Shown here piece by piece: positions 1 through 64,000 of a stretch of 64,000 bases of DNA (positions are counted from its first letter, which is position 1; the number at the start of each line of letters is the position of its first letter). The stretch comes from a virus. The stretch is from positions 82,633-146,632 of IMG/VR virus record IMGVR_UViG_3300002131_000090. The stretch is one strand, 5' to 3'. Under the pieces are notes generated by a model. It worked only from the letters and a program-made list of their open reading frames with translations, was not told the origin of the DNA and ran no database searches. Position numbers and translations under genes: made by a program.

Positions 1-329
1 TTAGTTTTTTCTGCAATTAGATTACTTATAGTTGATTCAACTAAATCTTGTCTTAATATAGATATTATATACCAATTGTTATTTAAAAACGCAGTTTTGT
101 CAGCATCCGATAATCTTTTGTTGATGTTAGAAAAATGGTCTTTACACACGTTATTAGGAGTTCTTTTAATTGTTTTAATAATACGTTTTATATATTTTTG
201 AGAATAGCTTTCCATATGTTCGTAATTAAACGGCTCGGGGTATTTTTTAAATTTTATATTAGAATTTACAAACATATTTAGTAAATATGTGCTACCTGTT
301 CTAGACTGAGAAACAATTAAAATATTCAC
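1..329 (-). CDS. sulfotransferase-like protein (C-terminal part outside window)
   Basis: This is the N-terminal 109 residues of a gene that runs off the left edge. It starts with GTG at 329-327, and the four bases GTGA are shared with the stop of the upstream methyltransferase-like gene. Residues 7-14 read SQSRTGST directly after a hydrophobic strand (NILIV). This is the position and form of the 5'-phosphosulfate-binding loop of PAPS-dependent sulfotransferases. ILRQDLVESTIS further on resembles the 3'-phosphate-binding arginine/serine region. By family knowledge the enzyme would move sulfate from PAPS to a sugar or other hydroxyl. Its place at the end of a glycosyltransferase operon fits sulfation of a glycan, but the substrate is inferred. 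A P-loop nucleotide kinase is the alternative. Confidence 0.65.
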   Translation of the reverse strand, partial: MNILIVSQSRTGSTYLLNMFVNSNIKFKKYPEPFNYEHMESYSQKYIKRIIKTIKRTPNNVCKDHFSNINKRLSDADKTAFLNNNWYIISILRQDLVESTISNLIAEKT

Positions 330-1171
330 TTAAATCCGATCCTCATAAATCTTGTATACTTCTCTAGTTCTAGACTTCCTTCATATAATACATTATTTAG
401 AGGAGTTTGTCTACTGAAATTGTTAAGATCTGCACTGCAATTTACGTGTTCGTTAACTTCAAAGTAGTTATTACTTTGCAATACTATTAGTACGTTATAA
501 GGAAGTTTGTCATACCATTCTGCAAAATTTGGAATGTGTTCACAACTTGTATTAATAATAGTATTAGGCTTGTCTGTTATCGGATAACTCATTCTGTTGT
601 TAGCATTACTCCAATATTGCCAAGTATGTTCATTATAGTCTATATCCATAATGTCTTGAGTTAATGATTTAAAACGCCATTGATCAGTAAACCACGGAGC
701 ATTAAATACTTCTGCAATATTAACACAAGTAGGATCAATATCAAAACTTCTAATTTTATCTATTCTAAGATTTTTTTCAAATAACATTGTAGCAAGTGTA
801 GCATACCATCCTGCACAAAGAAATACTGTTCCTAAATAAGGATTAATTCTTTTAAGTTCTTTAACTAGCCATAGTTTACTTTGTAGCTGTCCTCTACTAA
901 AACAGTCATTCCATATTTCTGTTTTATTTACAAAAAAGTTTTTAAATGCTGCGGTAAATTGTGTATCAACATAGCGATCTAACATAGGCCATAGTTTCCA
1001 AGTATTATCTTCCATAATCAATTTGCGAAGATCATCTTTATTTTCATCTGTAATTATTCTAAAGATACTATGTAAATCGTGATCAATATATGCTCTACGC
1101 AAATCAGTTAACTTACTATTAGTTGGATATAATAACTCAAATCTATCCAATAGTTCAAATGTTTGAAGCAT
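326..1171 (-). CDS. class I methyltransferase-like protein
   Basis: A 281-residue protein. Around residues 113-150 it has a hydrophobic strand followed by a glycine loop (VFLCAGWYATL) and then an acidic strand end (RSFDIDPTCV). These are spaced like motifs I and II of Rossmann-fold SAM-dependent methyltransferases. NTSCEHIPNFAEWYD later on resembles the motif IV region. The first 110 residues are helical and I do not recognise them. The loop lacks a textbook GxGxG, so SAM binding is inferred. The gene overlaps the upstream glycosyltransferase-like gene by 17 bases and the downstream sulfotransferase by 4, so it is translationally coupled. Substrate unknown; a modified sugar or the product of the neighbouring radical SAM enzyme are possibilities. 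Confidence 0.55.
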   Translation of the reverse strand: MLQTFELLDRFELLYPTNSKLTDLRRAYIDHDLHSIFRIITDENKDDLRKLIMEDNTWKLWPMLDRYVDTQFTAAFKNFFVNKTEIWNDCFSRGQLQSKLWLVKELKRINPYLGTVFLCAGWYATLATMLFEKNLRIDKIRSFDIDPTCVNIAEVFNAPWFTDQWRFKSLTQDIMDIDYNEHTWQYWSNANNRMSYPITDKPNTIINTSCEHIPNFAEWYDKLPYNVLIVLQSNNYFEVNEHVNCSADLNNFSRQTPLNNVLYEGSLELEKYTRFMRIGFK

Positions 1172-2498
1172 AAAACTGTTCCTTTAACCAATCAAAATCA
1201 TTTATTAATCGTAATGCGTCTGTATTGCCTTTATTAGATTCACCGTATTTTCTGCCAAAATTAGCACCACTAATCGCTAAATCGCCAAACGTTCTGTCAT
1301 TACCTAACGTACACCACGTGTTAAGTCTAATATAAGTTTCCTCTTGTTTTTGTCTATCAATAATATTACTGCTTAACTTGACACACTCTCTAAAAGCACT
1401 CTTCCACGTATTAAATGGGTCTGTATTAAATGCTGTGATATTAGATACAACATCTACAGTTCTAAATCGGTTGCTTATGCTAGTTGTCATATCAGGTTTG
1501 GTAATATCCATGTTGATTGTTAAATCACGTGGAAATAATTTTATACCACCATATCCATAAACAAGATCATTTATTGGATTTTGACTTCTCCATACATGAA
1601 CAATGTCTTTTTCCCAACGGTGGACCTTGAAATCAAAATCAAAATCATCTACTATTTCGGCATCACCGTCAACAATCCAAAACATGTCAGTATCACACAA
1701 CTTTGCAGCAGCAATATGTGCCTGATGTATACCCTTTACTCCATGTACTCGTTTGGCATCTGGTCTTTTTTCTAAAAGTCTATTATAGTTAACGTCTGCA
1801 TTAGGTTCTTGATAACTGATAAACACTACATCATAAGGCTTAGGAATACTTCCTATAACATTAATTTCTTTTCTATTTACAAGATGCTTAAACTCTATTT
1901 CTTTTTGTGTCACAGGTTTGTGCTTACTTAATAACCAAAGTCCGTTGTAAAGATCCTCGTCATCTTCTCTATGTATAAATGCGTGATTTTCATTTCTGTC
2001 ATAGTTATCGTGATGCGATATATAAAACTGTTCAAAGATTTCTTGACTGACTAGGACATTTTTACTTGCAGTCCAAAACATTTCAGTAGTAGTATTTTCT
2101 AACGCATCTAGATAGTCTTTATACGAATCAACTAGAAATAAGTCAAATGTCTTTGGAGTACTAGCAAGTATGTCTACTTGTTTCTTTTTTACAAAAAATC
2201 TATGATTTATTTCGTTGTCTGTTATTATTGCATGTTTAGGTACTAAACAAACACCGTCATACGAATCTTTATTTAAAAATATATGTATGTATTCTTTACT
2301 CCAGTCATCTGGAATATAATCAAAATCAAAAGATTGTAAAACTACAATGTCATCCCACACTGCCCAAAAGAAATCAGTTAGACAAACTTTTTGTGCTTGT
2401 CTAAATGTTTTTGCATGTTTAGAGATAGGGTAGCGTTTTTTAAATTCTTTGTAATTTGTATCTAAAGGATTTGCAGAAATAAAAATAATATCATACAT
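1155..2498 (-). CDS. glycosyltransferase-like protein with three degenerate repeats
   Basis: A 447-residue protein with three related segments, each beginning with a (Y/F)D(I/V/L)(I/V/F)F(I/L) strand: residues 1-90, about 125-210 and about 220-447. Only the third keeps an acidic DGD motif (MFWIVDGDAEIVDDF) of the kind that binds the metal-nucleotide-sugar in GT-A glycosyltransferases. The matching places in the first two read FFWAVWDDIVV and MFWTASKNVLV. The third segment is clearly paralogous to the 307-residue gene at 12,986-13,909 (shared ISYQEPNADVNY / LSYDEPNAEKNY and KRVHGV). The gene follows the radical SAM gene with a 2-base gap. I infer a GT-A-like transferase whose N-terminal copies have lost catalysis and may bind substrate. 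Donor and acceptor are unknown. Confidence 0.55.
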   Translation of the reverse strand: MYDIIFISANPLDTNYKEFKKRYPISKHAKTFRQAQKVCLTDFFWAVWDDIVVLQSFDFDYIPDDWSKEYIHIFLNKDSYDGVCLVPKHAIITDNEINHRFFVKKKQVDILASTPKTFDLFLVDSYKDYLDALENTTTEMFWTASKNVLVSQEIFEQFYISHHDNYDRNENHAFIHREDDEDLYNGLWLLSKHKPVTQKEIEFKHLVNRKEINVIGSIPKPYDVVFISYQEPNADVNYNRLLEKRPDAKRVHGVKGIHQAHIAAAKLCDTDMFWIVDGDAEIVDDFDFDFKVHRWEKDIVHVWRSQNPINDLVYGYGGIKLFPRDLTINMDITKPDMTTSISNRFRTVDVVSNITAFNTDPFNTWKSAFRECVKLSSNIIDRQKQEETYIRLNTWCTLGNDRTFGDLAISGANFGRKYGESNKGNTDALRLINDFDWLKEQFYASNI

Positions 2499-2500
2499 AA

Positions 2501-4021
2501 TTATTTTCCAATGCTTTTATATACATTGTACAACTCAGGAAACGTATTTCTAAAAGATGTGTTTCTTCTAAAATCGTGTTGATCTAAATACTTTACAAAA
2601 TTCAATTCGTTTGTCTTTACTTCTTCGGTTGAGATAGTACTTCTATCTAAGAATATTTTTAAATTGCGTTCTGCTTTTTCAATTTCAAAATCATAAAATC
2701 CAACAAAATTATCAGTGTCAATATTTTCTTTCATAAAGTCTATTGCGCTCTGAATGTACGTAGCATACTCAACAGGCAGCACATGTATATTTTGCCACTC
2801 TGGTTTACGCATAATTGGAATATCAAACCATATGCGCTGACGAGGATGTATCTCATAATCGGGATGAGTATTGTAAGGATCTACAATAGGAATATGTTTT
2901 ATACCTTGGTTTGATCTGCTGTATTGATTTCTAAGATTTAAAATATTTTGTAGATATTCTTTAAACTTTGGTATGCTTAATGCATTAAATGTATTAATAA
3001 ATGTTACAGTTGTATTTGCAGTTTCATCTAGCACTCTTTGTACATTCTTTTGCATAAGATTGTAATTCAATCCTGTACGTATGTATTCTGCTTGTTCTCC
3101 AACACTGTCTACACTTACAAACAACGCAAAATTCTTTAATGCCATGTTTACATACCAGTTGTTTCCAGACCCAGGATTAAATCGTTTCTTATCTTCCCAT
3201 ATCTGAATTTGTTCTAGTTTTTTAAGTTTTTCTATAAACTTATCCATAAGTTCCTCACGCGGAGGACACATATTTGTAGTAACACTAAGTTCTAACCAAG
3301 TGTTTGGATTTTCGTAAATGTAATCTAATACTTTAAATGTGTTTACATCCATCAACGGTTCGCCGCCGGTAATTCTAAACACTTCTAATTTTGTGTACAA
3401 AGTAGGCCACCAACGCCAGAACGCATCAAGATAAGGATTGTCACTTTGTTTAGTTTTTAAAGGCATTAACCCTTGTGCTTCTAATGCAGCAATATTGTTA
3501 TGTCCGATTGTATTTCCGTATGTATCAAGAATCTTAAAATCGCCATATTGCTTTATTTCATCTTCCCAAGCTGTACTAAGATGAGGACTGCAATACATAC
3601 ATTTTAAATTACACGCTTGGTTAAAGTTGACTTCCATGTATCGAGGAATGATATTTCCTGTATCAAGTGCATCAATAATATCGCCGCGACTGTTTTGCGC
3701 CCAGTATTCTCCAGATCTATAAATTCTATCACTACGATTTTTGTTATCTTCAATCTTCCAACAATAACTGCAACCGTCTGGTCTTACACCAGCAAGCATT
3801 TGTTTTCTTTCTGCTTTCTTTTGCTGTGTATTATGCAATGCACTTGGGTTTGTTTTAATTTCTGCTAAGTCTACTTTGTGCAACGGCGGATGATAACAAC
3901 TATGTGTCATTCCATTAGTTAAGTGCATTGACACTTGACTCCATTTAGCATAACACATAGTTGGACTAATTCTTTTTAATTGAGTTTCTGCAATATCTGC
4001 AGAATTTTTATAAATGCTCAC
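2501..4021 (-). CDS. radical SAM protein with N-terminal cysteine module
   Basis: A 506-residue protein. The radical SAM cluster motif CxxxCxxC is at residues 137-144 (CNLKCMYC), and an RITGGEP motif further on fits the SAM-binding GGE. Before the core, four cysteines (C23, C42, C84, C87) lie in a conserved framework (AKW, HSCYHP, NPSALHNT, GCSYCW). They probably hold a second Fe-S cluster, but at the N-terminus rather than in the usual C-terminal SPASM/twitch position. The protein is a paralog of the gene at 11,625-12,989, with all seven cysteines matched. By family knowledge it cleaves SAM reductively to start radical chemistry; auxiliary-cluster members commonly modify peptides or proteins. 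The substrate here is unknown. It is adjacent to a DGD glycosyltransferase-like gene, as is its paralog. Confidence 0.85.
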   Translation of the reverse strand: MSIYKNSADIAETQLKRISPTMCYAKWSQVSMHLTNGMTHSCYHPPLHKVDLAEIKTNPSALHNTQQKKAERKQMLAGVRPDGCSYCWKIEDNKNRSDRIYRSGEYWAQNSRGDIIDALDTGNIIPRYMEVNFNQACNLKCMYCSPHLSTAWEDEIKQYGDFKILDTYGNTIGHNNIAALEAQGLMPLKTKQSDNPYLDAFWRWWPTLYTKLEVFRITGGEPLMDVNTFKVLDYIYENPNTWLELSVTTNMCPPREELMDKFIEKLKKLEQIQIWEDKKRFNPGSGNNWYVNMALKNFALFVSVDSVGEQAEYIRTGLNYNLMQKNVQRVLDETANTTVTFINTFNALSIPKFKEYLQNILNLRNQYSRSNQGIKHIPIVDPYNTHPDYEIHPRQRIWFDIPIMRKPEWQNIHVLPVEYATYIQSAIDFMKENIDTDNFVGFYDFEIEKAERNLKIFLDRSTISTEEVKTNELNFVKYLDQHDFRRNTSFRNTFPELYNVYKSIGK

Positions 4022-5245
4022 TTAGCTATACTCGCGTTCTAATTTATCGTGGTCAAATAATTTGTCGACCCATAAAAAGTTATCTTTAAAAATTACATCA
4101 TTGTGTTGTTGTATAAAGAGCTCGCGATTATGTTTTGTAATTACCGAAAGTCTAGTGTTTAAATTTGCAAATTTTAGCGGATTTAACATTGCTAATCTTT
4201 CAAACTCATTTGCAATTGCTTGTAGTCTTTTATCATCATCTTCTATTTCGTCATAGCTTTCATCAATTAACGGGCTAAATGTTTTATACCCTTGCTCTCT
4301 TAATTCTTTCATAAAATAAGGAGTTGTAAAGGCAATAAACGGTCTATTTGCTGACATTGCTTTCCACGTTTTCTCTGTAGGAAATGATGGAGCAAACTCT
4401 TGTATCGGTATTGACTGACGTAGTCCTTTGTATGTCCAAAAAGGATCATAATGTGATTCAATTAAAAGGTGAATATTTCCGGACTGTATAAGGTTATAAG
4501 TTTGCATATCCATTTTGTTAGTAATACAATTTTCAGCTTTTACATCATTCACAAAGTAATCACTCATTGTATAAGGAATGTTACCTATCCATTTTTTTAT
4601 CTTTTTAGAGTTACTATCATATCCTAGATCAGCTGCATCTTGAAGCATTTGTTCTTCTGATATAATTTTTAAACCGCCATATGGCAAGATATTGTTGAAC
4701 GTATAATTAAACTGACTCACTATACTTCTATTAACTAATTCTAAATATATGTTAGTTCTATACAAATTGTAATTTCTTGATAGTGCAGTAAATCGATGCT
4801 TAGGTTTAATATTATCATCAATTATTGCTGTTCGTTTTAACAATAACGAAAATGCTTGTATATTTGGAATATTAGGCATTCTTTCTAAGAACTTTTTTTC
4901 AGCCCAAGTTTTCCAAAATTCATTTAAAACTACTATGTATACTTGCTTTGGATTTATTTTTTGAGCTAATATTGTACGAGCCCAATCAGTTAATTCACTC
5001 AAACTAAAATATTCATCGCCAAAGAACAATAGGATTTTTGCAGTTGAATCTGTTTTAATATGATCCCAATGCGTGTCGTCAATAAAATTATTAAAAGATT
5101 GATTGTACAATACTCTGTCGTGCTGGTCGTACCAATAAACGGCATCTTTTTCATATGTTGCGTGATCAAGATGCTTCATGTTTTCATGTTTAAAGAGATG
5201 ATGAAGCCCGGGCTTTTTTTCAAGTATTCTACTATATATTATCAT
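4022..5245 (-). CDS. glycosyltransferase-like protein (paralog of the 7,899-9,245 gene)
   Basis: A protein of 407 residues from the ATG at 5,245-5,243. This start shares one base with the upstream stop (TAATG). A further upstream ATG at 5,296 would overlap the oxygenase gene by 52 bases and is less likely. The C-terminal part has EKTWKAM, then a PFIAF strand, then EQGYKTFSPLIDESYDE. The same order of motifs (EKTFKTI, PFIMF, ELGYKTFHPFINEAYDE) occurs in the gene at 7,899-9,245. The pattern of a conserved Glu-Lys, a helix and a hydrophobic strand is like the nucleotide-sugar site of GT-B enzymes such as fucosyltransferases, but I cannot assign a family. The N-terminal half has an alternating strand/helix pattern without recognisable motifs. 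Confidence 0.5.
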   Translation of the reverse strand: MIIYSRILEKKPGLHHLFKHENMKHLDHATYEKDAVYWYDQHDRVLYNQSFNNFIDDTHWDHIKTDSTAKILLFFGDEYFSLSELTDWARTILAQKINPKQVYIVVLNEFWKTWAEKKFLERMPNIPNIQAFSLLLKRTAIIDDNIKPKHRFTALSRNYNLYRTNIYLELVNRSIVSQFNYTFNNILPYGGLKIISEEQMLQDAADLGYDSNSKKIKKWIGNIPYTMSDYFVNDVKAENCITNKMDMQTYNLIQSGNIHLLIESHYDPFWTYKGLRQSIPIQEFAPSFPTEKTWKAMSANRPFIAFTTPYFMKELREQGYKTFSPLIDESYDEIEDDDKRLQAIANEFERLAMLNPLKFANLNTRLSVITKHNRELFIQQHNDVIFKDNFLWVDKLFDHDKLEREYS

Positions 5246-5952
5246 TATTTTTGATCTCTTTTGTCGTACGGTTGGGTTGTTACAGGATCGACCCAATATA
5301 AACTTCTGTGCGGCATATCATCTGTTTTGTACTGAGAATCACTTGTATAATAAAATAATCTAAAAGTTGTACGTTGTAAGTCTTCCGGACAAGTCAACGG
5401 TTCTTTGTATCCGTGAAATCCTAATTTATGGTATTGCCAAATTACTGCTCTGTTGAATACACAATCAATTGCGTTTACAAGATTGTTATTTTTAAAATCA
5501 TAAAATCCTAGTGCGCCTCCCCAATCAGGATTCCATTCTGGAGTAAGATAAACAATAAACGATAATGCTCTGTGTAATTTTAATTTTTCATTCCAGTTAA
5601 AGTCAGTGTGAACTTTTAGAGAATCATTTTTAAAACTTTTGCTGTAACCTGCACCTGTTAAATACGGATCCGGAATCAAGCTACCAATACCGGTTAGTTC
5701 TTCTAACCATAATAGCATTTTAGGACTATGCATATACTCTACAAACTTTGATGCAATTGGTAGTACTGTTAAGTCTTTACATTCCTTCATATAACTTTTA
5801 TTTCTAGTAAATTCAGACCAGTGAGTATCATCAACTGTACGAGTTTCGTTGTACATACTTTTAGCAAAATCTATATCTAAAAAGTTATCTACACAAGCTG
5901 TTGGTACAGGGTCGTTAAATTTTGTTATATTTAAATTATTTGATAAACTCAT
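5245..5952 (-). CDS. 2-oxoglutarate/Fe(II)-dependent oxygenase
   Basis: A 235-residue protein with the iron-binding triad of the 2OG-Fe(II) dioxygenases: HTD at residues 115-117 and the distal His at 180 (FHGY). R194 lies where the 2-oxoglutarate carboxylate is usually held. The segment IVYLTPEWNPDWGGALGFYD between them is typical of the prolyl-4-hydroxylase-like branch. The family hydroxylates proteins, sugars or small molecules using O2 and 2-oxoglutarate. This is the first gene of a six-gene operon, 19 bases downstream of a near-perfect sigma70-type promoter. Its neighbours (radical SAM, methyltransferase-like, glycosyltransferase-like) suggest tailoring of a glycan or peptide, which is inference. 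Confidence 0.88.
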   Translation of the reverse strand: MSLSNNLNITKFNDPVPTACVDNFLDIDFAKSMYNETRTVDDTHWSEFTRNKSYMKECKDLTVLPIASKFVEYMHSPKMLLWLEELTGIGSLIPDPYLTGAGYSKSFKNDSLKVHTDFNWNEKLKLHRALSFIVYLTPEWNPDWGGALGFYDFKNNNLVNAIDCVFNRAVIWQYHKLGFHGYKEPLTCPEDLQRTTFRLFYYTSDSQYKTDDMPHRSLYWVDPVTTQPYDKRDQK

Positions 5953-5970
5953 GATGCATCCTTTAAATAG

Positions 5971-5998
5971 ATTATAACAGCTAGATATTATTTGTCAA
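5971..5998 (-). promoter_or_regulatory. sigma70-type promoter, TTGACA-N16-TATAAT
   Basis: On the minus strand TTGACA (5,998-5,993) and TATAAT (5,976-5,971) are 16 bases apart. A TG one base before the -10 makes it an extended -10 promoter. It lies in the 35-base gap between the SGNH gene and the oxygenase gene, the only real gap in this part of the island, and points into the oxygenase operon. Both hexamers are consensus, so the host RNA polymerase should read it without a phage factor. Confidence 0.8.
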
Positions 5999-6911
5999 GC
6001 AGTTTCTTGTGTATATACTCTGCTACACGACAATGGTCTAAGTGTCCTGGATGTATTAAGTCTCGTGCATCGCATGTAAATTTAAAATAAGTTGATCTTG
6101 CAAAACGTGCTGCTGCTGGAAAGTACGAAAACTCAACTAACGGTACTCTGTCTTTACACAGTTGTTTAAATGATTTTGCTGTATAGTATGTTAACATGTT
6201 TTCGTTGTATATGTCTGTGTTTCTATATTGATATAATTTTAATAGTGTTTCTTCTCGTTTACCATTTACATTAAAGGCATTCCATAATCCAATTTGCCAA
6301 TATCCTTCAAATTCAAAATAACGAAAACGATCGCAAGCTGTCCAATTAACTGCAATTGCATGTGGACGATCAAATCTTTCTAATAACAATGCTGCTGTAT
6401 GAAGTAGTAATTCGTTTGATGCACTAGGTATGCCCAAGTTTACAACCTGGCGACCTGTTAATTGTTCTAATTCATATGCTATTGTTTCGTCATCCGAAAC
6501 TCCAACACCAAATGTATTCGAGCATCCAATTAGAACAATAGCATCCTTCCAATTTACATCTTTCCACTCATAAGTTCTAAAACCGTTAGAGTTTAACTTA
6601 TATGTTACTTTCTTATTTCTATACTTCCAATCCGGAGGCATTTTTTTTAGACTTTCTTGTAATGATGTAATTGAATCAGTATTACTATACTCGTCTGGGT
6701 TGATTCCATTCTCAGGAGTAAATCTCCATAATTTAAAATCAAAAGGCAGTAACGGATCCATTGCATACTCAGGAAACGTCGATTGATCTTTAACTAGTTC
6801 AATTATGTCACCGTCAAGAATTCTTTGTAGTCGTTGTTCTTGACGTACTTGAGCTTTTGCTTCGAGTCGTTGTGTTTTTGCTTCGAGTTCAGATAATCTT
6901 GATTTTTTCAT
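5988..6911 (-). CDS. SGNH/GDSL hydrolase-like protein with N-terminal coiled coil
   Basis: A 307-residue protein. Residues 1-32 are a charged heptad-like helix, probably a short coiled coil. The SGNH block I serine is in GCSNTFGVG (S131). NLGIPSASNE gives the block II glycine and block III Asn. The C-terminal catalytic Asp-His pair fits RDLIHPGH. The family comprises esterases, lipases and carbohydrate O-acetyl esterases or transferases, all using the same Ser-Asp-His site. In this operon a role in trimming or adding acyl groups on a sugar is plausible but inferred. Its ATG overlaps the upstream stop (ATGA). It is last in the longer accessory operon; the next gene has its own promoter, which overlaps the end of this one. 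Confidence 0.72.
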   Translation of the reverse strand: MKKSRLSELEAKTQRLEAKAQVRQEQRLQRILDGDIIELVKDQSTFPEYAMDPLLPFDFKLWRFTPENGINPDEYSNTDSITSLQESLKKMPPDWKYRNKKVTYKLNSNGFRTYEWKDVNWKDAIVLIGCSNTFGVGVSDDETIAYELEQLTGRQVVNLGIPSASNELLLHTAALLLERFDRPHAIAVNWTACDRFRYFEFEGYWQIGLWNAFNVNGKREETLLKLYQYRNTDIYNENMLTYYTAKSFKQLCKDRVPLVEFSYFPAAARFARSTYFKFTCDARDLIHPGHLDHCRVAEYIHKKLLDK

Positions 6912-7933
6912 TGTAGACTTAATATGTGATTATGTAAATATTTAGCAAACAAATCATGTGCTTTTTCTCCAGGGTGAGCACACGGTGTAATCCATCCATT
7001 TGGAGACCTGTTTCCTAAAAATTGGAAATAGTAATCAGTCCTATCTTCTACATCAGGTTCTTGCGATAATGCTAATTCTGCAAAAGTTTTCTTGTTAGCA
7101 GGAGAAAACATCAATCTCCAAGGAAACTGATTTAATAACTTTCTACTGTGCTTAGGATCCCACGACGGCTTTAACTCTACAGGTATTGTATTATTGTAGT
7201 CGTCTGCTCTTCTTACATCTTGTTTTAATATGTATTCAAAATAGTCTTTGTCGTACCTTTTATCAAACCCAGGAGTGATAATTAACTTAGCATTATTGTG
7301 TGCTGTACACCACGATAATAATTCTTGAACATGTCCAATTTGTTCAAGAACTCCAAACTTTTCGCTCCATAAATTTTTTCCGTAACCTTCCCAAAGAGTT
7401 CTTCTGTCAGACGGTTCCATACTTTCGTAATGAGGCCACATACAAACCCATCTAAAATGATCGTCGCATGTATCGTTAATAAAGTCAAATCTTTCAAGGC
7501 CGCTTGGCATGTATACTACAATAACTTCTTTTGCAAGACTCCACCTAATATCAGGATGAAAATAAAGTTCTTTAATCGAGCCGCGATTGCCGCAGCCTCT
7601 AAGTCCGAGATTTATTGGAGTATATGTATGATTAAAGTATCTGTTACATAGTATATTTACAAATGAATTTGCATATTCTAAAAAGGTAAAATCAATGCTG
7701 CCGTCTTTTGCCCTTTTTGTAGCGGGATATTGTTTTAATATTCGTTTAACGTCTTTATCCGTTAGCGTAGGTTTTAACGATGCTCCTTCGCCTTTGTATT
7801 CCCATTCAAAGTTATCATACAAGGTATCGTTAATTGCACCCTGTCCTTGTACAAAGGAACACCCGATTGATATTATTGCTTTACCTGTTTTTTTTAAACT
7901 ATCGTTTATTTCTTCGACTTGAGAATTGTACAT
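6908..7933 (-). CDS. SGNH/GDSL hydrolase-like protein
   Basis: A 341-residue protein. Block I is IISIGCSFVQGQG near residue 22. NLGLRGCGNRGS supplies the block II/III glycine and asparagine, and the C-terminal CAHPGEKAHDLF supplies the catalytic His. It shares the GCSFVQG signature with the smaller gene at 10,232-10,936 and is probably a distant paralog of it. The start overlaps the upstream glycosyltransferase-like gene by 35 bases, so the two are coupled. No signal peptide or membrane segment is visible, so it should act in the cytoplasm of the infected cell. Whether it is an esterase or an acyltransferase cannot be told from the motifs. Confidence 0.68.
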   Translation of the reverse strand: MYNSQVEEINDSLKKTGKAIISIGCSFVQGQGAINDTLYDNFEWEYKGEGASLKPTLTDKDVKRILKQYPATKRAKDGSIDFTFLEYANSFVNILCNRYFNHTYTPINLGLRGCGNRGSIKELYFHPDIRWSLAKEVIVVYMPSGLERFDFINDTCDDHFRWVCMWPHYESMEPSDRRTLWEGYGKNLWSEKFGVLEQIGHVQELLSWCTAHNNAKLIITPGFDKRYDKDYFEYILKQDVRRADDYNNTIPVELKPSWDPKHSRKLLNQFPWRLMFSPANKKTFAELALSQEPDVEDRTDYYFQFLGNRSPNGWITPCAHPGEKAHDLFAKYLHNHILSLQ

Positions 7934-9245
7934 CGTTTTCCTTAAAATGATTTGTCAACATGTTAACTGCAGGACTGACAGTTACTCTAGTATTTAACAA
8001 GGTATTACTATTGTGAATTAATATTGATTTTAGTCCTTTAAATAACTCAAACTTTTCATCGTTGTTCATAGCGTTCAAACGTTTTAATTCTGTAATTATT
8101 GCATACAAACGATCCCATGTTTCTAGTTCATCATATGCTTCGTTTATAAAAGGATGAAATGTTTTGTAACCAAGTTCCTTAAGGTGTTTTAACGAATGTC
8201 GATTTCCAAACATAATAAAAGGATGATTACATGCTATTGTTTTAAATGTTTTTTCACTTAAAAAACAAGTATTTGTATTGTCACTGTAGTGTGCTTCGCT
8301 GATTACACTTAACCAAGTGTCTAGTGTAATTTGTTCGTTAAAGTTAGTTAAGTAATTTCCACAATCGCTGTCTGCAAACCCTTCTACATTTTCTGCATTA
8401 GGAGGGGTCATAGGCATCAATGGCAACAACTTTTTATAAAGATCGTGCCCAACTTCTTTTCCGTCCATATGAGAATAAAGTTGTGCAAAATGATTCATAC
8501 TATTAATATTGTTGTTTAGCAAGTCTGCATTATATAGACAACTAAAGAGATGCGCCCTGTGATTTCTTGGTCTTTTTTGTAAACAATTAAAAGTTTTAAT
8601 ATTTGCTAAGTTGCTTTCTTTATATCTTTTTTGCTGTTTAAAAGAAGGCACCCCTTGACGATATGCTATTTCAGCCATTGATGATTCAAAGTGCGGATAT
8701 GGTATAACTAAGATACGGCTACTGTGTACATGTATAGTTGCCCATTCGTCATATTGCTCTTTACTTGCCATGTTTCCAGTGACATATATTACTTGCTTAG
8801 GATCAATTTTATATTCTGTACACTGATCATGAAACCATTGCCATTGCCATGTTTCTTGATAACCTTCATGTGATTGATCTAATAATAAAAATGCCTTTCC
8901 AGATTGTAAGTCTTCTAAATAGATTGGATTTAACCAATAAAACACCGACTGCTGGTTCATTGAAAATGCTTTGCTGTTTGAATAATTTTTAAAGCCGCCG
9001 GACCAGTTATCCGGAGAATGTGCAACTCCTGATGAAAGAATATAGTTAAATCCTTTAGACGGTCTATTTTTTGAAACTACTATATCATCTAGCAACCCAT
9101 CTACGTCTTGCCCTAATCTTATAAGATGTAATAATAAAGGAGTGGCTGTAAATCTTTTTATGCCAGAGCTATTAGTATCACCGCATTTTACAAAATTTAA
9201 AAATACGTTTGTTTTTTCTTCTATTTCTTCAAACATAAAATACAT
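7899..9245 (-). CDS. glycosyltransferase-like protein (paralog of the 4,022-5,245 gene)
   Basis: A 448-residue protein starting directly after the epimerase stop (TAAATG). An alternative ATG three codons in cannot be excluded. The C-terminal third has SEKTFKTIACNHPFIMF and then ELGYKTFHPFINEAYDE, matching the 407-residue gene at 4,022-5,245 motif for motif. The central CLQKRPRNHRAHLFSCL parallels the ALSRNYNLYRTNIYLEL region of that protein. This conserved Glu-Lys / hydrophobic-strand pattern suggests a GT-B-type fold, but no named family is assigned. It sits between an epimerase that could supply a sugar nucleotide and two SGNH proteins, which supports a glycan role. Confidence 0.5.
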   Translation of the reverse strand: MYFMFEEIEEKTNVFLNFVKCGDTNSSGIKRFTATPLLLHLIRLGQDVDGLLDDIVVSKNRPSKGFNYILSSGVAHSPDNWSGGFKNYSNSKAFSMNQQSVFYWLNPIYLEDLQSGKAFLLLDQSHEGYQETWQWQWFHDQCTEYKIDPKQVIYVTGNMASKEQYDEWATIHVHSSRILVIPYPHFESSMAEIAYRQGVPSFKQQKRYKESNLANIKTFNCLQKRPRNHRAHLFSCLYNADLLNNNINSMNHFAQLYSHMDGKEVGHDLYKKLLPLMPMTPPNAENVEGFADSDCGNYLTNFNEQITLDTWLSVISEAHYSDNTNTCFLSEKTFKTIACNHPFIMFGNRHSLKHLKELGYKTFHPFINEAYDELETWDRLYAIITELKRLNAMNNDEKFELFKGLKSILIHNSNTLLNTRVTVSPAVNMLTNHFKENDVQFSSRRNKR

Positions 9246-10247
9246 TTAAATTAATCTTTCCTTCCAGGTTCTTGGAGTTTTAGAGTTTACTATTTCTAAA
9301 GGAAACGTATAATCAAACGGTTTGGTGCCGCGCTTTTTGATATAATCGATTGTACGTTCAACTGCTGTTTCTAAATCTGTTGTTGTTTTATAGTTTAATA
9401 CTTGTCTTGCTTTGTCTGCACTACATGTTGCATGTTTAACTTCTTGTGGTCTGTCATCTACATGTATCGGTTGTAAGTTACAACCGGTTTTGTTAGCTAT
9501 TAAATTTGCCAAATCTTTAACTGTAATTGTTCCTTCATCTGGTCCGATGTTTATTATTTGTCCTACAATATCGTTGTCTAATATAAGTTTTTCAAGACAC
9601 TGTATACAATCGTCTACATAACTAAAGCATCGTGTTTGTAAACCATCGCCATATATAATAGCAGGCTTACCTTGTAAATTTCTGTTTATCATAATGCTCA
9701 TTACGTTTCTAAACGGATCGTCATAGCGTTGTCTTGGCCCTACAATGTTGTGAGGTACTGCTATATTCCATTCCATTCCGTGCGTATCACTTAGCATACG
9801 CAATGTATCTTCGCCTGCTACTTTTGCAATGCCATATGGATCTACAGGCATAGGCTTCATATCTTCGGTAAACGGAGTTTGTTGATTTCCATAACGTGCC
9901 ATACTAGAGCAATATACAAAGCGTCTTACTTTATTTTCTAATGCTGCACTAATTGTAGAGACTGTTGCTTGAAACACGTTTTTAGTAATAAAGTCGGGGC
10001 TTACTACACTTAGACCTTCGTGTGCTGTTGCAGCAGTATGTATTACAACATCGACATTTTTCATTATGTCTGCCATACGTTCTCTGTTGCAGCAATCTAC
10101 TTTGTAAAGTGTTGCTTTATGATTTACGTTATCTTCATACCCACCAATTAAGGTATCATTACCTAATACGTCGTGTCCTAAATTAATCATTCGATCGGCT
10201 AAATGGCTTCCTAGAAAGCCTGCTATACCTGTTATAAAAATTCGCAT
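9246..10247 (-). CDS. NAD-dependent sugar-nucleotide epimerase/dehydratase (extended SDR)
   Basis: A 333-residue protein, full length for the family. The NAD-binding GxxGxxG is at residues 7-13 (GIAGFLG). The catalytic Ser is in YCSSM (114-115) and the catalytic YxxxK is Y138-K142 (YGIAK). [16 protein letters not shown] is the substrate-domain motif of the UDP-glucose-4-epimerase / dTDP-glucose-dehydratase group. It should convert one nucleotide-activated sugar to another in the cytoplasm, giving a donor for the nearby transferases. Which sugar cannot be read from the sequence. The last 16 bases of the upstream SGNH gene overlap its start. Confidence 0.9.
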
Positions 10248-10936
10248 ATTCTCTCCGCAAAATAACTATGTGCTGTTTCTGAAGGATGGAATCTAGGCAT
10301 AATCCATCCGTTAAGTTCAGGAAACTTTTTATCTGTAAAATGCATTTCCATCATGGAAAGCTCTGCTGTTGAGCCTGCTTGTTTTACTGTCCAATCAAAG
10401 AAGTTAGAACATCCGTCAATAGTTAAAAATCTATCCCATTCAACTGAATTAACAAAGTTACTATTAATAATTTTATAGAAATATTCTTTATTATATTCTC
10501 GTGTAAATGCAGGAAACATAATAAGGTTATGTCCATTAGCTTTACAAAAATTTTGAATATTAACAATGCTTACAATTGCATTTAAAACTTCTGTTTTTGC
10601 CGAAACAAAAAAAGACAAAGCCTTTTCAAGATTTACAAGTTCAACAGAACCAATGTTAACAGGTGAAGTATGCGGAAAGACATGCTCAAAGCCGTTGCCG
10701 TCGCGTCTAAATAAGTCAACTCTGTTCATACCAGTCGGCATAAAAATTACTGTAGAATTACTAGGAATGTCTGCCATTAGTACTCGCGTTACTGCACCTG
10801 CATTACCGGATGATTCTTCTCCCAAGTTAATACCGCCAAGGCAATCTATAAAGGACTTGCCTTTTTCAATTTCTGCACCTTGCACAAAAGAACACCCAGT
10901 GCCGATAATTATTTTATTAAGTTTACGTTTTTTCAT
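10232..10936 (-). CDS. SGNH/GDSL hydrolase-like protein
   Basis: A 234-residue protein. Block I is [13 protein letters not shown] (Ser near residue 16). [13 protein letters not shown] gives the block II Gly and block III Asn. The C-terminal [13 protein letters not shown] provides the catalytic His. The length is typical for single-domain SGNH enzymes. It resembles the gene at 6,908-7,933 at both ends (GCSFVQG and HPxExAH). It is preceded by a 9-base gap after the next SGNH gene and overlaps the epimerase by 16 bases. Substrate unknown; a carbohydrate acyl group is inferred from context. Confidence 0.65.
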
Positions 10937-10945
10937 ATTGCGTTT

Positions 10946-11632
10946 TTAATGTATATCTAAAAATTCTTTTAACTGCGGATACATATAATTATTACAATAT
11001 CTCATGTATGCTTCAAGTCTTGGGTGGTTGCCGTCTTTAAAAAACGGTAATTTATTTTTACGACACCAATCAACAATAGGGTTGTTAAAGATGTTAACAT
11101 TATGTTTAGATAAATGTTCTTCAAATATTATTTTTTGATCGGTTGTAATTACAGTATCCCAGCCATACACTACAAATGTATTAGGTGTCATCTTTTTAGC
11201 AGAGATTATGTAAAATAAAAGATCCTCAAGATGCTGTTCAACATCCATTAGATCTCCGCCGGTTTCTTTTTGAGAAAAATATGAATGAGATAAGAAATCA
11301 ATTCTTTCTTTTTTATCAAAAATATTTATAGACTTTATAACAGTTGAAGCAAGAGCATTTTTATTTTCATTTTTTTGCTGTTTAATAAAAAAAGGAGTCA
11401 TTGGTTTTCTTAAATAACTACGTTCTGACCCAGTTATTTGCCATATAACTATATCGTTAGTAGTAATAGGAGTATTAAACATTAGTTCTTGAAATCGACG
11501 TTGCTGTAAACCATTGGAACTTGAAGATTGGGCAAGATTTATTAATGGAATTTTCATAGATTCCGAAAGACACCTTGCCCATCCCACGTGATGTGTAATA
11601 CTGCAACCTAATGTTATTAATCTATCATACAT
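10946..11632 (-). CDS. SGNH/GDSL hydrolase-like protein
   Basis: A 228-residue protein. Block I is LITLGCSITHHVGW (Ser near residue 11). NLAQSSSSNGLQ gives the Asn-containing block. The strand IVIWQITGSER parallels block III surroundings, and DGNHPRLEAYMRY at the C-terminus supplies the Asp-x-x-His pair in the usual form. It is the most canonical of the four SGNH proteins in this window. It overlaps the upstream radical SAM gene by 8 bases. No export signal is seen. Confidence 0.65.
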   Translation of the reverse strand: MYDRLITLGCSITHHVGWARCLSESMKIPLINLAQSSSSNGLQQRRFQELMFNTPITTNDIVIWQITGSERSYLRKPMTPFFIKQQKNENKNALASTVIKSINIFDKKERIDFLSHSYFSQKETGGDLMDVEQHLEDLLFYIISAKKMTPNTFVVYGWDTVITTDQKIIFEEHLSKHNVNIFNNPIVDWCRKNKLPFFKDGNHPRLEAYMRYCNNYMYPQLKEFLDIH

Positions 11633-12989
11633 AACTTTTGCATAAATTCCAAAATTCTGTCATTTCAGGAAATGTTTCTAATAAGTTTGTATTCCTTCTA
11701 CGATCATATTCAGTAAACCAATTGTAAAAATCTTTTCTACCTTCGGTTATTTTATGGTCATCGTATTTTACAGTGGCAAAATAATTTCTTACTCTGCGAA
11801 ATCTTTCATATTCTAGGTCACTAAACTTAGTTGTATCGTTGTCATCTTTGTTATCTTTGATAAATTGTAAGATGTTATCAAAGTAAGGAAGGAATTCTTC
11901 CTTAGGAAGTATGTGCATATCGTACTGCAAGGGTTCTTTAAGATAAGGAGTGTCAAATCTAATTCTACGTCTCTTTGGATCGTGATACTGTTTTCTCCAT
12001 TCAAGAACTTTTTCTAAAAAGTCAGTAAAACTAGTGACACTTAAAATGTTAAATGTACACATTACTGTCAGGTCGGCGCCAGTAATATCGAGGTAATTCT
12101 TCATATTACTTTCCCACAACTCTACGTTTAAACCAGTACGCAGGTATTCTGCACGTTTGCTGAATGTATCTATACTGGTATACAATTTAAACTTGTTGAT
12201 TGTATTCGTATCTAGAAGTTCTTTTACGTTGTTAGATAATTTTGTAACTAATCGCGGAGTTACTCCGAGGTTGCTGTTTAAGTTAAGTTCAAGATTAGGT
12301 CTTGGCTCTTCTCTGAGTCTATCAAACAAATTCCAAGTGCTTTTGTGCATAAGTGGCTCGCCGCCGGTAATGCGTAAAATGTTTAATGTTTTACTTAGCT
12401 CGGGCCACCATTCCCACCATGCTTTAATATAAGGATTGTCATCTTCGGGAATTGGAGTAAACCAATCTACGTCAAGTGCGTGATTTTTTACAGTAGTATA
12501 AGGTCCAAACTTTTTAATTTCAGCATGAAAACTACTACTTGCCATTGGGTGACAATATCCACATTTGAAATTACATTCATTACTAAATGCAATTTCAACG
12601 TATTCAGGATTAACATTAAAATCCCAAGGGTTATCAAGAATTTCTTTTATACGTTCTGGCTTATAGATACTTTCATTACGAATCATTCTATCTGATATAT
12701 GATCAGTACCTAGCGATTCGACATTCCAACAGTACTTACACCCTGCAGGCTTTTCTCCAATTAACATTTTTGCACGTTCTTTTTTCTTAATAAGCGTATT
12801 ATGCAATGCACTTGGATTGTTTTTTATTTCAGCTAAATCAATTGCATGTGGAGCAGGATGATAACAACTGTGCGTTTGCCCGGTATGCAAATATATTGTA
12901 GTATGATGCCACTTTGCCAAACAGAATGTTGGGCTTATTTCGTCCATTTCAAATGTACGATTTTTTATGTTTTCTGTTTCAGATGTCAT
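11625..12989 (-). CDS. radical SAM protein with N-terminal cysteine module (paralog)
   Basis: A 454-residue protein. The radical SAM CxxxCxxC is at residues 139-146 (CNFKCGYC) and RITGGEPLM follows the core. N-terminal cysteines C23, C42, C84 and C87 fall at exactly the same residue numbers as in the paralog at 2,501-4,021, within the same framework (AKW, HSCYHP, NPSALHNT, GCKYCW). These cysteines are therefore under selection and probably ligate an extra Fe-S cluster. The upstream DGD glycosyltransferase-like gene overlaps it by four bases (ATGA). In the other copy the radical SAM gene comes first and the transferase second. Substrate unknown. Confidence 0.85.
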   Translation of the reverse strand: MTSETENIKNRTFEMDEISPTFCLAKWHHTTIYLHTGQTHSCYHPAPHAIDLAEIKNNPSALHNTLIKKKERAKMLIGEKPAGCKYCWNVESLGTDHISDRMIRNESIYKPERIKEILDNPWDFNVNPEYVEIAFSNECNFKCGYCHPMASSSFHAEIKKFGPYTTVKNHALDVDWFTPIPEDDNPYIKAWWEWWPELSKTLNILRITGGEPLMHKSTWNLFDRLREEPRPNLELNLNSNLGVTPRLVTKLSNNVKELLDTNTINKFKLYTSIDTFSKRAEYLRTGLNVELWESNMKNYLDITGADLTVMCTFNILSVTSFTDFLEKVLEWRKQYHDPKRRRIRFDTPYLKEPLQYDMHILPKEEFLPYFDNILQFIKDNKDDNDTTKFSDLEYERFRRVRNYFATVKYDDHKITEGRKDFYNWFTEYDRRRNTNLLETFPEMTEFWNLCKSYV

Positions 12990-13909
12990 GTTTCGATATC
13001 AATGAATTGCTGCTCAGAGTTTCTTGCTGGATTTTGATAAACTGTTTTAAAGAATTTACTGCCGCCGGCGTCTAACGGCATAACACCTATTGGGAGATCG
13101 AGTTCGTGTTTAAGAGTTTCACCAATTGATTCTATTTCGTCAATAAGATTTTCCTCGGTTACTTCCATATTATTCCACATGTTGTTAAGATACTCAAAGT
13201 CACGAACGTTGATATAATCCCAATCTGTACACATAGTTTTATACAAACCTTCACGAGCTCCGTAGATAGCCCATAATCCATTTTCAACATCGGCACCAAT
13301 CATAAGCCAAATATATAAACGATGCAAGTTTTTCCAATGATTCTTTTTAAATTCATCATAGGATACCTTTACTCCACGATCAAGTGCCATTTTAACACCT
13401 TCGCGAAAGCCGGCACGCCACGCTTGTTGTGCTGTAGCATTGTTTATAATTTCACTATAGCAACTGTTCATTTGAATATATTTAATATCCCAACAAAAAT
13501 CTACTTGTGCATGTGGATTGTTTGGATCGGCATTTTCATGCGTTTTCATATTTAACACATATTCTTTAGGCCAACATTTAAGTCCGCCATTACCATACAT
13601 AAGTCCGTTGATAGTATTTTTAGCAGTCCAACTCATTACACACTTTTCAAGATCTTCGTTCTCGCCGAAGTCAAACTCTTTAGACAAGAATTCGCTGTTG
13701 ATAATGTTGTCACCATCAACAGTAATAAATCTATCAGTTTCGCTAAGCCTTGCACATGCTTTATGTGCAGCATCACTGCCTTCTACGCCGTGTACACGCT
13801 TTGCCCACGGAATCTTTTTACAAAGATCTGCATAATTTTTTTCTGCATTAGGCTCGTCGTAGCTAAGATAAATGATATCATAGTCTAGCACTCTAAATTT
13901 ATTACTCAT
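12986..13909 (-). CDS. glycosyltransferase-like protein with DGD motif
   Basis: A 307-residue single-unit version of the protein at 1,155-2,498. It starts with a strand and LSYDEPNAEKNY, then KRVHGVEGSDAAH, then RFITVDGDNIIN. The DGD corresponds to the DxD metal/nucleotide-sugar motif of GT-A folds. GLMYGNGGLKCWP follows, matching VYGYGGIKLFP in the paralog. Length and motif order support a complete enzyme. It is coupled by ATGA overlaps both to the upstream unknown gene and to the downstream radical SAM gene. The sugar donor and acceptor cannot be inferred. No membrane segment or signal peptide. Confidence 0.58.
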   Translation of the reverse strand: MSNKFRVLDYDIIYLSYDEPNAEKNYADLCKKIPWAKRVHGVEGSDAAHKACARLSETDRFITVDGDNIINSEFLSKEFDFGENEDLEKCVMSWTAKNTINGLMYGNGGLKCWPKEYVLNMKTHENADPNNPHAQVDFCWDIKYIQMNSCYSEIINNATAQQAWRAGFREGVKMALDRGVKVSYDEFKKNHWKNLHRLYIWLMIGADVENGLWAIYGAREGLYKTMCTDWDYINVRDFEYLNNMWNNMEVTEENLIDEIESIGETLKHELDLPIGVMPLDAGGSKFFKTVYQNPARNSEQQFIDIET

Positions 13910-14484
13910 TGTATAACCTCATGATAGTATGTCTCAAGTCTCTTTACAGTATATACACTCAATGCATCAGAGTCAAGTTCAATCTGACTCTTAAATGGAA
14001 TTTTAACATCTTCTTTAATTAATTGCTCCATTGACAAATTTAAAAAATTTTCTAATCGATGTGGATCATTATATCTTGTAATACTAAAACTTAAATTCTT
14101 GTTAAAGGATATTTTGTTATTTTTGAAATTATCTTTTATACCTTGATCTAACATAAATTGCCATTCTTTGTCTTTAATGTTTTGTATAATTAACAAGTCT
14201 GGTCTGCTTATAACACGCTTTGATATAAGATAAATTTGATTATTAATATCAAACATAATATCTTCTTCGTTAAATCTGTGTTTTAATATATAAGACTTTT
14301 TAATTGTATCAAACAATACAACATAATGGCTAAACTGTTCTTTACCACTGATTAAATTTTTAACTTCGTCGTAAGTTGTTTCAAAATAGCTGCCTTCTTC
14401 TAAGTTATTATTTGAAACAGATAACAAGTTACCGTCTTCATCAAAGTAAACATATTTTAAAATTGGAATATAAAAATCATTCAT
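13906..14484 (-). CDS. unknown protein
   Basis: A 192-residue protein I do not recognise. It begins with a strand-rich stretch (ILKYVYFDEDGNLLSVSN) and is rich in Lys, Asp and aromatic residues, without cysteine clusters, membrane segments or repeats. Overlaps with both neighbours (8 bases upstream, 4 downstream) show it is a working member of the glycosyltransferase operon. It may be a small partner of one of the flanking transferases, but nothing in the sequence proves that. Confidence 0.6.
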   Translation of the reverse strand: MNDFYIPILKYVYFDEDGNLLSVSNNNLEEGSYFETTYDEVKNLISGKEQFSHYVVLFDTIKKSYILKHRFNEEDIMFDINNQIYLISKRVISRPDLLIIQNIKDKEWQFMLDQGIKDNFKNNKISFNKNLSFSITRYNDPHRLENFLNLSMEQLIKEDVKIPFKSQIELDSDALSVYTVKRLETYYHEVIQ

Positions 14485-15322
14485 TGTTTAAGTAGCTTTC
14501 GTATATCTCAATTATATCATCTGTAACAAAGTCTTTTTCAGTATAATGAAAAATTCCATTTTGTTTGTAATTACCAATTTTGAGATTTAGTTCCTTATCT
14601 AAATACACTCCAACTCGGTCTTGCCATCTTTCAGAAAAAGTAGATTTCCATTCTTGATTGCGAGTCTTCATATGTACAAAATTTGGGTAACTAATATTTT
14701 TGTTTGTAATCTTATCTTCGCAGTTGAGTATTTTAGTAACGATAGCTGCACTAACATCAACACTGGGAAATTTTTGAAAATGTTTGCCGCCGGCATATTG
14801 TCCGTAAAATAATTCCCAATTATTCATTACAAACTCTAGCCATTTGTAAAAAGTATGCGCTTCGTCTGAACGCTCAAAATAATTAAAGCCAGCATACACA
14901 TTTGGTAGCATATGATTTCTAAATGCTTTCCTATAGTATACACTAGTTACCGGATTGCCTCTATAAGTTAGTACGTTTGTAGTAAAAAATACTTTGTGAT
15001 TTTTTAAATAATTCCACCAAAGTTCAATGTTGTCTAGTACTAATACATCTGTATCTAATATAATAGTGCGATCGTACGGGCAGGCATGATAAATTTTCCA
15101 ACGATTTTCTATTTTCCAATTGCTGTCTTCTGCCGAATCCTCCCACGGAATTTCAACAATGTCGTCAAATACACTAACTGTTTTTTCATCTAACGTATTA
15201 TTAGTTATAAGACATATTTTACTGTCTGGATTAGTTGCACGTATGCTTAATGCACACAAGTATGCTTGTTTTACATAATCGTGTGTACTGTTTTGTGCTA
15301 GCATTGTAAAATTAATTGTCAT
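14477..15322 (-). CDS. GT8-like glycosyltransferase
   Basis: A 281-residue protein. SNWKIENRWKIYHACPYDRTIILDTDVLVLDN carries a DTD motif after a hydrophobic strand. This is the form of the DxD that binds Mn and UDP-sugar in GT8 and related GT-A enzymes. KQAYLCALSIR and KICLITNN at the start are the usual nucleotide-binding strands. The protein is a paralog of the next gene upstream (15,312-16,154), which shares YDxTxxLDTD. It overlaps that gene by 11 bases. The likely role is transfer of a sugar to a glycan in the infected cell; the exact sugar is unknown. Confidence 0.68.
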   Translation of the reverse strand: MTINFTMLAQNSTHDYVKQAYLCALSIRATNPDSKICLITNNTLDEKTVSVFDDIVEIPWEDSAEDSNWKIENRWKIYHACPYDRTIILDTDVLVLDNIELWWNYLKNHKVFFTTNVLTYRGNPVTSVYYRKAFRNHMLPNVYAGFNYFERSDEAHTFYKWLEFVMNNWELFYGQYAGGKHFQKFPSVDVSAAIVTKILNCEDKITNKNISYPNFVHMKTRNQEWKSTFSERWQDRVGVYLDKELNLKIGNYKQNGIFHYTEKDFVTDDIIEIYESYLNNE

Positions 15323-16154
15323 TATCTATTACTCTAGTTAAGCTAAATTTATTCATTATATGAATGTTACTATCTTTTATCTTTGCTGGAAAGTATTGAT
15401 TAGACTGTGTTTCTTTTTCAATTAAAAAAAGGAATTCGTTGCCATTTATTTTTAATACTAAATCTTTATCAGTTGTATAAAACAATGTTCCTGGCATTTC
15501 TTTGGCAAAGTCACCCGACTTGTATCCGTTCATTGTGTGTATTGCTATACTAAATGCATGATCGTTTCTAAAAACACCGGTTGAGATTTGATATAGATTT
15601 TTATAATGTGCCCAATTGTCTTGCACATGTTTTAATAAATCAAAAAATAACTTGTTGACTTCTGTTTTTCTAAAAAATACAACAGTTGCCCAATAAAAGT
15701 CTGGACCGGTTTCGCTAATGTAATTAAATTCTGATAAATCTCTCCACCCGCTTAACTCAAACCCATTTCTATACAATAAGAAGTCGTGCTGTTGTAAAAA
15801 GCATTGGCTAAACAAGTCATTTGATATTATAAAATCGGTATCCAATAGCAAAGTTTCGTCATAAGGAGTTAAATCAAATACACTACTACGACTAGAATTT
15901 TTAAACTCTAAACGCTTTCTTGTAAAAGTACCGTCATTGTATTTTCTAAAAGTATAATTAGAGTCGTTTGAAACTTCAATTATTTGATCAAACACTGCAT
16001 AGTCATAATTGTTTATTAGATAATTTTTATTATCTGTAATTAAACTAACTGGTATATTTAGAAATTCTTTAATTCGTTTAGCAGAATATACAGCTTGCTT
16101 AATGTAGTCAATTTCACTATTATTTCTTGCTATTAATAAAGCGCCTTGACTCAT
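15312..16154 (-). CDS. GT8-like glycosyltransferase (paralog)
   Basis: A 280-residue protein with the same plan as the downstream gene. ALLIARNNSEIDYIKQAVYSA is the N-terminal nucleotide-binding strand and helix, VSLITDN the second strand, and YDETLLLDTDFIIS the DxD. The last third (about residues 200-280) differs from the paralog, as expected if the two use different acceptors. Its ATG overlaps the stop of the small upstream gene by four bases, placing it second in the operon. Confidence 0.66.
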   Translation of the reverse strand: MSQGALLIARNNSEIDYIKQAVYSAKRIKEFLNIPVSLITDNKNYLINNYDYAVFDQIIEVSNDSNYTFRKYNDGTFTRKRLEFKNSSRSSVFDLTPYDETLLLDTDFIISNDLFSQCFLQQHDFLLYRNGFELSGWRDLSEFNYISETGPDFYWATVVFFRKTEVNKLFFDLLKHVQDNWAHYKNLYQISTGVFRNDHAFSIAIHTMNGYKSGDFAKEMPGTLFYTTDKDLVLKINGNEFLFLIEKETQSNQYFPAKIKDSNIHIMNKFSLTRVIDNDN

Positions 16155-16498
16155 AAGTCAACAATACCTTCGACTGTTCTATTAGATTTTAACTTGTTAT
16201 ATTCTGTCATATAACGATTAGCAGCTTTCCAGTATACACTTACTAATGTATCTGCAAATTTTTGTAAATCGTCAATCTCGATAGGAATATCATTATCATC
16301 AATTAAAATTGTACTAGTTTGTTCAAGTGCTAACAAACTCTGACAGAAACTTACCAATTGTTGTGTAACTGTAAACTGCCCGCCATTATAATAATGAACA
16401 ACATCGTTTTGATATTGTTCTCTTAAAATACGTTTTTGATTATTTAAAGTAATCATATAATTACTAAAATCTAACGCAGATACTAATCGTTCGTCCAT
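16151..16498 (-). CDS. small conserved-looking unknown protein
   Basis: A 115-residue, largely helical protein without a recognised domain. It is rich in Gln, Asn and Tyr and contains VVHYYNGGQFTVTQQLVSF. It is the first gene behind the strong promoter at 16,520-16,548, with an AGGAG ribosome site seven bases before its ATG. All further genes down to 5,988 could be on the same transcript. It separates the accessory island from the tail fibres and may be an ordinary phage gene rather than part of the glycan pathway. Confidence 0.6.
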   Translation of the reverse strand: MDERLVSALDFSNYMITLNNQKRILREQYQNDVVHYYNGGQFTVTQQLVSFCQSLLALEQTSTILIDDNDIPIEIDDLQKFADTLVSVYWKAANRYMTEYNKLKSNRTVEGIVDL

Positions 16499-16519
16499 AG
16501 AATTCTCCTATCAAATACT

Positions 16520-16548
16520 ATTGTATATTTTTTTTATCTATTTGTCAA
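16520..16548 (-). promoter_or_regulatory. sigma70-type promoter, TTGACA-N17-TACAAT
   Basis: On the minus strand TTGACA (16,548-16,543) is followed after 17 bases by TACAAT (16,525-16,520). It lies in the 55-base gap between the fibre gene ending at 16,554 and the 115-residue gene starting at 16,498. It points into the 12-gene accessory operon that runs to 5,988. Spacing is optimal and only one -10 base departs from consensus. Confidence 0.78.
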
Positions 16549-16553
16549 GTAAT

Positions 16554-17576
16554 TTATGCAGGAGGAGTTACATTATCTGAAGTAAGTTGGACTACTGTTG
16601 CAATTGTAGGCGCTGAAATACTAACAGCTTGATAGGAAGTAGCAGCGTAAGTAAACGTACTATCTGGTCTAAATGTGTTAATCGAACTGTTGGTTGAGCC
16701 GCCAACTGATTCATCTTGAGGATCTAGAGGGACGCCGGCTTGATCGCCTGTGTCGCCGTCATTAAAGCTAATTCTAAATCTTATAACTGATCCGGTAACG
16801 TAACCTTCAATCGTATAATCATTATCGGCATACACTCCTGATCCTGTTTTTATATATAACTGTGCATAACTACCAGTGAGACCATCATACCCTGTACCAG
16901 ATCCGCTATCCGAAGTAATTCCATACTTGTCAAACTTAATAGTTCCCATGTTTGTTAACATAGTTGCCCAATCAGTATCTTTAGCACCTGCTCCACTAGT
17001 AAGTGATGCTGCAAAACGGATTTCTCCGCCGGCGTTAAAATAGTAATTCATTTGATTGACACTGGCAAACGTTACTGTTACAACGTGGTATATCGACTTA
17101 GCAACATCTACAGAACCGCCCCAACTAGTAGTTCGCGGAGTACTTGATACAGCTGATCCTAATGTAAACGAACTGTCTGGCCAACCTGATACTGATCCGT
17201 TGAAATTACTTATAGCAACAATTAACGTATCATAATCGTTATGTCCTTGATTACCGCCATCAGTAGGAGTAGCAGTTGCACCAGTTGTTTGATTAAAAGT
17301 TTGACTTACATCGGCACCAACAGTTTGTCCTGTTGGTGGTACTGCAACGCTAGTACTTGTTGCACCTTGCTGATGTATATATACACTCTGCGCATCTAGG
17401 AATAACAAACGCATCTGATCTGAAGTAACTGAATTACTTACTCCAAAAGTGCTGCCGCCTGTAACTGCTACAGCTCTCATAGTTTGTCCGTACTCAGTTG
17501 AATATACTCCACTTAATGTAGTTCTAATATTGTTATAATTTGCGGCTGTAATAGAACCGCCGGTGACTACGGCCAT
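16554..17576 (-). CDS. virion structural protein, fibre/appendage type
   Basis: A 340-residue Gly/Ser/Thr-rich protein of the kind found in tail appendages of marine T4-like phages. The stretch FNAGGEIRFAASL, followed by WATMLTNMGTIKF and LTGSYAQLYIK, is shared with the next gene (FNSGGEIRLVASL, LLSSMGTIKF, LTGTFQTLY). The two are paralogs in their central domain but differ at the ends. It has its own late-type AATAAATA box 23 bases upstream. I infer a tail-fibre or adhesin role; no enzyme motif is seen. Confidence 0.6.
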   Translation of the reverse strand: MAVVTGGSITAANYNNIRTTLSGVYSTEYGQTMRAVAVTGGSTFGVSNSVTSDQMRLLFLDAQSVYIHQQGATSTSVAVPPTGQTVGADVSQTFNQTTGATATPTDGGNQGHNDYDTLIVAISNFNGSVSGWPDSSFTLGSAVSSTPRTTSWGGSVDVAKSIYHVVTVTFASVNQMNYYFNAGGEIRFAASLTSGAGAKDTDWATMLTNMGTIKFDKYGITSDSGSGTGYDGLTGSYAQLYIKTGSGVYADNDYTIEGYVTGSVIRFRISFNDGDTGDQAGVPLDPQDESVGGSTNSSINTFRPDSTFTYAATSYQAVSISAPTIATVVQLTSDNVTPPA

Positions 17577-17598
17577 ACAAAATCTCCTATGTTACTAG

Positions 17599-17606
17599 TA
17601 TTTATT
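17599..17606 (-). promoter_or_regulatory. late promoter box AATAAATA
   Basis: On the minus strand the octamer AATAAATA lies 23 bases before the ATG of the structural gene at 17,576, in a 54-base gap. It matches the NATAAATA late motif of cyanophage and T4-type genomes (T4 consensus TATAAATA), read by RNA polymerase carrying gp55. Confidence 0.6.
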
Positions 17607-17630
17607 AAAATATGTTCTATCAAAAAAATA

Positions 17631-18548
17631 TTATTCTAACGGTGTTGTAGTAAGATAGCTAGGAGTTGTAACATCTACATAACTGCCTGTTGCTCTTAAC
17701 TGAGATACCGAACTAGTCAATGTACCGTTGATTGTTTCGTCAATAATGCCGGCGTCTCTATCTACAAATGTTACTTGGAATTCAATTGTAGAACTATTAA
17801 TTGTTCGTGCTTTAACAATATATTCTGCATTGATGCCTGCATATATCCCAGTAGATTGTTTGCTATATAATGTCTGAAATGTACCAGTTAAACTGTTGTT
17901 ACCAATACTAGTTCCGGTTCCGGAACTAGCAGTAACTCCGTTATAAGTAAATTTAATTGTGCCCATCGAAGACAATAAATCTCTCCAATATGTACTCTTA
18001 TCTCCAGAAGAACCTGCTAACGATGCAACTAATCTTATTTCGCCGCCGCTATTAAAAAAATGTCTTCTATGATTTGCACCAGTTGCACTGACTGTTGTAC
18101 CATCAGTTTTGCCTACAGTATAGCCGCCTGCAAATATTACTTTAAATGTATGAGTTAATATATTTACAGGATCACCCCATGTACTCGACCTAGTACTTGA
18201 TAGTTTATTTTCTGTTGACACTTGATTTGCAAGATAAACATCTTGTTTACTGTTATATAATGTTGTAGCAAGTGTTTCGTACGATAACCATTCTGCATCT
18301 TCAACATCAGCGTTTGCTATTATTGTAGCTAATGATACAGAGTTTCCGGTCTGATGAACGTTTACTTTATTGATGTCTTCTTTTAAAAAATTTAAATGAT
18401 TTGCAGAAACAGTATTAGTCAACGAAACTGGACTACTGCTTAATAGCTGTCCGTATCCAAACGTTAATTGTCCTTGTCCTAATACTTCTGCAATTCGGTT
18501 TTGCATTAAGTTAAAACGTGATACTGATATTATTTCGCCTACGGCCAT
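17631..18548 (-). CDS. virion structural protein, fibre/appendage type (paralog)
   Basis: A 305-residue protein paralogous to the gene at 16,554-17,576 through the GGEIRLVASL / MGTIKF / LTGTFQTLY block (about residues 165-235). The N-terminus (MAVGEIISVSRFNLMQNRIAEVLG) and a conserved VNVHQTG near residue 95 parallel MAVVTGGSITAANYNNI and VYIHQQG in the paralog, so the whole chain is probably homologous. The role in the particle is inferred from composition and from its place among fibre genes. Confidence 0.6.
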   Translation of the reverse strand: MAVGEIISVSRFNLMQNRIAEVLGQGQLTFGYGQLLSSSPVSLTNTVSANHLNFLKEDINKVNVHQTGNSVSLATIIANADVEDAEWLSYETLATTLYNSKQDVYLANQVSTENKLSSTRSSTWGDPVNILTHTFKVIFAGGYTVGKTDGTTVSATGANHRRHFFNSGGEIRLVASLAGSSGDKSTYWRDLLSSMGTIKFTYNGVTASSGTGTSIGNNSLTGTFQTLYSKQSTGIYAGINAEYIVKARTINSSTIEFQVTFVDRDAGIIDETINGTLTSSVSQLRATGSYVDVTTPSYLTTTPLE

Positions 18549-18565
18549 TGTGTATTCCTAAAATA

Positions 18566-20020
18566 TTATACTTTTAAAACGCATTCGACTAATTTCTCAT
18601 CTGCACTATCGTTTGATTCAAGTGCAATACCTACTAAAGCAGTTGTTGCTAGTGTTGTACATACGCCGTCTGCCATTGCATAAACTGCTTGACCCTTTTT
18701 AACAGCACCTTTAACACGTACAGGAAGACGCCCCTTTAAACCAATGTACTGCCCAGTTGCTTCGCTGTTCATCATGTAAGCAGGATCAGTTGAAACAACA
18801 CCAATACAATGATTACTTGCATTTGCTGGTTCTACATCGTGATCTTCACAAGCGCATACTGCTACTGCAGTACCTGGTGCTAGTTCTTCTTTAGTTGAAT
18901 ATTTTTCTGCTAAGTCAGCATAACGTGCTTTTGTTGCAGTACCTTGGAACAGGTTGGCATATAAGTCACCGCTTGCATCTCTTGCTGCAATAGTATTTGC
19001 TGTAGCAGCAGTGCTGGCAGCTCTTCCTGTTGCGCCAACAGTAAGTAACCCTGCTTGTGTTGCTATACCGCTAAATGTGTCAGCATACACAGTTTGCCAT
19101 TTGGTACCAGCTTTACCTAAATCATACGCACTACCTGCATTTGGATGTATACCAGTAGCATCAAGATAATATATGATTGTGCCAGATGAGTTCTTAACTC
19201 TTAATAAATTTCTCACCAGTTGAATCATTGGTGTTTCGTTGTCGGTATCAATTTTTACAATTAAGTCGGCACCTAGTCCTAACGTATAACCAAGATCACT
19301 AAATACCACTGTTGATGTAAATGCACTCGAATCAGAAGTTACATAATTAGATGCTGCAATTCCGTTTAGTTTTATAGCATTGCTTGCTGTTCCCCAAAAA
19401 CGATGTGCAGTACTTGTAATACCGTCTGTAGATGCAACAGTATTAACTAATGTAATACCCTTCCTAATTACATCAAATCCAGTAACTGAAGTACCAGCAG
19501 AATTAGTAAATTCGTCTTTACTAATTATGTATACTACTTCATCGCCGATTACTGCTTCTTGTACATCGTGTGTTGTATTAAGAGTATCAGTTAGTGTAGT
19601 TGATACCATTCTAGTTATTGTACTAGCAGAGCCACCTTGCGGGCCTACAAGAATCCATTCTGATGATGCATTTTTAACATAAAGTTGTCCAGTTGTACTG
19701 TTCCACCAAAGGTCACCTTCTACTAGTCCAGAAGGCGCTGATGTTGACACTTCAGTTGATCCAGTATTTTTAAATGAAGTTCCATTATATACTTTAATTT
19801 TTTGTGTACTATTATCGTACCAAATCATTCCTGCAACTGGTTTTGAAGGCGCGGTAGATCCGGCAAAATGTTCTAATAAAAACATAAAGTTTTCATTTTG
19901 TGCTTCACCATAACCGGCATAATTTTTACCGATAAACTTTACTTCTGTACTTTGATTTATAGTACCGTCTTGGACTGTTGCTTGTACAGCGCCGTTGTAT
20001 CTATTAATAGTATATGCCAT
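18566..20020 (-). CDS. tail fibre protein with shared N-terminal anchor and distinct C-terminal domain
   Basis: A 484-residue protein. Residues 1-125 form an anchor module shared with the next two upstream genes: GKNYAGYGEAQNENF, then LLEHFAG, then GMIWYDNSTQKIKVYNG, then GDLWWNS. The middle is Thr/Ser/Ala-rich with shaft-like repeats. The last about 120 residues begin YADLAEKYSTKEELAPGT and are Cys- and Gly-containing and compact. They differ completely from the C-termini of the other two fibres, which fits a receptor-contacting or trimer-capping domain. Assignment as a fibre is from architecture; the receptor is unknown. Confidence 0.68.
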   Translation of the reverse strand: MAYTINRYNGAVQATVQDGTINQSTEVKFIGKNYAGYGEAQNENFMFLLEHFAGSTAPSKPVAGMIWYDNSTQKIKVYNGTSFKNTGSTEVSTSAPSGLVEGDLWWNSTTGQLYVKNASSEWILVGPQGGSASTITRMVSTTLTDTLNTTHDVQEAVIGDEVVYIISKDEFTNSAGTSVTGFDVIRKGITLVNTVASTDGITSTAHRFWGTASNAIKLNGIAASNYVTSDSSAFTSTVVFSDLGYTLGLGADLIVKIDTDNETPMIQLVRNLLRVKNSSGTIIYYLDATGIHPNAGSAYDLGKAGTKWQTVYADTFSGIATQAGLLTVGATGRAASTAATANTIAARDASGDLYANLFQGTATKARYADLAEKYSTKEELAPGTAVAVCACEDHDVEPANASNHCIGVVSTDPAYMMNSEATGQYIGLKGRLPVRVKGAVKKGQAVYAMADGVCTTLATTALVGIALESNDSADEKLVECVLKV

Positions 20021-20059
20021 TTATGGACAACCCTTCTTTTAACATTAATATTTAGCTAT

Positions 20060-21865
20060 TTAAACACTAGAAACTAATTCTTGATCATATAGCCAAACAT
20101 TTGCTCCATTTATAATAAATCTTTTTAGAGATCTTGTTGGTACAAAGGATACAGATTCACTTACATTACTAAAACTAACGTCTTGTATAACACTTTGATT
20201 TTCTGTACCATTTTTATCAACTGCAACAGTAGTTTTTGCAAGTCCATCGCCTGCATTATACAAAATTGTTCCGCTGTAACTTACGCAATGAACGTATGCA
20301 TAAACACCAGTATTTCGTGCTGCTGCTGGATATAAATCTTCTAATACTAAAGCAACATCGCCGTTAGTTAATCCAGTAATATCTAAATACAAAGATACAT
20401 CTTGATTTAACGTTGTTTCGTCTACATACTCTTTTGTTGCAACAGTGTTAGGATCGTCACTTACATCTGGTGTAGCAACTCCTAGTATTTTTCTAAATCC
20501 GCTGATTGTAATATCACCTGAGCTTGTAATAGTTAACGGATTGGTTGTTGTTATTGTTGTCCCATTTAAATTTATGTTATCAACGTCTAAACTTGTAAGT
20601 GTACCAATTGAAGTTAATCCAGAAGCAGTTGTTACTCCTGCTCCTAATGCAGTTGAACTTAATACAATAGCATTGTTAATCTTATAACTATGCCCAACTG
20701 GTAAATCAAAGTTAGCAGAACTTGTCCAGTTACCAGTACCGCCTGTGTTTAACCATGTAATACTTTTGTCATCACCGGTTGCTCTAACAACTATACCAGC
20801 ACCATTAACACCTACGTCATCTAAAAGTACACTATCAGAAGTAATTGCTAATTCAATTAGCTTGTCTTCAACACGCAATGTACTTACATCAATACTGGTT
20901 GTGTCACCTTCAACAATAAAGTTTCCAGTAACTCTTAGGTCACCTGTAACATCTAAACTGTATTGAGGATTACTTTGCCAAATACCAACTTTAGTTTCGC
21001 TGTTATCCACTGTTATAACATCAACCGGAAACAACCCTTGCTTTATTTGAATTTTCAAATCTGCTGCAGAGTTTTGTGTTTGCATAAACACAGTATTGCC
21101 AGATACACTTACTTTAAAATCACTGTCGTCACCTACTACAAATCCAGTGTCGTTTTTTACATGCAGTGTTCCTGTAGTAGTATTATTCGTTGAGGTCTTT
21201 AAAAAGTTATCAGGTGTATACGGATTACTGGCTCCATCTAATAACGAAAGTGCAGTTGAGGCAGTTCCGTAATATCTAAAATTAGCATAAGCAGTACTTA
21301 TATTAATACCTGCATTAATAGTTGTACCAAAATTTGTAATTGTAGTCGCTGCTGTAAATTCTACTTTACTAATGATTGCAATTGCTGTGCCGCCGATCAT
21401 TAGTCTAGCAACTGTTCTTTCATTACCACTTATATCAATTATAGTTTGTACATCAAATCCAGTAACACCTTGTCCGTATGTATAAATTGGACCTGCTAGA
21501 ATAGTTTGAGTGCCATCACTAAAACTAACTTGTTTATTTGTAGAATCAACCCATATGTCACCTGCTAACAATGCCGGTGCTGTTGCACTAACTATAGTAG
21601 TATCCGCAGAACGAAATACTAATCCGTTATATACTTTTAATCTACCTTCGCTAGAATCGTACCATAGTTGTCCTGTGATAGGATATAATGGTTCGGATGT
21701 ACTAGCAAAATTTTCTAATAATTTAACAAAGTTTTCGTTAAAATCTTCACCATATCCTGTATAGTTTTTTCCTACTAATGTTAAATCGGTACTAGCTTGA
21801 TCAATTCTTCCATCGATTAATTCGACTAACAACGTCCCGTCTGTTTTATTAATTGTATAGCTCAT
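20060..21865 (-). CDS. tail fibre protein with shared N-terminal anchor
   Basis: A 601-residue protein. The N-terminal module (LVGKNYTGYGEDFNENF, LLENFAS, GQLWYDSSEGRLKVYNG, GDIWVDS) matches the two neighbouring fibre genes. The middle holds DVTGDLRVTGNFIVEGDTTS and LRVEDKLIELA, a beta-strand series I associate with virion fibre shafts of marine myoviruses. The C-terminal about 110 residues (YVHCVSYSGTILYNAGDG to VWLYDQEL) are unlike the others. The start shares one base with the stop of the collar-domain gene (TAATG), so the fibres are co-translated. Confidence 0.68.
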   Translation of the reverse strand: MSYTINKTDGTLLVELIDGRIDQASTDLTLVGKNYTGYGEDFNENFVKLLENFASTSEPLYPITGQLWYDSSEGRLKVYNGLVFRSADTTIVSATAPALLAGDIWVDSTNKQVSFSDGTQTILAGPIYTYGQGVTGFDVQTIIDISGNERTVARLMIGGTAIAIISKVEFTAATTITNFGTTINAGINISTAYANFRYYGTASTALSLLDGASNPYTPDNFLKTSTNNTTTGTLHVKNDTGFVVGDDSDFKVSVSGNTVFMQTQNSAADLKIQIKQGLFPVDVITVDNSETKVGIWQSNPQYSLDVTGDLRVTGNFIVEGDTTSIDVSTLRVEDKLIELAITSDSVLLDDVGVNGAGIVVRATGDDKSITWLNTGGTGNWTSSANFDLPVGHSYKINNAIVLSSTALGAGVTTASGLTSIGTLTSLDVDNINLNGTTITTTNPLTITSSGDITISGFRKILGVATPDVSDDPNTVATKEYVDETTLNQDVSLYLDITGLTNGDVALVLEDLYPAAARNTGVYAYVHCVSYSGTILYNAGDGLAKTTVAVDKNGTENQSVIQDVSFSNVSESVSFVPTRSLKRFIINGANVWLYDQELVSSV

Positions 21866-23871
21866 TAAAAGACTCCATGAAAGATGATATAATTGACAGT
21901 TGTAAACGGTGGCACGGTAGTAAATTCATCTTGAGAACTGAATCCTTCGATGCTACCTGTTCTTATAATACCAGTGCCTGGATCTCCGCCAACTGCATTT
22001 GTAGTAGTAGTAGCAGAATCAGTCACCGAAGTTAATCCTGATGTTGCAAGGAACGGAGTTCCGGCATCGCCTTCTAAAGTATGATAGTGGTCTGGTAGTT
22101 GATCAGGTGTAATTAATGCACTCTCATCGCCGCCTACGTTACCAATAGTGTTAACACCTACATCGTTTAAAACGCGAGTTCCAGCTGACGCTGCGCCAAT
22201 CCAACCTAATGGAAATCTTCCTCGCATATCAGGAGCTTTAAATAATAATGACGGTGACGATGACGTACCAAACGAAGCACCTATGACAGTATATAATGCA
22301 TTATATGTTGCTATAGTATATTCTGCTCCATCACATAAGAACCAACCTGCCGGTGCAGTTGTTCCGCCCCACATAGATATCATTCCTACTGGCGTTACAG
22401 GACCTACTGCAGAGTTTGGTATTTTACTAACTAGATTAGTTTGTGTAATTCTTTTAAGTGTGCCGGCATTATTAATTAATACTTCGTCAGTTGTTAGAAC
22501 TGTTGTAGCTAATGTCTTTCCAGTAAAGAAGCTATCGTTTAATGATGTAGTAAAAGTTTTTGTAGTTCCACCAGTCTGTCCATCAAATGTGAAGCTACTA
22601 GCACTTACATCGCCAGTTAATGCAAATGTAGTCGGACTCGAAAGTTTTCCTGCAGTAGCAGCAGCACCTGTTATACTCCCTGCTAATGACCCAACAAATG
22701 ATCCGTAAAAGTTGTTTGCATAGACATTGTTAAATTTAAGTAAGTTAGTTCCTATACTTGTAGTTTGAGTTGTTTCTGGTAAAATATTACCAGACACCGT
22801 AGTTGTTCCAGTTATATCAATTGCACCGCCAACTACAATATCTTGAGCAACGCCAATGCCGCCTTTAACAACTAATGATCCAGTGCCAATGCTAGAGCTA
22901 TTAGTAGTGCTATTAGCTGTGATAGTGCCAGATGCATATATATTTCCAACAACGTCAAGTGCTTCGGTTGGGATTTTAGTAGGCGAGCCTATTGCTACTT
23001 TAGTGTCATTAAATATTCTTAATGCAGTAGTTGCAGTTCCACTATTGTTTACTTTAAAGTCAATGTTGCCATCGCTGGTTGTATTTCTAATTTCTGCAGT
23101 ACTTCCGGAAACAGACAGCGATAGAGTTGAATTTTCGCCAATTGAAACTCCACTATTAGTTGATACTTTTAACAGTTGAGTTAATACGTTTGCTGCGTCT
23201 AATCTAGCAAAAGCTGCTCCGTTATAGGCAGTACCTGATACTAGTAATTGTTCAGATTTTTGAGATGTACCGTAGTACTTATAACTGCTACTAACGTTAA
23301 CACCTGCACTAATTGTAGCAAAGCCACTTATAGCAGCTTTTGGCGTAAAGCTAGTTGAACTTATAATTGATACTGGAGTACCGTCTGAATAATTTATAAT
23401 TATAGGAATGTTTACGTTTTCTGTACTTGCTATAGTTTCAAATTGCGCTCCTGTAGTATTGCCTTCTGAGTATTCTGGTCCTACTAAAACCCAGCCACTT
23501 CCGCTGTATAGATATAATTGTTGAGAACTTGTATTAACCCATAGGTCGCCTACAACACTTAATGATGCATCTGGCGCCGATGTTGCTTTTTTTAATCCAC
23601 CTGCACTTATCCATTGTGCCCCTGTGTATATTTTAAGTTGATCAACACCGTCGGTGTTATCATACCATAGTTGACCTTCTACTGGATTAATTGGGCTATT
23701 ATTATTAGCAAAATTTTCCAATAGATGCAAAAAGTTTTCTAAAACCACAGTTCCGTAATCAGTAAAATTACGTCCAGGTAGTCCTAGACTAGTCTCTACA
23801 TTTAGAGTAGTATCTTCTACTGTAATAGATCCTTTATTAACACTGTCGGTAAAATTTACTGTATATGCCAT
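21865..23871 (-). CDS. tail fibre with phage tail collar domain (gp12-like C-terminus)
   Basis: A 668-residue protein. Residues 1-135 are the anchor module shared with the two downstream fibres (LPGRNFTDYGTVVLENF, LLENFAN, GQLWYDNTDGVDQLKIY). From residue 496 to the end is a phage tail collar domain: GMISMWGGTTAPAGWFLCDG, MRGRFPLGW, and HYH at 595-597. In the T4 short tail fibre gp12 an HxH motif binds zinc at the trimer tip. The protein is probably a receptor-binding short fibre or its functional counterpart. It is preceded by the 203-residue structural gene with a 4-base gap. Confidence 0.82.
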   Translation of the reverse strand: MAYTVNFTDSVNKGSITVEDTTLNVETSLGLPGRNFTDYGTVVLENFLHLLENFANNNSPINPVEGQLWYDNTDGVDQLKIYTGAQWISAGGLKKATSAPDASLSVVGDLWVNTSSQQLYLYSGSGWVLVGPEYSEGNTTGAQFETIASTENVNIPIIINYSDGTPVSIISSTSFTPKAAISGFATISAGVNVSSSYKYYGTSQKSEQLLVSGTAYNGAAFARLDAANVLTQLLKVSTNSGVSIGENSTLSLSVSGSTAEIRNTTSDGNIDFKVNNSGTATTALRIFNDTKVAIGSPTKIPTEALDVVGNIYASGTITANSTTNSSSIGTGSLVVKGGIGVAQDIVVGGAIDITGTTTVSGNILPETTQTTSIGTNLLKFNNVYANNFYGSFVGSLAGSITGAAATAGKLSSPTTFALTGDVSASSFTFDGQTGGTTKTFTTSLNDSFFTGKTLATTVLTTDEVLINNAGTLKRITQTNLVSKIPNSAVGPVTPVGMISMWGGTTAPAGWFLCDGAEYTIATYNALYTVIGASFGTSSSPSLLFKAPDMRGRFPLGWIGAASAGTRVLNDVGVNTIGNVGGDESALITPDQLPDHYHTLEGDAGTPFLATSGLTSVTDSATTTTNAVGGDPGTGIIRTGSIEGFSSQDEFTTVPPFTTVNYIIFHGVF

Positions 23872-23875
23872 TTAA

Positions 23876-24487
23876 TTATACTCCATTTAGTCCGCTAAGA
23901 CTTTGTATTCTTACAGTATAATCAATTTGAATTAATCTATTCAAACTCTTTTGTACTGGGTGGAAAATAACATGAGTGATCAATCTGCCATCGCCGGATG
24001 CATTATAACTTCTTAAACCTAGTTCATCAAATACAAACTCCGAGTCTGTATTAGCCGAAGTATCAAACGCTTGTTGGCCGTTTGGTTCGCTATAATCTAG
24101 TAAACAACTTACTACAATGTCGGTATAATTTGTACCAGGTACGTGTCTTATTTCCGTTTTATTTCTATACGGATCTGTGTTGTTTACACTTCTATCATCA
24201 ACAATCTTTGCATATGTTTGGTTATAAAGACTACTGTTTGTTCCAGTAGTATTTGGAGTTAAGTACGTAATTATACCAGTAGGATCGACACTAGTACCTC
24301 CGTTGCCAAACGACATCTGATATATGAACCCTTGACCTGCGTTGCTTAAACTCTCAGCTAGGGCCACACTCATATTTTCGTAATGAATTGCATTACGTTT
24401 GTTAATGAATATCTGTTTGCTCAAAGGGTCATATATTTTAATATGCCCTTCAATATGTATTCCGTTGTAATCTTTAAAGTCTGTCAT
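23876..24487 (-). CDS. structural protein of unknown role, baseplate/fibre junction position
   Basis: A 203-residue protein I know only as a type found beside tail genes of T4-like marine phages. It starts with HIEGHIKIYDPLSKQIFINKRNAIHYENMS, a beta-rich fold rather like the start of small phage adaptor proteins, and contains IYQMSFGNGGTSVDPTG. It lies between the giant protein and the fibres and has its own late-type box 19 bases before its ATG. A fibre-attachment or baseplate-rim function is a guess from position. Confidence 0.5.
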   Translation of the reverse strand: MTDFKDYNGIHIEGHIKIYDPLSKQIFINKRNAIHYENMSVALAESLSNAGQGFIYQMSFGNGGTSVDPTGIITYLTPNTTGTNSSLYNQTYAKIVDDRSVNNTDPYRNKTEIRHVPGTNYTDIVVSCLLDYSEPNGQQAFDTSANTDSEFVFDELGLRSYNASGDGRLITHVIFHPVQKSLNRLIQIDYTVRIQSLSGLNGV

Positions 24488-24505
24488 GTTTTATACCTTA
24501 TACTG

Positions 24506-24513
24506 TATTTATT
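24506..24513 (-). promoter_or_regulatory. late promoter box AATAAATA
   Basis: On the minus strand AATAAATA lies 19 bases before the ATG at 24,487 and overlaps the last codons of the giant gene. It fits the NATAAATA late motif and would drive the 203-residue gene and the fibres. Confidence 0.55.
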
Positions 24514-27500
24514 TAGGTAAGCTGATTGTTGCGCCGCGTAAGAATCTGCTTATTGCATTATCCGATTGTGCTAAACTATTATTACCATTGTTCCATATTT
24601 TTCCTGTTTTTCTAACAATTTTAACGTCTATTCCTGCATCTGGTGTAGTACTTAACAATACATCGTTCCCTGATATTGTAAATTCGGGTTCTAATGTAAC
24701 TGTTCCTTTGTTACTGTTGTATCTATCAATATCTAATGATGGATTGTGTACGGTTAATGCAGTTTTTCTTAAACGTATACCTCCAACAAACACATCGATT
24801 TCATTTACATTAGTAGAAGCCATGTAATCTCTAAATGCTATCTGATAGCTGCCAGAACTACCATCAGAAATAGTTGTTTGCGATAAAATTACATCCGAAT
24901 AGTTTATTGTTTCGTCAAGTCCTTGTCCGTATGCAACTGTTCCAACTGCATATACATTTCTAACACCAGTTCCGAGTGTACCTCTTCTTAACTGTGTTAA
25001 ATCTCTTCCAGAAATTCCAAAGTACTCTATTCTTTCACCTTCAATGAATATAACTCCAGGAATATTTTTACTTGTGTTTGGTTGGAAAAGTCCGTCTGCA
25101 CTTTCAAGACTTATTTTATGATCGTAGTAATTAAGAGATGATATTAATGCATAACCTTTATCTTGATTTAATCTCTTGTAATGAGTTCTGTCTAACATAT
25201 CTTTAAATATTCTAAATCCAAACTTAGCAGTAGTTGGTGCGTTAGCAAATTGTAATACATCAATTATATCGTTCTCTAAAGGCTTGTTTACTAGTTGTAT
25301 AGCATCGCCTGCTGGTAATAGATAATAATCAATGTGCGGAGTTAGCAAGGTACCGTTTACCGAAACCCATGCATACTCGGCACTGCTTATTGTACCGCGA
25401 AGTCTTACATAACCGCCAACTATAAGATTTCTTTGAATATAAGAGAACGTATCAATTGGCAGTGGAGCATACCCTGTACTATCTTCTGGATTAGTAATAC
25501 CAACTGTTCTGACTTTATAAGTAATTCTTTCAAACTGATTTACATCGTGATTACTGAAAGTATATATCTCAACTTCTTCTCCGCTTGAAGGAGCAATTGC
25601 AAATGTAACACTATCGCTAAGAACATATGATACATCTGTAATATAAGCATCGTGATTGACTTCTGAATTACTCAAAAGAAGAATATTAAATTCTGTACTG
25701 TTGTATTGTGTAAACAACGCATGTATATCTTTACGATAACTTCTTACTACAACTGATGATTGACTAATTGATTTAATTATTGCATTAACAGATGTTGCAC
25801 TGCTGTCTATTGATTGTATAACAATTTCGTCACCTACATTAAATGTAGATGATATATTAATTTCAGAACTGTCTATTGATTGTAAGTCTATTTGCGTATC
25901 AACAAAGTAGTATTCTGCATCGCCAATTACAAAAATATCAAGTTTTGTTCCTTGAGGTGCAACATCGTTTCTTAATAGAGTTATTCTTCCATTAATAGGA
26001 TCCCATGTAAACTCTGTTCTTGTTAAACGTACACCGTCAGCAAATACTAAAACTTCAGCTTCGTCAATTAAACTTATATCTTCAAATTGCCATTCCTCAA
26101 TGTCATATGTTCTATGACTTTGTGTTGTGTAAGAAGTACTATAACCAGGATTAAGAATTGTATCGTTAACTTTAACTAGAATTTTATGAGAGAACGGTTG
26201 ACTTTCAAACGGAGCAGGATTAACTGTATGATAATCAGTTGTACCATTAGATTCAAACGTTCTATCAATAACTACTTGACTATAAGTCTTAACTGTTGTA
26301 CTATAGATACTATACTGGAAAAAGTCACCTTCTGCTAGGATACCTGGTTCAAAAACAATTTTAAGTCTGTTTGAAGCATTGTCTTCTGTTGTTGTAACTA
26401 GATAGTTGTAATCCACCCCACTTGTTTTTACAATTCCGTTTACTGTTAAAAATACAGATAAGCTGTCTGTCCATATTGCGCCAGTAATAAATGTTGTAGT
26501 GCTACCGTCTGACGTAAAGTAGTTTGTTTCAATTAGATTATTACCATTTGTACCTATTGTTGTAATAGCTAAACTGGATCCAATAGAAATACTACTGTCT
26601 GCAAACTCAAGTGTGTTATTCTCAAAATTCAAGTTATATCTGCTTGGATCTTGAATTACATTGTCAAGTTTTACAATTACAGATTCTGTTGTTTGTGCAA
26701 TTCCAGGTAACCCAAATATTACAGTAGATCCATCTAAAAGAACGTAATTTGTAGTACTGATTACACCTACGCCGTCGGAATCTCTATGATAAACTTTTAT
26801 ATCAAGGGTATCTACTATTTCTCCCGGAACAAGTTCTTCAGGACCTTTGCTTGTAGTTGGAGTAACAAACCCATCGCCGTCAACTGTAATATCTTCAGTT
26901 AACAGTCCTGTAGCAGTTGTGTATGCTAGGTTGCCGCCGCCTAATGCAGTATCATAACTTGTGCTTGATGGAGTATAACTTCCATCGCTTGTACTTTTTC
27001 TAATGATTACTATATCGCCGGCAAATGTTGGAACAAGGTCTTCGTCAATTGTAATTGTATCTGTTACCCCATCACCGACTATTGTTTCCAATACTGCATT
27101 TGGATTAGATAGCACAGTTGTTAAGTCATACTCTGGATCGTCAAGTCTAACTCCGTTTAGATAGAAGTTATATTCAACTCCGTCTTCTAATGCTTTAGAT
27201 AGTTGGAATACTGTTGTACTGCCGTCAAGTACAAAGATTTCGTCTTCGTATGTGTTATCAAATGTATCCCACGGTGCAGCACCAAATAATCCGCCAAATC
27301 CTTGTTCGTTTCCAAATCCAATGCTATCAAATTTTACACCTGAATATTCAACGCCGTCCATCAGCTGTGCTAAATCTTTACCAGCCATTCCAGTTGTAGG
27401 ATTATAGAAGAAGTTTATTCTGTCTGCAGCACTTAAGAAGCTAACATCTTTCATGTAGTAAACTTTAATAACTGCTCCTACTGCAGGTGCTTTTACAAAT

Positions 27501-30500
27501 CTAATACGACCGCGTTGCACATTATAACCAAGTGTTAAATGTGATGTGCCCGGACCTGCTGCAGTGTTTTGCAACGTGTCATAGTTAAATGATTCATCAT
27601 CATATAACTTCTCTTGGTCAGTTGTAAAAGAATTAGAAACAGTATATGTACTACTTAATTGTAGAGTATTATTAATGTAAACACTGTACTGATCAGTTCT
27701 AATATCAAGTGGCCACTTAGTATTAAAAGTGCGCTGGGAGCCAGTGCCGACAAATGTTTCGTATCCATCTACATTTGGTTTAAGGTCAGTAACATAATAA
27801 TTGCCACTAACTCTGTCAAACTTAATTGTAATATGTGCAGATCTAACCAGTGGATTTCCAAGTACCGGAGATACTTTAGCAGTATATCCGTTTGTATCAG
27901 GATCGGCAACAGTTACAGTTGGCGGAGTAATAAAACGCTCACCTCTTGTTATTAATTCAACTTGATAAACAGCACCTTTTCTAACATAAGCTCTAGCAGT
28001 TGCACCATTACTTGGTGTTACTGTTACAGCTGGTGATGAAGTATAACCAGACCCGCCTTCAACTACTTCATATGATACAACATGATAACCGTTGTTATCT
28101 ACCCAATTATCATAAGGAGAGTAAAGATATTTGTCAAGTATATTAGTTACAACACCATCCTGCACTGTTGCAATACTTGTTTCGATAATGTTAGTTTCTT
28201 CGTTGTAACTTGGAGGTAAATCAAAGTCAGTTGTTAATGAACCAGTTGGTTCAACATAAGTGTAACTACTAATATATTCTCTCACCTTAGTACTGTAAGG
28301 TTTTACTTCGTTAACATAGTCTTGATAATTTTCTAAATTATCATTCTGGAATGTAAGTTCTTGACGGAAATCTCCAAGGTTATGTTTTGCTCTTACAAAA
28401 CTTGTTTTGAATATCCAATCAATATTTGACTGTTCTGCAAATGCGTATCGTACACCTGCAAAGAATAGCTTGTTGTATTCTACTGCTAAGTCGCTTATAA
28501 AGATATCGTCACGTAGTGCTATAATTATATTTCTTAGTTCATATATTGGTTCTCTATCATAAAATGATGTATCGTATATTCCGTTGTCAAATCCAGTAGA
28601 AACAGTATACAAATACGGACTAAGTTGTAAAGTTCCGTTTTGTCGTCCTACAGTACGATAATTAATTGTATAATCTTCTGTTAGCTGATCGTCAACTTTT
28701 TCTAATAATAGCCAGCCGCCGCTGCCTACGTTTTCAATTTTAACTATGTCACCAATAATATCATTTAAAGGATATAGTTTATAGCTCGAGTCTATTAAAT
28801 GTTTAATTTCAGTTGAACTAGCGTATCCTTCGGCATACCAATCTGTATAACTCCAATAACGTGTAGTATCATATGCTTGATTGCTAGTTCTGAACCATAC
28901 TTGCTGTGCAGAATCCCAACTATAAATTGCCCAACGGTTTCCAATTTCAGAATCTGAACTTACTAATACCGAGAATGGGCGAACTTCTAAAGCGGTATCT
29001 GGTGAATAGTTTTTACCTTGAGAACGTATATTAACACTGGTAACTTGCCCTAAATTGTTTATAGTTGTTTTAATAATAGCCCTAGAACCATAAGTGTCTG
29101 TTACAGTAACAACCGGAGAAACTTTATATCCTCTACCAGCATTCAGAATAGTAACATTTGTTATTTTTCCATTAACAACAGTAGGTTGCAACACTGCTTG
29201 AGAAAGTTTTGCAACTCCAAGAAATTGAAGTTGACTTACTGTATCTGCTGTAGTGTCATATTTTCCTACGTTGATATTAGGAACTTCGTCTTTAAGTAAC
29301 ATACCTGTTAAGTTGTAGTTGTCAACAATTTGGTTTTCTGCAAATACAATATTAACTCTTTCAACAAACTGTTTAAGTGCTTCTATTCTATTAACAAACA
29401 TACTTTGTCTTGGAACATTTAAAATTCCATATTTTTGTTTTACAGTTAATCTAGTATCGGGCACTGGTTTATTATTAGAGTCGTAACCTATTAAACTGTC
29501 AAACCACTTTGTTTCTATTTCACTGTTTACACGACTTGTATCCAGTCCTTCTGTAATTAGCTGATATTCGTTGTGTGTATTTGATTGTAGTTCGTTATCT
29601 TTATAAAATCCAAAGTGTAGTATTGTGTTAGTACCTTCGACTAACCCTTTAGAGTTATATAATGCAAACTTGTCTTTATCAAGTGGTGCAATAAATCTAT
29701 ATCCAAAGCCTGCAGGGTCTTCTATCAGTGCTGCAACTTGCTGCGCTGATAGTCTTCTGTTATTATTGTTTTGTGGTAATATTCTATTATTTTTAACCCA
29801 GAAGTAGTATTTTAAAACAGTTGTATTTTTTTCAACATCGTATGTATTTTTAAAACTAAAAATTGTATCATCGTATAGCGGAAGCCCGCTGATTCCTCTT
29901 GAAATGCCTGCAGTTGTATCAGCTAATGCAGCCCATTCAGTTGGAGATACATCTGACCTTACCCATTCGTATACATCAACAGTTGACCCAACTGTTAGTT
30001 TATTCCATACAGAAGATCTATATTGTATATCGCCTTGGTACGGATTGTACCAACTAGCAGTACTCATATCCCACCATAACATTCCAACGTATTTGTCTGT
30101 CCAATTAATCGAACTATCAACAGTAATGTCAGTAATGGTTCCTGATGCATTAACAGAATATGTTGCTGGATCGTAATGAGTTTTGAAACTTAATTCTTGT
30201 TCTGCCGGTCCTGCAAATTTTCCTTGACGTGGATCAATAATATCTAAGTTTAAAATTAAATCGCTTGTATCGTTTGCATATAAGAAACAACGTTGTATTG
30301 CTGGTATGCTAACTTTGCCAGACTGTTGTGCAATATTCACCCAAGCATTGGCATTTTGTTCTGATCTTAAGTCTGCAAGAATACCAACAGAAGAGTTGTC
30401 AGTTATATTATATCCGTCTTCTAACGAAGAATCACCAACTAAGTTAAGATCAACTTTTGGTAAGCCTATATATAAATGATTGTTTACTAATTTAAAATTA

Positions 30501-33500
30501 CTTACATCATTAAATTTAATATTTCTATTATACGCTGCATCTTCTCCGTATATATAATAGTCATCAATTTCTTGCCATATAGAAACTCGTCCTGAGTCCT
30601 TTATAGTAGTAATTAACTTAGTAGAATTACCATCAAACGTAGTAGGTGCTGCACTTTCTGCAGAAGTATTATCAAATACATAAACAGAATATATATTAGC
30701 ACCGTCTTCGTCTTTACCAACAACTACATTATAATTTAATTCAGTGTATCTGTCAAGTGTTGTATGAATCTTTGTATCTGTGTTTTTTCCACTGATAGCA
30801 AGTTTATTTCCGTAAAAATCTAAACCAGTGCCAAATGCTTCGTTTGGTTCGTCAAACGGACTTTTTAATGTTTGATTAAGTGTATATGTAGATACGTTAT
30901 CTGTTGTAACTTGCTTATAAACATATACTACACCTTGATCAATGCCAGCATCGTCGTTAAGAGGAGCACCAATAGCAATTTTTTCTCCTACTTCGTCAAT
31001 AGCAACAACATAGCCAAAATCTTCTAGCGAATCGTCAGTGTCAATACTTTGGCTATAAGTCCATCTGTTATCAGTATGTCTGTATATTGTAACACGTTCG
31101 TGTGCTGCTGCATTATTTTGATCAGTTGAAGCTGGCATAACAAAAATGTCAGCAAGTTTGTTAACATCAAATATTTTACCTATGTTTGTTGCAGTAGAAA
31201 ATAATGAGGCTTCCGAAGCTTCGATTGATAAATCGCCATGCGGTACATATCCAGTATGCTCTACATCTGTAACTACTTGCCAATCAGTGTTAATTGACGT
31301 TGGAGGCGAAACTCCTGCATCGATGTTTGTTAGTGCTTTATACAAAACATTAGACTCAAATACAATATCATTAATATCGTATTTTGCATAATCACTGTAA
31401 CTTCCTTTGAACTTTCTGTCTTTAGTATATGTCCATGCATCATCTGTATTGTCTAAAAAGTAAATTCTTCCTTGGTCAACAGCATCTTCGCCTGGAGCTC
31501 CAACAAACAACTTTGTTAAGCCAGTTGAAGTTTTTCTTAATTCAACCTTGTATCCAAATCTTTCATCTGTAGTCGGATTTGGACTTACAATACAATGCGA
31601 TAGTTCGTATGTATTATCATCTATTCTGCGTTCATATAAAAATACTGCACCCTGATTTGTATAACCAAAGTCCGTATTTCCAAATTCTGATGTTTCATTT
31701 AAATATGCAGGGGCCCAGTCTTGATCATTTATATCAATAGTACTACTATCGCCCGATCCCCAACTAGCTATGTCAGTTAATGCTCTCCATAGAGTTCCTC
31801 TATCGTTTACAATGTCACCTATGTTATAAGATTTATCTGGTTCAACATAGCCTGCATAATAAGTTTTTGCATTACTTGCATTTGGTGCGCCAACAGCAAT
31901 ATACTTACCGTCTTCACTTATTGCAACGTCAAATCCATATTTGCTATCAACATCAATGGTTGAATTAACTAACAACGTCTGGAATAAAGTTTTTTCTTGT
32001 GCTTCAACATTTCTAGTATAAATTCTTACACTATTGTCTATTGACCCAACAACAACCACAGCATTAGAATCGTTAATGTCAAAACTGGTAGAGAACCCAG
32101 TGCTTGTTACATCTGGATTTACAATTTCTTGTTGTACTGAGAATACAGGATTATTAGTAAACACAGCAAACGATTCTTCGCCACTGTCTATCCATACAGT
32201 ATCATCAAATTCTGAAGCAACTTGTTTTATATTTTGATTTAAGTCGTTTATATCAGTAAAGCGTCTTTTTACAAAACGTGAAACGTTTATTACTGTACTA
32301 TCGTCACCTTCATCTGGTTCTGTAATCTCAGCTTGTGTAATGAATACAACTTCATTACCAACTACACTTTTAACTTTGTGGAACCCGTTAACACCATCTA
32401 GCCTGCTTCTAAGTCCTACAAGTTCATCTTCAACAAAATCTACAGTTGTATCAAAGTAAACTGTAAACCCTATAAGATCTGTTGCATCAAACGTAGTTTC
32501 GTCTGGTAGTCTAGCAATAATGCTTTCAACATTATAGCCTGTGCTCACATGTCTAATTGCATTCCAGTTTTGTTTTTGATTTTTGATCCATACAAAATCG
32601 CCAATTTGTATGTCATCAATATTAAGATTTACTAATTGTTCTTCACTTTCAGAAACAAACGTAACGTCTTCGTTACGGCAGTATCCTGAATTTTTAGTAA
32701 AAATTGATTTATTAACTGTAGTTGAAAATAGTGCAGAATGGTCGTAATCAGTTGGTAACAAAACTGCATCACTTTGTAAAAGTTCGTAAGTTAAATCTGT
32801 TCTGTTTACATTTGTATTATTAACTAATTCAAATAACTGAGGCTCAAGCCTATATTTTGACTCGTCAAGTTTAAATTCTACTTCTATATTGTTTTCTACA
32901 GAACCATACTGGCCTAATCGTATAGCCCATTCTTCGTAAAATTCTAAACTATCAGTGTTTGCACTACTTAAAGCATCAAACAATTTAGTCAAACTATTTT
33001 TTGTACCTTTGTCTTGAATAAATCCTTGATAGAACTTATATTGGCTTACACTATCTGTAATAATATTACTTAGATAATTACGTTTTTGATATCCAATTAA
33101 ATGCTGGCCTAGTCTTTGTTGCTCGGAATCAAAGTTGTCAGTATCTAGACTATAGAAATCTGTAAACTGATTTACTCTATAATCCCAGTTTGGCAATAGC
33201 TCAGGCTCTGGTCTGTCATTTAATATAGACCAGTGGTTTGCATCAAAGTATTCATTACTAGTATGTTTTACAGTTGATACATAATAGAATTCTTTATATT
33301 TTACTAGATCGCCTAATGAGTAATCAGTCCATATGCTCCATACTGTAACTTTTGCATCATCATATATAAATCCAGGAATGTTAAGACTACCGTTCCAGTT
33401 GTCAGTTCTATAACCCACAAGTTTTATTCTATCTTGTCTGTATCCAGTAATTTTATCAAATATTACATCATTAAACACAGTTTCGTTGTCAATAAGAATA

Positions 33501-36500
33501 ACATGCTCTTTTTGAACCAATGGTAGTTTTACAAGAAAAATGCCTTCTGACATTCCGATAGGTTTTAATCCAAACTCGTTTTGACTATTTCTAAATATAT
33601 TAGAAAACTCTTTACTTACACTTTGACCATTTCCTGCTAACAAGCTATAGTCATAAAATCCATCAAACAAGTTATCAACTACATGATAAGGTCTTTCAAA
33701 TGAAACTTGATTAGCTACAGGACTTACTGTTAATATAGTACCGTTGTCCCAGTTTTGTGTAGTCCAGAATAAGAATTCCTTGACACAAAGTTGCATGTTT
33801 TCTACTGCTTCGGTTTCGGTATTAAAGTATTCAAACTTAAATCCTTGATTTTTTAAATAGTATTCATACCCTAACATAAAGTCAACTAGATCTTGCTTAC
33901 TTGATAGCAGTGTGCCGTATGATAAACGAGAAACTTGAACATCGAAGTTTCTTTTTAATACTGCGCTTGCACCACCAACAATAGGAATACTTGCTATTTG
34001 TGCAAATTTATTTGAATCAAATTCTGTTGTACTTTGATGTGTTGTTTTTGTTCTATAATACTTACTGTTGTATTCGACAATTGTACCAATAGGATATGTT
34101 TTATTTTCAGCCCAAGTCACAAACTTTTCAGAAATACCGCCAACTGTTATTGCAGGATCTGAATTTGTTAATGCCGGAACATTGTATAAGAAAACAGGAT
34201 CTTCTTTATCGTACCCAGATATAAGATAACCGTTTGCGGTTTTTTCTATTATAATACCACTTAACACTGCAATTTCTAATGCAGAACTTGTAATGAATGC
34301 AATTTGATAATTTTCATCTGGTACAAATACACTGGTTTTATTCAGTGGGCTTCTACTATCTAATAATAGTTTTAACTTAGTCTTATCAGCAAACCCGCCT
34401 AGCTTTATTGCAAGTTGGTTGTTTAACCCTTTTAAATTAGTAATGTAATTTGTGTATCTTGATGCATTTTTACCTGACATGTAACTAGCAATATAGTTAA
34501 CCAATCCAGATGTTAGGATAACATTTGTATCTATACCTATTGTTGGAAATTTTAAACTACTAAGAGAAATTCTTTTATCAGTTTCTGTATAAACTAAATT
34601 TCCAGCAGCATCTCTTTTAATCCTACTTAGGTCAAACCCTAGGCCTAATAACTTAGCCGGTTGTAATAGTACCCATGAAGTAATTAAGGAGAACGGGTAT
34701 TCACTACTACGTCTCCATGCAGTTTCAACAGGCGAAGAATCACCAAACTTAAATGCTGCTTGTCCATTTGAAATACTAAAGTTTTTTGCTAATCCACACT
34801 CTAATGGGCTTAATAATTTACCATATTCGTCTACAGGAATAAAGGTTAATAATCCAGGTCTTATATATTTTGGATCTCTTATTATAGCTGCATTTGGTAC
34901 TTTTATAATACCGTCTTGTAGGTCGTTCCATAATATTAAGTTGTCGCTAGTATACGGAGCAGGGCCGTATTGAGCTTCCCACCATGTTGGTTTAATTGTA
35001 AACCCTAACATTTCCCAAGGATGGGTATGAGGTCTATCTGTGTCAAAGTATTTTTTAAAAATACTTCTCCAATAACCTGATATTTCATTATCGTTGTAAT
35101 CTGTCATTGAATAATAGTTATAAGTAAAACTATCTTGACTATCGTAAAACGTATTTGAGGAATAGTCAGGCGATCCTGCTATCTCTATCCATTGTGCAAA
35201 ATCGGCCAGCATTGCATTGTTAATATCTACTGTGTCAAAATTAGTATTTCTAAATGCGCCACCGACAAAACTGTGTACATCTAGCAATGACGTATTGTAC
35301 TCTATTTTGATATTGTTATAAATTCTAGTTTCTAGTTCTAATATTAAGTCATCTCTATAGTCATCAAAGGCAAGTATAATACTACCATCGTGTCCTTGAA
35401 TTACATTTTTAGGAGTACTATAAGAGTTGTCAGTAAACTTCATAGGAAGATATTTTGGATATAATCCTAATTTAGTAGGTGTTGGAGGAATATACGTCCC
35501 GTTTGTTGACTGGTATTCGTAAACTGTAACAGTATCGCCATATACTAAATCTAACACATAAACAAATCTATCTGTAAAATTATAATCATCTCCGTGAACT
35601 AGTTGCACATCGTTTTTATAAACAAGAACAGATTTTGTTGAAAGGGTTAACAGGTCAAAGTCTAATGAAAGTGCAAAATACGACGGGCCGTCATATTCAA
35701 CTGTATGTATAGTTTTAGTATTTGCGCCAACTCCCAGCATATCACTGAAGTAGAAAGGCATAGATGATGTTTTGTCTTTTGTAATAGTAGATAAAATTAA
35801 ATCAACATGCTCTTTTGTACCGCCATGAAATCCAGTGTACTCAAATTCATTAATAAACTGTCTTTTAAATTTTGCATATTCCTTTCTAGCAAATTTTAAA
35901 GATTTAATAATGTTAGCATCTTTATCGGTAACATGGTATAGTGCAAGATTTAAAGGACCACTGTGTTGTACAAAACGCTTGCCGTGTTCGGTTACATTTC
36001 CAAGATCACGCAGGTTGTTAACACCTAAAATATCTCCAGAAAATCCTGGAACATCTTGTACTATACTGCTAACATGATCATTTACTTCGCCAAGTGTAAA
36101 GGTTAACAGATTTTCGTTTAACGGATTTTTTTCAAAGTTAATAGGCATTTCGTAAAACCCATTGCTGTTTTTATTTGCGTTACTATAGCATTTTAAAACA
36201 ACACTTGAATTAGCAGTTGATATTGTAGGTAAGAAAGTAACAATTTTTATATTGTTTCTAGTTGAAAGTGTATAGTGAACGTTTTCTTCTTTCTTTACAC
36301 CATCGAGATATACTCTAACAACAAGATCTGTTAACAATCCGCTGGAGACGGTAAAAACGTCAACTTTGTAAGGACCGGGTTCACTTACGTACTGTCTTAT
36401 AACAGGTTGTTTACTATTAGCAATTGCTTTTTTCCAACCGTTTACATATATAGATTGATCTCCTATATTATTATAAGATTTTAAAAATCCAGTATCGGTG

Positions 36501-38428
36501 TAGACAGTAATTGATTCCTGTGCAGTGTCTTGGTATATAAATGAACTGTCTAGTATATTAAAATCAAAAAGGATATCGCCAATATTGTTAATATTTCTAT
36601 AAGATAATGAAAATCCTAATTCGCTATCAGCTGTGCTAGTTCCAACTTGGTAGCTAAAAAGTTTATTTCCTGCAAAAGTACTATAAGGATATATTATAGA
36701 ATCGTTAAAAGAATTTCCATCTTTATCAAACATATCAAATAACGGTGCTTGGTTTACTGCTGTTTTTTCTTGTGATGGATTCCACAAAGTTCCGTTATAG
36801 TAGAACATCTTTCCTTTGTATTCAGTTCCTTGCAGTACTAATACTGTTTCGTTAATAACAGGAGAAGAATCGGTTGTAGCAATTAAACTGATCTGTCTAC
36901 GACCGTTATGAGTTATAAAGTTTACTTCGTAAATGTTATTAGCTACTAGTATGTCTTTATCAGCAGTAAATAAGATACGCATACCATCAACTAAATTGAT
37001 TCCGTCAACGTTGTATCCAATACTACCTTCAATGTTGCTAAAAACATCTGTAGTGTAAGTATCAACTAAGTCAACATTTACTTTACATTTTGTACCGTGC
37101 TGAAACAGTTTTAACCCTGCTTCAAATTCAATAATAGGACGTTTAGCTCGTTGGGTTTGATCAAGAACAACAGGTTGATTGTTAATATAAGCAACTTGTT
37201 CGATAATTGAACGATGGCACCATCTGTTATATCTACTCCACGGGTTTCTGTCTGCACTTGCTCTATTAATTACAATGTAATCTTTAGTGCCAGGAAAACT
37301 AGTACCATCTTCAAAGGGATATTGATCAAATGCTTCGTCGCCGCCATCAAACGGAATTTTATATTCGCTTGTAAAAATTGATGGTACTTCTAGATTCTTT
37401 TCTGATACTAGTACTATAGAATTACCAACACCTTCAACATACCAATAACCTTCGGCATATGTATCAGGAATAACTGTTCCAATAAACTTTAGTTTCATTC
37501 CATTACTTAATTCAGTACCGTTGCTAGTTTTATAAGTTTTCTTTCCTAGTATATCCGAGTTTATATCGAGTTCTGTATTTTCAGTTATATCATTAATTGA
37601 AAAAATACCACTAACGTTAATATCATTCTGACTAACGTAGTATAATGTATCAGGCGCATTATCAGGAACTGTAAATTCAATAACTCCGTCTTCTACATAA
37701 ACAGTTTCTTTTGAAACGCCTGTGTTATAGAAATTAGTTGTATTAAATTCTCTATTACTTGTAATAGCTATTGGATGCCCAACAGTATTGATTTCAAATT
37801 TATAACGTTGTCCTCTATACAACTTAATGATAGGGTTTCTTTCAATTCCTGTAGTAGGATAATCTGTTTCTGTGAATATATAAGACGGAGTAGCAATATC
37901 ATAAACTAGACTTATCGAATATGTACTTACTACACTTCTTGATGTTCCGTATACAGTTATAGAATCCGGGCCCATAGGTAGCCAATAGTATTCTCTAAAG
38001 TTTGTAAACTTATCCCAATCGATATGAGGGTTCCATGTATAAAATTCTTGACTGTTTGTTAAACTATGATTACTAGTTGTACCTTTAAAGTTTTTAATTT
38101 GAGATATATAATCATTGTAATTCTTTAAAAAGTTTACATTGTTTAATTCATCTTTATAAACTGCAACTGGCTCAAACTGATAGTTTGATCTATCTGCTGA
38201 TACGTCCTCAAGGTAGCTATCATCAACTGATCTAGTTTTTGAATGTCTTCTTCCTGCAAAAACATTAAGTTTTTCAACAACACCTGGTGCAAGCATTTGA
38301 TCAATAGTACTACTGATAAACTTTTTATTAATGTCTGTTCTAAAGTATTTTGGTAGAAAGTTTGATGAACTTCTGTCAGTGTTATTGCCTGCAGGAAGAT
38401 TAAATTCGTCTTGATTACTGTTAGCCAT
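24509..38428 (-). CDS. giant structural protein, baseplate/tail appendage
   Basis: An uninterrupted 4,639-residue reading frame, over a fifth of the window. Three regions can be seen. The N-terminal about 900 residues (FLPKYFRTDINKKF, NVFAGRRHSKTRSVDDSYLED) have no recognisable repeats. Roughly residues 2,100-2,560 carry FG-GAP/integrin-alpha-like blades (FGYDVAISEDGKYIAVGAP, KLFVGAPGEDAVDQGRIYF, FGYVVAIDEVGEKIAIGAP). From about residue 3,100 come GxGYxxSPxVTV units and then several DGSTTxF modules each with an NGVxxxxxDY tail. It shares one base with the gp6 stop and stands where T4 has genes 7-11. It is therefore probably part of the baseplate or its appendages. No enzyme domain is seen. 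Confidence 0.7.
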   Translation of the reverse strand: MANSNQDEFNLPAGNNTDRSSSNFLPKYFRTDINKKFISSTIDQMLAPGVVEKLNVFAGRRHSKTRSVDDSYLEDVSADRSNYQFEPVAVYKDELNNVNFLKNYNDYISQIKNFKGTTSNHSLTNSQEFYTWNPHIDWDKFTNFREYYWLPMGPDSITVYGTSRSVVSTYSISLVYDIATPSYIFTETDYPTTGIERNPIIKLYRGQRYKFEINTVGHPIAITSNREFNTTNFYNTGVSKETVYVEDGVIEFTVPDNAPDTLYYVSQNDINVSGIFSINDITENTELDINSDILGKKTYKTSNGTELSNGMKLKFIGTVIPDTYAEGYWYVEGVGNSIVLVSEKNLEVPSIFTSEYKIPFDGGDEAFDQYPFEDGTSFPGTKDYIVINRASADRNPWSRYNRWCHRSIIEQVAYINNQPVVLDQTQRAKRPIIEFEAGLKLFQHGTKCKVNVDLVDTYTTDVFSNIEGSIGYNVDGINLVDGMRILFTADKDILVANNIYEVNFITHNGRRQISLIATTDSSPVINETVLVLQGTEYKGKMFYYNGTLWNPSQEKTAVNQAPLFDMFDKDGNSFNDSIIYPYSTFAGNKLFSYQVGTSTADSELGFSLSYRNINNIGDILFDFNILDSSFIYQDTAQESITVYTDTGFLKSYNNIGDQSIYVNGWKKAIANSKQPVIRQYVSEPGPYKVDVFTVSSGLLTDLVVRVYLDGVKKEENVHYTLSTRNNIKIVTFLPTISTANSSVVLKCYSNANKNSNGFYEMPINFEKNPLNENLLTFTLGEVNDHVSSIVQDVPGFSGDILGVNNLRDLGNVTEHGKRFVQHSGPLNLALYHVTDKDANIIKSLKFARKEYAKFKRQFINEFEYTGFHGGTKEHVDLILSTITKDKTSSMPFYFSDMLGVGANTKTIHTVEYDGPSYFALSLDFDLLTLSTKSVLVYKNDVQLVHGDDYNFTDRFVYVLDLVYGDTVTVYEYQSTNGTYIPPTPTKLGLYPKYLPMKFTDNSYSTPKNVIQGHDGSIILAFDDYRDDLILELETRIYNNIKIEYNTSLLDVHSFVGGAFRNTNFDTVDINNAMLADFAQWIEIAGSPDYSSNTFYDSQDSFTYNYYSMTDYNDNEISGYWRSIFKKYFDTDRPHTHPWEMLGFTIKPTWWEAQYGPAPYTSDNLILWNDLQDGIIKVPNAAIIRDPKYIRPGLLTFIPVDEYGKLLSPLECGLAKNFSISNGQAAFKFGDSSPVETAWRRSSEYPFSLITSWVLLQPAKLLGLGFDLSRIKRDAAGNLVYTETDKRISLSSLKFPTIGIDTNVILTSGLVNYIASYMSGKNASRYTNYITNLKGLNNQLAIKLGGFADKTKLKLLLDSRSPLNKTSVFVPDENYQIAFITSSALEIAVLSGIIIEKTANGYLISGYDKEDPVFLYNVPALTNSDPAITVGGISEKFVTWAENKTYPIGTIVEYNSKYYRTKTTHQSTTEFDSNKFAQIASIPIVGGASAVLKRNFDVQVSRLSYGTLLSSKQDLVDFMLGYEYYLKNQGFKFEYFNTETEAVENMQLCVKEFLFWTTQNWDNGTILTVSPVANQVSFERPYHVVDNLFDGFYDYSLLAGNGQSVSKEFSNIFRNSQNEFGLKPIGMSEGIFLVKLPLVQKEHVILIDNETVFNDVIFDKITGYRQDRIKLVGYRTDNWNGSLNIPGFIYDDAKVTVWSIWTDYSLGDLVKYKEFYYVSTVKHTSNEYFDANHWSILNDRPEPELLPNWDYRVNQFTDFYSLDTDNFDSEQQRLGQHLIGYQKRNYLSNIITDSVSQYKFYQGFIQDKGTKNSLTKLFDALSSANTDSLEFYEEWAIRLGQYGSVENNIEVEFKLDESKYRLEPQLFELVNNTNVNRTDLTYELLQSDAVLLPTDYDHSALFSTTVNKSIFTKNSGYCRNEDVTFVSESEEQLVNLNIDDIQIGDFVWIKNQKQNWNAIRHVSTGYNVESIIARLPDETTFDATDLIGFTVYFDTTVDFVEDELVGLRSRLDGVNGFHKVKSVVGNEVVFITQAEITEPDEGDDSTVINVSRFVKRRFTDINDLNQNIKQVASEFDDTVWIDSGEESFAVFTNNPVFSVQQEIVNPDVTSTGFSTSFDINDSNAVVVVGSIDNSVRIYTRNVEAQEKTLFQTLLVNSTIDVDSKYGFDVAISEDGKYIAVGAPNASNAKTYYAGYVEPDKSYNIGDIVNDRGTLWRALTDIASWGSGDSSTIDINDQDWAPAYLNETSEFGNTDFGYTNQGAVFLYERRIDDNTYELSHCIVSPNPTTDERFGYKVELRKTSTGLTKLFVGAPGEDAVDQGRIYFLDNTDDAWTYTKDRKFKGSYSDYAKYDINDIVFESNVLYKALTNIDAGVSPPTSINTDWQVVTDVEHTGYVPHGDLSIEASEASLFSTATNIGKIFDVNKLADIFVMPASTDQNNAAAHERVTIYRHTDNRWTYSQSIDTDDSLEDFGYVVAIDEVGEKIAIGAPLNDDAGIDQGVVYVYKQVTTDNVSTYTLNQTLKSPFDEPNEAFGTGLDFYGNKLAISGKNTDTKIHTTLDRYTELNYNVVVGKDEDGANIYSVYVFDNTSAESAAPTTFDGNSTKLITTIKDSGRVSIWQEIDDYYIYGEDAAYNRNIKFNDVSNFKLVNNHLYIGLPKVDLNLVGDSSLEDGYNITDNSSVGILADLRSEQNANAWVNIAQQSGKVSIPAIQRCFLYANDTSDLILNLDIIDPRQGKFAGPAEQELSFKTHYDPATYSVNASGTITDITVDSSINWTDKYVGMLWWDMSTASWYNPYQGDIQYRSSVWNKLTVGSTVDVYEWVRSDVSPTEWAALADTTAGISRGISGLPLYDDTIFSFKNTYDVEKNTTVLKYYFWVKNNRILPQNNNNRRLSAQQVAALIEDPAGFGYRFIAPLDKDKFALYNSKGLVEGTNTILHFGFYKDNELQSNTHNEYQLITEGLDTSRVNSEIETKWFDSLIGYDSNNKPVPDTRLTVKQKYGILNVPRQSMFVNRIEALKQFVERVNIVFAENQIVDNYNLTGMLLKDEVPNINVGKYDTTADTVSQLQFLGVAKLSQAVLQPTVVNGKITNVTILNAGRGYKVSPVVTVTDTYGSRAIIKTTINNLGQVTSVNIRSQGKNYSPDTALEVRPFSVLVSSDSEIGNRWAIYSWDSAQQVWFRTSNQAYDTTRYWSYTDWYAEGYASSTEIKHLIDSSYKLYPLNDIIGDIVKIENVGSGGWLLLEKVDDQLTEDYTINYRTVGRQNGTLQLSPYLYTVSTGFDNGIYDTSFYDREPIYELRNIIIALRDDIFISDLAVEYNKLFFAGVRYAFAEQSNIDWIFKTSFVRAKHNLGDFRQELTFQNDNLENYQDYVNEVKPYSTKVREYISSYTYVEPTGSLTTDFDLPPSYNEETNIIETSIATVQDGVVTNILDKYLYSPYDNWVDNNGYHVVSYEVVEGGSGYTSSPAVTVTPSNGATARAYVRKGAVYQVELITRGERFITPPTVTVADPDTNGYTAKVSPVLGNPLVRSAHITIKFDRVSGNYYVTDLKPNVDGYETFVGTGSQRTFNTKWPLDIRTDQYSVYINNTLQLSSTYTVSNSFTTDQEKLYDDESFNYDTLQNTAAGPGTSHLTLGYNVQRGRIRFVKAPAVGAVIKVYYMKDVSFLSAADRINFFYNPTTGMAGKDLAQLMDGVEYSGVKFDSIGFGNEQGFGGLFGAAPWDTFDNTYEDEIFVLDGSTTVFQLSKALEDGVEYNFYLNGVRLDDPEYDLTTVLSNPNAVLETIVGDGVTDTITIDEDLVPTFAGDIVIIRKSTSDGSYTPSSTSYDTALGGGNLAYTTATGLLTEDITVDGDGFVTPTTSKGPEELVPGEIVDTLDIKVYHRDSDGVGVISTTNYVLLDGSTVIFGLPGIAQTTESVIVKLDNVIQDPSRYNLNFENNTLEFADSSISIGSSLAITTIGTNGNNLIETNYFTSDGSTTTFITGAIWTDSLSVFLTVNGIVKTSGVDYNYLVTTTEDNASNRLKIVFEPGILAEGDFFQYSIYSTTVKTYSQVVIDRTFESNGTTDYHTVNPAPFESQPFSHKILVKVNDTILNPGYSTSYTTQSHRTYDIEEWQFEDISLIDEAEVLVFADGVRLTRTEFTWDPINGRITLLRNDVAPQGTKLDIFVIGDAEYYFVDTQIDLQSIDSSEINISSTFNVGDEIVIQSIDSSATSVNAIIKSISQSSVVVRSYRKDIHALFTQYNSTEFNILLLSNSEVNHDAYITDVSYVLSDSVTFAIAPSSGEEVEIYTFSNHDVNQFERITYKVRTVGITNPEDSTGYAPLPIDTFSYIQRNLIVGGYVRLRGTISSAEYAWVSVNGTLLTPHIDYYLLPAGDAIQLVNKPLENDIIDVLQFANAPTTAKFGFRIFKDMLDRTHYKRLNQDKGYALISSLNYYDHKISLESADGLFQPNTSKNIPGVIFIEGERIEYFGISGRDLTQLRRGTLGTGVRNVYAVGTVAYGQGLDETINYSDVILSQTTISDGSSGSYQIAFRDYMASTNVNEIDVFVGGIRLRKTALTVHNPSLDIDRYNSNKGTVTLEPEFTISGNDVLLSTTPDAGIDVKIVRKTGKIWNNGNNSLAQSDNAISRFLRGATISLPK

Positions 38429-41400
38429 TAGTAAATAAAGCCCCCGGTTGTTGTTGTTGCAGTACTAATGCCACTAGTAACTGTATTTGGTGTGGTAGCA
38501 GTTGTTGATGTTACTATGCTACCACTTGCTTTTAATCTCTCAGCAGTTATTGAAGAAATAATTTCTACATCTTTAACTGTTGCAGCACTTATGAAGATTT
38601 CATCTGATTCTGCTTTTATTTCAAATAAACTACCAAAACTACTAGTAGCATCTCTCGGAACAAGAACAATACTGCTTATATCTGGTGCTAAATCTTGCAT
38701 AATATAAGTAGACAATTCACTCCAATAAAAAGTTTCTCCAAAGTCCCAATTGTCTAATGCAAAAAACTTGTTAATAGCACCAATTGTTCTAGATTTTAAA
38801 TCATTGTCATCAGTTACACGCCCGGCATTTTTTACTATTTTAAATGTAGCTTGCATATTTGTATCGCTCTTACTTCCAAATAATATTTTATATTTTACAG
38901 GATGATAAATTACTTCATCGCTTATACTTTTAATTTTATTAATTGCAGTACCGTAACTTCTATAAAGTTGGTCACTACTTTGTGCCAACGGTTTAACAGC
39001 TAATACTCCATTAAGATAATATCTAAAGTTTGTATCATATTGCTTTGTTAAAATATATGTGTCTATGATATTAGTACTACTTGGATCAATACGACTATTT
39101 TCATCTGCTGCATGAAGATATTGGAATTTTATATTATCTCTTCCAATGTATGCTGTATAATCGTACAATTGAGTTAACGCTCTTGTTGAGCTGTTTAGTT
39201 GTTTAAACACATTGTCGTCAACTATGTAATATATAGGATTGCCTTCAGCTAACAAGTTTGGCGATGAGCCAGTTGCTACTGTTACTATGTTCTCTGTAGT
39301 TGCGTTAACATATACATTAAAAACATTATTGTTTATAAGAATATTTTTAGTAAAGACAAAGTTAGTTGGACTTACAATAATAGCAAAAGTATCAGGATCA
39401 TCAACTACTCCATCATCATCGAGATCTGCAAATGTTACTTCAATTTTTTTACTATCGATGTACCCTGCTGTATCACGATATTCGCTAACTATTTTCCATT
39501 CTAAATCTCTACTAAAAGGACGTCCAACATATGTGTTTACGTCACTGTTAATACTTAAAACAGATACAGTGTCTTTAATAATGCCGCCGGTCTTACTATC
39601 GTATATTTTTTTACTGCTATCATAATAAAATCTACATTCAGTGTCGCTTTCAAAAATATATCTTAATGTTTTGTAAGTCATTTCGTAATCAAAGCCGTTT
39701 GTTTCAAACAATATAATCCAACTACTATCAAGTTGTTGACCTGTTGTGTCTCCTGCTAACCCAAGGCTAAAATCGTCTATTAAATTAAGATCTGTAGGAA
39801 GAATAACTGTCCAACTTCTAGTTTCTCTATCATATCTTATTCCAAATGTTCTGTATGAAAACATATTATCAATAATTTGTATTTTTGTATCGTCATTTAA
39901 GTCTCTTACAAATTTTGGTTTTGCAAAACTTAATAATGCACCGTTTGGTATTATATCGTTAAAAACGATAGGTCCAAGTCCAGTTGTACTACTAACTTCT
40001 GTACCTGTTTCAAATACACTTACAACTTTTGTCCAAATATAACTTACCATGCCGGTATCATACAGATTAGTTGGTGTTACTAGTTTATTGTTATTTTTAG
40101 TATCAAACATTTGAGAACCCGGTGCAATAAATTTCACCATAGCATTTGGTTCAACAAAACGTAAAGGGCCTTCAGTAGAACTTCCTACTGTATAAGTTAT
40201 TCCGGCTGCATCAACTAATTTACCAGTTGAAAGATTAACTGTACTAGTAATAGCGTTCCACGTTAATCCTAAGTCAATATAATTTTGATCTGGGTATTGA
40301 TCTAGATAAAAACTTCTTACATTTTTATCTTCTAATATTTCAGTTATTTGATTATCAATTATACTTTCGATATCGGTTCTTGTTAAGAAAGAAAAGTTAG
40401 TTTTTTTATCTAGGAATTCTTTATAAAGTATGCCGTCTGTGCCAAAAATATTTGTTGTACTATATTTTCCAGTTGCATCTAATATATCATAGTATCTACT
40501 GATACCACTTGCTGTTCTATTAACTGCTTTAACTTTAATAATATCTTGACTTACTCCTAGCGGACCTATGTTATAGTCTTCGCCAGTAATTAAACGATTT
40601 TGTGTATAATAAGTTGCAGGAGCATTACTTTTAATACTGTCAGTAGATTCTGAACTACTAGCATTATCTACTGTAGTTTTTAGATCTAACATAACTGTTA
40701 AAGTTTCTTGTCTTCCAATTTTACTTACATAAGGCAATTTTAACGTAATGTTACTCATACCTTGTGGAAGTATAGTGTAATCTGTATTTGCACTAGTTCT
40801 ATAATATGTTCTAAATGTTCCTTTAGGAAGATTTCCAAATATACCATCAGAGAATATTAAACTAATTCTGTCGCTTACTCTAGTTAACACACTATAAATA
40901 TTTCTAAGTTTTTTATTCAAACTATTGTAAACAACATTGTTGCCTTCTACTGCGTCAACTTTTGACCACAGTTCAGATTCATTGCCGTTTGCATCTAGTG
41001 AATAAAGCCATACATCGTCATGGTTTATGTTTTCTGCATCAATGTCAACTGTTTGACTAGGAACGGGAGAATCGATTGCAAAGTCTCCTCTTTGCAATGT
41101 TCCTTGTCTAAAGTGTGCAAAGAATCCAGTTGTGTTACTGCCTGCACCTTGGCCGTTATCTCTGTATAAGAATCCAAATTGTTGTCCAGGAAGAGGTGCT
41201 TCTTCAACTACATTACCGTCTGACATACCGGTACTAACAACTTCAAAGTCTAATGATCTACTATTAACAGACTTGTTAAAAGAAAATACAGAAACACTAT
41301 TAGTTATGTTGTTAATACGATATTGCTCAGTTGGTATTCCGCTTATGTTTTCAAACTTTAACGGTCTTCCAAACGTGTTTTGTACAGGCAATGCTGCATT

Positions 41401-41886
41401 TAGAATTTTTGTAAAATGATCAAACCAGTCTGGATTAGTAGTATCGTTCCATACTGCTGATCTATTACTTAAATTAAGGCCGTTACTGTCTAATACAGAT
41501 TCAGATGTTTTAACACTGGTGAATTTTAATAGACCATTTGCTGATTTGTTTCTAGTAGGATTATAACTTAATAGTCTTGCTAAACGCAATACGCTTTCTC
41601 TGCGTTCTGCTAATTCAATAAAGTTTTCTCTAGCATTTAGATCAATACGGAAACTTATGTTTTGCCCGAGGAAAGCAATCATGTCAATTAATGCAAGGTA
41701 CTCTGAACTTTCAATGTAATCATTGAAGTCTTCAGGGTAGTTTGTACGAAGATATTCAATCATTGTTCTTCGTAGATTGTCAAAGTCATAGCTTTTGAAA
41801 TCGGCATATTTAAAACTTTGATAGACTTTTTTCCAGTCTTCTGCAAGCAATAATCTGTTTTGTCTGTCAGTTGATGACATGGGCAC
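38428..41886 (-). CDS. 6: baseplate wedge protein gp6
   Basis: A 1,152-residue protein, longer than T4 gp6 (about 660) but in the form seen in marine T4-like phages. The N-terminal segment WKKVYQSFKYADFKSYDFDNLRRTMIEYLRTNYPEDFNDY and the following SEYLALIDMIAFLGQNISFRIDLNARENFIELAERR are the most conserved part of the gp6 / gpJ-like baseplate family. gp6 forms the ring that ties the wedges together and rearranges on contraction. A late-type CATAAATA box lies 20 bases upstream. It follows gp25, as expected because gp25 and gp6 contact each other in the wedge. Confidence 0.88.
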   Translation of the reverse strand: MPMSSTDRQNRLLLAEDWKKVYQSFKYADFKSYDFDNLRRTMIEYLRTNYPEDFNDYIESSEYLALIDMIAFLGQNISFRIDLNARENFIELAERRESVLRLARLLSYNPTRNKSANGLLKFTSVKTSESVLDSNGLNLSNRSAVWNDTTNPDWFDHFTKILNAALPVQNTFGRPLKFENISGIPTEQYRINNITNSVSVFSFNKSVNSRSLDFEVVSTGMSDGNVVEEAPLPGQQFGFLYRDNGQGAGSNTTGFFAHFRQGTLQRGDFAIDSPVPSQTVDIDAENINHDDVWLYSLDANGNESELWSKVDAVEGNNVVYNSLNKKLRNIYSVLTRVSDRISLIFSDGIFGNLPKGTFRTYYRTSANTDYTILPQGMSNITLKLPYVSKIGRQETLTVMLDLKTTVDNASSSESTDSIKSNAPATYYTQNRLITGEDYNIGPLGVSQDIIKVKAVNRTASGISRYYDILDATGKYSTTNIFGTDGILYKEFLDKKTNFSFLTRTDIESIIDNQITEILEDKNVRSFYLDQYPDQNYIDLGLTWNAITSTVNLSTGKLVDAAGITYTVGSSTEGPLRFVEPNAMVKFIAPGSQMFDTKNNNKLVTPTNLYDTGMVSYIWTKVVSVFETGTEVSSTTGLGPIVFNDIIPNGALLSFAKPKFVRDLNDDTKIQIIDNMFSYRTFGIRYDRETRSWTVILPTDLNLIDDFSLGLAGDTTGQQLDSSWIILFETNGFDYEMTYKTLRYIFESDTECRFYYDSSKKIYDSKTGGIIKDTVSVLSINSDVNTYVGRPFSRDLEWKIVSEYRDTAGYIDSKKIEVTFADLDDDGVVDDPDTFAIIVSPTNFVFTKNILINNNVFNVYVNATTENIVTVATGSSPNLLAEGNPIYYIVDDNVFKQLNSSTRALTQLYDYTAYIGRDNIKFQYLHAADENSRIDPSSTNIIDTYILTKQYDTNFRYYLNGVLAVKPLAQSSDQLYRSYGTAINKIKSISDEVIYHPVKYKILFGSKSDTNMQATFKIVKNAGRVTDDNDLKSRTIGAINKFFALDNWDFGETFYWSELSTYIMQDLAPDISSIVLVPRDATSSFGSLFEIKAESDEIFISAATVKDVEIISSITAERLKASGSIVTSTTATTPNTVTSGISTATTTTGGFIY

Positions 41887-41905
41887 GTTTCCTCATTATA
41901 TCTTA

Positions 41906-41913
41906 TATTTATG
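41906..41913 (-). promoter_or_regulatory. late promoter box CATAAATA
   Basis: On the minus strand CATAAATA lies 20 bases before the gp6 ATG in the 48-base gap after gp25. It differs from the T4 late consensus TATAAATA only at the first base, which varies in marine T4-like phages. Confidence 0.6.
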
Positions 41914-41934
41914 AGATTTATAAAGTGCGTAGAT

Positions 41935-42381
41935 TTAATTCAATCCATTATTTTGATCAAATGTAAAACGTAATTTTTCACTAATGTTGTATTCTAAGTA
42001 CGTTAATTCACATTCAATTTGTATTCCTGATTCGTAGCTATCTACAACTACTCTGTCTACTTTAACTCTTGGTTCATGCACTGACACTATTTCGGTAACA
42101 TTTTGAACTATTATATCTTTAAGAGAATCAGTTAATGGTTCATATAATATATCCCATATTATAGTACCAAACCCAGGGTTTTCTAACTTTTCACCTAATC
42201 GAATATGAAAATGATTTACAATGTCTTGTTTTATTAATGCAAGGTCATATAATTTAAATTCTTTACTGTTTGAATTAACTGTGCTAATTCCACGATAAGC
42301 ACCTGCAGTAACTAAAGGAAGTTCTTTCTTTGGCAATTGCAATCTTAAATTTTTATAAAGATTTTTTTCTAATGTACTCAT
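41935..42381 (-). CDS. 25: baseplate wedge protein gp25
   Basis: A 148-residue protein of the GPW/gp25 family, length as in T4 (132). The conserved core reads IKQDIVNHFHIRLGEKLENPGFGTIIWD, with the typical R/N-P-x-F-G pattern, followed by an acidic/hydrophobic C-terminal beta sheet (EPRVKVDRVVV). gp25 sits in the inner baseplate next to gp6 and gp53 and resembles the sheath initiator of other contractile systems. It is seven bases downstream of the CHAP-domain gene. Confidence 0.9.
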   Translation of the reverse strand: MSTLEKNLYKNLRLQLPKKELPLVTAGAYRGISTVNSNSKEFKLYDLALIKQDIVNHFHIRLGEKLENPGFGTIIWDILYEPLTDSLKDIIVQNVTEIVSVHEPRVKVDRVVVDSYESGIQIECELTYLEYNISEKLRFTFDQNNGLN

Positions 42382-42388
42382 ACTATAT

Positions 42389-43927
42389 TTACCTTAAATA
42401 TGACGGTGGCTTCCATCCACCGGTATTTGCTTCTGTATTGTCACTGTAATTTACTGTTTGATCAGGACCTTTTCCAATAGACGCGGTTTTTGCATTATTT
42501 ACTGTAGCACTACGATATGTTGTTGCTCTATCTATTGCTGCTTGAGTTTGCTGTATTAATCTGTCGTTAGCGAAGTTTCCTGTTATTCTGTTTATACCAC
42601 TATCTGTATTATCGTTATTTAAATAAGTTACTGTAATAGGAGATGTTGCTGTATTTGTTGGTCTTGACGAAACTGTAATTGTTTTAGCATTAGTTTTAGG
42701 AGAAGATTGTCTGCCTGTAGATAATTTAACTGGTTGAGCGTTTAATAAGTCAGTAGAAACACGCCCACCTAACGCACCCGCTAAAACACTGTTTAAACTT
42801 CCGTTACCTCCTATTATGGCGCCGATTGCACCGCCGATAGTTCCGCCAAACAGTTTACCAGCAATAGCACCGCCAATAGCTCCCTTTAAACCGCCGCCGG
42901 ATAATAATCCTCCAAGTGCTCCGCTGACAGCGCCGCCACCTCCTAACACGCTTCCAAGTGCTCCGCCTAATGCACCATTTGCTAAGTTAGATTCTAATCC
43001 ACCTAATGCTTTAGAAAGATTAGCACCTAGCACGCCTGTGCCTTTTGCAAGGTCTAAAGTTCCTACTGATATGCCTTTAGCTGAACTAGCAGTTGTAGCA
43101 GTTTTTGGTAATGGAGTGTTTGGTGAAACCCAACTTCTTCTTACTGTACTAATTCTTAATCTTGGATCACCGACACTGAATGGTATTTTCATAATTTTCA
43201 CAGTTCCGGCTTGATTACCACCTAATATTTCTATAGTTTTAGTATCAGGATTAAATGCTCTTACAAAGCCTATATGTGAAGACCCAAACAAACTATCAAG
43301 TATTATAATATCGTTTAATCTAATTTCGGCACCGGAATGGAACTTTATAGCATCTCCGTATTTTAAATATGCTCTTGGACTCATTGTTTCAAGAGACGGC
43401 AAGCCTGATTTATTTAATATCCAATTTACATAACATGCTGCCCAACTAAACTGACCTGTTCTTCCGTCTTTTGTAAAACCTCTTCCACTTATTTTATATG
43501 CTTCAATTATATTAGGATTTCCAGGATCGGCATTTTTAGTTTTCCAGTCCATAGTTAAAGATTTATTAATCATAAAATCTAAACTGTCAAATCCTATTTT
43601 TTTGTTTGATTTTGTAATTTCAAGATCTGGCGTGATTTTTGGATTAAATCTTATAGAAGATCCATTGTTATTTAAACCACCTGCAGCTTGATCGCTACCA
43701 AAACCAATATCGGTATTACCAGCCAAATCGCTTATAAAAAAATCTTTTGGAAAACTATTAGTAATTATAATCTCATCAAACAATTCTGATATCGGGACAA
43801 TTGATGCAGAGGTAACGACTCCATTAAGACTATTTGTTACACCCTCAACATATTCTATAATTTCGTCTGCGCTTGGCAATGCTGCTACTGCATCTCCTAC
43901 TAAATCTCCTATTGGTCCTAGTGCCAT
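42389..43927 (-). CDS. baseplate protein with CHAP/NlpC-like amidase domain and glycine-zipper region
   Basis: A 512-residue protein. Residues about 155-245 form a cysteine hydrolase domain like the TIGR02594/CHAP group: WAACYVNWIL with C165, SSHIGFV with H218, and LGGNQ with N238, a plausible Cys-His-Asn triad. Residues about 300-390 are almost only Gly, Ala, Leu, Ile and Ser with GxxxG spacing, a glycine-zipper region that could pack in a membrane or in a coiled bundle. The rest is polar. Members of the fold cleave peptidoglycan peptides or amide bonds. Its place among baseplate genes suggests wall digestion during entry. It may instead be a structural remnant. Confidence 0.72.
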   Translation of the reverse strand: MALGPIGDLVGDAVAALPSADEIIEYVEGVTNSLNGVVTSASIVPISELFDEIIITNSFPKDFFISDLAGNTDIGFGSDQAAGGLNNNGSSIRFNPKITPDLEITKSNKKIGFDSLDFMINKSLTMDWKTKNADPGNPNIIEAYKISGRGFTKDGRTGQFSWAACYVNWILNKSGLPSLETMSPRAYLKYGDAIKFHSGAEIRLNDIIILDSLFGSSHIGFVRAFNPDTKTIEILGGNQAGTVKIMKIPFSVGDPRLRISTVRRSWVSPNTPLPKTATTASSAKGISVGTLDLAKGTGVLGANLSKALGGLESNLANGALGGALGSVLGGGGAVSGALGGLLSGGGLKGAIGGAIAGKLFGGTIGGAIGAIIGGNGSLNSVLAGALGGRVSTDLLNAQPVKLSTGRQSSPKTNAKTITVSSRPTNTATSPITVTYLNNDNTDSGINRITGNFANDRLIQQTQAAIDRATTYRSATVNNAKTASIGKGPDQTVNYSDNTEANTGGWKPPSYLR

Positions 43928-43944
43928 GTTATTCTCCTGTTAAG

Positions 43945-45096
43945 TTACAATATATTCTTAAGAGCAAATGCTTTCTCTGCAGCGTTAGCGCCGCCCGCTG
44001 ACAGCTTGCCGCCGCCGCCGATACCTGCATTGAATGCTGCTACTTCAGAAAGTGTAGATTGTCCTTTTGTTGCCAATGCATCTGCTGCTGTAAATTTTGA
44101 TAGCTTAACAGGTGATCCTGTTGCACTTGTAAATTGAGAAGCTGCACTTTTTGTTAAAGGAACTTTTCCAGTTGCTAATGCGTTCACTGTATTAGTAGCA
44201 AGTTCTGGACTTTCTGCATCGTTATCAAATAGATTACTAGTATTATTAGGATTCCTTAGCTGTCTAAACGCAGATTTTATAGGAGTACTAAGCCATGTAG
44301 GCATTTCTGCATGTGGATTATCATTTCCCCAAAGTCCAAGAAGGCTTCTATTAAATCCGTTACCTGACTTTCCGCCTAGCATATCTATGTGGATTGCATC
44401 TGTAGTCATGTAACTTCCGTCACTATTATGTCCAAAGGCTCTGGCACCGTATTTTAATGCAGCAACACAGAATCTTATTATTGCGTTTTTGCCTTCTTGA
44501 TTTTTAGAATCAGCTCTTACAACAGATCCACTAGTATTTTTAAAAGATATATAAATATCTCCTGCTAATCCGCTGTCGTGTCTTACAGATCCAGTTCTCC
44601 AAGGCGTTCCGACGGTACCGGGCCTATTTTGGAAAGTGCCATCGACTAATTTTTGCCAGTTTTTTGTACCAGGAATTAATCGTAAGTCTGTACGATCAGG
44701 CTTAGTAGCAAAATTTTCCCAATCTTGCTTTCCAGTTCCAAAGTTTTTTAAAACTTCTTGAGCTGCAGAAAATAACAATATGTTAACAATTCCCGAGTCA
44801 GCAGCGGCTGCATTTAACATGTTAATAAACTGATTTTTAGGTGGATCTGCTCTAGTGGCACTCGCGTACTTATGTTCTACAACGTTTGTAAAAGTGCCGC
44901 CAGATGCTAGTCCAGGATCAGCACCACTGCCCGGTGTCGGTGGCGAATATGTTGTAATTGCCGGTACAAATCCTGCACCTGGTAGTCCTGGAAGACTAAG
45001 AGGAACTCCTCCAAAACTAGGAATAGAACTTGCGCCACCGCTTATTGGAAACTGTGAGTTATCAATGATCGGGAATATTGAACTATCTTCTGCCAT
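43945..45096 (-). CDS. baseplate-associated M15-like D,D-peptidase domain protein
   Basis: A 383-residue protein. The N-terminal about 70 residues are Pro/Gly-rich and look unfolded. Residues about 125-245 contain SVRHDSGLAGDIYI (H173, D180) and AIHIDMLGG (H236). This matches the HxxGxAxD...HxD zinc-binding pattern of M15-type D-Ala-D-Ala peptidases and endolysins, although the usual catalytic Glu before the last His is not obvious. If active it would cut peptidoglycan cross-links. Its start shares one base with the gp5 stop (TAATG), so the two are made together and may be in the same complex. Confidence 0.62.
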   Translation of the reverse strand: MAEDSSIFPIIDNSQFPISGGASSIPSFGGVPLSLPGLPGAGFVPAITTYSPPTPGSGADPGLASGGTFTNVVEHKYASATRADPPKNQFINMLNAAAADSGIVNILLFSAAQEVLKNFGTGKQDWENFATKPDRTDLRLIPGTKNWQKLVDGTFQNRPGTVGTPWRTGSVRHDSGLAGDIYISFKNTSGSVVRADSKNQEGKNAIIRFCVAALKYGARAFGHNSDGSYMTTDAIHIDMLGGKSGNGFNRSLLGLWGNDNPHAEMPTWLSTPIKSAFRQLRNPNNTSNLFDNDAESPELATNTVNALATGKVPLTKSAASQFTSATGSPVKLSKFTAADALATKGQSTLSEVAAFNAGIGGGGKLSAGGANAAEKAFALKNIL

Positions 45097-47858
45097 TATT
45101 GTTGATTTCCTGTTGATTGTGTTGCTTTACTAAAATTTGTAAATAAGGACGTAGCTGCTTGTTGTCTAGCACGTAATCTTTGATTACTTCTTTCAAAGAA
45201 TCTATCCCAAGCTAACGCTGTGTTACTAGCATCTAGTAAACCGTTGCCGGTGTTAATACGTAAACGTTGAACATTTCTAGCTGCTATAATATCAAGTACG
45301 TTTAGTTCTTCTCGTATTGCAGTTAGTTGGTCTTCAAAGGTTGCATTTACAAGTCCTACTCTTACGCCGTTTGCTCTAGTTTCACTTACAGGACCTCGCT
45401 GGCTTCTTCCCATCGAAGCATATCCAGCAGCAAAGACGTCCATTTCGTTTTGTACTAAGATTGGTTTTCCTAAGAACTGCTCAACCAGTGTTAATCGTTT
45501 GCCGCCGTTTCGCCATTGTACCAATCCACGAGCACCCAATCCGCCGCCGGCTGGGTTCCAGGCGCCTGGCTCTAATGTAAATCCACTTTCAATTTGCATT
45601 GCTCCGACAATTCCACATGCTTGTGCTAATGTAAATTTAAAAATAGGGGGGTGGCCAATTTGTTTGCCTTCTTCGTTTAAAATATCAGATCCAAATGTAT
45701 TTTCTTGGAAGAAAGCAATTGCTATAAGTGCTCTTTCAGATATAGTAGTGCTGCTTGATCCACTAGAAAAAGTTACTGGATCTTCTTCGCCGCCATCTGA
45801 GTCATCTTCACCTACTAATCCTCGTTGAGCTGCTCGTTGAGATGAAATTATTCTTGTTTCAGATGCTGTATTAAGACCAATTAGATTGAATGTATCCATT
45901 AATGGTGTCGGAGTCGACGTTATCTGTTCTACTCCGGCTGCAGTTTCAGAAGGAGCAAATGCTTCTGGATTAAGATTTTCGTGTCCAAACCACGGTTCAT
46001 GCATAGGTACTCTTGCTGCTATAGGTGCAGGAGTAGGAGTAATAGTTTCATCTAAGTTAGGAGCATCAGCATCAATACTCCATTCAGCTGCAAGTTCTGC
46101 AGATGCTGCTTCTGTAGCTGCAGTTGCATCCCCTGCTAAATTGGCTTGTATTTGTATTTGTCCTGTGGCGTCAATTGCAACAATTCCTGCTGCTTTTAAA
46201 TTGATGTTTGTGGCTGCTTGATTATATATACTTTGATCTGATTTATTATTAATAGTTGCTACAGCATAATTGTAAATAGCATCTCCAGAATATGTATGAA
46301 CACTGCCGCCGGTTGTATTAACAAACATATTAGTTTCGGCTTTTATATTAGTGTCTCCTTGTGACCATGAATTTACCGTTCCGGTAGTAAACAAATGACT
46401 ATCACCGATTACTGTTGTACGAGAACTTCCATCAATATAAGAATCATAAGAAATTGCTTCAATTTTAAGACCAGCTTTGCCTTTTAATCCTATAATGCCA
46501 TCTGTTGTAACTGATATTGCAGTATTACTATCAATTGTTATTTCGCCTAATGCTTTACTTTTTATAGCATTACTACTTGATAGATTTAAATCTCCAGCGC
46601 TGGTTATTATAGAAGTACCTGTGCCGGCTCTAAATGCCGAAAATGTTCCAGATTCTAAAGTTGTGCTTTCAGCAGAGTTAGTAGCAATATGTCCACCTGC
46701 AGTAAGGTCGTAATTAGAACCCACTGTATTTTTAAATTCAGAAGTTGCATTTATATTAACGTTGTTTCCAGCAGTAAAATTAATATCTCTGTCTGCTGTA
46801 AAGTTAATATCTTGTTGTGTGTGAAAACTAATACTGTCAGCAGCAAATACATCTATTTTACCATTGCTAGATAGTTCTATCCAAGCAGTTCCTCTAGCAT
46901 TTGCAATGTAAATTAAATCTTCAGTATTGTGTAATAAGATTTGATGACCAGTTCTAGTTCTAATTCTAAAAAGTTCGTTTGCTGGAAACATTTCAGAACC
47001 GGGCGGTATATCAGATGCTCGTGAAGTTTCTACAGCAATGTATTCTGCAGGAGTATCTTTGGCTGGACCTTTTCTTAATATTTTATCATCACCATCGTCC
47101 ATAACAATACTGTGTCCAGTAAGTCGACTCGACGGTACTAAAACTGACTTGTCTTTTGGGCCGCGATCAATTGTTGGAGAACCTGGTCTTTTATCCATAG
47201 GCCCTGGAGTGTTGATACCAAATACACTACTAGGAATCTCTCTTCTAGCACTACTACTTGTGAGTCCTCTAAAGTCATCTTCTAGTAATCCTGCGTCGGT
47301 TAGTACATTAACAAAATCTTGATTTACTGGTTTTATGTATGTTGTAGGTTGTTGATTTCCTGAAGGATCGTTGATGTTTTTATTAAATTCGCCAACTGGT
47401 AATCTTCTTCCATCTTGTGAACTAGTTCCCGGAGTTGTAAAAACAGTAGTTGGTCTACCATCAGGTATCATAAAGTTCATAAAGTCATCAGGTACACATG
47501 CAAACCAATAACATAGATCTGCACTTCCTTCAACAAACGTAACTAAAACTTTTGTATCAATGTCTGGTGGAATAAACCACATACCGTAACTTTGTTGTGT
47601 ATTTTTAAAATCGTCTTGTGATCCTAATCCGGTATAAGAAGTAACTCCATAAAACGGACTTGCATAAAATGCATCGAAGAATGAAGAATCTACATCTCTA
47701 CGATCATTAGAAGTTGTTGATGCAAGTAGTTGCACTTTAAGACTTCCGGAAAACTTACTATCAAGATGGCTTACAACTCTTGCAAGATAAGTACCATTCT
47801 TAGGTTGGTTTCTACTTGTAAAACTTGGGCGTGTATCTTTTGATGTAGACTGGTTCAT
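45096..47858 (-). CDS. 5: baseplate hub/spike protein gp5 with C-terminal phage tail lysozyme domain
   Basis: A 920-residue protein. Residues 20-140 are an OB-fold-like start (NGTYLARVVSHLD...FVEGSADLCYWFACVPDD), as in T4 gp5 and VgrG. Residues about 245-570 hold GHSIVMDDGDD and then regular strand repeats (INFTADRDINFTAGNNVNINA), the spike beta-helix. Residues about 705-900 are a Phage_lysozyme2-type domain: AQACGIVGAMQIESGF with probable catalytic E757, then GLGARGLVQW. In T4 the lysozyme is inserted between OB fold and helix; here it is at the C-terminus and of a different family. The protein should form the membrane-piercing tip and cut peptidoglycan. Confidence 0.85.
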   Translation of the reverse strand: MNQSTSKDTRPSFTSRNQPKNGTYLARVVSHLDSKFSGSLKVQLLASTTSNDRRDVDSSFFDAFYASPFYGVTSYTGLGSQDDFKNTQQSYGMWFIPPDIDTKVLVTFVEGSADLCYWFACVPDDFMNFMIPDGRPTTVFTTPGTSSQDGRRLPVGEFNKNINDPSGNQQPTTYIKPVNQDFVNVLTDAGLLEDDFRGLTSSSARREIPSSVFGINTPGPMDKRPGSPTIDRGPKDKSVLVPSSRLTGHSIVMDDGDDKILRKGPAKDTPAEYIAVETSRASDIPPGSEMFPANELFRIRTRTGHQILLHNTEDLIYIANARGTAWIELSSNGKIDVFAADSISFHTQQDINFTADRDINFTAGNNVNINATSEFKNTVGSNYDLTAGGHIATNSAESTTLESGTFSAFRAGTGTSIITSAGDLNLSSSNAIKSKALGEITIDSNTAISVTTDGIIGLKGKAGLKIEAISYDSYIDGSSRTTVIGDSHLFTTGTVNSWSQGDTNIKAETNMFVNTTGGSVHTYSGDAIYNYAVATINNKSDQSIYNQAATNINLKAAGIVAIDATGQIQIQANLAGDATAATEAASAELAAEWSIDADAPNLDETITPTPAPIAARVPMHEPWFGHENLNPEAFAPSETAAGVEQITSTPTPLMDTFNLIGLNTASETRIISSQRAAQRGLVGEDDSDGGEEDPVTFSSGSSSTTISERALIAIAFFQENTFGSDILNEEGKQIGHPPIFKFTLAQACGIVGAMQIESGFTLEPGAWNPAGGGLGARGLVQWRNGGKRLTLVEQFLGKPILVQNEMDVFAAGYASMGRSQRGPVSETRANGVRVGLVNATFEDQLTAIREELNVLDIIAARNVQRLRINTGNGLLDASNTALAWDRFFERSNQRLRARQQAATSLFTNFSKATQSTGNQQ

Positions 47859-47870
47859 AATTATTCCTTA

Positions 47871-50357
47871 TTATGGTTTACGAAGGTTTGCTATCGACGC
47901 AGGTGTTACTTGCTTAAACTTTGGAAGTGTTAGATTTGGAAGATTTAATGTATTTGCAAAGTTTCTGTATTGCGTTTCTAATGCAGATGCACTGGCAAAG
48001 AAAGAATCTAGACTATCTAAGGCGCCTCCGATATTACTAAAATCTCCACTTTGTATTGCGCCTTTAAAGGTATCGCCTGCTTGTGCTAATCCTAATAAAC
48101 TGTTAGCAACCGGAGCAGCATCTACCATAAACCCGTTGAGCTTAGAACTTACTCCAGTGGCTCCTACGAGTCCGGCTAAAGTTGAAACAGCGCCTAAAGT
48201 TGCAAAGAACGAGTCGACTACACTTTTTAATCTCGAAATACTACTAGCACTTATATTTTTAACTTTATTCATGTTTAGTACTTGTTTAAATGTTCCATTC
48301 TCAAAAATACTTTCTATTATGTTTACTTGATAGATTCCTGTAAACATATCAGCAGGATCTGGCGCTAATGTGTTTTGTTTATAATCAACTGCTGAATTAA
48401 ATTTAACTAAAACGTATACTTGCGATCTTGCAAAATCGGCATCAAGATTTTGAGTTATAAAAGGATTTAATGCAGGCGAAACATAATTCCCCATGTCGCT
48501 ATCACTTAAAAAATATGGATCGCCTAATATTGTAAGATTTAGTGTTGCAAGAGTTACTTTATCTTCTATTGCTTTTTTAAATAATTGTGCTACTCGTGTT
48601 CTATTGTTATCAATACCTGCGCCGCCAAATATTCCAAATATGTTTCGTAGTTCTGCAACAACTTGAGATGCGTCATCTGTAAATGATTGGAATGCGTTTG
48701 GCTCAAGCGCGGCCTTAGCTATTGCATCGGCAGATAGATTGCCGCTGGATCCTGTAGCAATTCTTCTTGTTAGTACTGTATTAGTTTTTGCTACTACAGT
48801 ACTACCTACAGAGCTTAATGCTGAAGGATTTCTTTGTCCGTCATCTACTAAGGTAGACAGTCTTAATGCAACATTATTAAGATCAATTTCAAAATCTAAT
48901 ATATCTCTATTTAAACCAGTGTACATATAGTTGTATGCTTTTACTGCATCATCAACTAATACACTTGCATCAATTTTATCATCAGGCAAAGATACAACAG
49001 ATTGATGTATAAAATAAGGATATACTTCATATATATATCTTAATGCAGGTCTACCAATATTGTCTATTTCATCTAGTGATATTATTTCTACTTTTGCATG
49101 TATTCTAAAATAACGAAACATTCCGGCTTTATCAACAGTTGAAGCTTGAAGACCTTGTCCAAACTTACTTATTAATGCAATCTGTTGTATTACATCTTCT
49201 ATCATTGTGCCGGCGTGGAAGGTGTACGTTTTATCAGTACCGCTAAGTGTCATACTGCCACGAGTAAAAATTTGTTTTTCAGGATCCCATGTTCCAATTT
49301 CTGTTTGAAACGGTTCTGTACCAAATTCTGTAAAGTCGTCAATAAGTTTTGCAGCACCAATTTCATTTTGTTCGCCGGCTGATCCAGACGAATCGTTAAT
49401 ATCAATTGCACCTGATATAGAACTTATTACGCTTCCTAATTGCTTGACATTTGAATTATTTGAAAAGTTTGATACAACAGATCCTAAATTTGATACTGAA
49501 TTAGATAGAGTATTAACTGCTGCTAAAGCAGTATCTACTTTGTTTAATCCGTTTTGTACAGTATTTAAAATATTACCAACTGTGCCTCCGGAGAATCCTC
49601 CAGCATTTGGACTACCAACTTCTGTTGCAATATCAAGTGGAAATCTTATTCTATATTGATCAGCAACGATTCTTTTATTTTCGTTTACTAAAGATTCTTC
49701 TCTAGAATTTAAAAGTCTTTCTAAGCTCGATTCTCCAAGACTTAATAATTCTGCTACTGTACTTCCTTTTAAACTAATATTTTCTTTTACTGATTGTGCT
49801 ACACTACCAAATGCTGTATGATTAAACGGATTAGAAGATATCTCGTAAGTACTTCCGCCTGTATCTGCAGTAAAAGATACAGTATTAATTTTTATTACAA
49901 AACTTTTTTTAATTACACTTAAAGGAGTGCCGTCGTCTTTAAATCCTTTAAACTTTAATGTTAACAAATAAGGAGCAGTGACGTAGTTTTTAAATCCAGC
50001 ACGAAGTGCAGCTTGTGATAAAGATTGTATAAACAATCCTAAACTATAAGGTTCTGTAATTGTAAAGTCTATTGTTGTATTAGTAGATAGAGGACTTTGT
50101 TTATTTGGAGTAGGATTAGAAGATATACGAACATTATCAATATGAAATTCAACATTTGAACCAACTTTATTTTCAGCAGCAGTTATAATTGTTTTTCTAT
50201 TACCTACTCCTCCCGAACTTGCAATTATAATTTTTCCATCACTGTTATTGTTTCTATAAGATCTCGGATCGTTGAGTTCTCCGGGATACATTGCACTCAA
50301 TGACCATACGTAATTGTGTGTTGCATATTTGTGTAGTGGATTTGCTAGTAACGGCAT
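47871..50357 (-). CDS. baseplate hub-type structural protein
   Basis: An 828-residue protein between gp53 and gp5. It starts LANPLHKYATHNYVWSLSAM. A beta-rich region with FTITEPYSLGLFIQSLSQAA follows, and later HAGTMIEDVIQQIALISKFG. The C-terminal 150 residues are helical and Ala/Ser-rich. I do not recognise a named family with certainty. Position next to gp5 and the strand-rich start suggest the hub protein that holds the spike (T4 gp27 role), but it is twice the length of gp27. The C-terminal helices could equally make it a tape-measure-linked hub protein. Confidence 0.5.
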   Translation of the reverse strand: MPLLANPLHKYATHNYVWSLSAMYPGELNDPRSYRNNNSDGKIIIASSGGVGNRKTIITAAENKVGSNVEFHIDNVRISSNPTPNKQSPLSTNTTIDFTITEPYSLGLFIQSLSQAALRAGFKNYVTAPYLLTLKFKGFKDDGTPLSVIKKSFVIKINTVSFTADTGGSTYEISSNPFNHTAFGSVAQSVKENISLKGSTVAELLSLGESSLERLLNSREESLVNENKRIVADQYRIRFPLDIATEVGSPNAGGFSGGTVGNILNTVQNGLNKVDTALAAVNTLSNSVSNLGSVVSNFSNNSNVKQLGSVISSISGAIDINDSSGSAGEQNEIGAAKLIDDFTEFGTEPFQTEIGTWDPEKQIFTRGSMTLSGTDKTYTFHAGTMIEDVIQQIALISKFGQGLQASTVDKAGMFRYFRIHAKVEIISLDEIDNIGRPALRYIYEVYPYFIHQSVVSLPDDKIDASVLVDDAVKAYNYMYTGLNRDILDFEIDLNNVALRLSTLVDDGQRNPSALSSVGSTVVAKTNTVLTRRIATGSSGNLSADAIAKAALEPNAFQSFTDDASQVVAELRNIFGIFGGAGIDNNRTRVAQLFKKAIEDKVTLATLNLTILGDPYFLSDSDMGNYVSPALNPFITQNLDADFARSQVYVLVKFNSAVDYKQNTLAPDPADMFTGIYQVNIIESIFENGTFKQVLNMNKVKNISASSISRLKSVVDSFFATLGAVSTLAGLVGATGVSSKLNGFMVDAAPVANSLLGLAQAGDTFKGAIQSGDFSNIGGALDSLDSFFASASALETQYRNFANTLNLPNLTLPKFKQVTPASIANLRKP

Positions 50358-50358
50358 A

Positions 50359-50658
50359 TTATACTCCTAACAAGGAAGTCAGAGTCGATCGTTTTGGCAA
50401 ATAGATACTGGTTCCTGGTAAAAAATCAAATACAGGATCTTTTAATACTTCCATATTCCTTTGTGTAAATACCCACCAAAGTTTTGGAGTTCCGTATAAG
50501 TCAAATGCTAATAGATCTGGTCTATATATATATTGAGAAGTAATTTCGTATAATATATCTTCTGCATTAATAGGAATTGGTCGCTTTTGTAAAAATCCTA
50601 GATAGTTTCCTCTAGTAACCAATGTATCATGATATGGACTTGTTGATGCATATACCAT
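50359..50658 (-). CDS. 53: baseplate wedge protein gp53
   Basis: A 99-residue protein with the gp53 pattern: Tyr-rich helix, then RPDLLAFDLYGTPKLWWVFTQRN, then DFLPGTSIYLP. T4 gp53 is longer (196) and carries an extra LysM-like part; this short form matches the conserved core only. gp53 links neighbouring wedges to the hub. The start shares one base with the stop of the gp48/54-like gene and the stop is one base before the ATG region of the hub gene, so all three are coupled. Confidence 0.8.
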   Translation of the reverse strand: MVYASTSPYHDTLVTRGNYLGFLQKRPIPINAEDILYEITSQYIYRPDLLAFDLYGTPKLWWVFTQRNMEVLKDPVFDFLPGTSIYLPKRSTLTSLLGV

Positions 50659-51527
50659 TATATTATTCCTTTTCCGCCGCCAATATACCCACCTCGGACA
50701 TATGTATCTAGACTGAATCTTCTTACTGTATCTCTACTGTATGCAGGAGATACTGTAACGTTTAATCTACTCAAAGTTGGAACATAGCTGTATCCACCCG
50801 GAACGTTTACTCTAGTTAATTCCGGAACTGAACTTAAATCTAGTCCAGTTGAAATTGGTACTTGCAAATAATCTACAGAATCTGGTAGATCTAATGTGAA
50901 CAGTTTTATTACTACTGGTGTTTTATTAAAAACAAAATCACCGTACCCACTTAAATGAACCAGTGGTGGTGGAGCACCTAAGTTACTGCTATTTCCGTAA
51001 AACATTTTAGTTGCACTTCTTAAAAAATGAACTGCAGCAATCCAATAACGTCCGTCTGCTTCATTTTCAACTGGAAATTCTGCTGTGATAGTAATATCTT
51101 CAACTGAACTATTTTGATAAATAGGATATGAATAATTAGTATGTGTAGGTGATAAATTATTATAGTTTGCAGCATGTGTAACCAGTATCTGCGGAGTAGT
51201 AGGAAAAACCATGCTGTTGTTAGAATCATATAAAGGTTGTAATATAGGTGAACTCATAAAACTAGAAAGAGAAGTTGGTAAGTGTAATCTTACTCTCCAA
51301 TCATTTCCAGTTGATTTAGAGCCTGAACTCCACGAAACTGGAGTATACGATTCGTATGTTTCTTCTGCACCGGCAGGTAATCCGCCTAAACGTGCAAGAC
51401 TAGATATTCCTAAAGCACTTCCTAACCCGCCAAGAGCAGAAGTTACGCCGCCAACTGCACCTAGTACTCCGCTTACTTTTCTAGAAGTACTTGACACTGT
51501 TTTTAGAAAATTAATTAGTCCGGCCAT
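50658..51527 (-). CDS. tail-tube/baseplate junction protein, gp48/gp54-like
   Basis: A 289-residue protein. Residues 1-50 are a Gly/Ala/Leu-rich helix (VLGAVGGVTSALGGLGSAL). The rest is a tube-protein-like beta fold: DWRVRLHLP, TPQILVTHAANY, FPVENEADGRYWIAAVHFLRSATKMFYG, then FTLDLPDSVDYLQV. This arrangement resembles the gp48/gp54 proteins that cap the baseplate and start tail-tube polymerisation. I cannot decide between 48 and 54. It is the first gene of the minus-strand baseplate transcript, divergent from gp55. Confidence 0.5.
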   Translation of the reverse strand: MAGLINFLKTVSSTSRKVSGVLGAVGGVTSALGGLGSALGISSLARLGGLPAGAEETYESYTPVSWSSGSKSTGNDWRVRLHLPTSLSSFMSSPILQPLYDSNNSMVFPTTPQILVTHAANYNNLSPTHTNYSYPIYQNSSVEDITITAEFPVENEADGRYWIAAVHFLRSATKMFYGNSSNLGAPPPLVHLSGYGDFVFNKTPVVIKLFTLDLPDSVDYLQVPISTGLDLSSVPELTRVNVPGGYSYVPTLSRLNVTVSPAYSRDTVRRFSLDTYVRGGYIGGGKGII

Positions 51528-51578
51528 TGTAAGTTTCCTGCTTAATAAAAATATAAAGATTATTCATATTGTATTTAG

Positions 51579-51607
51579 TTGACAAAATTAAGTATGTATA
51601 TTATTAT
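51579..51607 (+). promoter_or_regulatory. sigma70-type promoter, TTGACA-N17-TATTAT, for gene 55
   Basis: TTGACA at 51,579-51,584 and TATTAT at 51,602-51,607 are 17 bases apart. Transcription would begin near 51,614, just before an AGGAG ribosome site (51,617-51,621) and the gp55 ATG at 51,627. A host-type promoter on the late sigma gene fits its need to be made before late transcription. Confidence 0.8.
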
Positions 51608-51626
51608 AGTAGTATAAGGAGTCATA

Positions 51627-52457
51627 ATGGCCAAAAGAGTAAATTATCTTAACAATAAAGACATGTTATTAGAAATATATAAAAGCAAGAATTCTTTTTC
51701 TAGCTTTGTAGAACCATTGTATCAACAATACGACACAATTTTACCAAGTTTAGACAAGATCAACATTAGAACTGTTGCCGACGCTAAGAAGAATCGTGCT
51801 AAAAAACTAACTGCTGATACATACGAAACAAAAAAAGCTGCTGGTGAGAAGGTTAAACTATCAGAAGTTGAAGTTGATTATCGAAAAATAGAAAAAACTA
51901 ATTTAATTTTTCGTATAATGACATATGAACACATTCCTGACGAACCTGGAAGAAAAAAGAATCCAAAAACAGATGCAGACCATAAAGTAAAACTAAACTT
52001 TCCTCCTTATCAACATTGGAAATTTGACGAAGATGGAAATCTAATGTGTGTAGGTAAAAGTCACTGGACTGGCGGAATGGAGAACGGTTACTTTAGTAAG
52101 GAAGACGGCAAAGTTACCAATAAACTTGCACTTATGTGGATGAAATTGTGTGAACGTTATGCTACTCGTGGTAATGTTCGTGGTTATACTTATAACGACG
52201 AAATGAAAGGGCAAGCAATTCTTCAACTTTCACAAATTGGACTACAATTTGACGAATCTAAATCAAACAACCCGTTTGCATATTACACAGCCGCAGTAAC
52301 CAATAGCTTTGTTCGTGTAATCAACTTAGAAAAACGTAATCAAAACATTCGAGACGATATTTTAGAAATGAATAACTTAAATCCAAGTTATACAAGACAA
52401 AGTGCAGGCGAGTTTGAAGCTGGGTTAAAAAGATTTAATGACAGTTATGAAAAGTAA
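51627..52457 (+). CDS. 55: late-transcription sigma factor gp55
   Basis: A 276-residue protein. The C-terminal half carries the gp55 signature: MWMKLCERYATRGNVRGYTYNDEMKGQAILQL, then FDESKSNNPFAYYTAAVTNSFVRVINLEKR. This corresponds to the sigma region 2-like core that binds core RNA polymerase and melts the -10-like late promoter. T4 gp55 is 185 residues; this protein has about 90 extra N-terminal residues of Lys-rich helix. It would direct transcription from the NATAAATA boxes listed here. It has its own sigma70-type promoter and is followed by a separate promoter for gene 47. Confidence 0.92.
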   Translation: MAKRVNYLNNKDMLLEIYKSKNSFSSFVEPLYQQYDTILPSLDKINIRTVADAKKNRAKKLTADTYETKKAAGEKVKLSEVEVDYRKIEKTNLIFRIMTYEHIPDEPGRKKNPKTDADHKVKLNFPPYQHWKFDEDGNLMCVGKSHWTGGMENGYFSKEDGKVTNKLALMWMKLCERYATRGNVRGYTYNDEMKGQAILQLSQIGLQFDESKSNNPFAYYTAAVTNSFVRVINLEKRNQNIRDDILEMNNLNPSYTRQSAGEFEAGLKRFNDSYEK

Positions 52458-52460
52458 TCG

Positions 52461-52489
52461 TTGACAACTTGCATAATATTTGTTATATT
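52461..52489 (+). promoter_or_regulatory. sigma70-type extended -10 promoter for genes 47 and 46
   Basis: TTGACA at 52,461-52,466 and TATATT at 52,484-52,489 are 17 bases apart, with TG at 52,481-52,482 making an extended -10. It lies entirely in the gap between gp55 and gp47. A GGAG at 52,502-52,505 serves the TTG start of gp47. Confidence 0.78.
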
Positions 52490-52514
52490 ATAAACTAACC
52501 CGGAGTAATCTAAT

Positions 52515-53528
52515 TTGTTTAAAAAAGCAGCAGTATTTACTGACATCCATTACGGTATGAAAGGTAATAGTCGTGTTCACAATCAAGATTGTGAAGAATT
52601 TGTTGATTGGTTTATTAAAAACGCAAAAGATAACGGTTGTGAAACTGGTATCTTTTGTGGAGACTGGAATCATAACCGTAATGCATTGAATTTGACTACT
52701 ATGGATTCAGGGTTACGTGCATTAGAAAAACTAGGTGCTGCATTTGAACAGTTTTATATGTTTGCAGGCAATCACGATTTGTATTATAAAGACAAACGTG
52801 ATGTAAAAAGTACTGAATTTGCAAAACATATTCCTGGTATTACAGTAATCAACGAAACATTTGTTAAAGACGATGTTGCACTAGTACCTTGGTTAGTCGG
52901 CGATGAGTGGAAAAGCATTCCTAAGATAAAAGCAAAGTATCTTTTTGGACATTTTGAACTTCCTAGCTTCTATATGAACGCTATGGTTCAAATGCCCGAT
53001 CACGGAGAACTTAAAAGTGAACATTTTGTTAATCAAGAGTACGTGTTTAGTGGTCACTTCCATAAAAGACAGGTTTTAGGTAAGATTCATTACATAGGAA
53101 ATGCTTTTCCACATAACTATGCTGATGCATGGGACGATGCACGTGGTATGATGATACTTGATAAAGAAAATAACAAAGATCCAGAGTACATTAACTGGAT
53201 TGATTGTCCTAAGTATCGTACAACAACACTATCAAAGCTAATTGATGACAAAGATACACTTGTTAAAGACAAAATGTATCTAAGAGTTATAATCGATCTA
53301 CCTATTAGCTATGAAGAAGCTACTTTTGTTAAAGAATCGTTTATTCAAGAGTATAATTGCAGAGAGATTACACTGATTCCTCAGAAGAACATCGAAGAAT
53401 ATAATTCTGCTGTAGACATTGGACAGTTTGAGAGTGTAGATCAAATTGTTAGTAATGAAATTATGTCTATCGACAGTGAAAATTATAACAAATCACTTTT
53501 ATTAAACATTTATAGCGGATTACAATGA
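52515..53528 (+). CDS. 47: recombination nuclease subunit gp47 (SbcD/Mre11-like)
   Basis: A 337-residue metallophosphoesterase, length as in T4 (339). Metal ligands are visible: D10 and H12 (FTDIHYG), D50 (CGDWNHN), N86 and H87 (AGNHD), and H181/H183 (GHFH). With gp46 it forms the Mre11-Rad50-type complex that resects DNA ends for recombination-dependent replication. The start is TTG with GGAG nine bases upstream; the first ATG is at residue 15, behind the metal-binding DIH, so TTG must be the real start. The stop overlaps the gp46 ATG (ATGA). Confidence 0.93.
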   Translation: MFKKAAVFTDIHYGMKGNSRVHNQDCEEFVDWFIKNAKDNGCETGIFCGDWNHNRNALNLTTMDSGLRALEKLGAAFEQFYMFAGNHDLYYKDKRDVKSTEFAKHIPGITVINETFVKDDVALVPWLVGDEWKSIPKIKAKYLFGHFELPSFYMNAMVQMPDHGELKSEHFVNQEYVFSGHFHKRQVLGKIHYIGNAFPHNYADAWDDARGMMILDKENNKDPEYINWIDCPKYRTTTLSKLIDDKDTLVKDKMYLRVIIDLPISYEEATFVKESFIQEYNCREITLIPQKNIEEYNSAVDIGQFESVDQIVSNEIMSIDSENYNKSLLLNIYSGLQ

Positions 53529-55303
53529 TCAAAATTCAAGACTTAACAGTTAAAAACTTTATGAGTGTGGGCAATGTTACTCAGGCCGTTAACTTTAATC
53601 GAGAACAGCTTACTTTGGTGCTTGGAGAAAACTTAGACCAAGGCGGAGACGATAGCGGATCACGCAACGGTACTGGTAAAACTACAATCATCAACGGTTT
53701 AAGCTATGCATTGTACGGTCAAGCATTAACTAACATTAAAAGAAACAATTTGATTAACAAAACTAACAGCAAAGGCATGTTGGTTACGTTAAACTTTGAA
53801 AAAGACGGCAACAGTTATCGAATTGAACGTGGAAGATCACCAAACGTACTTAAATTTTATGTAAATGACACAGAACAAGTTGACGATTTAGACGATCACA
53901 GCCAAGGCGACAGTAGAGAAACACAAAAAGCAATCAATACACTGTTAAACATGAGTCACGATATGTTTAAACATATTGTAGCACTTAATACTTACACAGA
54001 ACCGTTTCTTAGTATGCGTACCAATGAACAACGAGCAATTATTGAACAGCTTCTTGGAATTACCATACTTAGTGAGAAAGCAGAACTGCTTAAAGAGCAA
54101 GTTCGTATTACAAAAGATACTATCACAGAAGAAACTCTAAAGATTAATGCTATTCAAGCAAGTAACGAGAAGATTAAACAAAGTATTGACACACTTATTG
54201 GTAGACAACGTGCTTGGGAAAGTAAGCGTAGACAAGATTGTAACAACCTTGCAGCTGGTATTGAAGAATTAGAACGAGTAGACATTGACAAAGAGCTTGA
54301 TGCACATGAAAAATTATCAAATTGGACTGAACATAATAATGCTATTAATGCTCTTAGAAAAGAATTAAGTACATTAGAGCCAGCACTGCAACGTGCAGAC
54401 AAAAGTGTTGAAAAACTTGTTAAAGATATTGCAGAACTTAATGATGCAATGTGTTATACATGTGGTCAAGCACTGCACGAAGATAAAAAAGCAGAAATTG
54501 CCGACTGTAAGTCTAAAGAACTTGCTGATGCAAAGACATATGCTCAAGAAGTTAATGCAAAATGTTCAGAAGTTATACTAGCACTAGCTGAAATTGGCGA
54601 TATTAACGGCAAGCCTAATACATTTTACGAAAATGCTAAAGAAGCATACGAACATCGTAACAATGTAGATAATCTTCGTGTAGCATTAGATAATAAACAA
54701 AAGGAAGATGACCCTTATCAATTACAAGTTGATGATTTAAACAACACAGCTATACAAAAGGTAAACTGGGAAATAATAAATCAGCTAACGTCACTGAAAG
54801 AGCATCAAGATTTCTTGTTGAAACTGTTAACAAACAAAGATTCATTTATTAGAAAAAAGATTATTGATCAAAACTTAGCATATCTAAACAACAGACTTAC
54901 ATATTATCTTGATAAGTTAGGCTTACCTCATCTAGTTGTGTTCCAAAATGACTTAAACGTTGAAATTACTCAGCTTGGTCAAGATTTAGACTTTGATAAC
55001 TTGTCACGTGGTGAAAGAAATAGACTCATCCTTGGGTTGAGTTTTGCTTTCCGTGATGTTTGGGAAAATTTATATCAAAATATCAACTTGTTGTTTATTG
55101 ACGAATTGATTGATAGTGGTATGGATGCGTCTGGTGTTGAGAATTCGTTGAGTGTTCTTAAAAAGATGGGTCGCGAACGTAATAAAAATATTTTTCTTAT
55201 TAGTCACAAAGACGAACTGATTGGTAGAGTTAACAATGTTCTTAAAGTTATTAAAGAAAACGGTTTTACTAGCTACGAAAACGATGTTGACATTGTAGAA
55301 TAA
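53525..55303 (+). CDS. 46: recombination nuclease subunit gp46 (SbcC/Rad50-like ATPase)
   Basis: A 592-residue SMC-like ATPase. Walker A is SRNGTGKTT (46-54). The zinc hook is CYTC (C310, C313) between two coiled-coil arms. The ABC signature is LSRGERNRL (493-501) and Walker B is NLLFIDE (521-527). A switch histidine lies in LISHKDE (H561). Length and order match T4 gp46 (560). It binds ATP and DNA and regulates the gp47 nuclease. Four-base overlap with gene 47 couples their translation. Confidence 0.95.
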   Translation: MIKIQDLTVKNFMSVGNVTQAVNFNREQLTLVLGENLDQGGDDSGSRNGTGKTTIINGLSYALYGQALTNIKRNNLINKTNSKGMLVTLNFEKDGNSYRIERGRSPNVLKFYVNDTEQVDDLDDHSQGDSRETQKAINTLLNMSHDMFKHIVALNTYTEPFLSMRTNEQRAIIEQLLGITILSEKAELLKEQVRITKDTITEETLKINAIQASNEKIKQSIDTLIGRQRAWESKRRQDCNNLAAGIEELERVDIDKELDAHEKLSNWTEHNNAINALRKELSTLEPALQRADKSVEKLVKDIAELNDAMCYTCGQALHEDKKAEIADCKSKELADAKTYAQEVNAKCSEVILALAEIGDINGKPNTFYENAKEAYEHRNNVDNLRVALDNKQKEDDPYQLQVDDLNNTAIQKVNWEIINQLTSLKEHQDFLLKLLTNKDSFIRKKIIDQNLAYLNNRLTYYLDKLGLPHLVVFQNDLNVEITQLGQDLDFDNLSRGERNRLILGLSFAFRDVWENLYQNINLLFIDELIDSGMDASGVENSLSVLKKMGRERNKNIFLISHKDELIGRVNNVLKVIKENGFTSYENDVDIVE

Positions 55304-55318
55304 AGAGCATATAGTTAA

Positions 55319-55567
55319 ATGATAAACAACGATATACATGATCAACTTGTAAAAGAATATTTACAATATTTTAAGGCAAACGAGGCATTTATAGCAAGTC
55401 CTTCGGAGTTAAAACGTAGGACTGCTCGAAAACACTTGAGTAACATTAGGCAACTAGCAAAAATTAGGCGTAAAGAAATTATTGATCACCATGTTGATAA
55501 GTCAAGATGGAATAAGGCAGGACTAGATCCAAAAGTGGCACGTGAGGCTAAAACTAAAAATAACTAA
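55319..55567 (+). CDS. small basic unknown protein
   Basis: An 82-residue, Lys/Arg-rich helical protein (SELKRRTARKHLSNIRQLAKIRRKEIIDHH) 15 bases after gp46, with AAAGAG before the ATG. The charge suggests nucleic-acid binding, but no known domain is recognised. It is followed after three bases by the endonuclease-like gene, so it belongs to the same transcript as 47 and 46. Confidence 0.6.
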   Translation: MINNDIHDQLVKEYLQYFKANEAFIASPSELKRRTARKHLSNIRQLAKIRRKEIIDHHVDKSRWNKAGLDPKVAREAKTKNN

Positions 55568-55570
55568 TGT

Positions 55571-56002
55571 ATGAATTGGACATACAAAGGTAAAGAAGTT
55601 ACAGAAATCTCTGAGGAGTTTGAAGGCTTTGTATATCTAATAACCAATTTAACAAATAACCGCAAGTACGTAGGCAAAAAGTTAGCAAGATTTAAAACTA
55701 CCAAACCACCACTCAAAGGCAAAAAAAATAAACGTAGAGGCTACAAAGAAAGCGATTGGCGAGACTATTGGGGATCGTCGGATAAACTTAATGAAGATGT
55801 AGCAACACTAGGCACTGTTAAATTTACAAGAGAAATAATTTATTTTTGTAGAAGTAGAGCTGAACTAAGTTACCTTGAGGCAAGAGAACAATTCGAACGT
55901 AGAGTCCTAGAGACAGATGAGTACTACAATGGTATCATTAACGTTCGTGTAGGCGGTAGTAAAATATTAATTGAAAATTTAAAGGCACAACAGGCTATAT
56001 AA
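55571..56002 (+). CDS. GIY-YIG-like endonuclease
   Basis: A 143-residue protein. The strand pair GFVYLITNLTNNRKYVGKK is a variant GIY-YIG (VYL...YVG). WRDYWGSS supplies the next conserved region, and EAREQFERRVLETDEYYN holds a probable metal-binding Glu. Proteins of this kind are common in T4-like marine phages and are usually called Seg-like endonucleases. It is not visibly inside an intron: both neighbours look intact. Its stop is directly followed by the structured non-coding stretch. An out-of-frame ATG four bases upstream leads to a stop after eight codons, so the start at 55,571 is preferred. Confidence 0.72.
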   Translation: MNWTYKGKEVTEISEEFEGFVYLITNLTNNRKYVGKKLARFKTTKPPLKGKKNKRRGYKESDWRDYWGSSDKLNEDVATLGTVKFTREIIYFCRSRAELSYLEAREQFERRVLETDEYYNGIINVRVGGSKILIENLKAQQAI

Positions 56003-56230
56003 GGGACACTGAAGAAACTCCAAGAGTCAGCCGAGGTAATGCTCGTAGCCGGTGGTGTGGAGAGTCCCCGTGCAGAAGCATACGTAGGCTTTAAAAGATT
56101 TGGGCTCTGAGAAAAAGCAACCCGCAGGCAAGTGATTTCGCTTAATAAGGATTAACTGCCTTCCGTTGATATGTCGAATCGAGAATAGGGGGATACCGGT
56201 CAACCGCCTCCACTTAATGTTAAGTCAAGA

Positions 56231-56253
56231 TTACATTAATCAGTTTAATGTAA
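56231..56253 (+). repeat. perfect 9-bp hairpin
   Basis: TTACATTAA (56,231-56,239) and TTAATGTAA (56,245-56,253) are exact complements with a 5-base loop. Two further copies of the TTAATGT/ACATTAA heptamer lie at about 56,214 and 56,263, so alternative pairings are possible. Confidence 0.7.
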
Positions 56254-56306
56254 CGTTGAGATAACATTAAAATTTCTTTTATTAAGATGATTGAAGCAAC
56301 TCGAAT

Positions 56307-56370
56307 GATGTTATTCAGTTATGTTCGCCCTTGCGCGGGCGAATTATGACTTCACAATCTGAATGATATT
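56307..56370 (+). repeat. long two-part hairpin
   Basis: The outer stem pairs 56,307-56,318 with 56,359-56,370 (12 pairs, three of them G-U). The inner hairpin is TTCGCCC (56,324-56,330) with GGGCGAA (56,337-56,343) around a 6-base loop. No U-run follows either stem. Confidence 0.65.
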
Positions 56371-56487
56371 AAAAGCATATGCCGTTAGCATCTGCCTTAG
56401 TAGTATTGTAATCACAAATACTTAATACGAAGTAAATGTATTGAGCGATAGCGATAATACAGTTGAACGTAGTTCGACTTAAAAGAA

Positions 56488-56495
56488 CATAAATA
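56488..56495 (+). promoter_or_regulatory. late promoter box CATAAATA
   Basis: CATAAATA lies 29 bases before the ATG at 56,524, between the last hairpin of the non-coding stretch and an AAGGAT ribosome site. It fits the NATAAATA late motif and suggests that the 197-residue gene is expressed late, apart from the 47/46 transcript. Confidence 0.6.
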
Positions 56496-56523
56496 ATAAA
56501 AACAAGTTTAAGGATAGTTCAGA

Positions 56524-57117
56524 ATGAAAATACATGATCTTAATGAGAATATCGAAATTGATGAATTTCTAGGTTTACCTGCATTGACTAAAAAAGGTAG
56601 AATGATTCAACAAGGAAATAAAGCAGTCAAGGGTGTACTAAAAGATGAACTACGTCAGATGGAAGTTGAATTGGCCATCTGGATGAAACAAAGCGGAATA
56701 GCGCAACTAACTGCTGATGACTTACAATCATATCTTGATCAAAAAGGATTAGGCGAAATAGGTCAGCCGGTTATAGCTGCATTACCTGCTAAAGCAGATG
56801 CTAAAGCAGCTAAAATTAAATCAGCAATTGCAGCAAAACAAGCAGCAATGGCACGAGGTGGAATCAAAACTCCAACTGTTAACAACCCTGCACCTACTAT
56901 GGCAACTGTAATGTCAAGTATGTATTCTGAGAACATTGAAGAAGCTCAAGGGACTAGTGCGTTATCTAAAAGAGAAGTACGTAATATATTGAGTACTGTT
57001 TTACAAACAGCATATAAAAAATCAGCTGGATTTAGTAAAAGTTCATTTGCAAATCAACTTGTTGCAAAAACAAAACCACCTGCTTTTAAATCTTCAAGAC
57101 CTAAAGCTAAAGCATAA
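56524..57117 (+). CDS. unknown basic, alanine/lysine-rich protein
   Basis: A 197-residue protein I do not recognise. Residues about 60-85 are helical (LTADDLQSYLDQKGLGEIG). Residues 85-105 are an Ala/Lys-rich stretch (KADAKAAKIKSAIAAKQAAM). The tail is Lys/Pro/Ser-rich and basic. SKREVRNILSTVLQTAYKKSAGFSKSSF is the other ordered part. A late-type promoter box 29 bases upstream suggests a virion or assembly role, perhaps a DNA-associated internal protein; that is inference. It converges on gp51 with only one base between the two stop codons. Confidence 0.6.
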   Translation: MKIHDLNENIEIDEFLGLPALTKKGRMIQQGNKAVKGVLKDELRQMEVELAIWMKQSGIAQLTADDLQSYLDQKGLGEIGQPVIAALPAKADAKAAKIKSAIAAKQAAMARGGIKTPTVNNPAPTMATVMSSMYSENIEEAQGTSALSKREVRNILSTVLQTAYKKSAGFSKSSFANQLVAKTKPPAFKSSRPKAKA

Positions 57118-57118
57118 T

Positions 57119-57349
57119 TTAAAAAAACGGTTGATTTGTTTTCTTAGCAGTGTCTAAGTTCTCTTTAATAAGAGTAGCAATAATTTCTCTTTCCTCGGGA
57201 CTAGTATTATATGCCTCGTCAAGAGACATACCGCCTCGCATAAACCAGCACATCTTAGTTAAGTCGTATTTGAGTTGTTTACTGTTGTCTTCAAGGATCT
57301 TAACTTCAGCAAGAATCTGCTCAATTGGCCAAGTTAAGATCCTTAGGCG
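57119..57349 (-). CDS. 51: gp51-like baseplate hub assembly protein, reached by -1 frameshift from gp26
   Basis: A 76-codon reading frame in the -1 frame relative to gp26, ending TAA at 57,121-57,119. It reads RLRILTWPIEQILAEVKILE, then KMCWFMRGGMSLDEAY, SPEEREIIATLIKENL and finally TNQPFF. I associate the MCWFMRGG...SPEERE...PFF pattern with gp51 of marine T4-like phages. There is no ATG, GTG or TTG in frame before the Met of MCWFM. Starting there would discard about 32 residues of coding-like helix. The frame is open back through the end of gp26 to the U UUU UUC heptamer, so expression as a gp26-gp51 fusion of 356 residues is the best reading. A non-AUG start (ATT/ATC) is the alternative. 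Confidence 0.75.
   Translation of the reverse strand, partial: RLRILTWPIEQILAEVKILEDNSKQLKYDLTKMCWFMRGGMSLDEAYNTSPEEREIIATLIKENLDTAKKTNQPFF
57293..57344 (-). promoter_or_regulatory. 14-bp frameshift-stimulating stem-loop
   Basis: On the minus-strand mRNA AAGGATCTTAACTT (57,344-57,331) pairs perfectly with AAGTTAAGATCCTT (57,306-57,293). The loop of 24 bases holds a further 4-bp hairpin. The stem begins four bases after the slippery heptamer and includes two bases of the gp26 stop codon. Neither strand has a T-run after it, so it is not an intrinsic terminator. A stem of this length and exactness inside a coding frame is unlikely by chance in this AT-rich genome. Confidence 0.8.
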
Positions 57350-58188
57350 AAAAAATTTGATTGGTCAAACGTAATTGGAATATCCATTGTAGCTGGTGCA
57401 CCGCGACTTTGTTCGTCTTCATCAAATGTAATTGTCATTGGTTTAATACTAAACTTTTCTCTTTGTTTGTCAATGTGAGAAATTATTCCTGCATAAACAG
57501 TTTTGTCAATGTTGCTGAGAAATTCATCTATGTGCTTTGGATTATCAACTACATCTTCATCTTGAAACTGAATTGCTTTTACACTGTTTATTACTTGTTT
57601 GATATTTAAATCAGTAAGTCTACTAAATGCTTCGTTAAACTTTTGTAATTTATCTAATTCAGACATAGTGTCGTCGTTGACAATTTTAAAAAGTCTTTGT
57701 TCTTCAAAGGACTTTAGTGCAACTTCGGTAAATTTCTTATAAGATATCGGTGCTACTTCAAATTTAAAATCATCTAAAATAATTAAATTGTCGTATGCAG
57801 CACTGGATAATCTATCTAACAAAATTCTTAAATCTAAAGAATAAGTTTTTTCTTCTTCTATTCCTGGAACATTAATACTCATATCCATATTTTCGCCATA
57901 CGTAGCAATGCGTATTGCTATCAGTATAGCATCAATGTCAATACTCGGAACGTTCCAGGCATTTTTAATATTCGGAATACAACTTTGTATAACACTAACT
58001 GTACTCTGTCCGTTTAATAATGCATCTGGTGTTTTAATCATCAACTCGTCTTTTGCAGTCATTGCTAAAACAGGATACTCATTATTTTCAGATATTTCAA
58101 TACTACCCTTGGGATAAAATTCACCGTTACTGGGTAATCTAATAAACAATTTAGGTTGTCTAAAGTGTTTTAGTAAAGGATTGTTCAT
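57343..58188 (-). CDS. 26: baseplate hub assembly protein gp26
   Basis: A 281-residue protein of the T4 gp26 (T4 baseplate hub) type as found in marine phages. It begins HFRQPKLFIRLPSNGEFYP, with AKDELMIKTPDALLNG, a pattern like the tail-assembly chaperones of other myoviruses. Later QDEDVVDNPKHIDEFLSNIDK is typical of gp26. GGAG lies ten bases before the ATG. The zero-frame product ends NFFA; a -1 slip at the last Phe codons continues into gp51. It is divergent from the tape measure gene with 80 bases between the starts. In T4, gp26 and gp51 are needed for hub assembly. Confidence 0.82.
   Translation of the reverse strand: MNNPLLKHFRQPKLFIRLPSNGEFYPKGSIEISENNEYPVLAMTAKDELMIKTPDALLNGQSTVSVIQSCIPNIKNAWNVPSIDIDAILIAIRIATYGENMDMSINVPGIEEEKTYSLDLRILLDRLSSAAYDNLIILDDFKFEVAPISYKKFTEVALKSFEEQRLFKIVNDDTMSELDKLQKFNEAFSRLTDLNIKQVINSVKAIQFQDEDVVDNPKHIDEFLSNIDKTVYAGIISHIDKQREKFSIKPMTITFDEDEQSRGAPATMDIPITFDQSNFFA
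57349..57355 (-). promoter_or_regulatory. slippery heptamer U UUU UUC
   Basis: In the gp26 frame the codons are AAT TTT TTC GCC TAA. The last T of AAT plus TTT TTC forms the X XXY YYZ heptamer for tandem -1 slippage: both tRNAs can re-pair on TTT TTT. The zero-frame stop follows after one codon. Confidence 0.8.
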
Positions 58189-58203
58189 CTATTATTTTCT
58201 CCG

Positions 58204-58211
58204 GATAAATA
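58204..58211 (+). promoter_or_regulatory. late promoter box GATAAATA
   Basis: GATAAATA lies 58 bases before the TTG start of the tape measure gene, in the 80-base divergent gap. It differs from TATAAATA only in the variable first base. No comparable box points toward gp26 in the same gap. Confidence 0.55.
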
Positions 58212-58268
58212 TAGTATAAGTATATATCTGAAAAAAATTATATATGCATTTAATTTGGAAGAAGTAAT

Positions 58269-60455
58269 TTGGCTGATCAAATAGAAATTAGTAATGTAGG
58301 CGGTGGCGGTGTAGCCAGCGAAGCTACACTATTATCGTTAGTAAACGCTGTTAGAAATTCTCGTGGCGCAGTTGCTGGCGTTGCAGGTGCTTCTAACGAT
58401 CAAACAGCAATTCGATTACAACAAGCATATCAACGTTCTCAAAAAACACAAACATCTCAAACAAAAGAATACAACACAGTTTTAAAATCTACAATTGACG
58501 GAGCAATGCGTGCCGGTAAAGCATATGCAGCTGGCGCAGATCGAATAAGTGATTTTAGTAATGCAGTGTTTGGCGGTCAAAGTATAATTTCAAAATTTGT
58601 AGGATATATTGATAATAGTCTTGACAGTTTTAGATCATTAGCCAGCGTTGGCGCATCATTTAGCAATAATATGTTTGATTTTATGCTTGCAGGTGCCGAT
58701 GCTTCTATGTCTTTAGATAGCTTTGTAGGATTTGTTAGAAGCAACAGTAGTGCATTAGCAAAACTTGGAGGTACAGTTTCTCAAGGTGCATCAAGTTTTG
58801 CCAATCTCAGTAGACAGTTTCGTTTAGGCATCGGAAGTACTTTCTTTGAAATGGGAATGACTATAGAAGATGTTAACAGCGGATTGTTAGGATACATGGC
58901 CTTAGAAAATAGAAGAGGCAATAGTCTAAGATTAAATGACAAACAACAAATGTCAGCAGCACAAGATTATATTTTCCAACTAGATAAATTAACAAAACTA
59001 ACTGGACTACAAAGAGAAGCACTAATAGACACTCAGATGGCATTACAAACTGATGCAAAAGTTAGAGGACAAATTACAAGACTTGAGCAATCAGGAAACG
59101 GCGCTCGTGCTAGAGAATTAGAAGCAATATATACACTTCAAAAAACAACACTGCCCGGCTTCCATGATGCATTGCTAGATTTATCAGATGGCGTAGCACA
59201 AAGTCCGATAGGTCAAGCATTAAGAAATGCAATTCCGGGCATTGACGACTTTGCAGTATCAGTGGCAAATGGAAACGTAAGTCAAGACGAATATGTTCGT
59301 CAGATGCAAAAGTATGGACCTCAGCTTGTTAACTATGCTAATAATCTTGACGGTGCAACACTCGATGCGTATAGAGCTGCTGGCGGATTTTATGCAGAAA
59401 TAGCAAACTTAGCAGATAATGCATATCAATTCAGTGAGATAATGCAATTAAACACAGAAGCTGCTAAAGAACAACAAAAAGATAGAGATAGTTTTACTTC
59501 AACTATTGGAAAGTTTCAACAAGCAATACAAGAATCTCGAGCTGCATTATTTCGTTTATTTGTTAGAAGCCCGTTTGCAGAAGCAATAAAAGAGTTAGGT
59601 GTACAAATTTTAAAACTAATAAAACCAGTAAAAAACGGAAGTAGTATATTTGAATCTTTTTTTGAAAAACTAATGGGAAAAAACGGAACCCTTACCAAAG
59701 GCGTTGAATCTTTAACTAAGTTTCTTGATCCAGAAAACCCAGACGGGATAGAATCAGCGTTAGATTCGTTTAACGAATCTTTAAAAGATATTACAGAATT
59801 TATTAAAAAGTTTTTAAGTGATGTTAAAACTGACGGCTTCTTTGCTGCTATTACTAATTCATTTAATAGATTATTTAACGGAGAAGATCCTACTAGCGAT
59901 CCTAACCCTCCACCAACAGGAAGTCAACCTGGGTTCTTTGAAGGTATTTTTGATCAACTACAACAAACATTAACAGACACGTTTGACGACATATTAACAA
60001 GATTTGGCAATGTTTTAGATAAAGTTATGGAAAGAGTAGGAGCTCATATAGTAATTGCCCTTAGCGCATCGCGGTTGTCGTTTGTCTCTCAAGAAAGAAT
60101 AGATGCTGCTAACGCAACGTTAGCAGAGCCTTTTGAGTTTGCTAACGGTTCAGGAGGCTTTAGAGAGTTCGGCGCAGGAACTCCAGCAATATTACACGGT
60201 AACGAAGCTGTTGTTCCTAGAAACTCGTCAGCAGGTCAAATGTTAGCAAGTTCTGGATTGAGCAGTACACCAGGCACAGCTAGTGGTACATACAACAATA
60301 CTGCCAGCTCTGGTATATTAGATGGCTTAAATAGGTTAAATACTACAATGCGTAGTGTTGAGTCATTATTACAACAAGGTAATACTATACAAAAAAGAAC
60401 ACAACGCAATACTGCAGGATTAGGAAATGATATGTTTGTAGGAGTGCCGACATGA
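58269..60455 (+). CDS. tail length tape measure protein (gp29 role)
   Basis: A 728-residue, mostly helical, Ala/Ser/Gln-rich protein. It begins with a Gly-rich segment (NVGGGGVASEATLL), followed by long amphipathic helices. A Pro-rich break lies near residue 550 (DPNPPPTGSQPG). The C-terminal motif FGAGTPAILHGNEAVVPR is of the kind found at the end of many tape measure proteins. It would set tail length and leave the tube first during DNA injection. The start is TTG with GGAAGAAG upstream; the next Met is about 80 residues in. Its four-base overlap with the portal gene and its neighbour gp26/gp51 support the call. Confidence 0.78.
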   Translation: MADQIEISNVGGGGVASEATLLSLVNAVRNSRGAVAGVAGASNDQTAIRLQQAYQRSQKTQTSQTKEYNTVLKSTIDGAMRAGKAYAAGADRISDFSNAVFGGQSIISKFVGYIDNSLDSFRSLASVGASFSNNMFDFMLAGADASMSLDSFVGFVRSNSSALAKLGGTVSQGASSFANLSRQFRLGIGSTFFEMGMTIEDVNSGLLGYMALENRRGNSLRLNDKQQMSAAQDYIFQLDKLTKLTGLQREALIDTQMALQTDAKVRGQITRLEQSGNGARARELEAIYTLQKTTLPGFHDALLDLSDGVAQSPIGQALRNAIPGIDDFAVSVANGNVSQDEYVRQMQKYGPQLVNYANNLDGATLDAYRAAGGFYAEIANLADNAYQFSEIMQLNTEAAKEQQKDRDSFTSTIGKFQQAIQESRAALFRLFVRSPFAEAIKELGVQILKLIKPVKNGSSIFESFFEKLMGKNGTLTKGVESLTKFLDPENPDGIESALDSFNESLKDITEFIKKFLSDVKTDGFFAAITNSFNRLFNGEDPTSDPNPPPTGSQPGFFEGIFDQLQQTLTDTFDDILTRFGNVLDKVMERVGAHIVIALSASRLSFVSQERIDAANATLAEPFEFANGSGGFREFGAGTPAILHGNEAVVPRNSSAGQMLASSGLSSTPGTASGTYNNTASSGILDGLNRLNTTMRSVESLLQQGNTIQKRTQRNTAGLGNDMFVGVPT

Positions 60456-62161
60456 GTTGGAAAAAATACTTTACCCCAGTACCTACTAGTATGAATAATT
60501 CTGGAAGTTATAGCCCGTTTAGTTTTAAAGGTGGCACAGGTGTTGGTCCTGCTGCTGCAAATTATAGTTCACATCTTCCTGACGTATATCTAGGATCGCC
60601 AAATCGTGTTGAACGTTATGGCCAATACAACACTATGGATAACGACAGTGAAGTTAATGCTGCCCTTGATATTCTAGCAGAATTTTGCAGTCAAAAAAAT
60701 AAAGAAAACAATACTCCGTTTCGTATACAATTTAATACCAATGCAACAAACAGTGAAATTCAAATACTTGGACAATACTTAAAACAATGGGTTAAAATAC
60801 AAGAATTTGAAAAAAGAATATTTAAAATTATTAGAAACGTCTTTAAGTATGGCGATCAGTTTTTTATTAGAGATCCAGAAACTAAAAAATGGTTTCATGT
60901 TGATCCTGCAAACTTATCAAAAATTATTGTTAACGAGAGTGAAGGCAAACGTCCTGAGCAATATATAGTTAAAGATCTTAATATTGCATTTGAAACATTA
61001 AGTGCAACAAAAATTAACACAACACATGCATACGGCCCTGGCGGCGGCTTACCTGGTTATGAAACTATTGACCAAAAATATATGACAGGTCGTACGCCAG
61101 ATGCTAGTACAGGTAGATTTGGCAACAATACAAACGAAACTGCTATTGATGCCGAACATGTTGTACATTTAAGTTTAAACGAAGGATTAGACAACAATTT
61201 TCCGTTTGGAAATAGTCTACTAGAAACTGTATTCAAAGTTTACAAGCAAAAAGAATTACTCGAAGATGCTATTATCATCTATCGAGTACAACGTGCGCCA
61301 GAACGCAGAGTGTTTTATGTTGATGTAGGTAACATGCCAAGTCACCTTGCTATGCAATTTGTTGAACGTGTTAAAACTGAAATACACCAAAGACGTATTC
61401 CAAGTAAAACCGGTGGCGGCACTAACGTAATTGATAGTACATATAATCCATTGAGTATTAACGAAGATTACTTCTTTCCGCAAACCGCAGAAGGGCGTGG
61501 ATCAAAAGTTGAAACACTACCAGGCGGCACTAACTTAGGAGAGATTGATGACTTACGATACTTTACTAATAAGTTACTACGCGGCTTACGTATCCCAAGT
61601 TCGTACTTACCAACTGGAGCAGATGATTCATCTTCACAATATAATGACGGACGTGTGGGCACAGCATACATTCAAGAATTACGATTCAACAACTATTGCG
61701 AACGTTTGCAAAGTTTAATTACTGAAGTATTTAATAGTGAATTTAAATTATATCTAAGCAACAAAGGTGTAAACATCGACGTATCAATGTTTGATCTAAA
61801 ATTACAACCTCCACAAAACTTTGCAAGCTATCGTCAAGCAGAACTTGATAGTAATAGAATTGCTACATTTACACAAATGCAACAAGTTCCGTTTATGTCA
61901 AACAGATTTGCATTGAGTCGTTTCTTAGGACTAAGCAAAGAAGAAATTGCAGAAAACGAAAGACTATGGCGTGAAGAAAATGATGAGAATTTTGCAGTTG
62001 ATGGTCAAAATGCAGATGCTAGTATGAGAGATGCTGGTATTACAGGAGCAGATATAAGTGCAGATTTAGGAGCAGCCGAAGGTGATTTAGCACCTGAGGA
62101 TATGGAAGCACCTGCCGAAGGAGACGTAACCGCTCCTGAAGAAACAGCGCCGGGAGTATAA
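60452..62161 (+). CDS. 20: portal vertex protein gp20
   Basis: A 569-residue protein of the T4 portal family (T4 gp20: 524). Conserved segments include VERYGQYNTMDNDSEVNAALDILAEFC, RIFKIIRNVFKYGDQFFIRD, VVHLSLNEGLDNNFPFGNSLLE and ERRVFYVDVGNMPSHLAMQF. The last 70 residues are acidic (AEGDLAPEDMEAPAEG). Twelve copies form the ring through which DNA is packaged and to which the neck binds. It starts with ATG overlapping the tape measure stop (ATGA), and its own stop codon lies in a TATAAATA sequence. Confidence 0.95.
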   Translation: MSWKKYFTPVPTSMNNSGSYSPFSFKGGTGVGPAAANYSSHLPDVYLGSPNRVERYGQYNTMDNDSEVNAALDILAEFCSQKNKENNTPFRIQFNTNATNSEIQILGQYLKQWVKIQEFEKRIFKIIRNVFKYGDQFFIRDPETKKWFHVDPANLSKIIVNESEGKRPEQYIVKDLNIAFETLSATKINTTHAYGPGGGLPGYETIDQKYMTGRTPDASTGRFGNNTNETAIDAEHVVHLSLNEGLDNNFPFGNSLLETVFKVYKQKELLEDAIIIYRVQRAPERRVFYVDVGNMPSHLAMQFVERVKTEIHQRRIPSKTGGGTNVIDSTYNPLSINEDYFFPQTAEGRGSKVETLPGGTNLGEIDDLRYFTNKLLRGLRIPSSYLPTGADDSSSQYNDGRVGTAYIQELRFNNYCERLQSLITEVFNSEFKLYLSNKGVNIDVSMFDLKLQPPQNFASYRQAELDSNRIATFTQMQQVPFMSNRFALSRFLGLSKEEIAENERLWREENDENFAVDGQNADASMRDAGITGADISADLGAAEGDLAPEDMEAPAEGDVTAPEETAPGV

Positions 62162-62164
62162 ATA
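62157..62164 (+). promoter_or_regulatory. late promoter box TATAAATA over the gene 20 stop
   Basis: An exact T4 late consensus octamer that contains the gp20 stop codon (GTA TAA ATA). Transcription would begin near 62,170, the A of the next ATG, so that gene would have no leader. The box may serve mainly the genes further downstream, or be a chance effect of the stop codon context. Confidence 0.45.
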
Positions 62165-62169
62165 TTACT

Positions 62170-62412
62170 ATGATAATAAGAGAATTATATTATTTTGACA
62201 AAGACACAATGGAACCAGTTGAGGACAACAGGTATGAAGCGTCTGATGACGATAGCATTGTAAGTATCACTGACACAAGAAAAACTAGACTAACATTAAA
62301 AGATATTAATAAAGCTAGACGTGCAGACGATATACATAGAAAAGAAAAAAGCAAAGACTTAATACAAGTTCGTTCAATGTACGGATTAGCTGCACAAGAA
62401 CCAATGGCATAA
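62170..62412 (+). CDS. small conserved protein between portal and prohead core genes
   Basis: An 80-residue acidic-then-basic protein: ELYYFDKDTMEPVEDNRYEASDDDS followed by TRLTLKDINKARRADDIHRKEK and SMYGLAAQEP. This pattern recurs behind gene 20 in marine T4-like phages as I know them. In T4 the place holds genes 67 and 68 of the prohead core. The charge pattern would suit a scaffold or core role, but that is by position. No clear ribosome site precedes the ATG. Confidence 0.65.
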   Translation: MIIRELYYFDKDTMEPVEDNRYEASDDDSIVSITDTRKTRLTLKDINKARRADDIHRKEKSKDLIQVRSMYGLAAQEPMA

Positions 62413-62422
62413 AGAGGTAAGG

Positions 62423-63178
62423 TTGTCTAAAACATACATTGCTGGCGAAACAAAAGAACAAAGAAAAATACGAAAACGCCAAGAAAAAGGGTTACCGACT
62501 AATATTATTACTAAACCAGTTACTACTCCTGCAGTTGTAACTAAAACTCTTACTGTCTTTGATAATAACAATAAAGAAACAGTAAAAGATATTTCATTTG
62601 TTTTAGGGAACGGTGTTAGTAGAGCTTCTATACCGCCAGCACATTTAAAAACACATGGAAAAGTATACGGATGCAATGCATTATACAGATCTTTTAAACC
62701 TGATTACTTAATTGCAGTTGATACAAAAATGATAAGAGAGATAACCACAGCGGGATATCATCGAGATAATCAAGTATGGACTAACCCTAATAAATTTTCA
62801 AGAGAGATATCCGGATTGAATTTATTTCAACCTAACTTAGGATGGAGTAGTGGACCTAGTGCATTAAATTTAGCAAGTATGCATTCTTATAATACAATTT
62901 ACATATTAGGATTTGATTATACGGGTATTGGAAGAAAACAGGAATTAGTTAATAATTTATATTCAGGTACGTTAAATTACAAAAAAGAAAATGAAAGATC
63001 TACGTATTTTGGAAATTGGAGTAGACAAACAAGCATTTGTATAAAGAAGTTTCCTAAGATAAAGTATATTCGTTTAGTAGAAAACATAAATAGTTTTATA
63101 CCAGAACACTTAATCGGAATTGAGAATTTAACACACATAACACTTGAAAATTTTAAGAAAAGATTCAACCTTGAGTAA
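62423..63178 (+). CDS. Rossmann-like protein, possible glycosyl/sialyltransferase-type enzyme
   Basis: A 251-residue protein starting with TTG behind AGAGGTAAGG. Residues 1-45 are Lys-rich. SFVLGNGVSRASIP then gives a GNGxS nucleotide loop, followed by VYGCNALYRSFKPDYLIAVD, GWSSGPSALNLASM and IYILGFDYTG. This order (GNGxS, CN, SGxxAL, IYxxGxDY) resembles GT42 sialyltransferases and the DUF115/MptE-like Rossmann proteins; I cannot choose between them. T4 has no such gene between 20 and the core genes. It is followed by a terminator and a new late promoter, so it closes the portal transcript. Confidence 0.5.
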   Translation: MSKTYIAGETKEQRKIRKRQEKGLPTNIITKPVTTPAVVTKTLTVFDNNNKETVKDISFVLGNGVSRASIPPAHLKTHGKVYGCNALYRSFKPDYLIAVDTKMIREITTAGYHRDNQVWTNPNKFSREISGLNLFQPNLGWSSGPSALNLASMHSYNTIYILGFDYTGIGRKQELVNNLYSGTLNYKKENERSTYFGNWSRQTSICIKKFPKIKYIRLVENINSFIPEHLIGIENLTHITLENFKKRFNLE

Positions 63179-63188
63179 TAAAATTACA

Positions 63189-63212
63189 AAATAGGCTCGT
63201 TTGAGCCTATTT
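63189..63212 (+). terminator. hairpin, probable transcription terminator
   Basis: AAATAGGCTC (63,189-63,198) pairs perfectly with GAGCCTATTT (63,203-63,212) around the loop GTTT. The T-tract is short (TTTCT), so it may be a weak terminator or an mRNA 3'-end stabiliser. It lies 11 bases after the stop at 63,178 and just before the next late promoter. Confidence 0.7.
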
Positions 63213-63223
63213 CTACGCACTTT

Positions 63224-63231
63224 TATAAATA
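63224..63231 (+). promoter_or_regulatory. late promoter box TATAAATA
   Basis: Exact T4 late consensus in the 101-base gap before the prohead-core gene, 48 bases before its ATG and directly after the hairpin. It is the best late promoter in the window and probably drives the core and capsid genes that follow beyond the edge. Confidence 0.75.
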
Positions 63232-63279
63232 AAGTGTAAATATACTAGACAGCCTTACTAACACATATAGGAGATAGAC

Positions 63280-64000
63280 ATGACTGATCGTAACAAGTTT
63301 GAAGAAATGCTTGAGCGTCTTGTAAATGAAGACCGTGCAGGTGCAGAAGAATTATTCCACGAGATTGTAGTAGAAAAATCACGTGAGATTTATCAAAACA
63401 TTATTGAGTCTGAAGACCAAGAAGAAGATGACGAAGAAGTAGAAGAGTCAGCAGACGAAGAGTCAGCAGACGAAGATCTTGATGAATCATCAGAAGAAGA
63501 TGATTTAGATGAATCAGAAGAAGATGAACTAGACGAAATGTTTGGTTTAGATGAATTTGAAGTAGAAGCAGATCCAATGATGGGTGGCGATGAAACTGAC
63601 GACATGATAGGCGATGTTGAAATGCCTGCTATGGACGGCGAAGATGGCGGCGAAGGCGATGTTGAAGATCGTGTAGCTGATCTAGAAGATGCATTAGACT
63701 CGTTAAAAGCAGAATTTGAAGCACTAATGGCCGACGAAGCTGGCGAAGAAGATCACAGCGACATGGACATGGACGACGAAGACAGCGAAGAAGCTGATGA
63801 CGAAGAAGCTGATGACGAAGAAGCTGAAGAATCATTTGTTCCACAGTTTGAAAACAAAAGTAAACAATCTTCAACTGAGCAAATGCGTGAATATGTTGAA
63901 AAAGTAACAGCAAAAATGGGCGACAACGGTGCAAGCACAACGTCAACTGTAGCTAAACCAAACAACATGGGCGGAACATCTGCTAACATCGCAAAAGGCG
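63280..64000 (+). CDS. acidic prohead core/scaffold protein, gp68-like (C-terminal part outside window)
   Basis: 240 codons are present. The ATG has TAGGAG just upstream. The N-terminus NKFEEMLERLVNEDRAGAEELFHEIVVEKSREIYQNI is a helix I associate with the prohead-core protein behind the portal in marine T4-like phages. The middle is extremely acidic, with Asp/Glu-Ser-Ala repeats and DADDEEA-type units. A basic-neutral tail (TEQMREYVEKVTAKMG) follows. In T4 the core protein is needed to shape the prohead and is removed by the gp21 protease. Exact orthology to gp67 or gp68 is uncertain. Confidence 0.65.
   Translation, partial: MTDRNKFEEMLERLVNEDRAGAEELFHEIVVEKSREIYQNIIESEDQEEDDEEVEESADEESADEDLDESSEEDDLDESEEDELDEMFGLDEFEVEADPMMGGDETDDMIGDVEMPAMDGEDGGEGDVEDRVADLEDALDSLKAEFEALMADEAGEEDHSDMDMDDEDSEEADDEEADDEEAEESFVPQFENKSKQSSTEQMREYVEKVTAKMGDNGASTTSTVAKPNNMGGTSANIAKG
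63445..63474 (+). repeat. two tandem 15-base coding repeats
   Basis: Two exact copies of a 15-base unit encoding ESADE in the acidic part of the prohead-core gene. Confidence 0.85.
63787..63825 (+). repeat. 2.6 tandem copies of a 15-base coding repeat
   Basis: The unit GAAGAAGCTGATGAC encodes EEADD and is repeated exactly twice, plus a partial third copy. It lengthens the acidic tract of the prohead-core protein and could vary in number between relatives. Confidence 0.85.

Follow-up and report, generated by a model that had tools for sequence, protein, structure and literature searches.

A programmed −1 ribosomal frameshift at the end of a gp26-family gene very probably yields a short and a long form of a tail assembly chaperone in the viral DNA analyzed here, a 64-kb stretch (the window) within a 146.6-kb viral contig. 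Slippage, its rate and the chaperone role of the products are put forward on the basis of a slippery site and an RNA stem, the conservation of the junction, covariation within the stem, an open −1 frame under selection and the paralogy of two genes of phage T4. The zero-frame gene (57,343–58,188, minus strand) encodes 281 amino acids and is the proposed short form (TAC-N). It carries the N-terminal domain of PF12322/phrog_150 and matches Pfam T4_baseplate (E = 8e-8) and phrog_150, a family labeled "baseplate hub" (E = 1e-10). The structural model predicted for gp26 matches the fold of T4-like baseplate hub assembly proteins in BFVD (E = 3e-22), and a fold search of the PDB, including its solved phage tail chaperones, gave no match at E ≤ 0.001. 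It is architecture and published work, rather than fold, that tie the protein to the classical tail chaperones. Sequence searches of NCBIfam and the PDB returned nothing relevant. A BLASTP comparison of the window gp26 with T4 detected no homology (E = 0.28), and because neither gp26 nor the tail encoded in the −1 frame showed BLASTP similarity to T4, profiles were used instead.

The gp26 frame ends with TCA AAT TTT TTC GCC TAA. Direct reading places the zero-frame stop codon TAA at 57,343–57,345 and a slippery heptamer U UUU UUC, in phase with gp26, at 57,349–57,355 (all junction features are on the minus strand). A second canonical heptamer, A AAU UUU (57,352–57,358), overlaps the first and would give the same N-F-F-R junction. 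The −1 frame (57,119–57,355) is open from the heptamer for 78 codons counted from FF, or about 76 further codons from CGC, up to its stop codon at 57,121–57,119, and would encode the part by which the long form is extended at its C-terminus (TAC-C, gp51-C-like). Four nucleotides 3' of the heptamer begins a perfect 14-bp stem in which the 5' arm AAGGATCTTAACTT (57,331–57,344) pairs with the 3' arm AAGTTAAGATCCTT (57,293–57,306). The heptamer, the open frame and the stem had all been proposed in a sequence-only reading of the window, and direct reading of the sequence bears out their positions. Near-stop heptamers were compared across the 52 open reading frames of at least 100 amino acids in the window, and only here does a −1 frame of more than 30 codons extend beyond the stop (74 codons). 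A heptamer that arose by chance is ruled out by this uniqueness and by the conservation of the site.

In the proposed mechanism most ribosomes that translate the gp26-family gene would terminate at the TAA and release the 281-aa short form. The downstream hairpin would slow the ribosome at U UUU UUC and a minority would move back by one base, read about 76 further codons from CGC and produce a long form, about 356 aa in length, whose junction reads ...NFF-RLRILTWPIE.... By analogy with known systems, the two forms would serve as paired subunits of a tail assembly chaperone acting on the tape measure protein: the short form would coat the tape measure and the long form would additionally recruit the tail tube protein, as described for gpG and gpGT of phage lambda (PMC5009743).

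A scan of IMG/VR with gp26 identified 58 loci in viral contigs with a best-segment identity of 34–69%. The junction is readable in 56 of these loci (L025 and L054 end before it) and thus in 57 sequences including the window. The exact T TTT TTC is present in 56 of the 57 readable junctions and in 37 of 38 distinct sequences, a set of tails that combines the IMG/VR loci, the window and four GenBank jumbo phages. Wherever the −1 frame lies fully inside a contig it is open and starts with FFR (in L028 it runs off the contig end). The sole relative without U UUU UUC (L046, 3807–3813) carries T TTT TCC preceded by the canonical heptamer A AAT TTT, and A AAU UUU may serve as the slip site in this case. 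This second heptamer is possible only where an AAT codon precedes TTT, as in 18 of the 38 distinct sequences. The preceding codon is otherwise ACT, GAT, AGT or CAT and ends in T in all 38 distinct tails; the frequency of synonymous T in such codons of the same genes is 70%, giving log10 p of about −6 for an invariant T if the sequences are treated as independent, which they are not fully. Four loci (L006, L009, L031, and L056) have a −1 stop codon immediately 5' of the heptamer, which restricts entry into the −1 frame by slippage to the heptamer or later.

A run of six T is an error-prone place, and a homopolymer sequencing error could in principle split one continuous gene into two frames. 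The same split recurs in all readable relatives, whose metagenomes are independent of one another, and in the genomes of 13 named isolates, and none of the relatives has the continuous frame that the sequence-only reading had regarded as a sign of such an error. The relatives thus refute a sequencing error, the probability of which is negligible.

Apart from this stem, the 64-kb window contains no perfect 14-bp inverted repeat whose loop is of hairpin size. The predicted RNA fold of the stem has an energy of −22.3 kcal/mol (z = −3.3), and none of 200 shuffled sequences folded as well. A helix of at least 8 bp that begins 3–9 nt past the heptamer is found in 32 of the 38 distinct sequences vs 13% of the controls (1,900 positions in the same genes). 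Covariation within the window's subgroup (seven sequences), where the pairing holds, is weak (38–49 of 500 shuffles) and says little alone; the evidence is carried by the largest sister group. An ungapped alignment of 19 sequences from that group contains a 13-bp helix at the same position as the window's 5' arm, with 94% of cells paired and with five pairs (23 cells) changed on both sides; its covariation score was not reached in any of 500 shuffles and was far higher than the scores obtained when the helix was slid out of register. The position of the 5' arm is constant, and the 3' arm ends about 37, 55, 65, or 75 nt past the heptamer depending on the subgroup. In two related loci (L015, 3825–3900, and L022, 3828–3900) the heptamer is kept, AAAATACTGG replaces the 5' arm and a stem is absent, which shows that the stem can be lost. 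The spacing in the window is 4 nt past the heptamer, or 6 nt with two basal A-U pairs open, against a usual spacing of about 5–9 nt. The suggestion that these basal pairs are open on the ribosome is plausible: three of seven close relatives lack the outermost pair, and the sister-group helix is invariant from GG, six nt past the heptamer.

The same observations bear on the possibility that the mixed products come from slippage of RNA polymerase, not of the ribosome, on the run of six T. Bacteria are known to show transcriptional slippage on homopolymers, but six T is short for it; the site has kept C as its last base and the X XXY YYZ pattern phased to the codons, and the covarying RNA stem is found at ribosomal spacing. 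Polymerase slippage is considered highly improbable as the source of the two forms.

The −1 frame is free of stops in all 34 distinct sequences of equal length, whereas the other two frames are interrupted in 33–34 of them. Pairwise differences between the 34 sequences are biased toward the third codon position on either side of the first conserved Met (0.48, 0.36, and 0.62 for codon positions 1, 2, and 3 on the 5' side), a pattern which indicates that the −1 frame is coding and under selection. This selection upstream of the first Met also bears on whether the frame could be translated alone, by reinitiation or coupling past the gp26 stop, to give a free gp51 peptide and thus two separate proteins. 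The GenBank records of P-SSM2, S-PM2, and KVP40 are annotated in this way, KVP40, P-SSM2, S-PM2, and 121Q contain an ATG 2–5 nt 3' of the first base of the stop codon, and ATGA overlaps are found in Phosso and L034. However, the first 93 nt of the frame lack a start codon in the window and eight others of the 34 distinct relatives, as do the first 160 nt in PA5oct, a start at the first Met would cut a predicted helix (residues 11–40) of the extension, which is predicted to be helical, and neither the conserved U UUU UUC nor the stem is needed for reinitiation. Separate proteins are accordingly regarded as an unlikely general explanation, and the frameshift is preferred.

In the window, no AUG, GUG, or UUG occurs before nucleotide 93 of the −1 frame and the first is the ATG at 57,253 (the Met of MCWFM), in agreement with the sequence-only reading. 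The 22 bases 5' of this ATG contain no Shine–Dalgarno-like sequence; given this, the position of the Met inside the predicted helix and the selection upstream of it, an independent start at MCWFM is unlikely. The conservation of the missing start codon, which that reading proposed to check, extends to the window and its nearest relatives but not to some other relatives, which carry an ATG near the stop and also keep the slippery site. An ATG or TTG lies in frame close to the stop in several relatives, where a free short gp51 is possible through reinitiation.

The description of the extension as gp51-like was not borne out by a pairwise BLASTP comparison with T4 gp51 (E = 1.3) but was supported at the level of profiles: the −1 tails of the window clade align with gp51 C-termini over 42 columns (hhalign E = 1.9e-5, probability 78%), moderate evidence that the extension is related to the gp51 C-terminus. 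T4, RB49, and Acj9 contain two phrog_150 genes each and lack the slippery site. T4 gp26 matches positions 14–235 of phrog_150 and T4 gp51 positions 13–280, so that gp51 consists of the domain plus an extension. The profile matches indicate that the two T4 proteins are paralogues, gp26 being the short form and gp51 the short form with a C-terminal extension; in T4 the short form comes from gene 26 and the long form from its paralogue, gene 51. The contrast with T4 that had been drawn from the window alone holds in that T4 has two genes; these are paralogues, not unrelated genes that were fused elsewhere. Vladimirov and colleagues reportedly name T4 genes 26 and 51 in their 2022 study.

A phrog_150 search of whole records of named phages identified 13 phages outside the T4/RB49/Acj9 group (P-SSM2, S-PM2, S-SSM7, HTVC008M, Cr30, phiM12, KVP40, Aeh1, 65, pf16, phiW-14, 121Q, and RaK2) with an in-phase U UUU UU(C/U) near the end of the gp26 gene, which a −1 frame of 59–73 codons overlaps. 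The site and an overlapping −1 frame are also present in PA5oct, Atu_ph07, and Phosso. Perfect or near-perfect stems follow the site in the cyanophages S-PM2 (14 bp), S-SSM7 (12 bp), and P-SSM2 (11 bp); no stem stands out past the site in pf16, 65, phiW-14, RaK2, 121Q, and HTVC008M. A small open reading frame in the KVP40 GenBank annotation is noted as resembling the last 40 amino acids of T4 gp51. Two further records differ in arrangement. The extension of Rhodothermus phage RM378 (L085, NC_004735 near 26465) is encoded in the +1 (or −2) frame, at TCC TTT TTT TGG, which suggests a frameshift of a different direction, and Campylobacter phage CP81 (NC_042112, 23074–24182) contains two adjacent phrog_150-like open reading frames with a −1-frame overlap, possibly another duplicated arrangement.

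The gene order in KVP40, P-SSM2, and S-PM2 (tail tube gene, gp26, −1 extension and then a large gene) is as expected for tail tube, chaperone, and tape measure, the large genes being candidates only. In the window, a large divergent gene (58,269–60,455, plus strand) lies 80 bp from the chaperone gene. It has no database match of its own; its family matches tape-measure PHROGs weakly (2 of 20 members match phrog_794, best E = 1e-6), and it is a candidate for the tape measure gene on the strength of these family matches. Elsewhere in the window, a single open frame at 24,509–38,428 (minus strand) encodes 4,639 amino acids, which is very large for a phage structural region.

The arrangement is old in the T4-like phages, and the general concept is already known. 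There is perhaps an even chance that the slippery site and the hairpin represent an ancestral selected element that sets the ratio of short to long form across the T4-like supergroup including the jumbo phages, in which a 5' arm that stayed the same kept its pairing as the 3' arm took up several positions, and which was lost once, at the duplication into genes 26 and 51 in the ancestor of T4. The comparison with relatives supports both the frameshift and the pairing of gp26 as the short form with gp26-gp51 as the long form, as well as the analogy to lambda G/GT drawn at the outset. It provides independent deep comparative support, together with RNA covariation, for T4 gp26 and gp51 as the short and long tail chaperones that are made elsewhere by frameshifting, and a case of a recoding event replaced by gene duplication. 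It also corrects the annotation of many phage records in which the extension is either missing or listed as a gp51 of its own.

The counterparts in phage lambda (gpG/gpGT) and other long-tailed phages (PMC5009743) showed no sequence similarity to the gp26 family in this study. They also differ from the window in that the window's candidate tape measure gene is divergent rather than downstream and that a strong stem-loop follows its slippery site. The chaperone locus of the Vandenendeviridae and Andersonviridae (PMC12846349) is similar in that a myovirus tail chaperone has a conserved T-rich −1 site (GTTTTT); these are different phage families, and the passages of that article considered here make no connection to gp26 or gp51. 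T4 genes 26 and 51 share membership in PF12322/phrog_150 with the window gene, and gp51 shares its C-terminal extension, but T4 has two genes in opposite orientation without a slippery site where the window has one gene with a frameshift. The closest precedent is a study of the tail assembly chaperones of T4-like phages (Vladimirov, Gautam, and Davidson 2022, Virology 566:9–15, doi 10.1016/j.virol.2021.11.003), which is cited in PMC10885494 and PMC12846349. According to these sources, it describes short and long forms; a poly-T −1 site occurs in some groups, and others have one gene for the short form and another, fused gene for the long form. The link between the T4 hub-assembly factors and the general tail-chaperone system, proposed from the window, is thus supported but had already been published for T4-like phages in 2022 (PMC10885494, PMC12846349). 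This study contributes many uncultured relatives, evidence of covariation in the stem and the cases from jumbo phages, with possible overlap with the 2022 study; the window's clade of uncultured phages, the stem that covaries and the divergent candidate for the tape measure gene may be additional to it.
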